Part shown: positions 1 to 41,452 of the stretch, in pieces | Position numbering within the stretch: position 1 is the first letter of the stretch | Layout of the letters: each line of letters opens with the position of its first letter | From: Patescibacteria group bacterium | GTDB lineage: Bacteria > Patescibacteriota > Microgenomatia > Levybacterales > UBA12049 | Reading direction: 5' to 3' | Length of the DNA: 41,452 bases | Assembly: GCA_023484045.1 (NCBI GenBank) | Contig: JAMDAA010000036.1 | Coordinates: 1-41,452, forward strand | Notes under the pieces: model-generated | The model's input: the letters and a program-made list of their open reading frames with translations, nothing else | Told to the model about the DNA's origin: nothing | The model's database searches: none | Made by a program: the position numbers and the translations under genes

Positions 1-844
1 GCATCTCTTTGTTTTCAAGTAGATTATTAGTCGTCATCACTCTGTCGATCTTATCCGTAAAATTATGGTCTTTAGGGACACGATTTATGATATCAACGAT
101 CGATGGATTGTCTTTTTGTATGTCGAGCATTTTTTTGGCCGTGTCGTTTATTATTAAAAGTTCGTTATTTTTACTTATCATTAAAACTCCGTCTGCCATG
201 CTTTGGATCATCGCCATAAGTTTTCCTTTTTCTGTTGTTAAAACGTCCAAAAGTCTCGACAAAGCGTTTGAGGCCTGGTTTGTTATTTGATAAAGAATCG
301 TCATTTCATCTTCTTTGTAAAGGCCCTGCTTAATAGACGAGATGTTTATAAGGCCGACTACATTGCTATTAATAATAAGAGGAATATTAAAAAATGAGGC
401 TAGAGAAGAAAAATCACTTTCTTCGAGTGCGACACCGGATAAATTTTCGTCGACTATGGTCGGGATTTTTTCCGAGACAAGAGCAGAAAGAGACGCGAGC
501 ATTTTTCCTTTAATTTGATCGATAAAATTTTTACCAACCGGTTCTTCGACTATTGTTTTAAATATTAACTTATCGTCTTTTATGATCATAGAAGAGGTTG
601 TTGAATAAGGGAAAAGGTTTTTCAGACTTCCGGTTATTACATCGACCACTTTCTCGATATTTAATTCATAGCCGATGCGGTCTTGGATTTCTTTTAAAAT
701 CGAAATTTGATAGAGTTGTTGTTTATATTTCTTTTCCCGTTCTGTGAGGGTTCTTCTAGTTTTTTCTTCTTTAAAAGAGATTATCGCCGCGATCGCGGCA
801 AAAATTATAGTAGTGAATATAAATATGTGTTCGGGCAGTTCCAT
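1..844 (-). CDS. Sensor protein (probable histidine kinase N-terminal part: TM, GAF-like and PAS-like regions), truncated by window start
   Basis: Own minus-strand translation from ATG at 844, open to position 1: MELPEHIFIFTTIIFAAIAAIISFKEEKTRRTLTEREKKYKQQLYQISILKEIQDRIGYELNIEKVVDVITGSL...NIPLIINSNVVGLINISSIKQGLYKEDEMTILYQITNQASNALSRLLDVLTTEKGKLMAMIQSMADGVLMISKNNELLIINDTAKKML. Kinase core not visible. Absent from ORF track because no stop falls in the window. Confidence 0.75.
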   Translation of the reverse strand, partial: MELPEHIFIFTTIIFAAIAAIISFKEEKTRRTLTEREKKYKQQLYQISILKEIQDRIGYELNIEKVVDVITGSLKNLFPYSTTSSMIIKDDKLIFKTIVEEPVGKNFIDQIKGKMLASLSALVSEKIPTIVDENLSGVALEESDFSSLASFFNIPLIINSNVVGLINISSIKQGLYKEDEMTILYQITNQASNALSRLLDVLTTEKGKLMAMIQSMADGVLMISKNNELLIINDTAKKMLDIQKDNPSIVDIINRVPKDHNFTDKIDRVMTTNNLLENKEM

Positions 845-900
845 ACCTTAATAATTTGAAATTATTTTTAGTATAGCATTTTAAATACGAAGATTTAAAT

Positions 901-1236
901 CTATTTTGTGAGGGATTCGAGTTTATCTCCGGTGTTTTTGCTTCCGATGACAATAATATACGTTCCGATTACAAAGAGAGCCTCTTTAATAATCAAAACT
1001 GCCACGGAATAGATATTCGTGGAAAGTTGGAGATAAGAATTTACTGCGTCGATGATTATTCCCATCGCGATAAAAATTACGCCGATCGAAATGCTTTTGA
1101 ATCCCGAAGCAAGAATTCCGGTGCCGAATTTTTTGGTCACAGACGACATGATTACGCCGGCTGTGATCGCGGCGAATGCCGCGATAAAAGATCCCGCTTG
1201 GGCAATTATATTTAATAATCTATCGGTTTCGATCAT
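901..1236 (-). CDS. Small multi-TM membrane protein, unknown function
   Basis: 111-aa ORF with about 3 hydrophobic segments; same strand and spacing as the flanking signalling genes. Confidence 0.6.
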   Translation of the reverse strand: MIETDRLLNIIAQAGSFIAAFAAITAGVIMSSVTKKFGTGILASGFKSISIGVIFIAMGIIIDAVNSYLQLSTNIYSVAVLIIKEALFVIGTYIIVIGSKNTGDKLESLTK

Positions 1237-1257
1237 GATTTATTACTAGCTTACTGG

Positions 1258-1710
1258 CTAGCCCGCTGGTTGGACGGGATTAGGCACTTCCGGATTTTCG
1301 GCAGGCGGTGGAGTAGTGGGGATTGATAAAGGTTGAGAAGTCTCGGAAATCGACGTAGGAGGTGTCGGGTTTGAATTTTGAGGTTGAGAAAGTTGCTCTG
1401 GAGTTATTGTTGGTTGAGCTATGGACTCGGGCTTTATTTGTTCTGTGACTAAGTTAGGGAAGTTTGCGAGTAAAGGCTCCATCGTTTTTTTTACGATAAG
1501 GCCCGAAAGTTCCATAAACTGTTCGATTAGTTTTTGTGTTACCTCTTGCGCGTTGCCGGATACTGCGGTTACGGTTCCATCGTCAGAAATTGTTAATTCT
1601 TTTACGTTTCGTGCTTTGGCAAGCGTTATATCGGGTCCCAAAATAACGATTTGTTTTTTTATAACCTCGCTTAATAGTTTTTTGTGATCTCCGTCTGTTT
1701 GCGGTTGCAT
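1258..1710 (-). CDS. Hypothetical protein with Pro-rich C-terminus
   Basis: 150-aa ORF, 3 bp from the response regulator gene; C-terminus rich in PPTS/PTTPPPAENPEVPNPVQPAG. Confidence 0.65.
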   Translation of the reverse strand: MQPQTDGDHKKLLSEVIKKQIVILGPDITLAKARNVKELTISDDGTVTAVSGNAQEVTQKLIEQFMELSGLIVKKTMEPLLANFPNLVTEQIKPESIAQPTITPEQLSQPQNSNPTPPTSISETSQPLSIPTTPPPAENPEVPNPVQPAG

Positions 1711-1713
1711 AAA

Positions 1714-2097
1714 TTAATTAATCCCTTCCTTTTTTACCTTTAATATATCATTAATCTTCTTTACAAGATCCTCTGGCTCGATTTGATATTTCAAAATATA
1801 ATCCTCAGCGCCCTGTTTCATTGCTTCCTCGACAATTTCTTTTTGGCCAAAGTTTGAGAGCATCGCGACGGGAATCGATTGCGTTGCCTGGTCCTGCTTC
1901 AGCTTTGGCAACAGATCATTGCCTTTTACGTCCGGCAAGATCTGGTCGAGTAAGATTAGGTCCGGTTTTTGGTTCTTTGCCATTTCTAAACCGCTCGCAC
2001 CGTCTTTTGCCGTAATAACTTCGAAATTGTTTTTTTTAAGTGCCGTCGAAAAAATCGTAAGAATCGCATCGTCATCGTCGACGATCAGAATTTTCAT
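1714..2097 (-). CDS. CheY-like response regulator receiver protein
   Basis: MKILIVDDDDAILTIFSTALKKNNFEVITAKDG...PDLILLDQILPDVKGNDLL...PVAMLSNFG: receiver-domain acidic pocket and phospho-Asp motif. Confidence 0.92.
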   Translation of the reverse strand: MKILIVDDDDAILTIFSTALKKNNFEVITAKDGASGLEMAKNQKPDLILLDQILPDVKGNDLLPKLKQDQATQSIPVAMLSNFGQKEIVEEAMKQGAEDYILKYQIEPEDLVKKINDILKVKKEGIN

Positions 2098-2287
2098 AAA
2101 GTAAGCTTACAATATTTACGCTAGCAGTTATTTTCTTAAAATGCAAGCCCTGAATTTTTCGGGGTAAGGGGTTTATTTATGCAATTAAGATAAGTTTTTT
2201 CTATAGGGTAATGTGAATATTATATTTATCCATCCCGCAGTTACTTTTTAAGAAATTTTAAAAAGATGTGGTACAATAAGAGTAATT

Positions 2288-4042
2288 ATGCCAATCGCAA
2301 AAAAACTGATAATTTCTGAAGTAAAAAAAATCTTAACAGAAATGGGGTTTAATGGTCTAGAACCCATAGTGGAAATTCCCCAAGATTTATCTCACGGCGA
2401 TTACACATCGAATATTGCAATGACAATATTCTCAAAATCAACCCTTCGACTTCGCTCAGGGCAAGATTTCAAATCACCGATGGAATTGGCCGAAAAAATA
2501 GTTCAAAAACTATTAGCCTCGCAAGGCGACGCCCTGCGAGGCAAGATTTTTAAAATAGAAGCTGGAAAACCGGGTTTCATAAATTTTTGGCTTTCGAATG
2601 AGTACTTATTTAATAGTTTGATACAGAGTGATAGACAAAGAGAGAAAGGAGATAAGTCGCTTGACGGTAAGAAGATTCTGGTTGAGTATGCGCACCCCAA
2701 TACGCATAAAGAATTCCATATTGGACATTTAAGAACAGCTGTAATTGGTGAGTCGATATCAAGACTTATTGAATACGAAGCAGGAAAAGTTCTCAGAACT
2801 AATTATCAAGGAGACATTGGGCCACATGTGGCCAAAGCCATCTTTGGCCTAATTCATAATTCAGAATTCATAATTCAGAATGCGGAGCAAAGACCGCTTG
2901 GGGAACGGATTAAATTTCTTGCCCAGGGTTATGCGAAGGGGAATAAGGCGTATGAGGAAAACGACGAAGCCAGAAAAGAAATTCAGGAAATAAATGTCAG
3001 TTTGTATAAGGGAGAGGAAAAATATAAAGAAATCTGGGAAACAACTAGACAATGGAGTTTAGAATATTTTGAAACAATTTATAAAAAGCTCGGTATAAAA
3101 TTTGACAGATTGTTTTTTGAAAGCGAAACATTCCAAAGGGGGAAAGAGATTGTGTTGAAATATTTGGATGGAATCTTCAAAAAAGACCAAGGGGCGATCA
3201 TTTTCAAAGGGGAAGACTATGGACTTCATAACCGCGTTTTTGTCACCTCAGAAGGCTATGCAACATATGAGGGAAAGGAAATGGCCTTGGCCTTTTTGGA
3301 ATATGAAGCATTTCCTTTTGATCTTGCTCTTCACGTCGTCGCGCAAGAACAAGAAGGATATTTTAAAGTCGTTTTTAAGGCGTTGGAATTGATCGACCCC
3401 AAGTTCAAAAATTCCGAGAAACATCTGTCTTACGGGATGGTCGAGCTAAAGACCGGAAAAATGTCGTCAAGGAGCGGAAATATTATAAGCGCTTTTTGGC
3501 TTATCAACGAAGCGAAAAAAAAGATAAAAAAAGAGTTCACAGAAATCGGTGAAGAAGTGGCCGAAAAGGTGGCAGTAGGTGCGGTTAAATACTCGATGTT
3601 AAGATTTGCGAAGAATTCGAATATCAGTTTTTCTTTTGATGAGTCAATAACACTTCAGGGAAATTCTGGGCCATATCTCCAATACACGTACGCTCGCACA
3701 CAAAGTGTGCTAGCTAAAACTCAAAACTCAAAACTAAAAGATCAAACTCAAAACTTAAAGATCAAAACTAAGGACCTAAATCTCGAGGCGGAGGAGGCGG
3801 CGGTTTTGCGTCAGTTAATCCAGTTTGAAGAGGTAGTCAATAGTGCGGCAGAAAACTTTGCCCCAAACTTAATTTGTAATTATATTTTCGATTTAGCCCA
3901 AAAATTTAATCTTTTTTATCAAAAATACCCGATTTTAAAAAGCGAAAAAGAAGAATTCAGACTTATGCTTAATGAAGCAGTCGGAGACAGGCTCAAAGAA
4001 GGCTTAAATCTTCTAGGAATAGAGGCACTCGAAAGAATGTAG
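2288..4042 (+). CDS. argS: Arginine--tRNA ligase
   Basis: HIGHLRTA and KMSSRSGN class I motifs, GDIGPHVAK, C-terminal YLQYTYAR...LLGIEALERM. Confidence 0.96.
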   Translation: MPIAKKLIISEVKKILTEMGFNGLEPIVEIPQDLSHGDYTSNIAMTIFSKSTLRLRSGQDFKSPMELAEKIVQKLLASQGDALRGKIFKIEAGKPGFINFWLSNEYLFNSLIQSDRQREKGDKSLDGKKILVEYAHPNTHKEFHIGHLRTAVIGESISRLIEYEAGKVLRTNYQGDIGPHVAKAIFGLIHNSEFIIQNAEQRPLGERIKFLAQGYAKGNKAYEENDEARKEIQEINVSLYKGEEKYKEIWETTRQWSLEYFETIYKKLGIKFDRLFFESETFQRGKEIVLKYLDGIFKKDQGAIIFKGEDYGLHNRVFVTSEGYATYEGKEMALAFLEYEAFPFDLALHVVAQEQEGYFKVVFKALELIDPKFKNSEKHLSYGMVELKTGKMSSRSGNIISAFWLINEAKKKIKKEFTEIGEEVAEKVAVGAVKYSMLRFAKNSNISFSFDESITLQGNSGPYLQYTYARTQSVLAKTQNSKLKDQTQNLKIKTKDLNLEAEEAAVLRQLIQFEEVVNSAAENFAPNLICNYIFDLAQKFNLFYQKYPILKSEKEEFRLMLNEAVGDRLKEGLNLLGIEALERM

Positions 4043-4070
4043 ACATGTCAAGGTGTAACCTTTACATGTC
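4042..4070. repeat. Palindromic element, ATGTAAAGGT-type (copy 1)
   Basis: gacatgtcaaggt-gta-acctttacatgtc, arms 12/13 complementary, directly after the argS stop. Confidence 0.8.
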
Positions 4071-4099
4071 GTCTGTTTTGCGGTCACAACGCTTTTTGT

Positions 4100-4186
4100 G
4101 GATCGTTTTTACTGACTTCAAAAACGGGCGAAATACTTAAAGCCGGCCTCAAACTATTAGGTATCGAATCTCCTGAGAAAATGTAG
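4100..4186 (+). pseudogene. Diverged second copy of the ArgS C-terminus
   Basis: Reads DRFLLTSKTGEILKAGLKLLGIESPEKM* against ArgS EFRLMLNEAVGDRLKEGLNLLGIEALERM*. Confidence 0.75.
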
Positions 4187-4187
4187 C

Positions 4188-4216
4188 TTGACAAATAAAG
4201 AGAAAAGTAATATTAA
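4188..4216 (+). promoter_or_regulatory. Sigma70-like promoter
   Basis: TTGACA-17 bp-TATTAA, followed after 7 bp by ATG 4224. The ORF-track TTG start at 4188 is the -35 box. Confidence 0.6.
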
Positions 4217-4223
4217 TTGTCGA

Positions 4224-4685
4224 ATGCAGGTCTTAGAAGCTTTAGGAAAAATAACGGGAAGGCCTCTGTATGTAGAGCAGCAAAGAGCAAGACTTTGTTT
4301 AAAAAAATCAGTAAGAGCTTTAAAAGAAGCAGGCGCTAGTAAAACAGCAAAGAGAGTAAAAAGGGAGGTGTTTGGAGGATTAGCAGATATAACTAAGATA
4401 GGCGATAACAGCGGGGCGAGAGGATTTAGAATCGAGGGATTCGATGCTGACTGCAGGCGTGTGATTTTTGAGATAGAGGCTCATACAATTAGCCCAAACG
4501 GGAGTTTGTCTATTGTATATAGATCAGAGGATGAGTCGGTTATAAAATATAGAAGGAGTCTTTTGACAATAGAAGAAAACGGGAAGAAAATAGAAGAATG
4601 GAGGGATAAAGAAAAAGTTGAATCCGTAACGGCGGAAGCAATTCGTTCTATATTAAAACCTTACTCTACTGTCGATGACGACTGA
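4224..4685 (+). CDS. Hypothetical protein (start corrected to ATG 4224)
   Basis: ORF 4188..4685 in the track; ATG at 4224 in frame, just after the -10 box. Confidence 0.6.
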   Translation: MQVLEALGKITGRPLYVEQQRARLCLKKSVRALKEAGASKTAKRVKREVFGGLADITKIGDNSGARGFRIEGFDADCRRVIFEIEAHTISPNGSLSIVYRSEDESVIKYRRSLLTIEENGKKIEEWRDKEKVESVTAEAIRSILKPYSTVDDD

Positions 4686-4896
4686 TGTTGTTTCATTAAT
4701 TTACCTTTTGATCTAGTCTCTTGGCAAACGAAAATAAAAGTGGTAGAATGGAACCCTAGATAAAGAATTCTTGAAGTAGGAAGTTGGATGTTCTTGAAAT
4801 TGAATATTTGAAGATTTAAACTTTTGATCAAAAGATCAGGATTTAAAGAAATCAAATTCAAATAGTCCAATTTCTAACTCCAAAAAATCAGTTAAT

Positions 4897-6183
4897 ATGA
4901 ATTATCACCGAACAACTCTTCCAAACGGCCTCAGAGTAATAAGTATCCCGATGCCCTCGCTCGAAAGCGCAACCGTTTTAGTCGTCGTCGGAGCAGGAAG
5001 CAGATTCGAAAACAAAAACAACAACGGAATTTCTCATTTTCTAGAACACATGGCGTTTAAAGGAACGAAAAAAAGACCGTCGGCAATACAGATTTCGACT
5101 TTAATCGACGGAGTCGGGGGAGAATGCAACGCGTTTACGGGCAAAGAAGAAACCGGTTTTTATATAAAATCGGCCGCAAATCAGGTCGAACTTTCCTTTG
5201 ATATATTATCCGACATGCTTCAGAACTCTCTTTTTGACCCGAAAGAAATAAATAAAGAGCGCGGAGTTATTTTGGAAGAAATTAATTTATACGAGGACAC
5301 ACCGATGCGTAAAATAGGAGATGTTTACGAGTCGCTTTTGTACGGAAATACGCCGATGGGTTGGGATATCGCGGGCAAAAAAGAAATAATTAAAAAAATC
5401 CATAAAAAAGATTTTGTAGATTATATGAAAAATCTTTATAGCGCGAATAATATTGTAATAATAGTTGCCGGAGGAATTAAGCACAATAAAATTGTTCAAT
5501 TTACAGAAAAGTATTTCGGAAAAATGAAGCGTTTTGATACATTAAAATATATTAAGACGATAGAAAAACAAAAAGAACCGAAGTTAACCGTAAAGCCAAA
5601 AAAAACAGAACAAGTTCACATCGCTTTGGGTGTTAGGACAGTTCCGGTTAATCATTCGCACAAATATCCTTTAATGCTTTTAGCGTCAATTTTAGGCGGA
5701 GGAATGAGTTCGCGGCTTTTCCACGAAGTAAGGGAAAAAAGGGGACTCGCGTATTACGTAAGAACTTCTTCGGAGCATTATGAAGACTGCGGAAATCTTA
5801 CTTCTTACGCCGGAGTCGATTCGAAAAGAGTTCAAGAGGCAGTTTCTGTGATACTTTCGCAATACAAGAAAATAAGAAATGGTCTTTTGAATTCAACTTC
5901 TAAAGTTAAAGTAAACGAGTTAAAGAAGGCGAAAGAATTTGTTAAAGGACATTTAATTTTAGAACTTGAAGATAGCCGGTCGGTCGCGGCGTTCTACGCG
6001 AGTCAGGAATTATTGGAAAAACAGATTGACACACCAGAACAGGTTTTAGAGAAAATCGAAAAAGTTACGGTTGAAGATATCGAAGAAGTCGCGAAAAAAT
6101 ATTTTGTCAATAAAAATTTAAACTTAGCTGTGATCGGAAATTTTAACCACGGACAAAGACTCGAAAAAATCCTCGCACTCTAA
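4897..6183 (+). CDS. M16 family zinc metallopeptidase (processing-peptidase-like)
   Basis: HFLEHMAFKGTKKR (HxxEH) and GGGMSSRLFHEVREKRGLAYYV motif. Confidence 0.95.
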   Translation: MNYHRTTLPNGLRVISIPMPSLESATVLVVVGAGSRFENKNNNGISHFLEHMAFKGTKKRPSAIQISTLIDGVGGECNAFTGKEETGFYIKSAANQVELSFDILSDMLQNSLFDPKEINKERGVILEEINLYEDTPMRKIGDVYESLLYGNTPMGWDIAGKKEIIKKIHKKDFVDYMKNLYSANNIVIIVAGGIKHNKIVQFTEKYFGKMKRFDTLKYIKTIEKQKEPKLTVKPKKTEQVHIALGVRTVPVNHSHKYPLMLLASILGGGMSSRLFHEVREKRGLAYYVRTSSEHYEDCGNLTSYAGVDSKRVQEAVSVILSQYKKIRNGLLNSTSKVKVNELKKAKEFVKGHLILELEDSRSVAAFYASQELLEKQIDTPEQVLEKIEKVTVEDIEEVAKKYFVNKNLNLAVIGNFNHGQRLEKILAL

Positions 6184-6193
6184 TCTTCTAAAT

Positions 6194-6222
6194 TTGTGAG
6201 TTAAATTTTAAAATGCTATAGT
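6194..6222 (+). promoter_or_regulatory. Sigma70-like promoter
   Basis: TTGTGA-17 bp-TATAGT, ATG 6234 downstream. Confidence 0.45.
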
Positions 6223-6233
6223 CAAATTGTTTC

Positions 6234-7355
6234 ATGAGAGGAGAAAAAACGGCTACATCGTTATCGGGAACAATAGATACGGGCAGATTGATTGATTCAG
6301 TTAGAACCGAAGAACCTCAACTTTCCATCATCGACGTAGGTAGATCAGTAGAAGCTATTAGAAGAATACAAGTAGCTGAAAATTGGTTGAGGAAGAAAAA
6401 ATTACAGAAAGGCGATTCTCCATTTTCGATAGAAGATTTAAAAGTAATTGTTCCAGTATTACGACAAACTCCTATTGGTCAAATAGAAAGTTTATTGACT
6501 TCGTCGGGTAATTGTACAAGTTCAGATACAGATCAAAGTAGTATGGTAGACATGCTACTGCATGATTTAAAAACTCCAGAAGTGCTCCTTGGGATAACAG
6601 GCATGGGTTTTTTTAGTCAGTATGAGAGGAGTTTGTTTAAAGGAGATGAGTCTAAAATAAAATTATGGACTGATTTTGTGGAAAAATATGCACTATTTTT
6701 TGATCCTGCTTTTTTAGCGCACCAAAGGCGTGTTTTGCAAAGTGTCCAAACACACACGCAGGAAGAAATAAAGGCGATCGAACCAATTCCATTAAAATTT
6801 TTATTGGAAGATTTATCGGTAATATTTGCGGGTTTAAACATTGCCCGGCCATCTGAAGAACCTGTTTCTTTTAGTTATGCCTGCGCTGATGATATTCTAA
6901 TACGTAACGAAGCCAAAATTTATATAATAATTTACAATCTTTGTAAAAATGCTTTTAAAGTGATGAATCCAACTTACGGGGTAGAATCCCCGGAGGGAGG
7001 GGGAAAGATTGTAGTAAAGGCAATAACTCACAATGAAACTAAAGGGAGAGATTCATTGGAGATTACGGTTTCTGATAACGGACCTGGTATTGATTCAAAT
7101 TTAGTTATAAATAAAGCTTTGGAAATGGGACTAATAGGTCAGGCGGAAGCTTTTTCTATGAGAGTAACCCCTAGTAAAGCGTTACCTTTAATCTTCAAAT
7201 CGGGCTTTTCTCTTGGTAATAGTACTGGATTGGGACTTGCAATTTGTAGACAAAATCTAAAAAAAATAGATGGGGAAAAAGATGGAAGAATATTTGTCGA
7301 TAGTGAAATAGGAAAAGGCACTCGTTTTACCATAACACTTCCGTGTGCGGCCTAA
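6234..7355 (+). CDS. Sensor histidine kinase (soluble, no TM evident)
   Basis: H-box-like MLLHDLKTPEVLLG; N-box NLCKNAFKVM; G-boxes TVSDNGPGI, GNSTGLGLAICRQ, GKGTRFTITLP. Confidence 0.85.
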   Translation: MRGEKTATSLSGTIDTGRLIDSVRTEEPQLSIIDVGRSVEAIRRIQVAENWLRKKKLQKGDSPFSIEDLKVIVPVLRQTPIGQIESLLTSSGNCTSSDTDQSSMVDMLLHDLKTPEVLLGITGMGFFSQYERSLFKGDESKIKLWTDFVEKYALFFDPAFLAHQRRVLQSVQTHTQEEIKAIEPIPLKFLLEDLSVIFAGLNIARPSEEPVSFSYACADDILIRNEAKIYIIIYNLCKNAFKVMNPTYGVESPEGGGKIVVKAITHNETKGRDSLEITVSDNGPGIDSNLVINKALEMGLIGQAEAFSMRVTPSKALPLIFKSGFSLGNSTGLGLAICRQNLKKIDGEKDGRIFVDSEIGKGTRFTITLPCAA

Positions 7356-7364
7356 GTTTTTTTA

Positions 7365-7393
7365 TTGACTTTTCTTTTAATCCTTCTTATGAT
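7365..7393 (+). promoter_or_regulatory. Sigma70-like promoter of ndk
   Basis: TTGACT-17 bp-TATGAT, 12 bp before ATG 7406. Confidence 0.6.
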
Positions 7394-7405
7394 ATAAATG
7401 AATTT

Positions 7406-7978
7406 ATGGAACAGACAGTAGTTTTAATAAAACCGGATGGGGTTAAAAGGGGACTCATCGGCGAAATAATTCACCGATTCGAACGAATGGGACTCAAAAT
7501 TGTGGCGATGAAAATGGTTTGGGCTACAGAAGATATGCTTCACAAACACTATGGAACAGATAAAGAATCAACGATTTTAAGACTCGGTAACAAAACACTT
7601 CAAACATACACAAAATACGGCAAAGATGCAAAGAAAGATTTAGGCACAGATGATCCAAAAGAGCTTGGTAAGATGGTTGTTAAATGGCTTTTAGATTATG
7701 TTCAGTCGGGGCCGATTGTTGCTGTTCTTGTTGAGGGAAAGCACGCGGTAGAAAATATGATTACTCTTGCCGGACCGACTATGCCCGTTTCTGCGCAGGC
7801 AGGAACAATTCGTGGTGATTATTCAACCGATTCAGCAGCCTACGCAAATGCAGAAAAGCGGGGAGTTTCCAATTTAATTCATGTCTCAGGAAGTATCGAA
7901 GAGGCAAATTTTGAGAAAACACTCTGGTTTACCCCCGAAGAAATCCATAATTATAAAAGAGTTGAAGAGCTTCTCTAA
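7406..7978 (+). CDS. ndk: Nucleoside diphosphate kinase with internal insertion
   Basis: MEQTVVLIKPDGVKRGLIGEII...GTIRGDYSTDS...NLIHVSGSIEEANFE. Start corrected from 7343 because the promoter lies between. Confidence 0.92.
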   Translation: MEQTVVLIKPDGVKRGLIGEIIHRFERMGLKIVAMKMVWATEDMLHKHYGTDKESTILRLGNKTLQTYTKYGKDAKKDLGTDDPKELGKMVVKWLLDYVQSGPIVAVLVEGKHAVENMITLAGPTMPVSAQAGTIRGDYSTDSAAYANAEKRGVSNLIHVSGSIEEANFEKTLWFTPEEIHNYKRVEELL

Positions 7979-8700
7979 TTACTTTTATTAATTTCTTCTA
8001 AAATTAATCGTTTTAATTCTTCGTAGCTAGCCGGGTTTTCGATTCTTTTTCCGTTCAGAAAAAATGTTGGCGTAGCTGTGATTTCGGATTCTCCGCCTTT
8101 TAAATCTTCATTAATCTTTTTCTTAACCTCATCGGAATTATAATCGGCCTGAAATTTTGTTAAATCTAATTTTATCGATTCTGCGTATTTTGTAAAAATT
8201 TTCTCGGCGTCTTTTTGTCCGGCCCATTCAGTCTGTTTTTCAAACAAAATGTTTTGCATCTCCTTAAATTTCCCTTGCTTGTAAGCCGCAAAGCCGGCTT
8301 TTGCCGCTGGAATCGAGGTTTGGTGTTGGGGAAGAGGAAAAAACCGATAAACATATAAAACTTTATCGTTGATCTCGTTTAATAATTGTTTAACCATTAT
8401 GTGATACTGCGCGCACGCCGGGCACTCAAAATCTGAGTATTCTATTAATATAGCTTTTGAGCTATTATTTCCTAGTTTGATGTCTTTTACAGAAACAGCA
8501 GGAATATTCGCGGGTTTTTTCGGAGCGTTTATCAACTTAAATAGCCCGAAGATTATAAGGATTATAAAGATCGGGATACCAATCCATATTAGTAATTTTT
8601 TGATCATGTTTCTTTGTTTTAACGTCGCTTCTTTTTCTACTTTTTCGATCTTTTTAATCTCTTCTTTTTCTCTCTTAGTAAGTTTTTGACCGTGGTCCAT
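7975..8700 (-). CDS. DsbA-family thioredoxin-fold protein, membrane anchored
   Basis: N-terminal TM, YSDFECPACAQYH (CPAC active site), TPTFFLNGKRI. Confidence 0.92.
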   Translation of the reverse strand: MDHGQKLTKREKEEIKKIEKVEKEATLKQRNMIKKLLIWIGIPIFIILIIFGLFKLINAPKKPANIPAVSVKDIKLGNNSSKAILIEYSDFECPACAQYHIMVKQLLNEINDKVLYVYRFFPLPQHQTSIPAAKAGFAAYKQGKFKEMQNILFEKQTEWAGQKDAEKIFTKYAESIKLDLTKFQADYNSDEVKKKINEDLKGGESEITATPTFFLNGKRIENPASYEELKRLILEEINKSN

Positions 8701-8836
8701 AGATTTTAAATCTTACCATATTTTAATCCCGAATCTCAACCCCCCCCCGGTTCGCCGCACGAAATTTATATTAACGATTCCGTATCGTTATTACGTTATT
8801 ATTCGTTACATTTTGATTCTAATTACCGCGTAACAC

Positions 8837-8859
8837 ATGTAAAGGTTCCACCTTTACAT
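8837..8859. repeat. Palindromic element, ATGTAAAGGT-type (copy 2)
   Basis: atgtaaaggt-tcc-acctttacat, perfect 10-bp arms. Confidence 0.85.
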
Positions 8860-8963
8860 ACTCTTTACATTTGAATCTCAACCAAAGAGCGATGTTATAT
8901 ATCTAAACTCAAAGATAACAAAAGATAACAAAAATCGTACTTTCTCAAACCAAGCTAACAACA

Positions 8964-8992
8964 TTGACTTATCAGATCAAGCATACTAAAAT
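8964..8992 (+). promoter_or_regulatory. Sigma70-like promoter
   Basis: TTGACT-17 bp-TAAAAT; the ORF-track TTG start at 8964 is the -35 box. Confidence 0.5.
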
Positions 8993-9005
8993 CCGATTTA
9001 AATTT

Positions 9006-9734
9006 ATGGCAGCCGAACGAAAAATAAATTCAGAAAATAAATCAGGACGAGAGACAGTTTTTCAAAGATCGGTTTGTGCTTGGGTGTTACGACATTTTAA
9101 ACCAGATCCAGAATATCGATCAGAGCCAGCTTTAACAGATGAAGCGCCTTTTGAAGCACAGAAAACTGCGCGAGAAATTTTAGAACAAATATCCGATGGA
9201 GAAATCATTGTTATTTACAAATCTGGGCCAAAACCTAGGCACAAAGCGACTAGAGAATTATTGGTCTCAGAACTAAAAAAACAAGTAAATCGATTAGAAA
9301 GACACATCGAAATTATCGAGCTTCCTGATACAAAGATGTATAAACAAAATTCGTTGAGAACAGCGGGTTTTACAGATGAGTATATAGAAAAGGCAGGAGG
9401 ATTAGAAAACACGGTTTCTTATTGGCTTAGAACCTCTGATTCGATGGGAAATGTAGTTGATACGCCCGAAGAAGTAACGTTGAGATTAAAAGGGCTCATC
9501 AATGGATTATTTAGATTTACGAATTCTTACGGGCTCGGGCCTAAAGTTAATTGGATTCTTATCACTTCTGGGGAAATACTTGCTCCATTTATTTGTAAGG
9601 AATTCAAGGTTGCTGAAGGATTAGAGCCGGGGGAATGGGTATCATTTAATGTGGGCAACGGAGGATCTCTAGATATGGTGGAGATGAAGTATTGGCAAGG
9701 ACAATCTAAAAGCATAGATCTAAATGATATGTAA
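9006..9734 (+). CDS. Hypothetical protein (start corrected to ATG 9006)
   Basis: In-frame ATG within ORF 8964..9734, MAAERKINSENKSGRE... Confidence 0.6.
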   Translation: MAAERKINSENKSGRETVFQRSVCAWVLRHFKPDPEYRSEPALTDEAPFEAQKTAREILEQISDGEIIVIYKSGPKPRHKATRELLVSELKKQVNRLERHIEIIELPDTKMYKQNSLRTAGFTDEYIEKAGGLENTVSYWLRTSDSMGNVVDTPEEVTLRLKGLINGLFRFTNSYGLGPKVNWILITSGEILAPFICKEFKVAEGLEPGEWVSFNVGNGGSLDMVEMKYWQGQSKSIDLNDM

Positions 9735-9737
9735 AGT

Positions 9738-9760
9738 ATGTAAAGGTGTAACCTTTACAT
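9738..9760. repeat. Palindromic element, ATGTAAAGGT-type (copy 3)
   Basis: atgtaaaggt-gta-acctttacat, perfect 10-bp arms, between convergent genes. Confidence 0.85.
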
Positions 9761-9774
9761 GTGTTTGTAGTGTT

Positions 9775-12357
9775 TTAAGGGGTTGGGTTTGGAGCGGCGG
9801 CTTCGGCAGGACAGTTAACCAAAGCTTTATTTATTTCATCCGGAGTTTTGTTTTCGGTCGTCATTTGCTCTCTTTTTACTTTACATTCGTTTATACTTGG
9901 GAAATAACAATGGGTCTTTGGTTCTGTTCCTGGCACAAAATACTCCTCAGACATTTTTGGACATCTGGCACAAGGCAAAAGTCCGTTTACAGCACAGATT
10001 TTAACCTTTACCATACCGGTCGGGGTATCAAAACTACCGCCTGATTTGCCCTTGAGAACATTTGTCATAATTTCATTCCAAATCGGTGCCGCACCAGTAA
10101 TTCCGGAGGTTAAAGTTGGGTTCATCGGTGAATTATTATTGTTTCCTACCCACGTTGCGACTAAAAAATCCGGAGTGTACCCGATCGTCCAGTTGTCTCT
10201 TTTCTCGTTTGTCGTCCCCGTTTTTACGGCCACTTTGTGTTCGGGGATTTCGAGTTTCGCGTAAGGGCCAAAGGCGGGCATTCTCGCGTCGTTATCGGAA
10301 AGGATGTTCGTTAGTTGATAAGCTGTGGTTTCCGGAATTACTCTCTCCCCGTCGGCCGCAGAGGCCTGCGCTTCCATTCCCATTTTTGCGAGCAAGCTTT
10401 TGTTCACTGTTTTTTCGTTTTCTTCGATCGTTTTACCATTTCGGTCTGTTATCTTTTCGACAGCTTTAAGATCCCGTCTTACTCCCATGTTCGGCAATAC
10501 CCCGTAGGCGGTTGCGAGTTCTGTCATTTTAACATCGCCCGCCCCAAGAGTTAGCGAAAGACCGTAATTTTTGAGATTTTTCCACGATTCGATTCCCATT
10601 TTCCGACCCAACTCGACCATTTTGTCCGGTCCGTACGTGTTTAAAACTTTAACAGCGGGAATATTCAGAGACATCGCGAGCGCTTGTTTTAAAGTGACAG
10701 GACCGCGGAATTTGCCGTCATAATTTACCGGCGCGTATGTTTCCCACGCATTACTATAAGAAACAGGGGAATCTACGATTATCGTTCCGGGAGTAAATTT
10801 ACCCCAGGATAGGGCGTAGGCATAATTTACCATTTTAATCGAAGATCCGGGTTGACGTCTTGCGACAGTTACGTTTACCTGACCTTCGTGTTTATCGTCA
10901 AAATAATCCCGAGATCCTACCATCGCCAGAATGCGTCCGTTTCTTGGTTCTGTGACTAAAGACGCGGCGTTAGAAATCCAATACATTTGTTCGACTTCTT
11001 CAACGTTTTCTTTAACAATCTTCTCAGCCATAAGTTGAATCGGTAAATCAAGAGTAGTTCGAATTGTTAAGCCGCCTTCTTGTACGAGCTTTTTGCCGTA
11101 TTTATGTTCTAATTCATCGATTACCCAGAAAACAAAATGGGGAGCCTGGATTTGGTTGTCGATAGAATAGAATACTAATTCTTTTTTATAAGCATCGTCG
11201 GCTTGTTTTTTAGTAATAAATTTCTTTTCGACCATCGCATCCAAAACCCTTTTTTGGTTTTTCTTATAAACGTCTCTTTTAGTCAGATACGGAGAATTTT
11301 TGGTCGGTGAGGAAGGAAGACTTGCGAGTAAACTTGCCTCTGCCAGATCGAGTTCAGACGTTTTTTTACCAAAATATTTTCTGGAAGCTGCCTCGATTCC
11401 ATACGCTGTTCCGCCGTAGGGCGTACTGTTTAAATACATTTCGAGTATTTTGTCTTTGGGATAAATTATATCGACCAGAAGCGCAAGATATGCTTCTTTA
11501 ATTTTTCGCTCCATGACCCGTCTGTTATCCCTTAAAAGATTTACCTTGACGAGCTGCTGAGTTATTGTCGAGCCTCCCTGTACGGGTTTTTTCTCGAGAT
11601 TATTTATAAAAGCCCTTGCTAAACCTTTTATGGAAATGCCGCGGTGATTATAAAAGTCTTTGTCTTCATAGGCGATCGTCGCTTGCTTTACAACGTCCGG
11701 AATTTTGTTTAGAGAAACAGGAATGCGATTTACCTCTCCGTTATAGATAACGTATAAAATCTTTCCGTTTTTATCTAAGACTTGACTGGACTGGGGGAGC
11801 GGTTTGTTCATAAGATCGTATGGACTCGGTAGATTTCTTAAAAAAAGCGCATAAAAGGCACCAACTGTTACAAACAATATAAATGTGGCACCGGCTACGG
11901 CATAAGTATATCTTTTTGGAATCGCGATTCTGGTTTCCCGAATTGTTTTTCCATAATTTTTGATACATTTTATTAATGCCTTCTGATTTTTATTAGCGGA
12001 TTCGAACAAATTAGCGTAAAAAACTTCGACGGGAGCTTTTTCATTATGTTTTGCTTTTAATCCAGATCCTTCTAGGAGCTTATTCAGTAGCAATACTAGA
12101 GTTAAACCGAATATAATCGTCGACCAACCGATAAGTTGAATAATATAAACAAAATGGAAAAAAGTAATTTTTATTCTCTTAAAGCAGTAGCTTAAAAGTT
12201 TTAAGTAGCCTAGGAAAAATTTAATCGTTAGCCAACCTACGCTCGTGAAAAATATGGCAAAAACTAAAACGACATTCTTTGATATATTTAATATCTTTTT
12301 ACTAATGTACTTTCCAAAATCATGAACTAATAAATCCAACTCGTTTTCTTTTGACAT
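9775..12357 (-). CDS. Class A penicillin-binding protein (transglycosylase/transpeptidase, PBP1A-like)
   Basis: EDKDFYNHRGISIKGLARA, GGSTITQQLVK, RQPGSSIKMVNYAYAL (SxxK), KTGTTNEKRDNW. Confidence 0.96.
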   Translation of the reverse strand: MSKENELDLLVHDFGKYISKKILNISKNVVLVFAIFFTSVGWLTIKFFLGYLKLLSYCFKRIKITFFHFVYIIQLIGWSTIIFGLTLVLLLNKLLEGSGLKAKHNEKAPVEVFYANLFESANKNQKALIKCIKNYGKTIRETRIAIPKRYTYAVAGATFILFVTVGAFYALFLRNLPSPYDLMNKPLPQSSQVLDKNGKILYVIYNGEVNRIPVSLNKIPDVVKQATIAYEDKDFYNHRGISIKGLARAFINNLEKKPVQGGSTITQQLVKVNLLRDNRRVMERKIKEAYLALLVDIIYPKDKILEMYLNSTPYGGTAYGIEAASRKYFGKKTSELDLAEASLLASLPSSPTKNSPYLTKRDVYKKNQKRVLDAMVEKKFITKKQADDAYKKELVFYSIDNQIQAPHFVFWVIDELEHKYGKKLVQEGGLTIRTTLDLPIQLMAEKIVKENVEEVEQMYWISNAASLVTEPRNGRILAMVGSRDYFDDKHEGQVNVTVARRQPGSSIKMVNYAYALSWGKFTPGTIIVDSPVSYSNAWETYAPVNYDGKFRGPVTLKQALAMSLNIPAVKVLNTYGPDKMVELGRKMGIESWKNLKNYGLSLTLGAGDVKMTELATAYGVLPNMGVRRDLKAVEKITDRNGKTIEENEKTVNKSLLAKMGMEAQASAADGERVIPETTAYQLTNILSDNDARMPAFGPYAKLEIPEHKVAVKTGTTNEKRDNWTIGYTPDFLVATWVGNNNNSPMNPTLTSGITGAAPIWNEIMTNVLKGKSGGSFDTPTGMVKVKICAVNGLLPCARCPKMSEEYFVPGTEPKTHCYFPSINECKVKREQMTTENKTPDEINKALVNCPAEAAAPNPTP

Positions 12358-12501
12358 ATGGGCAGTTTGTCTTCGACAATTTTATATACATTTTCATAGT
12401 ATGATTGCATCAATTTGTTTGTCAATAGGCAATTTTATTATGGGTAATAAAAATACTCAAAAAATATTTTTTTTAAAATTTTCGCAAATTATTACAGGAT
12501 A

Positions 12502-12530
12502 TTGTAAAGTAGATTTTGTTCTTTTATGAT
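12502..12530 (+). promoter_or_regulatory. Sigma70-like promoter
   Basis: TTGTAA-17 bp-TATGAT, 6 bp before GTG 12537. Confidence 0.5.
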
Positions 12531-12536
12531 TAATTT

Positions 12537-13493
12537 GTGAGCGGTAATAATCATTTTAACGGAAAAGATTTCTTAATCGGCCTTTTCGTTCTTTCTATTA
12601 TAATCATAATTTGTTTTTCCGTAGTCGTGAAAATTTTCCCCGGACTTCTTCCCGCAGGTCTTCGTGAAAACTCAGCAAAGGCAAAAAGTAATTCGGTTGC
12701 AAATCCTAATTTTTGTGACGAATATAAACTTTATAGTTCGATTAAACCCGGTACGAAACTTGAGTATAAAAGAAATATTAGGAGAGTGGATTGGATCGAT
12801 AAAGAATATAATTTTACGGTAAATTACACTGAATCTAAAAAAAATCTGGTTTCGTATGTTGTATCTGGAATCGGAAATTCCCTAGACAAGAATGACATCG
12901 CATGCAGCAGCGACGGGGTACAGATTCTTCCGTTTGACAAAGTTTTGATCGCGCAGCTTTTAAACACTGAGCCGGGTATTTCTGTCAATACAGAAACATT
13001 TTCCTATAAAGTCGGCACAAATTCGGCTTTTCTTTATGACAGCCAGGCGATCGAGCAGGGTACGAGCTGGAATGGGAAAATCGGACTAACAGGTGTACTC
13101 ACAATGCCCAATACGGGAGCATTAAAAGACTTGGGTTATTGTTTTAATCTAAATGCGGATGTGGTTTCTTCTTATGCCGGTGAACAAAAAGTTGCGATCG
13201 ATGCCGGCGAATATAATACGTATAAGATTGATTCAGTATTTATAGCAACTCCAGCAGCAGCATTGGATTTCAGAAGAAAAAGTTTTGAATGTGAAAAATA
13301 TAAAGGAAATTTTTACAGCAAAGCGATGGTTAAAGTAAAACAAGAAGCCTGGTATTCGCCAGGGATCGGGCTTGTTAAGCGACACATAACTCCAATCGAG
13401 GTTTCAGGGCAGACAAATTTTTTGCAGAACGGTAATCTACCTCTAGAAATTACGGACACTCTTGTTTCTTTTAAGCCTGCGAGCGGGAAATAA
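12537..13493 (+). CDS. Hypothetical membrane-anchored protein, GTG start
   Basis: 318-aa ORF with N-terminal TM FLIGLFVLSIIIIICFSVVV. Confidence 0.75.
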   Translation: MSGNNHFNGKDFLIGLFVLSIIIIICFSVVVKIFPGLLPAGLRENSAKAKSNSVANPNFCDEYKLYSSIKPGTKLEYKRNIRRVDWIDKEYNFTVNYTESKKNLVSYVVSGIGNSLDKNDIACSSDGVQILPFDKVLIAQLLNTEPGISVNTETFSYKVGTNSAFLYDSQAIEQGTSWNGKIGLTGVLTMPNTGALKDLGYCFNLNADVVSSYAGEQKVAIDAGEYNTYKIDSVFIATPAAALDFRRKSFECEKYKGNFYSKAMVKVKQEAWYSPGIGLVKRHITPIEVSGQTNFLQNGNLPLEITDTLVSFKPASGK

Positions 13494-14163
13494 GCCTCTT
13501 TTGAACCTGGGAGCTTTTGAGTTCAACGAGCGCGTTTGAAGAGATCCATCGGGCGGCTTTCGAATCAATTTTCTTGATCACTTCTGCGGTTTTGATCGCT
13601 TCTTTGTTCAATCTTAAATTTCTTTTTCCGATTTGGCGGAGTGCCCAGTTGACTGCTTTTTTGACAAAATTTCTTTCGTCGGTCGCTTCTCGTTTTACAA
13701 TCGGAAAAAATTTCAAAAAATCTTGGTCTTTTGCCTTTTTGTCGTGAACCGAAAGCGCGGCCATTAGCACAAAGCCGGTTCGTTTGACAAATTCTTTAGA
13801 ATTTTTACTAAATTCAAACGCTTTTTTCCAGGCAAACGGGGTTTTGTCGAACAAATTACTCACGACTTGGTCGCAAACGTCCCACGAGTCAAAATCAGCA
13901 GTCCACTGATCAATCTGCTTTTCGGTTACGAGTTTTGGATCGTCGATAAATCCTGCGAGTAATCTTGCTTCGTGGATTCCGCTTTCCCAAAGTTCAATCG
14001 CGAGTCCATGGTTTTTTCCTATACCTTTTGCTATATTTCTTATCTCGGGAATCGAAACCCCGAGAGTTCCTTTCGGGTTTATCCCAAACCTCGCCATACC
14101 TGCAACGTTTTTGGGATTAGCGAGTGATTTTAGTTTTTTGACTATATCCTGAGCAGAATTCAT
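13471..14163 (-). CDS. DNA alkylation repair protein (AlkD-like HEAT-repeat family)
   Basis: GVSIPEIRNIAK...ELWESGIHEARLLAGFIDDP...WDVCDQVVSNLF...KKAVNWALRQIGKRN. Confidence 0.88.
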   Translation of the reverse strand: MNSAQDIVKKLKSLANPKNVAGMARFGINPKGTLGVSIPEIRNIAKGIGKNHGLAIELWESGIHEARLLAGFIDDPKLVTEKQIDQWTADFDSWDVCDQVVSNLFDKTPFAWKKAFEFSKNSKEFVKRTGFVLMAALSVHDKKAKDQDFLKFFPIVKREATDERNFVKKAVNWALRQIGKRNLRLNKEAIKTAEVIKKIDSKAARWISSNALVELKSSQVQKRLISRSQA

Positions 14164-14165
14164 AT

Positions 14166-14663
14166 CTATAAGTTAAAACGTTTTTTCCGCGCATCTGTTG
14201 CCATGTCTGATGCTTTTGCTATATCTTGGTCTATTTTTTCTTTTTTGTTAATTCCGACTCCATTAAAAGACACAGAACCCCCGTCTTTAGAGATAGAAAA
14301 CCATTCTATTATCTCTTTGTATCCGTCGGTTCGTCTTGCCGGAACAAATTTGATTCCTGAATCATCGAAAATGACCATTGAGTCATTAATACTAGGCAAG
14401 ATTTTACCTAAGAAAGATTCACCTTCGCCATAAACAAGCCTTCCTAGAAATTTCCCTTCAAAACCTGGATTTGGATGTGGTCTCAATACTATTTCTAAAT
14501 CTAAATTTTCGTATGTGATAAACATACTCTGAATACTCTGATTAGCAAAATATAAGATTTTTCCAGATGTAGCCTCTGCTATTTCTTCAGGTCTAACTTC
14601 TGAGAAATGTTTTATTTCAGGTTTTTGAGAAATCCCGCGTTCTGATGCTGGCGGTAATGCCAT
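14166..14663 (-). CDS. Hypothetical protein
   Basis: 165-aa ORF, no family recognised. Confidence 0.55.
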   Translation of the reverse strand: MALPPASERGISQKPEIKHFSEVRPEEIAEATSGKILYFANQSIQSMFITYENLDLEIVLRPHPNPGFEGKFLGRLVYGEGESFLGKILPSINDSMVIFDDSGIKFVPARRTDGYKEIIEWFSISKDGGSVSFNGVGINKKEKIDQDIAKASDMATDARKKRFNL

Positions 14664-14760
14664 TATTTTTCACCTCTCTTTCTGGACAGAGGAATAGGGG
14701 TATTATAGAACTTTTTGTTTGAATGTCAATTTTTAATTTTATAATCCTATAGCTCACCCA

Positions 14761-14777
14761 TAGGGGTTTAACCCCTA
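14761..14777. repeat. Short palindrome
   Basis: taggggtttaaccccta (8-bp arms, 1-bp centre), intergenic upstream of pyrD. Confidence 0.6.
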
Positions 14778-14832
14778 CAAATTTGACCATTGACAAGAAG
14801 GTTATAAAAGGTTTAAAAATAGAAAAGTTTTT

Positions 14833-15774
14833 ATGGTTAAGACAAAAAAATCTTCAGGCCTCCTTGACCTTTCTGTAAAACTTTGTGGAGTTGTGCTCGA
14901 GAATCCGACTGTTTTATTTTCGGGAATTTATGAGGCGCCCCAAGATTTAATCAACGCTTCTAAAAACGGAGTCGGCGCGATCACGACAAAATCGGTCAGT
15001 ATTAATTTAAGAGAAGGGTACCAACAGCCAAGAATCGTAAAATTTGATCACGGATTTTTAAACGCGGTCGGGCTTAAAAATCCTGGGCTCGAAAAAGCTA
15101 AAGAAGAGCTTAAAAAAATGCTTTCGGAAGCAAAAACTCCGGTAATCACGAGTATCGTTGCCAATAAAACTTCTGAATTTCAGAAACTCGCAAAAGAGAT
15201 AGCGGAGCTAAAACCCCATTTTTTAGAATTAAATCTTTCCTGTCCTAATGTCGAGGCAGAATTCGGCCGGCCGTTTGCGACAGACGCGAAAATTTCGGCA
15301 AAAGTCGTGAAAGCAGTTAAAAAAGTAAGCAAAAAAGTTCCGGTGATCGCAAAACTGACACCCAATGTTTTAGACATAAAAGAAATCGCAAAGGCGGTAG
15401 AAAAAGCGGGCGCGGATTTGATTTCTGCGATAAACACAGTCGGGCCCGGGATGGTGATCGATATTAAAACCAAAAAACCAAAACTCGGAAACAAAAGGGG
15501 AGGAGTTTCGGGTCCGGCGATAAAACCGGTTGCCATTCGTTGTGTTTATGATATTTACGAAGTAGTAAAAATCCCGATTATCGGCGGCGGCGGGATCACC
15601 ACGGGCGAAGATGCGGTCGAAATAATAATGGCAGGTGCAACAGCGGTCGGAATCGGTTCGGCGGTTTATTTACGCGGAAGAAACGTTTTTACAGAAATTT
15701 GTAAAGAAATGGAAACTTTTATGAAAAAAGGAGGATACAAATCATTAAAAGAAATCCGCGGCGCTGCTCATTAA
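14833..15774 (+). CDS. pyrD: Dihydroorotate dehydrogenase (class 1B-like)
   Basis: LELNLSCPNVEAEFGRPFATD, AKLTPNV, GVSGPAIKPVAIRCVYDI, IIGGGGITTGEDAVEIIMAGATAVGIGSAV. Confidence 0.94.
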   Translation: MVKTKKSSGLLDLSVKLCGVVLENPTVLFSGIYEAPQDLINASKNGVGAITTKSVSINLREGYQQPRIVKFDHGFLNAVGLKNPGLEKAKEELKKMLSEAKTPVITSIVANKTSEFQKLAKEIAELKPHFLELNLSCPNVEAEFGRPFATDAKISAKVVKAVKKVSKKVPVIAKLTPNVLDIKEIAKAVEKAGADLISAINTVGPGMVIDIKTKKPKLGNKRGGVSGPAIKPVAIRCVYDIYEVVKIPIIGGGGITTGEDAVEIIMAGATAVGIGSAVYLRGRNVFTEICKEMETFMKKGGYKSLKEIRGAAH

Positions 15775-15776
15775 AA

Positions 15777-16631
15777 ATGAAGGATAGTTTTATTTCGGCT
15801 ATCAGAAAAAATTGGAAAAAGAAGAAAACGATGGTTTGTGTTGGCTTAGACAGCGAATACAGTAAAATTCCTCAATTTCTTAAAAATAAATATTTTTCTT
15901 GCGAAAAAACGATTTTGGAGTTCAATAAAGCGATTATTAAGAATACTTTTGATCTAGTTTGTTGCTATAAGATTCAGTATGCTTTTTATGGCGCTTTGGG
16001 AGAAGAAGGGATTTCGGCTTTGAGAAAAACGATCGAATATATTCACGAAAGACATCCTGAAATTCCGGTTATTTTAGACGCAAAAAGAAACGATATCGGA
16101 AATACCTCCGAAGCTTACGCGGTTGAAGTTTTCGACAATTTCGGAGCAGACGCTGCAACGATCAATCCCTATTTAGGAAAGGATTCCTGCGAACCGTTTT
16201 TAGAGAGAAAAGACAAAGGCGTAATTCTACTTTGCAGAACTTCAAATCTCGGAGCAGGGGATTTTCAGGATTTAATTACAAATTTCAACGGTAAGAAAAT
16301 GCCTTTGTATCAAGTTGTCGCGACAAAAATTAGCCGGGATTGGAATAGAAACGGAAACTGCTGTTTAGTGATGGGCGCGACATATCCAAAACAGCTCAAA
16401 ATAGTAAGAAATATAACAGGCGATATGCCGTTTTTGGTTCCGGGGATCGGGTCGCAAGGAGGGTACTTGGAAAACACGATAAAAAATGGTATAGATAGTA
16501 AAGGAGCCGGTCTAATTATCAATTCTTCAAGAGGAATTATTTTTGCGTCAAACGATAAAGATTTTGCCCGGAAAGCGAGGGAAGAAGCGATAAAACTCAA
16601 GAGAGATATTGACAAATATAGATATAATTAA
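15777..16631 (+). CDS. pyrF: Orotidine-5'-phosphate decarboxylase (type 2-like)
   Basis: VCVGLDSEYSKIP, VILDAKRNDIGNTSEAYA, ATINPYLGKDSCEPFL. Confidence 0.94.
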   Translation: MKDSFISAIRKNWKKKKTMVCVGLDSEYSKIPQFLKNKYFSCEKTILEFNKAIIKNTFDLVCCYKIQYAFYGALGEEGISALRKTIEYIHERHPEIPVILDAKRNDIGNTSEAYAVEVFDNFGADAATINPYLGKDSCEPFLERKDKGVILLCRTSNLGAGDFQDLITNFNGKKMPLYQVVATKISRDWNRNGNCCLVMGATYPKQLKIVRNITGDMPFLVPGIGSQGGYLENTIKNGIDSKGAGLIINSSRGIIFASNDKDFARKAREEAIKLKRDIDKYRYN

Positions 16632-16656
16632 TATGGGTCCTGTCAGAGGTTTCCTT

Positions 16657-16745
16657 CCCGCCTCCGCTAAAGCTACGGCGGGCAGGCCCGCCAGCGGTGC
16701 TTCGCCCCTCGAAGTCCGGCTCTGCCGGACGAAGTGGGGTCGGGA
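16657..16745. repeat. GC-rich compound palindromic repeat between pyrF and pyrE
   Basis: cccgcctccgctaaagctacggcggg followed by gtccggc-tct-gccggac (perfect 7-bp arms). Confidence 0.8.
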
Positions 16746-16785
16746 GCCCTTCCACCTCTGCCACCCGTTACATTTATATAAAGAT

Positions 16786-17385
16786 ATGGAAAAGAAAAAC
16801 CTAGTTTTAAATCTCTTTAAATGCGGGTGCATTAAGTTTGGAGACTTTACTTTAAAATCCGGGATGAAATCGCCGATCTATATTGACCTTCGGGTTTTAG
16901 TTTCCCACCCCGATGTTTTAAAACAAGCGGCCCGCGCTTATATTTCGATTTTAAAAACATTAAAATTTAAACGCATCGCCGGAATCCCATACGCAGCACT
17001 TCCGATCGCGAGCGCGATTAGCCTTTTATCTTCGCGTCCGATGATTTACACCCGCAAAGAAGTAAAAGATTACGGGACAAAAAAGGCGATCGAAGGAATG
17101 TTTAAAAAAGGAGAGAAAATTGTGGTGATCGACGATATGGTTACAACCGGCGCGTCAAAATTCGAGGCTATTAATCCACTCGAAATGGCCGGGCTTAAAA
17201 TTGAAGACGTTGTCGTGTTAATCGATCGGGAACAAGGAGCAAGAAAGCAGCTGGAGAAAAAAGGATATCGCCTGCATGCGGTTTTAGGCTTAACGGGAAC
17301 ATTGGACATCTTTTTTAAAGAGAGAAAAATTACGAAGAAAAAAATGGAAGAAACCCTAAAATTCTTAGCCGCGAATAGGGTTTAA
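16786..17385 (+). CDS. pyrE: Orotate phosphoribosyltransferase (start corrected from 16609)
   Basis: MEKKNLVLNLFKCGCIKFGDFTLKSGMKSPIYIDLR, VVIDDMVTTGASKFEAI. The upstream extension is repeat-derived (LPASAKATAGRPASG). Confidence 0.92.
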   Translation: MEKKNLVLNLFKCGCIKFGDFTLKSGMKSPIYIDLRVLVSHPDVLKQAARAYISILKTLKFKRIAGIPYAALPIASAISLLSSRPMIYTRKEVKDYGTKKAIEGMFKKGEKIVVIDDMVTTGASKFEAINPLEMAGLKIEDVVVLIDREQGARKQLEKKGYRLHAVLGLTGTLDIFFKERKITKKKMEETLKFLAANRV

Positions 17386-17401
17386 AACTTTTATTTCTAG
17401 G

Positions 17402-17644
17402 TCAGGCGACTCCTAGCTTGGTTACTTCTTTTCTTGATAGATCAGGCTCTGTAGTTGCTTCTTTTATAGGCGTGAATCCCTTTTTTGTCATCGTACCCAA
17501 TTCGTCATTGACCATGGCTAGTCCACAAAGCTCAGACTCTATGGCATCCTGCTGATAATTTGGGGTGTAATCATTCCAGAAACAATCATTATAATTTAAA
17601 AATAAACATCCGGTGCAAAAGGTTTTTTCTTCGTTTTCTGGCAT
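17402..17644 (-). CDS. Small Cys-containing hypothetical protein
   Basis: 80-aa ORF, FCTGCLFLNYNDCFWND. Confidence 0.45.
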   Translation of the reverse strand: MPENEEKTFCTGCLFLNYNDCFWNDYTPNYQQDAIESELCGLAMVNDELGTMTKKGFTPIKEATTEPDLSRKEVTKLGVA

Positions 17645-17722
17645 ACATTTACATTTATTAATATGGATTCTATTCTAAGTTGTTGCTTCTGTCAAATTGG
17701 TCCGCCTGTAACCGGGTATTTG

Positions 17723-17794
17723 TCGGGGTGCTGGGAATTGAACCCAGTGGCTCTCGGTCCCGAACCGAGCGTGATACCGGTTCACTACACCCCG
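17723..17794 (-). tRNA. tRNA-Pro(CGG)
   Basis: CGGGGTG TA GTGA ACCGGTA TCAC G CTCGG TTCGGGA CCGAG AGCCA CTGGG TTCAATT CCCAG CACCCCG A: full cloverleaf, no encoded CCA. Confidence 0.93.
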
Positions 17795-17835
17795 AACGTT
17801 TTCTATTTTAACCTTCTTAGTGTTAAAATACAAAT

Positions 17836-17862
17836 AAGTAGCTTAAGTTTCTTAAGTTACTT
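17836..17862. repeat. 9-mer palindromic array (3 units)
   Basis: AAGTAGCTT AAGTTTCTT AAGTTACTT. Confidence 0.8.
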
Positions 17863-17870
17863 AAAAGAAG

Positions 17871-18443
17871 ATGTTGCCCAAATATAAATACCTTTTAACC
17901 TACAGGTATTCAGAGATTGTCCATGATTTGACAGTAGAATTTACTAAAAGATTTATTTTGAGCAACTTTAGCAGCTTAGGAGAAAAACCTGACTTTAGGA
18001 CTGCTGATCAGATGAATCAAGCTGCCAGATCTGGTAAGCAAAATATTATTGAGGGAGTTGGGCAAAGCAGGACATCTAAAAAAGGGGAAATAAAGCTTTT
18101 AGGAGTTGCAAATGCTTCTCTAGAAGAATTACTCGCTGATTTTGAAGATTTCTTAAGACAAAGAAAGCTTAAAATATTTCCAAAGACACACTATAAAATA
18201 CAAAACTTTAGAAAAATTGCCTTTCGGTTGACAGCATTAAGTAACTTAAGTCACCTAGGTAACTTAAAAGAAAAGCCAAATTTGCCAAAAAGTCCGGAAG
18301 AAGCCGGAAATTTTCTCCTTACACTTTGTCATCAGGTGACTTATTTGCTTTCGAAACAAATAAAAAGTCTTGAGGAAAAATTTATAAAAGACGGTGGATA
18401 TTCAGAAAACTTGTTTAAAAAGAGACTAAATAGTAAAATATAA
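17871..18443 (+). CDS. Four-helix-bundle protein (23S rRNA intervening-sequence protein-like)
   Basis: FRTADQMNQAARSGKQNIIEGVGQSRTSKKGEIKLLGVANASLEELLADFEDFLRQ pattern. Confidence 0.8.
   Translation: MLPKYKYLLTYRYSEIVHDLTVEFTKRFILSNFSSLGEKPDFRTADQMNQAARSGKQNIIEGVGQSRTSKKGEIKLLGVANASLEELLADFEDFLRQRKLKIFPKTHYKIQNFRKIAFRLTALSNLSHLGNLKEKPNLPKSPEEAGNFLLTLCHQVTYLLSKQIKSLEEKFIKDGGYSENLFKKRLNSKI
18239..18265. repeat. 9-mer palindromic array inside the CDS (3 units)
   Basis: AAGTAACTT AAGTCACCT AGGTAACTT, encoding LSNLSHLGNLKEK. Confidence 0.8.
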
Positions 18444-18468
18444 GTCGCCTAAGTTACTTATGTGGCTT
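18442..18468. repeat. 9-mer palindromic array (3 units)
   Basis: AAGTCGCCT AAGTTACTT ATGTGGCTT. Confidence 0.75.
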
Positions 18469-18475
18469 AAGATTT

Positions 18476-18547
18476 GTCCCCGTAGTTCAACGGATAGAAC
18501 AGACCCGTCCTAAGGGTCCAATGGAGGTCCGACTCCTCTCGGGGACG
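18476..18547 (+). tRNA. tRNA-Arg(CCU)
   Basis: GTCCCCG TA GTTC AACGGATA GAAC A GACCC GTCCTAA GGGTC CAAT GGAGG TCCGACT CCTCT CGGGGAC G: cloverleaf with CCT anticodon. Confidence 0.93.
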
Positions 18548-18567
18548 CTAATGCTTCTCTCGCCAAT

Positions 18568-18603
18568 AAGTAACTTAAGTCACTTAGGAAACTTAAGTTA
18601 CTT
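18568..18603. repeat. 9-mer palindromic array (4 units)
   Basis: AAGTAACTT AAGTCACTT AGGAAACTT AAGTTACTT, just before the sortase ATG. Confidence 0.85.
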
Positions 18604-18608
18604 AAATT

Positions 18609-19343
18609 ATGAGCAAGTCTGAAATTATTCGTTTTTTAATTCTCCGTTCGATTGGGAATTTTTTGCTGCTTTTTGCGATTTTTGGGGTTGTCGCAACTTT
18701 TGGCCCTACACTTTATTACGAAGCAAGGTTTCGCATTATTCAGGCGAGGGGAGTGACTTATAAAGTTGAAGATCCTGCTGTTGATACAGGAGTTATAGTT
18801 AGCGGAGAAGGACTGCGAAAGGTTTTGCAAAGGCAAAACGAGACTCAAGTCCCAGTGGGCTTTGCAGAACTTCTTCGTGGTCCAAAAGAGCATGTTTTGA
18901 TACCAAAAGATACACAATTTAGTATTTTGATACCAAAGATTGGTGCGAGTTCAAAAGTGTTTCCAAACGTAGATGCATCCAACGAAAAAGAATTTTTGCC
19001 AGTTTTACAAGAAGGAGTTGCCCATGCCAAGGGTACGGTTTTTCCTGGGAATTTGGGCAATATTTATCTTTTTGCCCATTCAACCGATAATTTTTGGGAT
19101 GTTGGGCGATACAATGCTGTTTTTTATCTCTTAAAAGACTTGTCAAAAGGTGATGATATTATAGTTTTCTTTCAGGACAAAAGACATAATTATGTAGTTA
19201 CGGATTCGATAATAGCTGATCCAAAAGACGTTTCTTATATAGTAAATAGCCAGCAGACAGGAGAAGAAAAACTTATTTTACAAACCTGCTGGCCACCCGG
19301 TACAACATGGAAACGCTTGATAGTTATCGCACGTCCTAAATAG
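18609..19343 (+). CDS. Sortase family protein
   Basis: N-terminal TM; GNIYLFAHSTDNFWDVGRYNAVFYLL (catalytic His region), LILQTCWPPGTTWKRLIVIARPK (TC...R). Confidence 0.9.
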   Translation: MSKSEIIRFLILRSIGNFLLLFAIFGVVATFGPTLYYEARFRIIQARGVTYKVEDPAVDTGVIVSGEGLRKVLQRQNETQVPVGFAELLRGPKEHVLIPKDTQFSILIPKIGASSKVFPNVDASNEKEFLPVLQEGVAHAKGTVFPGNLGNIYLFAHSTDNFWDVGRYNAVFYLLKDLSKGDDIIVFFQDKRHNYVVTDSIIADPKDVSYIVNSQQTGEEKLILQTCWPPGTTWKRLIVIARPK

Positions 19344-19369
19344 AGATTAGAATAAATCAATTGAATCGC

Positions 19370-19449
19370 GCGGTAGGGCGAGCCTCGCCTTCGGCGGGCC
19401 GCCCGGAACTACCTGGAAGAGATTGATTGTGATCGCAAGACCCAAATAA
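19370..19449 (+). pseudogene. GC-rich palindrome plus synonymously diverged second copy of the sortase C-terminus
   Basis: cgagcctcgccttcggcgggccgcccgg joined to PPGTTWKRLIVIARPK*, identical at protein level to the sortase end. Confidence 0.85.
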
Positions 19450-19521
19450 ATTTTTAATTACTAAATTTCAAAAATTAAAACATTTAGATTTGATTAAAAA
19501 TTTAAAATTTCGAATTTAAAA

Positions 19522-20730
19522 TTATTTTAGTCCCACCGTATAAAGACTTGGGGACAGATCGGGATTTCCGAGGTCTGTTAAAATGACTAACTTTGATCCA
19601 TTGGGCCATGGAAAGATATAGCTATCCAAAAACGGTCCAGCGTAGACGGTTGTAATATTAGAATTGTCATATTCAAAGATATTGATTTTTTTATCCTCGA
19701 CAAATATCAGGTGTTTTGAATCAGGAAACCAAGCCAGACTCGGAAGCCAATTTGAAGTTTTCTTGGTGTTGCCGGCATCGATTCGGAAGTTCTTATCCTC
19801 TTTAATATCATAAACGTATGTATTGCTCTTTGTTAGAGTTCTCTCTTCTATTTCTGAATCTGCGCCGATAATCCTCGGATTAATCACGATCGGCAAAGTT
19901 GCGGATTGGGACGCTTCGTAAAGAACCTTTGTGTCATCGGGCGACCATGCGATCACCCTAAAATTTTCTGAAATCATTTGCCGTAAGTTAGATTTTAGTC
20001 CGATAAGTCTGGATTTTTCTTTATCTTGTTTGTCTTTTTCCCATTGATCTTGATATGTGCTAAGGGTCGCGGTTATGTCTTTTGGGCTTTGGTTAAATCC
20101 GTCGGCTTGAAGTAAATAAATCGTAGGCTGCCTATTTTCTCCCGAGATCGCCGCGATTATTTGTTGTCCATCGGGCGACCACGAAAGTTTTGCCTTTGAA
20201 AATGTGTCGGTTGTGTCGTCAGCGATTTGTGTCGACCCACTCTGGAGTGTAATAATCGGTCTCGTGCTCATATCGAGAACATATGCTCCATTTTTTCGCG
20301 GGGACTGAGAACTTAATGTATAAGTGATTCGGGTTTGGGATGGATCAAGACTTGGGTTATCGATCCCGTTTAAACTTATTCCTTCGAGTTTTGGGTTGGT
20401 TGGGAAAAGTGTGGCTTCGGCCTTAGATACAACCTCTTTTTGTACTTTGATTTTTTTCTCCCACGGAAAATAACCTTCTTTATAGATTTTAATCGCGTAT
20501 GTGCCCGGCCTAAGATTAATTGTATTATCTGTAGCCGTTGTCAAGTGGCCGTCGACAAAAACTTGGGCGCCATTAGGGGAGCTAGTCGCGACGAGAAGAC
20601 CTGTTTCGGAAAATCCGATTTTTCCCTCCCCGAATCCGAAACGATACCCTTTACCATACAAGATTAACATTATTGTGCTGACGGTCAGGAATAGAAAAAT
20701 TACAATCGGAATTAAAATTTGTTTTTTCAC
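19522..20730 (-). CDS. PEGA-domain protein with C-terminal beta-propeller-like region, membrane anchored
   Basis: N-terminal TM; TSSPNGAQVFVDGHLTTATDNTINLRPGTYAIKIYKEGYFPWEKKI (PEGA); repeated WSPDG/WSPDD/WFPDS motifs. Confidence 0.85.
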   Translation of the reverse strand: MKKQILIPIVIFLFLTVSTIMLILYGKGYRFGFGEGKIGFSETGLLVATSSPNGAQVFVDGHLTTATDNTINLRPGTYAIKIYKEGYFPWEKKIKVQKEVVSKAEATLFPTNPKLEGISLNGIDNPSLDPSQTRITYTLSSQSPRKNGAYVLDMSTRPIITLQSGSTQIADDTTDTFSKAKLSWSPDGQQIIAAISGENRQPTIYLLQADGFNQSPKDITATLSTYQDQWEKDKQDKEKSRLIGLKSNLRQMISENFRVIAWSPDDTKVLYEASQSATLPIVINPRIIGADSEIEERTLTKSNTYVYDIKEDKNFRIDAGNTKKTSNWLPSLAWFPDSKHLIFVEDKKINIFEYDNSNITTVYAGPFLDSYIFPWPNGSKLVILTDLGNPDLSPSLYTVGLK

Positions 20731-20868
20731 TCCTTATATTATAAGAGGTTAAAATGACTCTTGCAATGTTTAATCTAATCGCTTTATAATCGAACTTAAT
20801 AAGGTCAAAAATCGCTTTTTTGATATATTAAAGTAATATATTGATATATTTTATCAAATTCAATATTT

Positions 20869-20904
20869 ATGTTAAATAAACGAATCGGAATCGATTTGGG
20901 AACC
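20869..20904 (+). pseudogene. Synonymously diverged second copy of the MreB N-terminus
   Basis: ATGTTAAATAAACGAATCGGAATCGATTTGGGAACC = MLNKRIGIDLGT against MreB MLSKRIGIDLGT. Confidence 0.85.
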
Positions 20905-20967
20905 CCGCACAGTCCTTACTTCCTCTCAAGGTTTTCATCCTTGCATCGGAAGGGCGGATGTACGGGG
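20903..20967 (+). other. Long imperfect hairpin upstream of mreB
   Basis: ccccgcaca...tcc...cttcc...aagg/cctt...ggaag...gga...tgtacgggg nested pairings. Confidence 0.7.
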
Positions 20968-20996
20968 CAAGCTGCTAATTTAAAAAGGAGGGCAGA

Positions 20997-22034
20997 ATGC
21001 TGTCTAAGAGGATAGGGATTGATTTAGGCACTGCTAACACATTAGTTTATCTTGCCGGAGAAGGAATTGTCTTAAACGAACCGACAGTTGTTGCGGTTAC
21101 CGCGGAGGAGGATCGTGTTGTCGCGGTCGGGAAAGAAGCAAAAGAAATGCTCGGAAGAACTCCCGGGAATATCGTGGCGCTTCGACCGATGCAAGACGGA
21201 GTGATCGCAAACTACACGATAACAGAGGCAATGCTCTCATATTTTATCGACAAGGCATGCGGGAGATCGCGATTTTTTAAACCCGAAGTTATGGTTTGTA
21301 TCCCGTCGGGAGTTACTCAAGTCGAAAGACGCGCGGTTTTGGATGCTGCGATGTCTGCAGGCGCAAAAGTTGTTTATTTAATCGAAGAACCGCTTGCTGC
21401 TGCGATCGGCGCTAAAATTCCGATTGCGCAAGCCGCCGGACACATGATCGTTGACACGGGCGGCGGATCAACAGAATCGGCAGTTATATCGCTCGGCGGA
21501 GTTGTTGTTCATAATTCAGTAAGAGTCGCGGGTAACAAAATCGACGAGGCGATCGCAAGTTACATAAAGAAAAAGTATAACCTTTTGGTTGGGGAAAGAA
21601 CAGCAGAAGAAATTAAAATAGAAATCGGAAATGCGTTGATTTTGCTAAGTGATCAGAAAAAAAATGGTAAAGAGGAAGGAGAGCTAAAGAGAATGGAAAT
21701 CAAAGGAAGAGACAGTGTCTTTGGATTACCGCGGACGATCGATCTTAGCGAGCTCCAGATTTGTGAAGCGATAAGACCTGTATTAATGGATATAATAGAT
21801 TCAGTAAAAGGAGTTTTAGAACAAACTCCTCCGGAATTGGCAAGCGACATTATAGACAAAGGAATTGTAATGTCGGGAGGAACCTCCCTTTTAAAAAATT
21901 TTGATAAGCTTATGACGCAAGTGACCGGGGTGCCGTGTCACGTCGCCGAAGATGCACTTTTGTGTGTTGTCCGCGGAACAGGAGTAGCCCTCGAAAACAT
22001 AGAGCTGTACAAAAGAAGCATAAGTAAGAAGTAA
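20997..22034 (+). CDS. mreB: Rod shape-determining protein MreB
   Basis: MLSKRIGIDLGTANTLVYLAGEGIVLNEPTVVAV, VDTGGGSTESAVISLGG, GIVMSGGTSLLKNFDKLM; strong SD aaaaaggagg upstream. Confidence 0.97.
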   Translation: MLSKRIGIDLGTANTLVYLAGEGIVLNEPTVVAVTAEEDRVVAVGKEAKEMLGRTPGNIVALRPMQDGVIANYTITEAMLSYFIDKACGRSRFFKPEVMVCIPSGVTQVERRAVLDAAMSAGAKVVYLIEEPLAAAIGAKIPIAQAAGHMIVDTGGGSTESAVISLGGVVVHNSVRVAGNKIDEAIASYIKKKYNLLVGERTAEEIKIEIGNALILLSDQKKNGKEEGELKRMEIKGRDSVFGLPRTIDLSELQICEAIRPVLMDIIDSVKGVLEQTPPELASDIIDKGIVMSGGTSLLKNFDKLMTQVTGVPCHVAEDALLCVVRGTGVALENIELYKRSISKK

Positions 22035-22098
22035 ACTCAAAGTTCAAATGTCAAATCTCAAATCTACATCTAAAATCTCAAAGTTTGATAAGTTTTAG

Positions 22099-22173
22099 TT
22101 TTGCGTTTTGACACATTCGACTTTGCTCAGTGTCAATCCTGAGCTTGTCGAAGGATTGATTTTTGCGTTTTGA
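22099..22173. repeat. Palindromic insertion with 13-bp flanking direct repeats
   Basis: ttttgcgttttga at 22099 and 22161 flanking cacattcgactttgctcagtgtcaatcctgagcttgtcgaaggattga. Confidence 0.75.
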
Positions 22174-22416
22174 GCTATTATTGTCCTATAATATAAATTA
22201 AGATATTTTTAATGAAAAAATAGGGGTTAAAAAAGATATGAAAATTACAAATGGTCGATTGTATAGTAGTTTAAATATTAAAATCAAAAAAAACTTAAAA
22301 TTTCTGAAGCAAATGAACTAAAGATACCGTGCCTAATTTTGTATAACTAAAATGTTCAAAATAAGTAAATAACGCATATTAAAAGTTTTTGATATCTAGT
22401 CTTATAGTTTAAAAAT

Positions 22417-23133
22417 ATGTTGGTGAAAAATTTTTTGCTCGGAGTAGGGGTTACAAACGCCTCAAAAGAGGAAATCTTAGAGTATTTAATAAAAGGCCTA
22501 AAAGAGCCTTCGGAAAAGTACTATATTGTGACCCCAAATCCCGAAATTTTAGTCTATGCAAGTAGACATAAAGACTTCAAGAAAATATTAAATAACGCAC
22601 GATTAGCTTTACCTGACGGGATAGGCGTAATTTGGGCCGGAAAAATTTTAGGAAAAAGATTTAAACAAAAAATCACTGGCGTCGATTTTATGAAAAAGGT
22701 TTGTGAAAAAGTATCGGAAAAGCCTATAACGATAGGACTTATGGGAGGTAGGGGTGGGGTAGCAGACCGTACTGCCGAGTGCTTACGAAAAAAATACCCC
22801 GGATTGAAGATTGGATTTATCGGAGAAGAATGGCCAAATGTTAAGGTTGGACATGAAATAGACATTTTGTTTGTCGCTTATGGGTTTCCAAAACAAGAAA
22901 TTTGGATGAGTGAAAATTTAGATAAACTTCCGGTTAAAGTTATGATGGGGGTCGGAGGGGCGTTTGATTATATAAGCGGAGAAGTTCCGCGCGCACCGGT
23001 TTGGGTTCAAAAAATTGGATTCGAATGGTTTTATCGTCTCGTTCATGAGCCCTGGCGACTAAAACGTCAACTCGCGCTTTTAGAATTTATCTACCTTGTC
23101 CTCAAAGAAAAGATCTTAAGTTTTCCAAAGTAA
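22417..23133 (+). CDS. WecG/TagA/CpsF family glycosyltransferase
   Basis: TPNPEILVYASRHKDFKKILNNARLALPDGIGVIWAGKILG, AYGFPKQEIWM, GVGGAFDYISGEVPRAPVWVQKIGFEWFYRL. Confidence 0.95.
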   Translation: MLVKNFLLGVGVTNASKEEILEYLIKGLKEPSEKYYIVTPNPEILVYASRHKDFKKILNNARLALPDGIGVIWAGKILGKRFKQKITGVDFMKKVCEKVSEKPITIGLMGGRGGVADRTAECLRKKYPGLKIGFIGEEWPNVKVGHEIDILFVAYGFPKQEIWMSENLDKLPVKVMMGVGGAFDYISGEVPRAPVWVQKIGFEWFYRLVHEPWRLKRQLALLEFIYLVLKEKILSFPK

Positions 23134-23155
23134 GTTATGATATAATGCCGCTAAT

Positions 23156-24352
23156 ATGGCTAATTTGAAGATTCTTTATCTTCAAACTTTTCCGGTTTTT
23201 GGTTCGGGCTCGGGAACATACGCCCGCGAGCTAGCCCGTGAGGTCGCTAAAAAATACAAAGTCGCGATGGTCGTGCCAGAGAAAAGAGAAATTCCTGGCG
23301 TCAAAATCTACAACGTTAATCTACCTGTCAAAATTGCTTTTACCGGTCATCCGGAATGGCCGGATTGCAAGCTCTATACAAAGGTCGGAGGAAAAGAGCT
23401 TTCTGCAAACTATCTCGCTTATTTTCAAAAAACGATCGAAGCAGTCAACGATTTTCAACCCAATATTATTCATGTCCATCATTTAATGCCGCTTACATGG
23501 ATCGCGAGGTTTGTTAAAATCGCTTACGGACTAAATTTTATGGTTACTGTTCACGGGTCAGAACTTCCGACTTTGGAAAACGACAAGCGCTACCCCTTTT
23601 TAACCGCTGAAGCGTTGCATAAGGCTGTTCGAATTATTCCAAACAGTTTTTGGACTAGAGACTGGATGATCAAAGTTTTGGGCAACGGCTTTAAAGACCA
23701 AATCAGAGTTATTCCAGGCGGAGTCGATGTCAATAAGTTCAAAAAAGTCGAAACAAAAGATATCGACGAAAAATATGACTTAAAAGGTAAAAAAGTTGCT
23801 ATTTTTGCCGGTAAACTGACTCCTTATAAAGGAGTAAAATATCTTATATACGCCGCAAAAAAAATAAAAGGAGAGGTTCTTATTTTAGGTGACGGTCCGG
23901 AAAAGAAAAAGCTCGAGGGAATTGTCGCCGAAGAAAAAATTAATAACGTTAGATTTATCGGTCACTTAAGCGGTAATACGAATCTTCTGGTTAAATTTTA
24001 TAGCCGTGCGAATGTTTTTGTCGCGCCATCGGTCTGGGACGAACCATTGGGACTTGTAATTTTGGAATCGATGGCGTGTGAAACGCCGGTTGTCGTTACC
24101 CGAAAAGGTGGTATTCCTTTAGCTGTTAAAGATGGAAAAACAGGGTTATTTATCCGGCCGAGAAACGCAAATGATATCGCCGATAAAGTTAATTATCTTT
24201 TTTCGAATGAAGAAAAAAGGCTGAAAATGGCAAAAGAAGCAAGAAGAATCGCAGTCGAAAGATTTAACTGGAAGACAATCGCTCAAAGATTTATCGATAA
24301 ATATCAAAAATTCGCTTCCATTAATAAATTTGCGACAAACAATAAGGTGTGA
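23156..24352 (+). CDS. Glycosyltransferase family 4 protein
   Basis: GSGTYARELAREVA, HVHHLMPL, GGVDVNKF, FVAPSVWDEPLGLVILESMACETPVVVTRKGGI. Confidence 0.92.
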   Translation: MANLKILYLQTFPVFGSGSGTYARELAREVAKKYKVAMVVPEKREIPGVKIYNVNLPVKIAFTGHPEWPDCKLYTKVGGKELSANYLAYFQKTIEAVNDFQPNIIHVHHLMPLTWIARFVKIAYGLNFMVTVHGSELPTLENDKRYPFLTAEALHKAVRIIPNSFWTRDWMIKVLGNGFKDQIRVIPGGVDVNKFKKVETKDIDEKYDLKGKKVAIFAGKLTPYKGVKYLIYAAKKIKGEVLILGDGPEKKKLEGIVAEEKINNVRFIGHLSGNTNLLVKFYSRANVFVAPSVWDEPLGLVILESMACETPVVVTRKGGIPLAVKDGKTGLFIRPRNANDIADKVNYLFSNEEKRLKMAKEARRIAVERFNWKTIAQRFIDKYQKFASINKFATNNKV

Positions 24353-24364
24353 TAAGTTTGATTT

Positions 24365-25537
24365 ATGTTGGATAGCAGTGCAGAGATCTCTCCGGCTCCA
24401 GAAATAAAAACTTCAGACAGGATCAGTCTTTATAAAAGTCAAAATCTCGAGGTTTTTATCCCTAAGAAGCCAAATATTCCTTTAAATGAAGGATTGCACG
24501 TTCGGGTTTCTGGACAACATGATTCCATGGATCCTCCAAAGCAGGTTTTGTCAAGATATTTAGAAGGATTGGGAGTCGCTAAGGTAATCGCAGAAAGCGG
24601 GGTAACCCGGGAGCTTTGGGCAAACACGAGGCTTGAAAAGGGCCAAGTTGTTAGCGTATACGGTCGGGTTCCGGGAGAAGTTGATTCGTGGAGAAAACCG
24701 GTCGATACAAATAATCGGGAAGCAGCCAATATTGATACGATCGAACCGCAATATCCGGAGAAGCGCTTACAGGAATTATGTCAAAGATATCTTCCGAAAT
24801 GGGATGTACTTGCCCAAAAAATGGAGTTGTTTGGCAACGGAGTAAAGGGAAGCGATCTCGAAGGAAATAATAGCGGAGATCCTATTATCTGGGAAAATGA
24901 CACATTAACAGTCCAAATAATAAAAAATCGTCATCTTGATGGTTACCATTTAGTAGTAAATCCGAAAGAAGGTTTTAGTCGCCAATGGCAGACGGTTAAA
25001 GAAACAAGAGACGATAAAGAACAGCAGAAAATGATTCAAAAATATGTTTTATCAACGATCGAGGCAACCGCAGTAGCGATGGGGGTTAGGCAACTTCTTT
25101 CCGGCGGCAGAGGTGAAATACATAATAGCGGCAATTGGGCCGGTGGTCTTAAAACGATCGAAGAAGGAGGAAAGTTATCGATGCAGGAATTGGACGATAA
25201 TCTTAAAAAAGAGAAGAAATTACATAGAGCAGATTTAGAAACGTCTGAAACACGCTTTGGTACAAGTATGCATGCGCACGTATATATCCCCAAGGAAGGA
25301 GATGTGGTAGTGTTGCCTCCAATGTCTTTGGGCGAAGCAAAGTCAAAAAGAGAAGATGCGGAAAGTAGAGGATTATCAACACAAGAATTCGACAATATAA
25401 TAAATCAGTGGGAAGTTATTCCGCCAACATCAGAAGAGCAAATGAGGGAGATTCAAGCAATGATCGGAAACGGAAAGTTAACAAAATGGCTCGAGGAAAA
25501 TTGTCGTGGACCACTTATTACTGCCCAAGCGGCCTAA
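24365..25537 (+). CDS. Uncharacterised protein, possible divergent HIT-superfamily member
   Basis: IIWENDTLTVQIIKNRHLDGYHLVVNPKEG, IHNSGNWAGG, then MHAHVYIP after about 50 aa: HIT-like order of motifs. Confidence 0.55.
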   Translation: MLDSSAEISPAPEIKTSDRISLYKSQNLEVFIPKKPNIPLNEGLHVRVSGQHDSMDPPKQVLSRYLEGLGVAKVIAESGVTRELWANTRLEKGQVVSVYGRVPGEVDSWRKPVDTNNREAANIDTIEPQYPEKRLQELCQRYLPKWDVLAQKMELFGNGVKGSDLEGNNSGDPIIWENDTLTVQIIKNRHLDGYHLVVNPKEGFSRQWQTVKETRDDKEQQKMIQKYVLSTIEATAVAMGVRQLLSGGRGEIHNSGNWAGGLKTIEEGGKLSMQELDDNLKKEKKLHRADLETSETRFGTSMHAHVYIPKEGDVVVLPPMSLGEAKSKREDAESRGLSTQEFDNIINQWEVIPPTSEEQMREIQAMIGNGKLTKWLEENCRGPLITAQAA

Positions 25538-25579
25538 ATACTCGTAGTATTTTGTCTACAATAGATTTATAATTATCTT

Positions 25580-26737
25580 ATGAGGATCGGTTTTCTTCTT
25601 CCCTCGATTTTTATGTATCCCCGTTTTTCGACAGGTAGAATTTTTGCTCCTGGAAATTTAGGTCGGGTTCTTGTCGACGGGTTAATTTCAAAGGGACACG
25701 AAGTTTATTTTTATACTGCTCCGACTGTTTCTTCAAAAGCAGAAGTGATCGCGGGAGATGAAAGCCTTTTATCTAAAGACCCCTTTTATTTTCTTTTTCG
25801 GAACCGGTCGAAAGAAGAACAACTCTACACAACATCAGAAATCAGGAAGCGCGATTTTGAATACGCTTTAACACTCAAAGCCTATCAAGATGCCAAGAAT
25901 AGTAAGTTGGATATAATTCATTCTTATCATGATTTCGGCGCGCATTATTTTAATGAACTAACAGGATTTCCGACTGTTTATACGCTTCACGACCCGATGC
26001 CAAAAAGCCAGGACACTATCGAATATCTCCGCTTTACAAAATTCCCAAACCATAATTATGTCTCGATAAGCAATCGTCAAAGAAATAATTTTCCGATAAA
26101 TTTTGTCGACACGGTTTATCACGGTGTTAATATCGATGAATATCAATTCGGGCAGGGAAACGGTAATTATCTGATTCATTTTGGAAGGATTCTTGAAGAT
26201 AAGGGGACGCATATTGCAATCGACGTAGCAAAAAAACTCGGAATTCCTTTAAAAATTGCGTCGAGTTCTGTAAAGGCAAATGTTTCTCAAGTTTATTACG
26301 ATGAAAAAATTAAGCCGCAAGTCGACGGAAAAAATATTTTAGAAGTAGGTTTTCTCGAGGGGAAAGACAAATCGGATTATATCGGTAACGCCTTGGCTTT
26401 TGTTTTTCCGCTTCAGTGGGAAGAACCTTTTGGAATGGTGACTATCGAGGCGATGGCTTGCGGAACTCCTGCTATACTATTTAATAGAGGGAGTGCTTCT
26501 GAGCTTGTTCGAGATGGTGTTACGGGGTTTGTTATAGACCCCGATGACGAAGAAAGACCGGGAAAAGGATCATGGATTATTAAAAAACAGGGGATAGAAG
26601 GACTTATCGAAGCCGTTCAAAGAATAAAAGAGATCGATCGAAAGGCGTGTCGAAGTCACATAGAAGAAAATTTTACGATCGGAAAAATGGTTGAAAATTA
26701 CGAAAAAGTCTACAAAAAAGTTCTCGGAAAAAAGTAA
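25580..26737 (+). CDS. Glycosyltransferase family 4 protein
   Basis: YTLHDPMPKSQ, VYHGVNIDEYQF, YLIHFGRILEDKG, FPLQWEEPFGMVTIEAMACGTPAILFNRGSASELV. Confidence 0.92.
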   Translation: MRIGFLLPSIFMYPRFSTGRIFAPGNLGRVLVDGLISKGHEVYFYTAPTVSSKAEVIAGDESLLSKDPFYFLFRNRSKEEQLYTTSEIRKRDFEYALTLKAYQDAKNSKLDIIHSYHDFGAHYFNELTGFPTVYTLHDPMPKSQDTIEYLRFTKFPNHNYVSISNRQRNNFPINFVDTVYHGVNIDEYQFGQGNGNYLIHFGRILEDKGTHIAIDVAKKLGIPLKIASSSVKANVSQVYYDEKIKPQVDGKNILEVGFLEGKDKSDYIGNALAFVFPLQWEEPFGMVTIEAMACGTPAILFNRGSASELVRDGVTGFVIDPDDEERPGKGSWIIKKQGIEGLIEAVQRIKEIDRKACRSHIEENFTIGKMVENYEKVYKKVLGKK

Positions 26738-26761
26738 AAATTTCAAATCGCATAAAAAATT

Positions 26762-28231
26762 ATGGATAAAAAGATAAAAGTTTTAATGGTGGGTTACGAA
26801 GCAGACCCTTTTTACAAACACGGAGGATTGGGTGACGTAATCGGTTCTTTGCCAAAAGCGCTTTCCGGTCTTAATGTTGATTGCCGGGTTGTTATTCCTT
26901 ATTACCAGGCGATTAAAGAAAAATTCATTTCTAATGTATTTAATCTTAAAGAAGAAAGAATCGGCGAGTTTTTAATTCATTTTGGAGAAAAAGACGAGCA
27001 AATAGGAATATATAAAAGCGTTCTACCCGGGAGTAATGTAATTATTTATTTTTTAAGCAACAGGAAAAATCTTTCTTACATTAATACGCGCGGTCGTAAC
27101 AAAAAAATTGATCAATTCGCATTTTTTGATCTGGCAGTCAGCCATTTTATTCTATGGCTTCGTAGTAAATCAAAATGGACACCCGCGATAGTCCATTGTA
27201 ACGACTGGCATACGTCTCTTATCCCTTTTATTCTGCAAAAACAAATTAATACTCCGATTCCAACGCTTCTTACGATTCACAATTTTGAATATCAGGGCCG
27301 CGGGTCGATTAAGGTTTTAGACCTATTACATATTAAAGATAAAGATGTGGTTGAGTTTAAAAAAGGAACCCCGGTTACGGAAATAAACATATTAGGAGAA
27401 GGGATTATGGACGCAACGCGAGTTTCGACTGTCTCTCCAAATTACGCAAAAGAAATCATTAACAATAGTAATTGTCATGGGCAAATTTACAGTTATATGC
27501 GAAGAAGGGAAAGAGAAAAGGGTAAAAGCAATTTTCTATCGGGAATTCTTAACGGAATTGATTATAATATTTGGGATTCTAAAAATGACGGATTGATTTA
27601 TCATAGATATGATATATCTGATTGGCAGCTCGGTAAGAAAATCAATAAAGAGGATCTTCTAAAAAGCCTCAATCTTAAAGACAGGCCGACTTTTTGTTTT
27701 ATCGGCCGGATGGCAAAACAAAAAGGAATAGATCTATTAGTAAGAGCGATAAACAGGATTGTAAATCTTGATGTTAATCTTATTTTTCTCGGCGACGGCG
27801 ATTCAAATATTAAAAAAAGTCTGTTTAAAGCGCAGGAAAAATACAAAGATAATATTAGGACAGAATTTTTTTACAGCGAGGAACTTGCCCATAAACTTTA
27901 TGCGAGTTCCGATTTTATTTTGATTCCTTCTCATTTTGAACCTTGCGGTCTTATCCAAATGATCGCGATGCGCTACGGCACTTTGCCGGTCGCGTCCAAA
28001 ACCGGAGGACTTAAAGATTCGATTAAAAATAACAGCACTGGTTTTCTTTTTGAAAAAAATTCAACCCGATCATTAGTTAAAACGATTAGGAAAGCATTAA
28101 GAGTCTATAAATGGAACGAAAAATATCAAAAAATGACTGAAAGAGCGATGAAAACTGATTTTTCCTGGAGGAAAAGTGCCAAAAAATATAAAAAATTGTA
28201 TTTTGAGATCCTTAAGGAAGAATCGATTTGA
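26762..28231 (+). CDS. glgA: Glycogen/starch synthase (GT5)
   Basis: MVGYEADPFYKHGGLGDVIGSLPKAL, HCNDWHTSLIPF, FEPCGLIQMIAMRYGTLPVASKTGGLKDSI. Confidence 0.93.
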   Translation: MDKKIKVLMVGYEADPFYKHGGLGDVIGSLPKALSGLNVDCRVVIPYYQAIKEKFISNVFNLKEERIGEFLIHFGEKDEQIGIYKSVLPGSNVIIYFLSNRKNLSYINTRGRNKKIDQFAFFDLAVSHFILWLRSKSKWTPAIVHCNDWHTSLIPFILQKQINTPIPTLLTIHNFEYQGRGSIKVLDLLHIKDKDVVEFKKGTPVTEINILGEGIMDATRVSTVSPNYAKEIINNSNCHGQIYSYMRRREREKGKSNFLSGILNGIDYNIWDSKNDGLIYHRYDISDWQLGKKINKEDLLKSLNLKDRPTFCFIGRMAKQKGIDLLVRAINRIVNLDVNLIFLGDGDSNIKKSLFKAQEKYKDNIRTEFFYSEELAHKLYASSDFILIPSHFEPCGLIQMIAMRYGTLPVASKTGGLKDSIKNNSTGFLFEKNSTRSLVKTIRKALRVYKWNEKYQKMTERAMKTDFSWRKSAKKYKKLYFEILKEESI

Positions 28232-28281
28232 TTGAATTCTCTTATTGCATTTATTGGGTTTCTATCGTTTAATAGGATTAG

Positions 28282-28686
28282 ATGTCAAATCAAAATTCAA
28301 ATTTCAAAAATCAAAGTCTAGATAAAAAATCAAAGCCAGAAGTTCGGTATCGAGCATTTTATTTGTCGATTGATATCATTAAGTTTCTTGATAAATTAGA
28401 ATATAAACAATCAGTCAAAATAATATCCGATCAGTTGATTCGATGTGTTACCTCAATCGGGGCAAATATTGTAGAAGCAAAATCATCTTCTTCTAAAAGA
28501 GAATTTCTAAATTACTTTCAAATAGCTCTAAAATCCGCAAATGAAGCAAAATATTGGCTTTTTATGTTAAAAGAATTATTCCCCAAGGAAAAAGAAGAAA
28601 TAGATATTTTTCTAAAAGAAGTGGATGAGATTTCAAGAATTATAGGAACAAGTATATTAACGATGAAAGGTAAAAGAAATCTTTAA
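28282..28686 (+). CDS. Four-helix-bundle protein (23S rRNA intervening-sequence protein-like)
   Basis: IISDQLIRCVTSIGANIVEAKSSSSKREFLNYFQIALKSANEAKYWLFMLKEL. Confidence 0.85.
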   Translation: MSNQNSNFKNQSLDKKSKPEVRYRAFYLSIDIIKFLDKLEYKQSVKIISDQLIRCVTSIGANIVEAKSSSSKREFLNYFQIALKSANEAKYWLFMLKELFPKEKEEIDIFLKEVDEISRIIGTSILTMKGKRNL

Positions 28687-28734
28687 GCTTTAAACTAGGA
28701 TTTGATTTTTGCTTTTTGATTTTTAATTTATTTT

Positions 28735-29709
28735 ATGGCAGAATTTGAATTTCTTCAGAATCCGATTACAAAAAAATGGGTTATATCTGCACCCCGAAGG
28801 GCCAAAAGACCGGATATCGCTAAAGGTTCTGAGCCGCCGTGTCCTTTCTGTGTCGGACGGGAAAAAGACGAAAAAGAAGTTTACAGAATCCCTGCCCGCA
28901 ATGCTAGCGCAAGCGTTGCAGGCGGGGGAGGCAAAGAGGGTGATGCTAATTGGTTGGTTCGAGTAATTCCGAATAAATTCCCTTTTGCGCCGATACACGA
29001 AGTTATAGTCCATTCTCCCGATCATCGCAAAAATTTTGACGAGCTTCCGCTTCCTCATATAGAACTTATTATTAAAACGTATAGACAACGTTTTAACGAG
29101 CATCAAAAAAAAGGACAGGTTTGCATTTTCCATAATCGGGGAGAACGGGGTGGGGAAAGCTTGCCGCATCCTCATACGCAGCTTGCAGTTGTTCCTTTTG
29201 AGGTTAAAATGGAGCTTTCTAGGCTTGATCCGCAAGCTTCTGTAGGCCAAGCCCCGAAAGCTTTGGGAATTTATTCAAATACCTCAGAGAACCAGATAGT
29301 CGAAAGTGAGATGCTGGAAACTCCATGTTTTTACCTTTTTTGTCCTAAAACGAGTCAATGGCCGGATGAAGTCTGGATCGCACCGAAAAGTCGCGGTAGA
29401 TTGTTTGGAGAAATAACAGACGAAGAGATTACAGATTTTGCCTATACCCTTCAAAGGCTTATTCAAATTTTTGATCATCGGCACGGTAACGAATTTCCCT
29501 TTAATTTTTATATTTATCCGGGCGGGGATTGGTATTTAAGGCTTATTCCGCGACAAAAAACAATCGGAGGATTTGAGTTGGTAACCGGAATTTTTGTCAA
29601 CACGCAAAATCCCAAAGAAACTTTAAGCTTTATAAAAGAGCATTTCGAAAAACCCGATATCGAGAAAATAAAACTGCAGCATCAAGCAGAATATTTCAGA
29701 CACGTCTAA
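28735..29709 (+). CDS. galT: Galactose-1-phosphate uridylyltransferase
   Basis: KKWVISAPRRAKRP, CPFCVGRE, WLVRVIPNKFPF, ESLPHPHTQLAVVP (HPHxQ). Confidence 0.93.
   Translation: MAEFEFLQNPITKKWVISAPRRAKRPDIAKGSEPPCPFCVGREKDEKEVYRIPARNASASVAGGGGKEGDANWLVRVIPNKFPFAPIHEVIVHSPDHRKNFDELPLPHIELIIKTYRQRFNEHQKKGQVCIFHNRGERGGESLPHPHTQLAVVPFEVKMELSRLDPQASVGQAPKALGIYSNTSENQIVESEMLETPCFYLFCPKTSQWPDEVWIAPKSRGRLFGEITDEEITDFAYTLQRLIQIFDHRHGNEFPFNFYIYPGGDWYLRLIPRQKTIGGFELVTGIFVNTQNPKETLSFIKEHFEKPDIEKIKLQHQAEYFRHV
28889..28926. repeat. In-frame palindromic insertion in galT
   Basis: cctgcccgcaatgctagcgcaagcgttgcaggcggggg, encoding PARNASASVAGGG. Confidence 0.65.
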
Positions 29710-29728
29710 AATTAGCTAACTGTTTAGA

Positions 29729-31510
29729 CTAATTTACTTTTACTCCATTCATCTTTACTCCGTTAAATTTTATAGCAGGAACAAGAGTGGGTGTTGGTGT
29801 TGGAGTAGGCGTTGAGTAATTGACTGTTAAATACGTTCTTCGCGTGGGAAAATCAACATTTGTGCCGGGCTGTATCCAAATCCACTCGTTGGCGGTGTTT
29901 GCGACTCCATTATCCCGGGAACTTTTAAAACAATAAAAAGTAGAGCCGGTTTTATTAATCCAGGCTGTGTCCAAATTCGGGCTAGTTGGACTGCCGGTTG
30001 CTCCAGTAGTAAACCAGATAACAGGGTTTGAATTATTATTACTGTCGCTATAACTGTTATAACAGCCGGTATAATTACCCTGCATATTTCCAGAGTTAAG
30101 CGGCGACGTCCAATTGTATTTTAGTATCTGCACATTAAAACTAATAGCAGACGAGCATTCACCAGTACCAGTGCAGTCAGTTGTTAAAGTAGCGTTATTA
30201 ACAATGCCGGAACTGCCGATAGAACTGGTATCAAAAGAATAAAAGTTTCTATATATGGTATATTGTGGGCCACCTTTTGCATCAAGATAAGCGCGTCCTA
30301 ACCACATGTGGTGACCATTTGCATTAGCAAAATTATACGCAGTAGTATGTGCTGTATTATAGTTAGTTGATTGGCCCTCAATGTATCCTTGAGTGGATTC
30401 AGCATAGCTAGTTATGTCTGGGTCGATGGTAATAGGGTAAATTAGTTTATTAAGCATGCCGGCAGCAATACCAGTGTAGAGGTATTGAGTATTGTTGACT
30501 TTTTGCGCAAACCATTTAGTAAAGACATTTTGTCCTGTTGCTTGTTTTGTTTGCGGCAGGGGAAATGTTTGGCTGCCAAGAGTAATAGGTTCTGTTACCC
30601 AGCCATCAGGTAAATCAAGCCCTTTGACTTCTGTTTCCATGACCAGCCAATCATCAGAGTCCTTTCCAATAATTTGTCCTAAGTCGGGTTTTTGATAAAA
30701 GGTTAGCTCTTCAACTAATCCATCTGGATTGCCTAAGGTATAAACGTGGGAAAAATCAGAAGTTTTCATAATGTACTGGTTACCCTTAATTTGGCCTTGA
30801 GGAAGATCGGCTATTTTTTTATATATTTTAGTATTAGGGTTATACAAGCCAAAAGAGATAGTTTCTTCCTCAAAAGGTGTGTTTTTGAAAATAACGACAC
30901 CGTCTTTATTAATAACAATGGGGATGCCGGAAGCTGTTATTTCGTCTTCCCCATCTTTTAATGTGTTATCAATTGGTTCCCATTCGTCACCTTCCTTATA
31001 AAAAATTGGGTTTGGAGTAAAAACACCTCGGATAGTGCCATCAGCCTCTCTAAAATGGACAGATGTGGTATTAGTTTTGATAATTTGTTTACCCTTTTGA
31101 TCTGGTTGCTCTTTGAAGTATAAGGCTAGAAAAGAACCCGCAGAGGGTTTAGGAAAGGTTGATCCCGGCAGACCATTGCCCCAGTTAAATTCGAAAGAAG
31201 AATCGGCATCACTCGCATAAACGTCGGGATTTAACAGTTCCAACCTGTATTTACCCGTTACGACTGTTTTGTCTTTTAAACTAATCCGAAAAACCTCGGA
31301 GCCGGTCTTGTAAATTTCTGACTCTACTTCTTCGTTATTTTTCTCCCTGATGATTTTAACTCGAGGTGGTTTACCATTCGGGGAGAAGAAAGTAAAGATT
31401 GGCACTTCAGAAATAGAGAAATCATTTTTAGGATACTCTAAGGCTTGAGCAGGAATGGCTAATATTAAAAATAGTACAAGAGGGAGAAATAGAGACAGTA
31501 TTTTTTTCAT
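29729..31510 (-). CDS. Large secreted/surface protein, possible DNRLRE-like module
   Basis: Signal peptide MKKILSLFLPLVLFLILAIPAQA; Pro-Thr linker PTPTPTPTLVP; C-terminal KFNGVKMNGVKVN. Confidence 0.7.
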   Translation of the reverse strand: MKKILSLFLPLVLFLILAIPAQALEYPKNDFSISEVPIFTFFSPNGKPPRVKIIREKNNEEVESEIYKTGSEVFRISLKDKTVVTGKYRLELLNPDVYASDADSSFEFNWGNGLPGSTFPKPSAGSFLALYFKEQPDQKGKQIIKTNTTSVHFREADGTIRGVFTPNPIFYKEGDEWEPIDNTLKDGEDEITASGIPIVINKDGVVIFKNTPFEEETISFGLYNPNTKIYKKIADLPQGQIKGNQYIMKTSDFSHVYTLGNPDGLVEELTFYQKPDLGQIIGKDSDDWLVMETEVKGLDLPDGWVTEPITLGSQTFPLPQTKQATGQNVFTKWFAQKVNNTQYLYTGIAAGMLNKLIYPITIDPDITSYAESTQGYIEGQSTNYNTAHTTAYNFANANGHHMWLGRAYLDAKGGPQYTIYRNFYSFDTSSIGSSGIVNNATLTTDCTGTGECSSAISFNVQILKYNWTSPLNSGNMQGNYTGCYNSYSDSNNNSNPVIWFTTGATGSPTSPNLDTAWINKTGSTFYCFKSSRDNGVANTANEWIWIQPGTNVDFPTRRTYLTVNYSTPTPTPTPTLVPAIKFNGVKMNGVKVN

Positions 31511-31537
31511 GAATATTTTTAATATATCATATAATAA

Positions 31538-32311
31538 TTAATTTTTTTCCGGCTTCCAGGCTTGAAGCCTTTTTTCTAAAAAATTAACCAATAGTGTTAA
31601 AGCTAGTCCCAAAAAGATAATAATAATTACCATTGCAAAAAGTTTATCCGTTTGAAAGGTGTTGCCAAAATAAGTGATTAGATAGCCTATGCCTTTATTG
31701 GAGACATAAAATTCCGCTACCAGCATCCCGGATAGCCCTCTAATAACTGCCATTCGTAGCCCGCTGGCAATAAAAGGCAATGTCGCGGGGAAAATAATAT
31801 TAGTAATAATCTTTAAGTCGCTACCCCCAAAAGACTTGCCAAGCCGGATAAAATCATGGTCAATATTTCTGACTCCGGCGATCGTGTTGATTAGAATCGG
31901 GAAAAAAGCAGCCAGAAATACTATAGTTACCTTTGGCCAGAAACCCAAACCGATCCAAATCAGAATTAGCGGGAAGATGGCAATAGTGGGCATGGCATAA
32001 AAGGAAGTTAGGAGGGGACTAAAAAACCAATGAATCTTTTTGTACCAGCCGAAGAAAATGCCAAGGATTACCCCAAAGATAACTGCCAAGCCTATTCCCA
32101 GGAAAAATTCTTCTAGGCTTGCCAGTAAATGCTCGTAGATTAATCCTTGGGCAAATAATTGGTGTAATGAGATAACAACTTGATGAGGAGGAGTTAGAAA
32201 TAAGGGATTATTTACTACGAATAAGGCTATAACTTCCCAGAGGATAATAAAAGCAATTAAGCCCAGGATGCCAAGCTTGATGTTTAATCCGAATAATTCT
32301 TTTTTTCTCAT
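31538..32311 (-). CDS. ABC transporter permease (SsuC/TauC/ThiX-like)
   Basis: Multi-TM protein with AAFFPILINTIAGVRNIDHDFIRLGKSFGGSDLKIITNIIFPATLPFIASGLRMAVIRGLSGMLVAEF. Confidence 0.92.
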   Translation of the reverse strand: MRKKELFGLNIKLGILGLIAFIILWEVIALFVVNNPLFLTPPHQVVISLHQLFAQGLIYEHLLASLEEFFLGIGLAVIFGVILGIFFGWYKKIHWFFSPLLTSFYAMPTIAIFPLILIWIGLGFWPKVTIVFLAAFFPILINTIAGVRNIDHDFIRLGKSFGGSDLKIITNIIFPATLPFIASGLRMAVIRGLSGMLVAEFYVSNKGIGYLITYFGNTFQTDKLFAMVIIIIFLGLALTLLVNFLEKRLQAWKPEKN

Positions 32312-33100
32312 CTATTTGGTCCCTTCTTGAGCAAGCAGAAGTCTTACTCTGTTTTTAACCGACAAAAACGACCGGTTTTTTTTAAAACTTACCTTACGGT
32401 CTTTTCCTAAATTGGTATTAACAATTGTCTTTATTTCTCCAGGCCCGGGGCTCAATAACAGAATCCGGTCGGCTAAAAATACAGCCTCGTCAATATCATG
32501 CGTCACAAAAATAAAAGTTTTTTTACTAATGAGAAAAATCCGCCGTAATTCTAGCTGTAGTTTCTCTTTGGTAATTAAATCAAGATGGGAAAAAGGTTCA
32601 TCCAAAAGTAGCACCTCTGGGTTACAAACATAGGCCCTTGCCAAATTAACCCGTTGTTTTAATCCGCCTGAAAGCTCGTGAGGATAAAAATTCTTAAAAT
32701 TACCAAGGCCAAAAAGGTTTAGAGTTTTGTCGATATCATTTTGTTTATTTTTCGGGCTGATGCCGGATATCTCAAGCCCAAGGGTGATATTACTATGAAC
32801 TGTTCTCCATGGCAGCAAAAGTGCATCCTGAAAAACCATAGTTATTTGTTTTTTTAAAGTATTATGGCTGTTTTTTATAAAGATTGTTCCACTTGTTGGC
32901 CTAATTAAACCAGCCAAGCAATTTAATATTGTTGTTTTGCCACAACCAGAAGGACCAATGATCGCAAGAAATTCGCCTTTTAGAACGTCAAAGCTAATGT
33001 CGTTAATTGCTAGAAGATTTTTTTTATCGTTTGAATAACTAACACTTAAATCGCTAACTTTAATTTTAATTGACTTTTTACTTTTATTTTTACTTGACAT
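32312..33100 (-). CDS. ABC transporter ATP-binding protein (SsuB/TauB-like)
   Basis: Walker A GPSGCGKTT, LSGGLKQRVNLARA, Walker B VLLLDEPFSHLD. Confidence 0.95.
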   Translation of the reverse strand: MSSKNKSKKSIKIKVSDLSVSYSNDKKNLLAINDISFDVLKGEFLAIIGPSGCGKTTILNCLAGLIRPTSGTIFIKNSHNTLKKQITMVFQDALLLPWRTVHSNITLGLEISGISPKNKQNDIDKTLNLFGLGNFKNFYPHELSGGLKQRVNLARAYVCNPEVLLLDEPFSHLDLITKEKLQLELRRIFLISKKTFIFVTHDIDEAVFLADRILLLSPGPGEIKTIVNTNLGKDRKVSFKKNRSFLSVKNRVRLLLAQEGTK

Positions 33101-33121
33101 ATTATGCTACAACTATATAAT
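33094..33121 (+). promoter_or_regulatory. Consensus sigma70 promoter for the substrate-binding protein
   Basis: TTGACA-16 bp-TATAAT, 10 bp before ATG 33132. Confidence 0.75.
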
Positions 33122-33131
33122 GTAAACTATT

Positions 33132-34163
33132 ATGAAAAACAGAAATATTAGTCTACTTTTAATTTTTGTTGTTATCGGTGCTCTTATTTATTGGTTATTA
33201 TTAAATAATAAACCTGCTAGTAAATCAACTATTACCAAAACTCCTTTGACAAAAGTCAGGCTGGCCTATATTAGCAGTAATTTATTCCAACTTCCACTAA
33301 TAGTAGCTGAGGAAAAAGGTTACTTTAACGAGAATGGAATAGAAGTAAAACTTGATCCATTAAGCGAAAGGGTCCCCGTGCAGCTTAATAGTAATCTTGA
33401 TGATATTGGTATTACCCAAAATTACGGTTTATTAATATCAGCCGTTCAGGGAGGGAATTTAGTTTGGATAGGGTCGATATTAAACAACAGAAATGTCGTG
33501 GTTGTTTCCGATAAGCCTATTAATCGGATTAAAACTCTCGCTACTACTCAAAATTCTTATTATGATCATCTTAATAAAGAAGTAATGAAAATAAATAAAA
33601 ACCTCGAGAATGTGGAAATATTAAATATTAAATCACAACCCACGAGACTAGAGTCTTTAGCGGCAGGAAAAGTCGACGCTGCTTTAGTTGAAGAAACGCT
33701 TTGGGTGGCTTTTCAAAAAAAGAATAATCTCACCGGTTCTTATAAAGTAATATTCAACACTTCGGATTATTCTGATCTTTTTGATCCGGTAGTTATAGGT
33801 GTTAGGGTTGATTATCTTAAAACTAACCAGCCGGCTGTTGAAAGCTTTTATAAGAGCATGATTGAATCAATCAGCTGGATAAGGGAACACAGAAAGGAAG
33901 CTGTTGGTCTTTTTAAAAAGAGCTCAATGGGAATGTCTGACGAGGAAGCGCAAATTTATGTAAATAGTTATATTGAATCAAGCAACAATTTACAACTTGT
34001 GCCCAATACAACCACTGCCGGCAAAAGTCTTAAATTTATAGAATCTGATGTCGCTAATTATAAAAAGTATGATTTAGACCATTATATTAATTTATCTGTT
34101 ATTAAGTCTTTAGAAAAGAGCGGGTTTTTATCTAAATTTTCGTTTACTTCAAGTGGGAAATAA
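33132..34163 (+). CDS. ABC substrate-binding protein (NMT1/SsuA/THI5-like)
   Basis: N-terminal TM/signal; VRLAYISSNLFQLPLIVAEEKGYFNENGIEVKL; LESLAAGKVDAALVEE. Confidence 0.88.
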   Translation: MKNRNISLLLIFVVIGALIYWLLLNNKPASKSTITKTPLTKVRLAYISSNLFQLPLIVAEEKGYFNENGIEVKLDPLSERVPVQLNSNLDDIGITQNYGLLISAVQGGNLVWIGSILNNRNVVVVSDKPINRIKTLATTQNSYYDHLNKEVMKINKNLENVEILNIKSQPTRLESLAAGKVDAALVEETLWVAFQKKNNLTGSYKVIFNTSDYSDLFDPVVIGVRVDYLKTNQPAVESFYKSMIESISWIREHRKEAVGLFKKSSMGMSDEEAQIYVNSYIESSNNLQLVPNTTTAGKSLKFIESDVANYKKYDLDHYINLSVIKSLEKSGFLSKFSFTSSGK

Positions 34164-35412
34164 TACGCTTTCTTTTTACCTCGGGGAGGAAAGCATTTAC
34201 GAATTCAATCTCAAGCGGCAAAAAAGCTCCTTTTTGAACTAAGTCTATCAACCTAGACCTGCTTGAAATATATAAATTATTGCTGACATATTCAGTTATT
34301 CTAACTTGTAGCTGTTGATTATTCTTGCGGTCGTTTTTTGCTATTAATTGCAATTTCAGCCGGGTAATAAATTTGCCTTCGTGAATTTCTTCAAAAACAT
34401 GCAGTTTCCAATCATCTGCTAAATAGTCAGTAAAGGGTAGTAGGACTTGCTCGATTAATCCAGTGTAAATAAAAGCTCCGGCAATTTTGATCATATCGAG
34501 TCCTAGTTTGCCCTTGACTTCCATAATAATTTTTTCCCCACAGAGACATATTTTTTGTTGAAAAGATACGCTATCACCTGTTTTATATCTAATCAGGGGA
34601 AAATTTGCTTTTGTAGACATCCGGGTGATCGCGAGTTCACTTTCTGCCTCCGGATTTAATAGTTCATAAAAAGTATCTGAAAGCGGATGAAAAAAGCGCG
34701 GCATCTCTTTTGCTAAAAAGCCGCAACGGTCCCCGAGTTTGGAAGCTTCGGAGCTTGCATAAGTGAAATCAAAATAAGCATTAGGAAATTCTCGCTTAAG
34801 AAATGCGAATTTTTGTTCGGAACAATATTCACCCCTTAAGGATATATGATTTATGCGGCTTAAAGAATATTCTTTTTTTAGAAAAGGGGCAAAATAATAT
34901 AACGTTGTGGCTGATGTGAAAACAGAGTCAATCTTGACATTTTTAGCAATTTTGGCAGTCAGAGGTAAATTGTTGATATCGCCGGGAATAACCATAACTC
35001 CTTTTGTATTTGCTAAAAGCCACATCATCCTAAAATTTGCTTGTAGAATCGGAAATAACAATAAGCATCTCTTAACTCTTAACCCGTCAAAAAATTTTAA
35101 AGTTGACTTAGGAATTGTATAATTTTTCGAGAATAAGATAAGAGGCGTTTTAGAATCTGTTGTCCCGCTTGAGACAGCGATGTTTTTAATATTTTTGACA
35201 GGAAAATAAATCCTTTTTTCGGGATCAGTATTAAGTAACTCTTTTCTTGTTAAAAAGGGCAGTTTTTTAAAATCAGCTAAAGTTTTTATTTCTTGCCAGC
35301 TTTTTACTCCGTGTTTTTGGTATTTCAAACGATAAAACGAAGAATAAGGACTATCCCAAACGAATTGAAGGACTTTTTTAATTTTTCTGAAGGGAGCTTG
35401 AGGGTACTCCAT
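34144..35412 (-). CDS. Adenylate-forming enzyme, phenylacetate-CoA ligase/CapK-like
   Basis: IAVSSGTTDSKTPLILF (SSGTT P-loop), YASSEASKLGDRCG, RYKTGDSV. Confidence 0.8.
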   Translation of the reverse strand: MEYPQAPFRKIKKVLQFVWDSPYSSFYRLKYQKHGVKSWQEIKTLADFKKLPFLTRKELLNTDPEKRIYFPVKNIKNIAVSSGTTDSKTPLILFSKNYTIPKSTLKFFDGLRVKRCLLLFPILQANFRMMWLLANTKGVMVIPGDINNLPLTAKIAKNVKIDSVFTSATTLYYFAPFLKKEYSLSRINHISLRGEYCSEQKFAFLKREFPNAYFDFTYASSEASKLGDRCGFLAKEMPRFFHPLSDTFYELLNPEAESELAITRMSTKANFPLIRYKTGDSVSFQQKICLCGEKIIMEVKGKLGLDMIKIAGAFIYTGLIEQVLLPFTDYLADDWKLHVFEEIHEGKFITRLKLQLIAKNDRKNNQQLQVRITEYVSNNLYISSRSRLIDLVQKGAFLPLEIEFVNAFLPEVKRKRIISHLK

Positions 35413-35451
35413 GCGGGTATTGTAACAAAAAAAATATTAATTAACTACAAA

Positions 35452-37101
35452 TTACCGGATATTGTTATTATACTCGACCGACAGCTCTTGTAGTGTTTTA
35501 ATATCTTGTTTGCCGTAATAAGACTTTATCTGTTCTTGATCCCAATAAGGTAAATCATCGGGATTATTTGAAGTTACCTGCCTGTGGTCGATAAATTTTG
35601 GCTTTTCAGATAGTCTCCAAACAGAGGGTGAAAAAGTAAGGTATGTTAGGCTCCAGGCGCTGCGGGGTAGATAAAAACTAGAAAGGAGATTACTCTCGTT
35701 GATTATTTGGCTTTTCCTGTTTGCCGCAAATAGCCAGTTCCATTCGTAAATAATTTTTTTGATAACCATTGGAAAGTTACTTAATTGGCGATTTATAATA
35801 AGGTACCTTTGTAATAATTTCTCTTTACTGTCTTGATCTGAGACGTTATTATAAAAAAAAGCGTAATAGGTTGAAAGATATGAAGCCTGCTGATATGAAG
35901 GCATGGAAGAACTAAAAAAACTTTTTTCCAAACTTCCGGCTGGGCCGACTCCATTTAAAAGCGGTTTTTGCCGGTATGTTTGGATAAAATAATCTAATGT
36001 TGCAAGTCTTGGCTCAAAACTCAAGTCGGGACATAGATAGTTCATCGTTTCTCTCTGCCAGAACCATTCGTATCCCTTAGGGAAGTCATTCTCCCACCCA
36101 TTCCTAGCAACGTGGCGAAAATAATTATTTGAAGCAAGTTTGAGGCCTAAAAATGTATTTTCCTCGGCTTCAAGCCGAAAATCCCGTTTTTTAAACACAT
36201 AATAAGGAAACTCTTCGGCGGAGCCAAAACAAGCGCCAGTTGCAAGATAGGGGCCGTTGATAGTTTTTTTTTCTTCATTGTCGGTTCCAACAAAAAGCAA
36301 GCTCGAGCTTAATATTTTAGGGGGCGATTGAATAATGGGGGAGTTTGCGGGTTTAATAAAGGCGGCGGCTGGCCGATAACAGCCGGCTCCGGACGAGAGA
36401 CAGCCGGCTCTTTTATCCACCTCGGCTTTTAAGGCAGATGCGTTTTTTTCTAAAAGATTAAGATCGGATAAAATAATTTTTTTGGAGCTAACGGATTTGA
36501 GAAAAACCAGATTACCTTGCGGAATCTCATTCTGGTGGTTTTTGATGGTTTTAATAAAATCACTACTATCTTTTTGATATTTTTGCGCGGCTTGTTTGTA
36601 GGTAATTAGAAGATTTTCGGCTGATATATCACCGGGTTTTGCCAAAAATTGTCCCTCTGCCTGCTTAACAGTATCTAAAGAAGATAGAAAAGAAGTAGGG
36701 AAGAGATGGGGATATTTGGAATGATTAGTAGTAAAAGTATCTTCAACTGTTCTTAAGCCATTGACTGCATTTTTTAATCCGGAAATATCCAAGTCGGGAC
36801 TGATAAAGAGGGGATCTTCCTTAGTTAATAAATAAAAATAGACAAGCTGTTTTACTTGTTGCTTCTGATTGTAGTTGATTGGTCGGTTATCCCAAGCGGT
36901 AATCGTACCCTTTTTAAAGCTGTAGTCTCTATTCCCAGATCTTAATTTTTCAATAGTGATATCATTGATTGATCTGGAATTATCAAACAGGTTTAAATTA
37001 CGAAAAACTACAGGTAAAATAATGGCAAGTATTGTCCCTAGCAAAAAGAAAACAAGATAAAATTTCTTCACAGAGAATCTATTATATCCCAACTTATTCA
37101 C
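35452..37101 (-). CDS. Membrane-anchored protein of unknown function
   Basis: 549-aa ORF, N-terminal TM FYLVFFLLGTILAIILPVVF. Confidence 0.75.
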   Translation of the reverse strand: MNKLGYNRFSVKKFYLVFFLLGTILAIILPVVFRNLNLFDNSRSINDITIEKLRSGNRDYSFKKGTITAWDNRPINYNQKQQVKQLVYFYLLTKEDPLFISPDLDISGLKNAVNGLRTVEDTFTTNHSKYPHLFPTSFLSSLDTVKQAEGQFLAKPGDISAENLLITYKQAAQKYQKDSSDFIKTIKNHQNEIPQGNLVFLKSVSSKKIILSDLNLLEKNASALKAEVDKRAGCLSSGAGCYRPAAAFIKPANSPIIQSPPKILSSSLLFVGTDNEEKKTINGPYLATGACFGSAEEFPYYVFKKRDFRLEAEENTFLGLKLASNNYFRHVARNGWENDFPKGYEWFWQRETMNYLCPDLSFEPRLATLDYFIQTYRQKPLLNGVGPAGSLEKSFFSSSMPSYQQASYLSTYYAFFYNNVSDQDSKEKLLQRYLIINRQLSNFPMVIKKIIYEWNWLFAANRKSQIINESNLLSSFYLPRSAWSLTYLTFSPSVWRLSEKPKFIDHRQVTSNNPDDLPYWDQEQIKSYYGKQDIKTLQELSVEYNNNIR

Positions 37102-37154
37102 AATTTAATACTTGCAAATTAAAGCATTTTAATACAAACTGGGCTTAGGGGGAA

Positions 37155-37421
37155 ATGAAAATTAAAACACTTAAAACTTCTTCCAAGCTTTTTCTTTGTA
37201 CCATGCTTGGCTTTGGGTTGGTATTTTGTCTGGAAAAACTCGCTAATGCAAAAATTATTTTTCCATCCGCAGCCCAATCGACAATCTCAGCAGACATTAA
37301 TCCTAAAACATTGATTTGTCAGGCCGATCCTCCGCAAACAATAGATCAATCTTCTATTCTGGGAAAACAGGCGATGGAGAATAAGGCCTGTTTATTTATC
37401 GGCTGTGGCGGATTTTTCTAA
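37155..37421 (+). CDS. Small secreted Cys-containing peptide
   Basis: Signal peptide ending LANA; mature part ends NKACLFIGCGGFF; SD-like aggggga upstream. Confidence 0.65.
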   Translation: MKIKTLKTSSKLFLCTMLGFGLVFCLEKLANAKIIFPSAAQSTISADINPKTLICQADPPQTIDQSSILGKQAMENKACLFIGCGGFF

Positions 37422-37544
37422 AAAGGTTGCCATTGGCATACCCGTTCAAAATATTTTGTCAACCTCGCAAGGTAAAGTGTTCTCTGTCTTTTTTCGTCTT
37501 TATGAACAACATTTGTTCTAAATACCAATAGAGTCTTTTTGTAT

Positions 37545-37970
37545 TTATCTTATTAAATTACTTGCTTGTATACCGAATAATTGATGCCAGTAATTAAAAG
37601 TTAAAATTTGATAAATATCTCTTTTTTTCATTAGAACTACATTTAATGCTTCTCTAAAATTAATATCTTTTTCCTTATTCGCTTTTAAAATTCTTAATGC
37701 CGAGACGAAATCTGTCTTTTGAGGGAATATGATTTCTATTTCTGAAATAAGAATTATGTCTAAAAATTCTAGAGCTAAAGAATTACTTGCTTCGCGGGCA
37801 AGTGTATAATAGGCCTCTGTTATATTATGAGAGCTCGTAGAAACCTGATATTCTAATCTTCCCAAAGTATCAAAAGCCCTTATTGTTTTTTGATGATTAG
37901 GATCGGCCCTGTCGATAAAAGAATATAAAACCGTAGAATCGATAAAAATTTTACTTGACTGAATAGACAT
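37545..37970 (-). CDS. PIN-domain protein (VapC-like toxin candidate)
   Basis: KIFIDSTVLYSFIDRADPNHQKTIRAFD, ITEAYYTLAR, DINFREALNVVLMKKRDIYQILTFN. Confidence 0.75.
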   Translation of the reverse strand: MSIQSSKIFIDSTVLYSFIDRADPNHQKTIRAFDTLGRLEYQVSTSSHNITEAYYTLAREASNSLALEFLDIILISEIEIIFPQKTDFVSALRILKANKEKDINFREALNVVLMKKRDIYQILTFNYWHQLFGIQASNLIR

Positions 37971-37974
37971 AATT

Positions 37975-38247
37975 TTATGATTTATTCATACTTAATCCTC
38001 TTGCCCTTAGTCTAAAAAACGGATCGGAGAGCGAAAACGGCTTTTTCTTTTTTGTTTTTAAGCCTGGGTTTTTCTGGACATTTGGAGTAAAACCTTCGAT
38101 AAAACTTCTTAAATCACTGGCGGATATTCTTATATTCCCACCAGCCCTAAAGGCGTTTAATTTTTCTTCCCTAATATATCTTCTAATCGTTAAGGGGTGT
38201 ACTTTTAGTATTAATGCAACTTGAGAAACACTGTAATACTCATCCAT
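37975..38247 (-). CDS. Excisionase/MerR-type HTH protein (antitoxin candidate)
   Basis: YYSVSQVALILKVHPLTIRRYIREEKLNAFRAGGNIRISASDLRSFIEG; 4 bp from the PIN gene. Confidence 0.82.
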   Translation of the reverse strand: MDEYYSVSQVALILKVHPLTIRRYIREEKLNAFRAGGNIRISASDLRSFIEGFTPNVQKNPGLKTKKKKPFSLSDPFFRLRARGLSMNKS

Positions 38248-38335
38248 AAAAGACTATGCAATTATATGTAATAATATACAATATTATATAAACTTTGTCA
38301 AGATTTGACTCTTTTATAGTATAAACCTCAAACTA

Positions 38336-38367
38336 TACCTATGCATAGATTAATCTATGCATAGGTA
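38336..38367. promoter_or_regulatory. Perfect 32-bp palindrome, candidate operator/hairpin
   Basis: tacctatgcatagattaatctatgcataggta equals its own reverse complement; ATG at 38372. Confidence 0.85.
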
Positions 38368-38371
38368 ATAT

Positions 38372-41300
38372 ATGTCTAAAAGTCTGCCCATAAACGAAAA
38401 TAGAAAATTAGTAGTTATTAGCGAAGCAGCAAAAATTCTAGGAGTGTCGATCGATACCATAAGACGATGGGATAAGACTGGGATTTTGCATTCAACCCGG
38501 CCAAACGGAAAAAACCGTTATTTTTCCGTAGAGGAACTAGAAGAAATTAAATTTTCACAAAGCTTGCCGATTTCGGAAGCATCCAAAAGACTCGGAATTT
38601 CCGAAACTACCTTAAGAAGACTTGATACAAAAGGAATTTTAAAGGCAAAAAGGAATAAAAATAAAGAGAGGGTTTATGATAGGGAAGCCCTGGATAAATT
38701 TCTTAATTCTGACTATTTTCTCCGTAAAAAGGAAATCGAGGATGAAATTCTTAAACCATTAGTTTCACTTCCGGAAAACAAGAAAAAAGAATCAAGATTT
38801 CAGACAAGACAAAAGATAATCGGTGCGTTAGTCCAAGACAACACCGAAAAGATAATCCATTTGTGGAATTTTAGAAAAGCATTTCTTTTAAGCACGTTAT
38901 TGCCAATCACCATTTTCATTTTTTTAGTCGCGATTATCACGATTTTATTTTTGCTCTTCCCTTTGCAAACGGCAAAATGGTTTGGGTATAGGAAGCCCGA
39001 AAATTTGATTAGTTATGTAAATTCAATAGATAGAGGTCAAGTTTTAGGAGCTCAAACCTCACAAGGGAATGAGATTACAGGACAAGTATTGGGAGTAATG
39101 CTTAGGCCTGTAAGCGCGGTGTCGTTGGAAGTTGTTAAAGTAGTTAATAAAAATACGTATGATGAGATTACGGCAGAGCAAAAGATAAAAAACGTAAATG
39201 ATATTTTAAAGATAAATTCTAATGGAGAGATTGTGGTCGAAAAACAGCTAATGCTTCCAGACAGTTCTTATCTAAAGATTCCCGATCAGAAAGTGGTAGT
39301 AAATTTAAATTCAGAACTTGTTGACGGTAAAAAACCCGGAAGCGGAGAAGGAGATTTAACTGTTTGGGGAGTCGGAGGATCGATTCCTGGACTTATTATT
39401 AATTCATCAGATCTCGTGGACGGAGCGGTGACAACGGAAAAATTAGCTGCGAACGCTGTAACTACAGGAAAAATCGCCGACGGAGCGATTACATCTGCAA
39501 AATTTGTTTCTGGTTTAACTTTTACTCCGAGTGATAATTCCGTAACGAGCGCCAAGATAGTTGACGGGACAATAGTTGATATAGACATATCTTCTTCGGC
39601 GTCGATCAGTGATTCCAAACTTGCGCAAATTACATCTTCTAATAAAGTTGCCGGTAGCGCAATTCAACTTTCTTCAACAGGCGGTTTAGTCAATAATTCG
39701 GGATTGTCGTTAAAAACAACATGCACTACTAGTCAGGTTTTAGTTTGGGACGGTAGTACTTGGGCTTGCGGTACAGGCGGAGGATCAGGAACGATAACAG
39801 CAGTTGTTGCCGGATCGGGATTAACGGGGGGCGGGACATCCGGTTCGGTTACATTAGCGGTATCGGGATTAACGGTTTCCCATTTTGCATCAGCCAATAT
39901 TTCTCAATGGACAAACAATTCGGAATATCTTACTTTATTAACGTTTCCGTATAACTCGACAAATCTTACGATTAATGGTTCAAATAAACTAGATACAATT
40001 CAGGGAATTTCAACAGCCGCTACGCCAACCTTTGCCGGATTGTACGTAACGGGTAATATGGGTATCGGGACAACGACTCCTTTTTCTCCTCTTCATATTT
40101 CCGGAGGAAACACGGGAGGAAGATCGGTTGCGATTTTTGACCAGACAGGTGCGTCGAGTAACGACATACTCTCCGCCTCAGCTTCCGGAGCGACAAAGAT
40201 GACTCTTAACAATGGTGGGGATTTAACACTCTCCGGTAATGTATCAATCGCAACGGGTAAAACATACTCCATTAGCGGTTCCACGAGCCAGACTTATGCC
40301 TCTGCTGTCTGTGTCACAACAACAGGAGGAATTGTAACGGGAACAGGAGCGTGTACCGGGGGTAGTACTACAGATTACTGGACTCTTGCAAACGGTACTC
40401 TCTATCCTGTCAATACTACTCTCGATGTCTTAATCGGTGGAACTGCAACGAGTGGCGCTAATTTTGCAAAATTTGCATTCACCGGAGTTAACGGGAGTAA
40501 TACTCCGACAGCTTCCATATCGGCGGGAACTGCAGGAGGAGTTTACCTAACATCAACAGGAATACTAGCCACAACAGCGAGACAAACATTAACGCTCGGA
40601 GATTCGACGACGACTGGGAATGTAATATTTAATCAAGCGGGAAATGTTGGTATCGGGACAACAAGCCCAAGAAGTAATCTTCATATATCAGACAGTGGAC
40701 AATACAAGCCCAATTTAATGATTGAAGGGACATATAACGGATCTGCAAGTGACGCAAATTTATATATTAAAAGGACAAAAAATAATGCTGTTCTCTCGAA
40801 CTGGGATACAATCGGATATGTTAGATTCACCTCTATTAATTCTACTCCTACCCAAACAGACTATGCCCGCATAAATGGACAGGTTGGTTCTTCGACTGCT
40901 GGATCGGAAAGAGGTTCTTTAAACTTTGAAGTCATGGATAATGGAAGCATTATAACCTTTTTAAGGTTCAACGGCTATGATACTGTTGTCAACGACAATA
41001 AAAATAATATTGATTTTTACGTTAGAGGACAAGTTGATTCTAATTTGCTCTTTGCGGATGCAAGTTTAAACAGTATCGGTGTTGGGACTGGATCTCCCCT
41101 CTCTCTTCTCCATGTATCAGGAGGAAATATTGGAGGTAGGGCTTTGGCGATATTTGATCAGAGAGGAGCAACAGCAAATGATATCTTAACAGCCTCAGCT
41201 TCCGGAGCAACAAAATTAACTCTTGGTAATGCAGGAGATTTAACTGTAACTGGGAATGTAGCGGCAGGAACAGGAAAAGCGTTTTATGTCGGATCAACCC

Positions 41301-41452
41301 AAGGCCAAACCTACGGATCAGCTGTGTGTGTAACCACAACCGGCGGAATAGTTACGGGAACTGCGGCCTGCCCAGGAGGAACAGGGGGAAGTAATTGGAC
41401 TCTGGAAAACGGAACACTGCATCCGAATAACGCCACTCTCGATGTCTTAATC
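38372..41452 (+). CDS. Giant transmembrane protein: two MerR-like HTH domains, TM helix, tail-fibre-like surface repeats (truncated by window end)
   Basis: Codon-by-codon translation open for 1027 codons. HTH1 VISEAAKILGVSIDTIRRWDKTGIL; HTH2 LPISEASKRLGISETTLRRLDTKGIL; TM AFLLSTLLPITIFIFLVAIITILFLLF; repeats LVDGAVTTEKLAANAVTTGKIADGAIT and GIGTTTPFSPLHISGG. Absent from ORF track because no stop falls in the window. Confidence 0.9.
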   Translation, partial: MSKSLPINENRKLVVISEAAKILGVSIDTIRRWDKTGILHSTRPNGKNRYFSVEELEEIKFSQSLPISEASKRLGISETTLRRLDTKGILKAKRNKNKERVYDREALDKFLNSDYFLRKKEIEDEILKPLVSLPENKKKESRFQTRQKIIGALVQDNTEKIIHLWNFRKAFLLSTLLPITIFIFLVAIITILFLLFPLQTAKWFGYRKPENLISYVNSIDRGQVLGAQTSQGNEITGQVLGVMLRPVSAVSLEVVKVVNKNTYDEITAEQKIKNVNDILKINSNGEIVVEKQLMLPDSSYLKIPDQKVVVNLNSELVDGKKPGSGEGDLTVWGVGGSIPGLIINSSDLVDGAVTTEKLAANAVTTGKIADGAITSAKFVSGLTFTPSDNSVTSAKIVDGTIVDIDISSSASISDSKLAQITSSNKVAGSAIQLSSTGGLVNNSGLSLKTTCTTSQVLVWDGSTWACGTGGGSGTITAVVAGSGLTGGGTSGSVTLAVSGLTVSHFASANISQWTNNSEYLTLLTFPYNSTNLTINGSNKLDTIQGISTAATPTFAGLYVTGNMGIGTTTPFSPLHISGGNTGGRSVAIFDQTGASSNDILSASASGATKMTLNNGGDLTLSGNVSIATGKTYSISGSTSQTYASAVCVTTTGGIVTGTGACTGGSTTDYWTLANGTLYPVNTTLDVLIGGTATSGANFAKFAFTGVNGSNTPTASISAGTAGGVYLTSTGILATTARQTLTLGDSTTTGNVIFNQAGNVGIGTTSPRSNLHISDSGQYKPNLMIEGTYNGSASDANLYIKRTKNNAVLSNWDTIGYVRFTSINSTPTQTDYARINGQVGSSTAGSERGSLNFEVMDNGSIITFLRFNGYDTVVNDNKNNIDFYVRGQVDSNLLFADASLNSIGVGTGSPLSLLHVSGGNIGGRALAIFDQRGATANDILTASASGATKLTLGNAGDLTVTGNVAAGTGKAFYVGSTQGQTYGSAVCVTTTGGIVTGTAACPGGTGGSNWTLENGTLHPNNATLDVLI

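Follow-up and report, generated by a model that had tools for sequence, protein, structure and literature searches.

Palindromic 9-mer arrays bracket a four-helix-bundle IVP gene in a tRNA slot of Patescibacteria, a candidate mobile cassette

Introduction

Why should a small gene next to a tRNA be surrounded, and even interrupted, by short arrays of one palindromic 9-mer? The question is raised by a locus in a 41,452-nucleotide stretch of Patescibacteria DNA, the whole of which is called here the window. A first-pass annotation had described the gene as 23S-IVP-like and had suggested either a small mobile unit or a protein that binds these sites. We know of no function for the IVP (S23) proteins, which came to light in the early 1990s in the intervening sequences of 23S rRNA, nor do we know of any mechanism by which short tandem arrays such as the STRRs propagate. 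The 23S rRNA intervening sequence (IVS) has been described as selfish and of unclear functionality, with an IVP ORF inside it and inverted repeats of 28 bp at its ends (PMC4990558), and the TAACTGA heptamer arrays of Beggiatoaceae were described without a mechanism and with no link to IVPs (PMC4679880). The open-access PMC literature yielded no earlier description of IVP genes with tandem arrays; curated family notes may hold a remark, and this absence is no proof.

Results

Four 9-mer arrays at a locus between two tRNA genes

The left border of the locus is tRNA-Pro(CGG) (17722..17794, minus strand; found with ARAGORN and Rfam RF00005), which delimits an insertion slot conserved in the family. 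On the plus strand it is followed by a promoter-like element, GTGTTAAAATACAAA (17820..17834), so named from its position, and by array 1 (17836..17862), with three exact units AAGTAGCTT AAGTTTCTT AAGTTACTT. Next comes a suffix-type IVP gene of 190 aa (17871..18443, plus strand), identified by profile search, an AlphaFold2 model and fold search, whose product ends in a TIGR04258 four-helix-bundle suffix. Array 2 (18239..18265, plus strand; units AAGTAACTT AAGTCACCT AGGTAACTT) lies inside this gene, in the linker before the suffix, where it codes LSNLSHLGNL, and array 3 (18442..18468, plus strand; units AAGTCGCCT AAGTTACTT ATGTGGCTT) occupies a station just past the stop codon. A degenerate fifth array in the loop of the N-domain (about 17960..17982, plus strand) codes LSNFSSLG, residues about 30-36, at a station where relatives have clear arrays. 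The right border of the slot, as defined by slot comparison, is tRNA-Arg(CCT) (18476..18548, plus strand), and array 4 (18568..18603, plus strand; units AAGTAACTT AAGTCACTT AGGAAACTT AAGTTACTT) lies between it and a sortase gene (18609..19343, plus strand; PF04203), a host neighbour outside the cassette. Directly downstream of the sortase gene, positions 19384-19446 contain a partial second copy of its 3' end (about 21 residues, 81% identical).

The four arrays of period 9, with three to four units each, that the first-pass annotation had placed at 17836, 18239, 18442 and 18568 were confirmed; all consist of AAGTNNCTT units, several of them with one or two mismatches. It had also proposed looking for further 9-bp arrays across the genome: allowing at most one mismatch, AAGTNNCTTAAGTNNCTT gave 11 matches in the whole assembly (900,077 bases, 38 contigs), all at the window locus and none dispersed, and the reversed control gave 0. 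The RNA of array 1 is predicted to form a 12-bp hairpin, and the predicted fold of the region is more stable than those of shuffled sequences (z -3.8). Provided that the promoter-like element is real, array 1 would make up the first transcribed bases.

The gene encodes an IVP bundle with array DNA in two loops

The window protein scored above the cut-off against TIGR02436 (33 bits, cut-off 24) and, at its C-terminus, against TIGR04258, the NCBIfam 'four helix bundle suffix' (54.9 bits, cut-off 40), and just under it against PF05635 (31.4 bits, cut-off 33.8). Its AlphaFold2 model, based on 19 sequences (pLDDT 88, pTM 0.83), has helices at residues 9-29, 42-64, 70-97, 108-120, 142-173 and 179-188, and the array-encoded segments correspond to the loops 30-41 and 121-141. 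In a Foldseek search with this model the top four matches were chains of 2rld, a member of the S23/IVP family, with probability up to 1.0 and E 0.1 or worse. Since the array-encoded segments are two loops of the model and the nearest fold is 2rld, the window protein is an IVP bundle in which array DNA encodes two surface loops; by profile and by fold it belongs to the IVP / S23 four-helix bundles, as the first-pass annotation had suggested. A profile search of the gene returned the IVP and suffix domains only, with no Y1/HUH transposase domain, and no phage homologues were found.

Occupied and empty tRNA slots

With the neighbouring sortase gene as a guide, we recovered 25 homologous loci of the family. 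The genes for tRNA-Pro and tRNA-Arg adjoin each other in most of these, and many of the 20 loci whose slot has no suffix gene have the two tRNAs at most about a hundred bases apart. The slot contained 9-mer arrays in all five loci with a suffix gene there (L242, which is the window locus, L244, L252, L265 and L266) and in 0 of the 20 without (p=1.9e-5); the latter provide the empty tRNA-Arg flanks that had been suggested for comparison. The outcomes named as refuting the association, arrays spread at random or tRNA flanks with arrays and no IVP gene, were not seen at the Pro/Arg slot, although dispersed gene-less arrays occur in other genomes (see below). tRNA-Arg is the host site and lies outside the unit.

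In many loci without a suffix gene a conserved TGTGcTAAAATACAAat version of the promoter-like element directly precedes tRNA-Arg (for instance L250, L251 and L261), and in the window the element ends at 17834 and array 1 begins at 17836. Because the element abuts tRNA-Arg in empty slots and array 1 in the window, the cassette splits tRNA-Arg from its presumed promoter. From its place between this element and the mature 5' end of tRNA-Arg(CCT), the suffix gene is probably transcribed on the precursor of this tRNA.

The same Pro/Arg slot is filled by a G-rich-type suffix gene in L265 and, in inverted orientation, by a TATA-type suffix gene in L070. Suffix genes also lie between two tRNA-Ala genes (L103 and L108), and further ones adjoin tRNA-Ile or tRNA-Pro(GGG); 17 of 63 suffix genes have a tRNA neighbour. 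The simplest reading is that tRNA neighbourhoods have been used repeatedly and independently. In L025 and L252 the suffix gene and the full tRNA-Arg are separated by a partial copy of this tRNA, which may be the scar of an insertion into the tRNA leader.

Suffix genes have arrays at four fixed stations

Most of 20 relatives of the window protein (55-72% identity), which come from several candidate phyla of Patescibacteria, have AAGTNNCTT arrays in the same places. Combined with the suffix genes gathered from 110 genomes of the class, they gave 63 non-redundant genes for analysis. Period-9 arrays were concentrated at four fixed stations, namely ahead of the start (4.11/kb), in the N-domain loop (2.93/kb), in the linker before the suffix (7.23/kb) and just after the stop (2.51/kb), against a background of 0.04/kb in the gene core and 0.17/kb more than 350 bp away. 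This excess held against an intergenic-only control (5.46 vs 0.77/kb), no other period was comparably enriched at the stations, and at least one station was filled in 55 of the 63 genes. The physical association of the IVP gene with palindromic arrays, first noted at the window locus, is thus a regular feature of its relatives, and the array-free empty slots agree with it.

Each gene has one unit, with stations of the same gene more alike (similarity 0.729) than those of different genes (0.520; p=5e-28), and the units are more palindromic than under a column-permuted control (p=9e-21). Each protein subfamily also has a unit of its own: the more identical two proteins are outside their array-encoded residues, the more similar are their units (Mantel r=0.684, 0 of 2000 permutations), a correlation to which joint inheritance may contribute in part. 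The unit types, named by eye from the arrays of suffix genes, include TTAAGTNAC (window locus), TATANGWCN, AATTNGNCN, CATGAGACT, TATAACNGT and a G-rich type, which is non-palindromic and whose orientation is reversed from one station to another. In the window genome a second suffix gene, on contig C23, has its linker station occupied by a TATA-type array. The type i suffix gene of a Chisholmbacteria contig (L035) is surrounded by numerous long arrays that have period 9 but other units (GTACAAGAG, GATAAGGGA and GTAGTACAG), as if several array families coexisted.

Plain IVP genes have inverted 7- or 8-mer arrays

The window contains a second IVP gene, which is plain, that is, without a suffix (28282..28686, plus strand; matching 2rld by sequence, E 2e-13). 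One 7-mer array lies at its start (28286..28316, plus strand; CAAATCAAAATTCAAA..) and another, in the opposite orientation, past its stop (28700..28731, minus strand; ATTTGATTTTTG..). Plain IVP genes generally have inverted arrays of period 7 or 8 near their start and stop codons. Among 31 such genes of the class, the density of 7-mer arrays was 4.99/kb within 100 bp vs 0.21/kb far away (about 24-fold) and that of 8-mer arrays 1.61/kb vs 0.014/kb (over 100-fold); under a strict threshold, 15 genes had arrays on both sides, 12 on one side and 4 on none. When upstream flanks were compared with reverse-complemented downstream flanks, the two flanks of one plain IVP gene agreed far better than flanks of different genes (p=1e-10). 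Solitary period-7 arrays of a similar style (CTCAAAT, AATTCAT/AATTCAG and AAAACTC) also occur in the window at 22036-22068, 2847-2886 and 3712-3742, none of them close to a detected IVP gene.

Plain IVP genes with inverted arrays were also found on named plasmids of Nostoc, Dolichospermum, Aulosira, Planktothrix, Euhalothece, Bernardetia, Treponema and Chlorohelix, spanning four phyla (cyanobacteria, Bacteroidota, Spirochaetota and Chloroflexota). A plasmid of Nostoc sp. C052, for example, reads (AATTCGT)4-gene-(ACGAATT)4, and another Nostoc plasmid (L200) has single inverted flanks and no clear array. On two Nostoc plasmids (L202:1228-2130 and L240), an array-IVP-array cassette breaks the gene for a DNA cytosine methyltransferase, of which L238 and L239 have intact copies. 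These events are replacements of about 190-330 bp, and clean insertion of IVP cassettes in Nostoc was therefore rejected. On four plasmids (L207, L201, L206 and L208), plain IVP cassettes are flanked by genes from defence-like operons (DISARM helicase drmD, BREX PglX, N-6 DNA methylase), apparently as passengers.

In Prevotella nigrescens (Bacteroidota), a suffix protein 34% identical to that of the window has a CTAGGNNNC-type 9-mer array 48 bp past the stop of its gene, and three more intergenic arrays occur on the same 568-kb replicon (control 0). With 7/8-mers at plain IVPs and 9-mers at suffix IVPs, the period tracks the absence or presence of the suffix in every phylum examined, the suffix/period-9 part of this rule being represented outside Patescibacteria by one species, P. 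nigrescens. As a cross-phylum rule, this apparent dependence of the repeat period (9 vs 7/8) on the branch of the IVP family looks new.

Arrays dispersed away from the gene

Among the 110 genomes of the class, the strict type i pattern occurred in 13, 11 of them with a suffix gene (p=4.6e-5), and the type ii pattern in 17, 15 of them with a suffix gene (p=2.4e-7); the type v G-rich pattern, found in one of the 110, is too strict to inform. Reversed-pattern controls gave 0 in every genome scanned and other periods were not enriched, and an origin of the arrays by chance or composition was rejected on these grounds. Arrays of the same unit as the resident gene were found elsewhere in G028, G031, G095 and other genomes, both between genes and inside unrelated genes. 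Four genomes have arrays and no detected suffix gene (G099, G024, G012 and G042; two of type i, two of type ii), and in G044, G056 and G071 some distal arrays mismatch the unit type of the resident suffix gene. One of the genomes without a detected suffix gene, G042, contains four identical copies of ATAGGACGAATAAGACAAATAAGAC (contigs C28 and C41), which may represent some longer repeat.

Those dispersed arrays that lie in coding genes, murG and a DNA ligase gene among them, fall at loops; neither of two array-bearing proteins that were checked had PDB homologues. We compared the murG array of G028 with 22 homologous loci. It is written over a loop and adds a net 9 nt or 3 residues, equal to one extra unit, relative to a sister genome, and relatives already read NLxYL at this site. 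Clean insertion of the murG array was rejected because the loop is overprinted, and the pattern suggests instead the nucleation of an array at microhomology.

Discussion

We favour, at somewhat better than even confidence, the reading that the window locus contains a mobile or once-mobile IVP cassette, whose protein would recognise the cognate arrays and help them spread. The cassette consists of a 9-mer array, an IVP-plus-suffix gene with arrays in two surface loops, and a further 9-mer array, placed between a presumed promoter and tRNA-Arg(CCT). This structure, the occupied and empty slots, the pairing of unit and protein and the dispersal of arrays were observed, whereas recognition and mobilisation are inferred. 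Its product, probably a four-helix bundle with the S23/IVP fold that forms oligomers, would bind its own palindromic array either as DNA or as the hairpin RNA made from it, and may promote the nucleation and spread of arrays at microhomologous sites with the help of host enzymes for replication and repair. The plain IVP genes and their inverted 7/8-mer arrays would then be elements of the same kind, and the 23S rRNA IVS is plausibly their rRNA-resident relative. Counting against a mobile cassette are the lack of a catalytic enzyme within it and of a reverse transcriptase in the window genome, the gene-less arrays of some genomes, the type mismatches, the murG overprint, the Nostoc replacements and the share that joint inheritance may have in the covariation of unit and protein. 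The interpretation first offered for this locus, taken as a whole, is partly supported; it did not include the subfamily-specific unit, the inverted 7/8-mer arrays of plain IVP genes or the position in the tRNA-Arg leader.

Two other explanations share a protein that binds the arrays. In one, the gene is autoregulated by a sequence-specific binder, the arrays are its operators, those at a distance make up a small regulon, and nothing is mobile. Heptad arrays are the operators of plasmid omega repressors, and contiguous palindromic units specific to the protein, arrays upstream of both the window gene start and the sortase gene, and the intergenic location of some dispersed arrays would all suit this role. 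However, the station after the stop codon and the two stations in coding loops are not operator positions, many dispersed arrays lie within coding sequences, such as murG and the DNA ligase gene, and the gene and its arrays come and go together at the tRNA slot. We consider a pure regulon unlikely.

The second explanation, to which we assign a rather low probability, is an RNA-level element like the 23S rRNA IVS, in which array hairpins in the precursor RNA are bound by the protein and released by RNase III and RNase P, with no role for DNA. It accords with the position of the cassette between promoter and tRNA, with the 17 of 63 suffix genes that adjoin tRNAs, with the 12-bp hairpin of array 1 and the stability of its region against shuffles (z -3.8), and with the inverted 7/8-mer arrays of plain IVPs, which resemble the terminal stems of the IVS (PMC4990558). 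Yet gene-less arrays dispersed in coding regions require a DNA-level route, the majority of suffix genes have no adjoining tRNA, and the IVS-encoded protein is itself without a known function, even in Coxiella. Ordinary slippage-prone minisatellites tolerated in loops and gaps, with the IVP link reflecting the hitchhiking of two selfish or neutral kinds of sequence, would account for array sites at places that tolerate insertions, for a 9-bp period that preserves the reading frame and for the overprinting in murG, but are very improbable given an enrichment seen at IVP genes alone, with a single period class in each subfamily, one unit at all stations of a gene, similar units in related proteins and far fewer arrays in intergenic control regions.

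Several known systems resemble parts of the mobile cassette that we favour. Avd of diversity-generating retroelements is an IVP-like four-helix bundle. Avd acts with an adjacent reverse transcriptase, whereas the window genome has no match to PF00078, and a reverse transcriptase was found in 6 of 40 IVP-rich genomes. Spread driven by reverse transcriptase in the manner of Avd was therefore rejected as a general route, the enzyme being absent from the window genome and from most of the IVP-rich genomes and present in few of the class.

Like the 23S rRNA IVS of Leptospira and Coxiella, which is regarded as selfish or mobile (PMC4990558), the cassette has a small IVP ORF, with putative inverted-repeat borders, and lies inside the putative transcription unit of a stable RNA. 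Both ends of the window cassette are palindromic arrays, of which array 1 is predicted to fold on itself, and inverted arrays are seen at plain IVPs. It differs in location, between tRNA-Pro and tRNA-Arg, the hosts here being a tRNA leader or an intergenic region, in having tandem 7/8/9-mer arrays as borders, and in the occurrence of arrays inside the gene and dispersed without it.

The REP/REPIN sequences with their RAYT (TnpA-REP) proteins offer another parallel, in that short palindromic repeats flank a gene and disperse without it, and the repeat type is tied to the protein subfamily (PMC3116915, PMC8266576). Flanking arrays together with dispersal were seen in G028, G031, G095 and P. nigrescens, and the window genome has no dispersal. 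RAYTs, however, are HUH-type Y1 transposases acting on hairpins, whereas the window protein is a four-helix bundle without known catalytic residues and its repeats are tandem arrays. Finally, the STRR heptamers of cyanobacteria and the TAACTGA arrays of Beggiatoaceae are tandem 7-mers in and between genes of distant taxa (PMC4679880). Heptamer arrays in the style of STRRs bracket plain IVP genes on Nostoc plasmids, unlike the suffix-gene arrays of the window locus, whose period is 9.

A wider proposal, which we put forward as possible rather than probable, is that IVPs are the trans-acting factors of unrecognised array-bounded mobile elements in several phyla, each subfamily reading its own 7-, 8- or 9-bp unit and seeding and spreading arrays without a transposase or reverse transcriptase; this would explain the cyanobacterial STRRs, the TAACTGA-type heptamers and the origin of the 23S rRNA IVS. 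The pairing of each protein subfamily with its own repeat unit, which extends over several phyla and to cultured Nostoc and Prevotella, links the puzzle of IVP function to that of array propagation and makes both directly testable. In its tRNA leader, the window cassette points to a first candidate role for the IVP proteins and for these long-unexplained repeats.

Follow-up and report, generated by a model that had tools for sequence, protein, structure and literature searches.

A predicted giant surface fibre of a Patescibacteria group bacterium carries tandem MerR-type HTH domains and probably regulates its own gene from the membrane

CPR bacteria possess very few regulators, and the question of how they manage their attachment to a host with these is raised here by a gene at the 3' end of a contig. 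Its product begins with two DNA-binding domains and continues, behind a single transmembrane helix (TM), as a predicted giant surface protein: which DNA is recognized by these domains, and what could be the consequence? The window, i.e. the whole stretch of 41,452 nucleotides that was analysed, is the entire contig C10 of the 0.9-Mb genome G000, which consists of 38 contigs. We consider it probable (roughly 70%) that the encoded protein is a membrane-anchored giant fibre regulating its own gene, with DNA binding, repression and topology deduced from sequence features.

The reading frame begins with ATG and runs off the 3' end of the contig without a stop codon (Table 1), and it is indeed single and uninterrupted over at least 1027 codons, as had been stated in the original prediction. 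A frameshift or an assembly join between the HTH and the repeat parts, which would have spoken against this protein, can be ruled out, since the architecture is found unbroken in many independent genomes, among them a genome that consists of one contig of 1.1 Mb. In the single-contig genome G095 such relatives have frames of 2826 and 2193 codons, and a frame in G096 reaches 4721 codons. The proposed search for this architecture in CPR showed that the HTH-HTH-TM-repeat frame recurs in dozens of relatives: the N-terminal query was matched in 34 of 100 related genomes, a strong HTH-HTH-TM match was present in 20 of the 384 genomes that covered the class, and further family members were found in records from WWE3, Saccharibacteria and Andersenbacteria.

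A comparison of contig ends revealed that the last 127 bp of C10 and of contig C23 are identical, while the sequences diverge before that. This is the picture of two contigs meeting at one junction (k-mer) of the assembly graph, and the cut in the window gene is thus a repeat effect. Contig C35 (2944 codons) is a candidate continuation of the gene, but according to the assembly it could follow either C10 or C23. The C35 fragment has no Pfam match; the C-terminus of the window protein itself is lost, and some relatives possess a Peptidase_S74 domain near theirs.

The two HTH domains were confirmed by matches of the window protein to MerR/HTH_17 families in Pfam (PF00376, E-value 5.5e-20, two stretches; PF13411, 1.8e-19; PF12728, 2.7e-16). 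Likewise, there is one TM, which is now placed somewhat more narrowly than the 38879-38965 given before. Both HTHs are modelled with a pLDDT of 85-90, and one helix runs from residue 135 to residue 195 through the membrane. In a fold search, the model comes closest to DNA-bound structures of MerR regulators and of BldC, the latter (6ama/6amk, rmsd 1.3-1.5) with the same wHTH fold; the E-values for the model as a whole reach only about 0.001, since the long helix makes up most of it. When 12 N-termini are aligned, invariant columns (20 in total) occur only within the two HTHs, including T29, R31, R32 and W33 of the first and T80, L81, R82 and R83 of the second recognition helix, whereas the linker and the ectodomain drift.

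Behind the TM, both predicted repeat modules, VTTEKLAANAVTTGKIADGAIT and GIGTTTP-LHISGG, are present. The Pfam scan found no domain in the ectodomain of the window protein, and its designation as tail-fibre-like therefore rests on the full-length relatives, whose ectodomains contain Kelch domains, Peptidase_S74 in some cases and Laminin_G_3 in one case. The only cysteines of the window protein form three pairs with a distance of 14-15 residues (451/466, 647/661 and 986/1000). All of them are located past the TM, which would suit an oxidising environment outside the cell. The charges around the TM are not decisive for topology on their own; the N-terminus is predicted to be cytoplasmic and the fibre outside.

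Table 1 Features of the window gene and its upstream region (positions in the window)
Feature	Position	Strand	Basis or remark
Putative promoter TTGTCA-19-TATAAA, upstream of the operator	38295-38325	+	Consensus match only
Perfect 32-bp palindrome TACCTATGCATAGATTAATCTATGCATAGGTA, candidate operator	38336-38367		Right half contains SD-like AGG
Putative giant surface protein (HTH-HTH-TM), N-terminal 1027 codons	38372-41452	+	3' end lost at contig end
HTH 1, residues 13-62, recognition helix SIDTIRRW	38408-38557	+	Pfam, alignment, model
HTH 2, residues 63-112, recognition helix SETTLRRL	38558-38707	+	Pfam, alignment, model
Predicted cytoplasmic linker, long helix into the membrane (model residues 135-195)	38708-38896	+	Model
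Single transmembrane helix, residues 176-194	38897-38953	+	Hydropathy peak, model
Predicted extracytoplasmic region, VTTEKLA..GKIADGAIT and GIGTT-P repeats	38954-41452	+	Sequence reading
127-bp stretch with which contig C23 ends as well	41326-41452	+	Second giant of G000 also breaks off there

The candidate operator, whose half-site is CCTATGCA, ends 4 bp short of the ATG. Related palindromes with a consensus near ACCTATGCATTGGTTAACCAATGCATAGGT occur at the same position in relatives, and the combined shuffle p-value is 1.8e-12, in a statistic that ignores relatedness. In most cases with an assignable TTGACA/-10 pair the site is located downstream of it, these promoters being guesses from the consensus. 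Upstream of this region, a divergent gene pair on the reverse strand (37545-38247) encodes a 90-aa excisionase-type HTH protein (HTH_17, 4.2e-12) and a PIN-domain protein, likely a toxin-antitoxin module, and an AT-rich near-palindrome at 38275-38290 belongs to this pair.

The kind of site follows the kind of HTH. We counted motifs within 150 bp upstream, allowing one mismatch at most, for classes defined by recognition helix and TM. The half-site CCTATGCA is present upstream of 35 of the 44 genes for membrane proteins with an S[IV]DT helix and of 31 of the 33 genes for S[IV]DT proteins without TM, compared to none of the 14 membrane proteins with an STKT helix and 10 of 211 controls. The motif ACTTGGACA behaves the other way round: it precedes 12 of the 14 STKT genes, none of the S[IV]DT genes with (0/44) or without TM (0/33), and 16 of 211 controls. 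The STKT relatives lack the CCTATGCA palindrome and have instead tandem ACTTGGACA/ACTTAGACA direct repeats about 10 bp apart. No correction for relatedness enters these counts, and the counted sequences include those in which the motif had been noticed; in genomes added afterwards, the site holds in 11 of 13. Start codons were set to the last Met before the HTH, so that distances may shift, and a wrong choice of the start is perhaps part of the cause why nine of the 44 S[IV]DT membrane genes are without site.

The S[IV]DT set without TM consists of unrelated proteins, namely soluble CPR regulators of about 240 residues and C5-methyltransferases. Since these are otherwise unrelated, the HTH is the common factor behind the half-site, and a match between HTH and site is the simplest reading. 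We infer that the upstream site is recognized by the matching type of HTH, binding itself being a prediction. The soluble proteins that share the recognition helix (L213, L219, L194 and similar; L187, L200, L216) have the half-site upstream in most cases, often as direct repeats 21 bp apart. In two further cases, L040 and L043, another HTH type goes along with TGTTACA-N4-TGTAACA-like palindromes before the start codon.

Genome-wide, the bipartite pattern CCTATGCA-N6..22-TGCATAGG yields one match in G000, one in G057 and two in G045, all of them before HTH-TM genes, and the reversed control pattern none in these three genomes. For the site with N12 spacing, the genome scan returned nothing else within two mismatches. 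A regulon was searched for with up to three mismatches and set aside, since only three-mismatch sites at chance level appeared. The tandem ACTTRGACA was matched nine times in 16 genomes, each time before the HTH-TM gene of the respective genome, whereas its reversed control gave no match.

The second giant of G000 extends this picture to another DNA-binding fold. It is encoded on C23 (L079, 4994-7342) and has two Phage_int_SAM domains (PF02899, E-value 2.6e-16, two stretches), the core-binding type of integrases, a TM and the same repeats as in the window protein; a recombinase catalytic domain was not found in it. Relatives of the SAM type are present in 48 of 100 genomes. Out of 20 genomes that were scanned for their upstream tandem element TATAATNNGTATAATNTYR, 18 contain it, each of them once, and the reversed control scan gave no match. 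In all 18 it precedes the SAM-type match by approximately 20-710 bp, in two-thirds within 110 bp, with opposite orientation in one genome (G030). A dif-like site was set aside for this type, because the element is a direct and not an inverted repeat. Two unrelated DNA-binding folds thus appear to be joined to one kind of fibre, and each fold has a predicted site of its own.

In our preferred reading, the inner membrane would anchor the giant surface fibre with its N-terminus in the cytoplasm, where the tandem MerR-type HTHs would bind the CCTATGCA palindrome between their own promoter and start codon. The position of the site downstream of the TTGACA/-10 pair, with the right half over the SD-like AGG, suggests that the bound HTHs most likely act as repressors that obstruct early transcription and/or the start region. 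Further synthesis would then be limited by the amount of fibre that the membrane contains, and a single site before the own gene makes it most likely that the protein limits its own production. As its own gene would be transcribed, translated and inserted at the membrane, it might come within easy reach of the membrane-bound regulator; such a transertion, for which there is evidence from other systems (PMC9977878), could ease the finding of the site. CadC exemplifies a membrane-bound regulator that is able to find its DNA site (PMC7888679, PMC6320335).

The original prediction had suggested a contact-sensing one-component regulator; in this case, host contact at the tip of the fibre would be transmitted through the TM to the HTHs and switch the own or other genes. 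The DNA-binding domain, TM and fibre in one chain, the model helix that is continuous from the cytoplasm through the membrane, the lectin-like Laminin_G_3 in one relative and the operation of transmembrane transcription regulators (TTRs) such as CadC from the membrane (PMC10269533, PMC6320335) are all in line with this idea. However, the genome-wide scans reveal only the site of the own gene and no regulon, so that we regard it as rather unlikely and prefer autoregulation to a sensor with a regulon. The proposed tie between surface and promoter appears upheld as far as the single chain, the conserved HTHs and the matching site are concerned, whereas target genes elsewhere were not borne out. 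A contact signal that acts on the own gene only is compatible with autoregulation. It is also conceivable, though very unlikely, that the HTHs merely hold one locus of the chromosome at the membrane under the fibre and do not control transcription. One site per genome and the membrane anchoring would suit such a tether, as would the MerR-like architectural protein RacA among the fold-search matches, but the site of each giant type lies directly before its own gene and mostly downstream of the promoter, which is a regulatory position. RacA resembles the window protein in the use of a MerR-like HTH in a membrane- or pole-associated role; it has many sites near the origin, anchors the origin region and possesses neither TM nor fibre.

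Two other explanations separate the site from the fused HTHs. A soluble regulator might bind the sites and leave the HTHs of the giant as relics or inert anchors, and other CPR genomes indeed encode soluble regulators that share the HTH type and are preceded by the half-site. We give this a very small chance, as invariance in the N-terminal region is confined to the HTHs and the sole other match to the N-terminal query in G000 is a weak frame of 62 aa. Even less probable is a control at the RNA level, with the palindrome as a 5'-UTR hairpin that hides the ribosome-binding site and HTHs that are unrelated to it. The window palindrome would fold as RNA with -20.6 kcal/mol and cover the SD-like AGG, but the hairpin is not conserved (-7.9 kcal/mol in L088 and -3.8 kcal/mol in L093), other HTH types have direct repeats, and the motif tracks the HTH type, soluble proteins included.

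The proposed autoregulation by a membrane-anchored fibre shares single traits with several known systems. As in TTRs of the ToxR/CadC type (PMC10269533), a DNA-binding domain (predicted to be cytoplasmic), one TM and an extracytoplasmic part are combined in one chain, according to Pfam, hydropathy and the model. The window family differs from them by a fibre ectodomain of about 1000-4700 residues, a target site only at the own gene and a MerR/BldC-like HTH. TTRs of the MerR kind, from CPR or fused to an adhesin are not mentioned in the main text of Demey et al. 2023 (PMC10269533). With classical MerR regulators the protein has the N-terminal MerR-type wHTH in common (Pfam, fold search). Their operator, however, lies between -35 and -10 with a spacer of 19-20 bp, whereas the window palindrome is located downstream of the -10 predicted by consensus match, and in place of their C-terminal effector-binding domain, for which there is no Pfam match here, the window protein has the TM and the repeats. 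BldC (PMC5859096) has the same wHTH fold and binds direct repeats cooperatively, and direct repeats also precede the STKT-type genes. BldC is a soluble protein of 68 residues with a single wHTH, unlike the two HTHs and the palindrome of the window gene.

The N-terminal region of the methyltransferase M.SsoII regulates its own system (PMC3978073). M.SsoII and M.Ecl18kI (PMC3978073, PMC3695355) resemble the window protein in that an N-terminal DNA-binding region is fused to an otherwise non-regulatory protein for own-system control (predicted in the case of the window protein), but they are soluble enzymes and not membrane-anchored surface fibres. An N-terminal HTH and a dedicated site upstream of the own gene are found here as well, the latter by sequence only. 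C5-methyltransferases encountered in this study even share the HTH type and half-site of the window. MYRF (PMC3742443, PMC3742440) is likewise a DNA-binding protein bound to the membrane, and it shares the phage tailspike chaperone (S74/ICA) with some relatives. In MYRF the ICA precedes the TM (DBD-ICA-TM), whereas the order here is DBD-TM-fibre-S74, and the S74 domain in G095 is far C-terminal of the TM. Self-cleavage of the MYRF type was rejected for the window protein, since no Peptidase_S74 was found in G000.

We found no earlier report on HTH-bearing CPR surface proteins in the open-access papers searched, and a self-regulating surface-to-gene loop is not described in the open-access papers found. 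The surface fibre and its likely regulator would be one molecule with a short dedicated site. The recurrence of this design with unrelated DNA-binding domains points to selection for the fusion itself. More tentatively, CPR bacteria may repeatedly have wired giant host-facing fibres to their own genes in this way, through MerR-type HTHs of at least two specificities and through tandem integrase core-binding domains, all with dedicated sites, with engagement of the fibre outside altering DNA binding inside; if true, host contact would directly control fibre production without a second protein. The pairs of HTH and site (S[IV]DT with CCTATGCA, STKT with ACTTGGACA) could be a first step towards a recognition code for the regulators in uncultured CPR bacteria.

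Some relatives show peculiarities of their own. The HTH-HTH-TM protein of L041 (618-2057, reverse strand) has an ectodomain of collagen-like G-x-T repeats and an apparent frameshift at the end. In L035 (contig C6 of G050) an HTH-HTH-TM frame of 380 aa is followed by repeats in another frame, due to a frameshift, an assembly error or a split gene. In several relatives (L048, L049, L051, L039, L080 and others) the HTH-TM giant adjoins ATP synthase genes, a recurring neighbourhood that differs from the one in the window.
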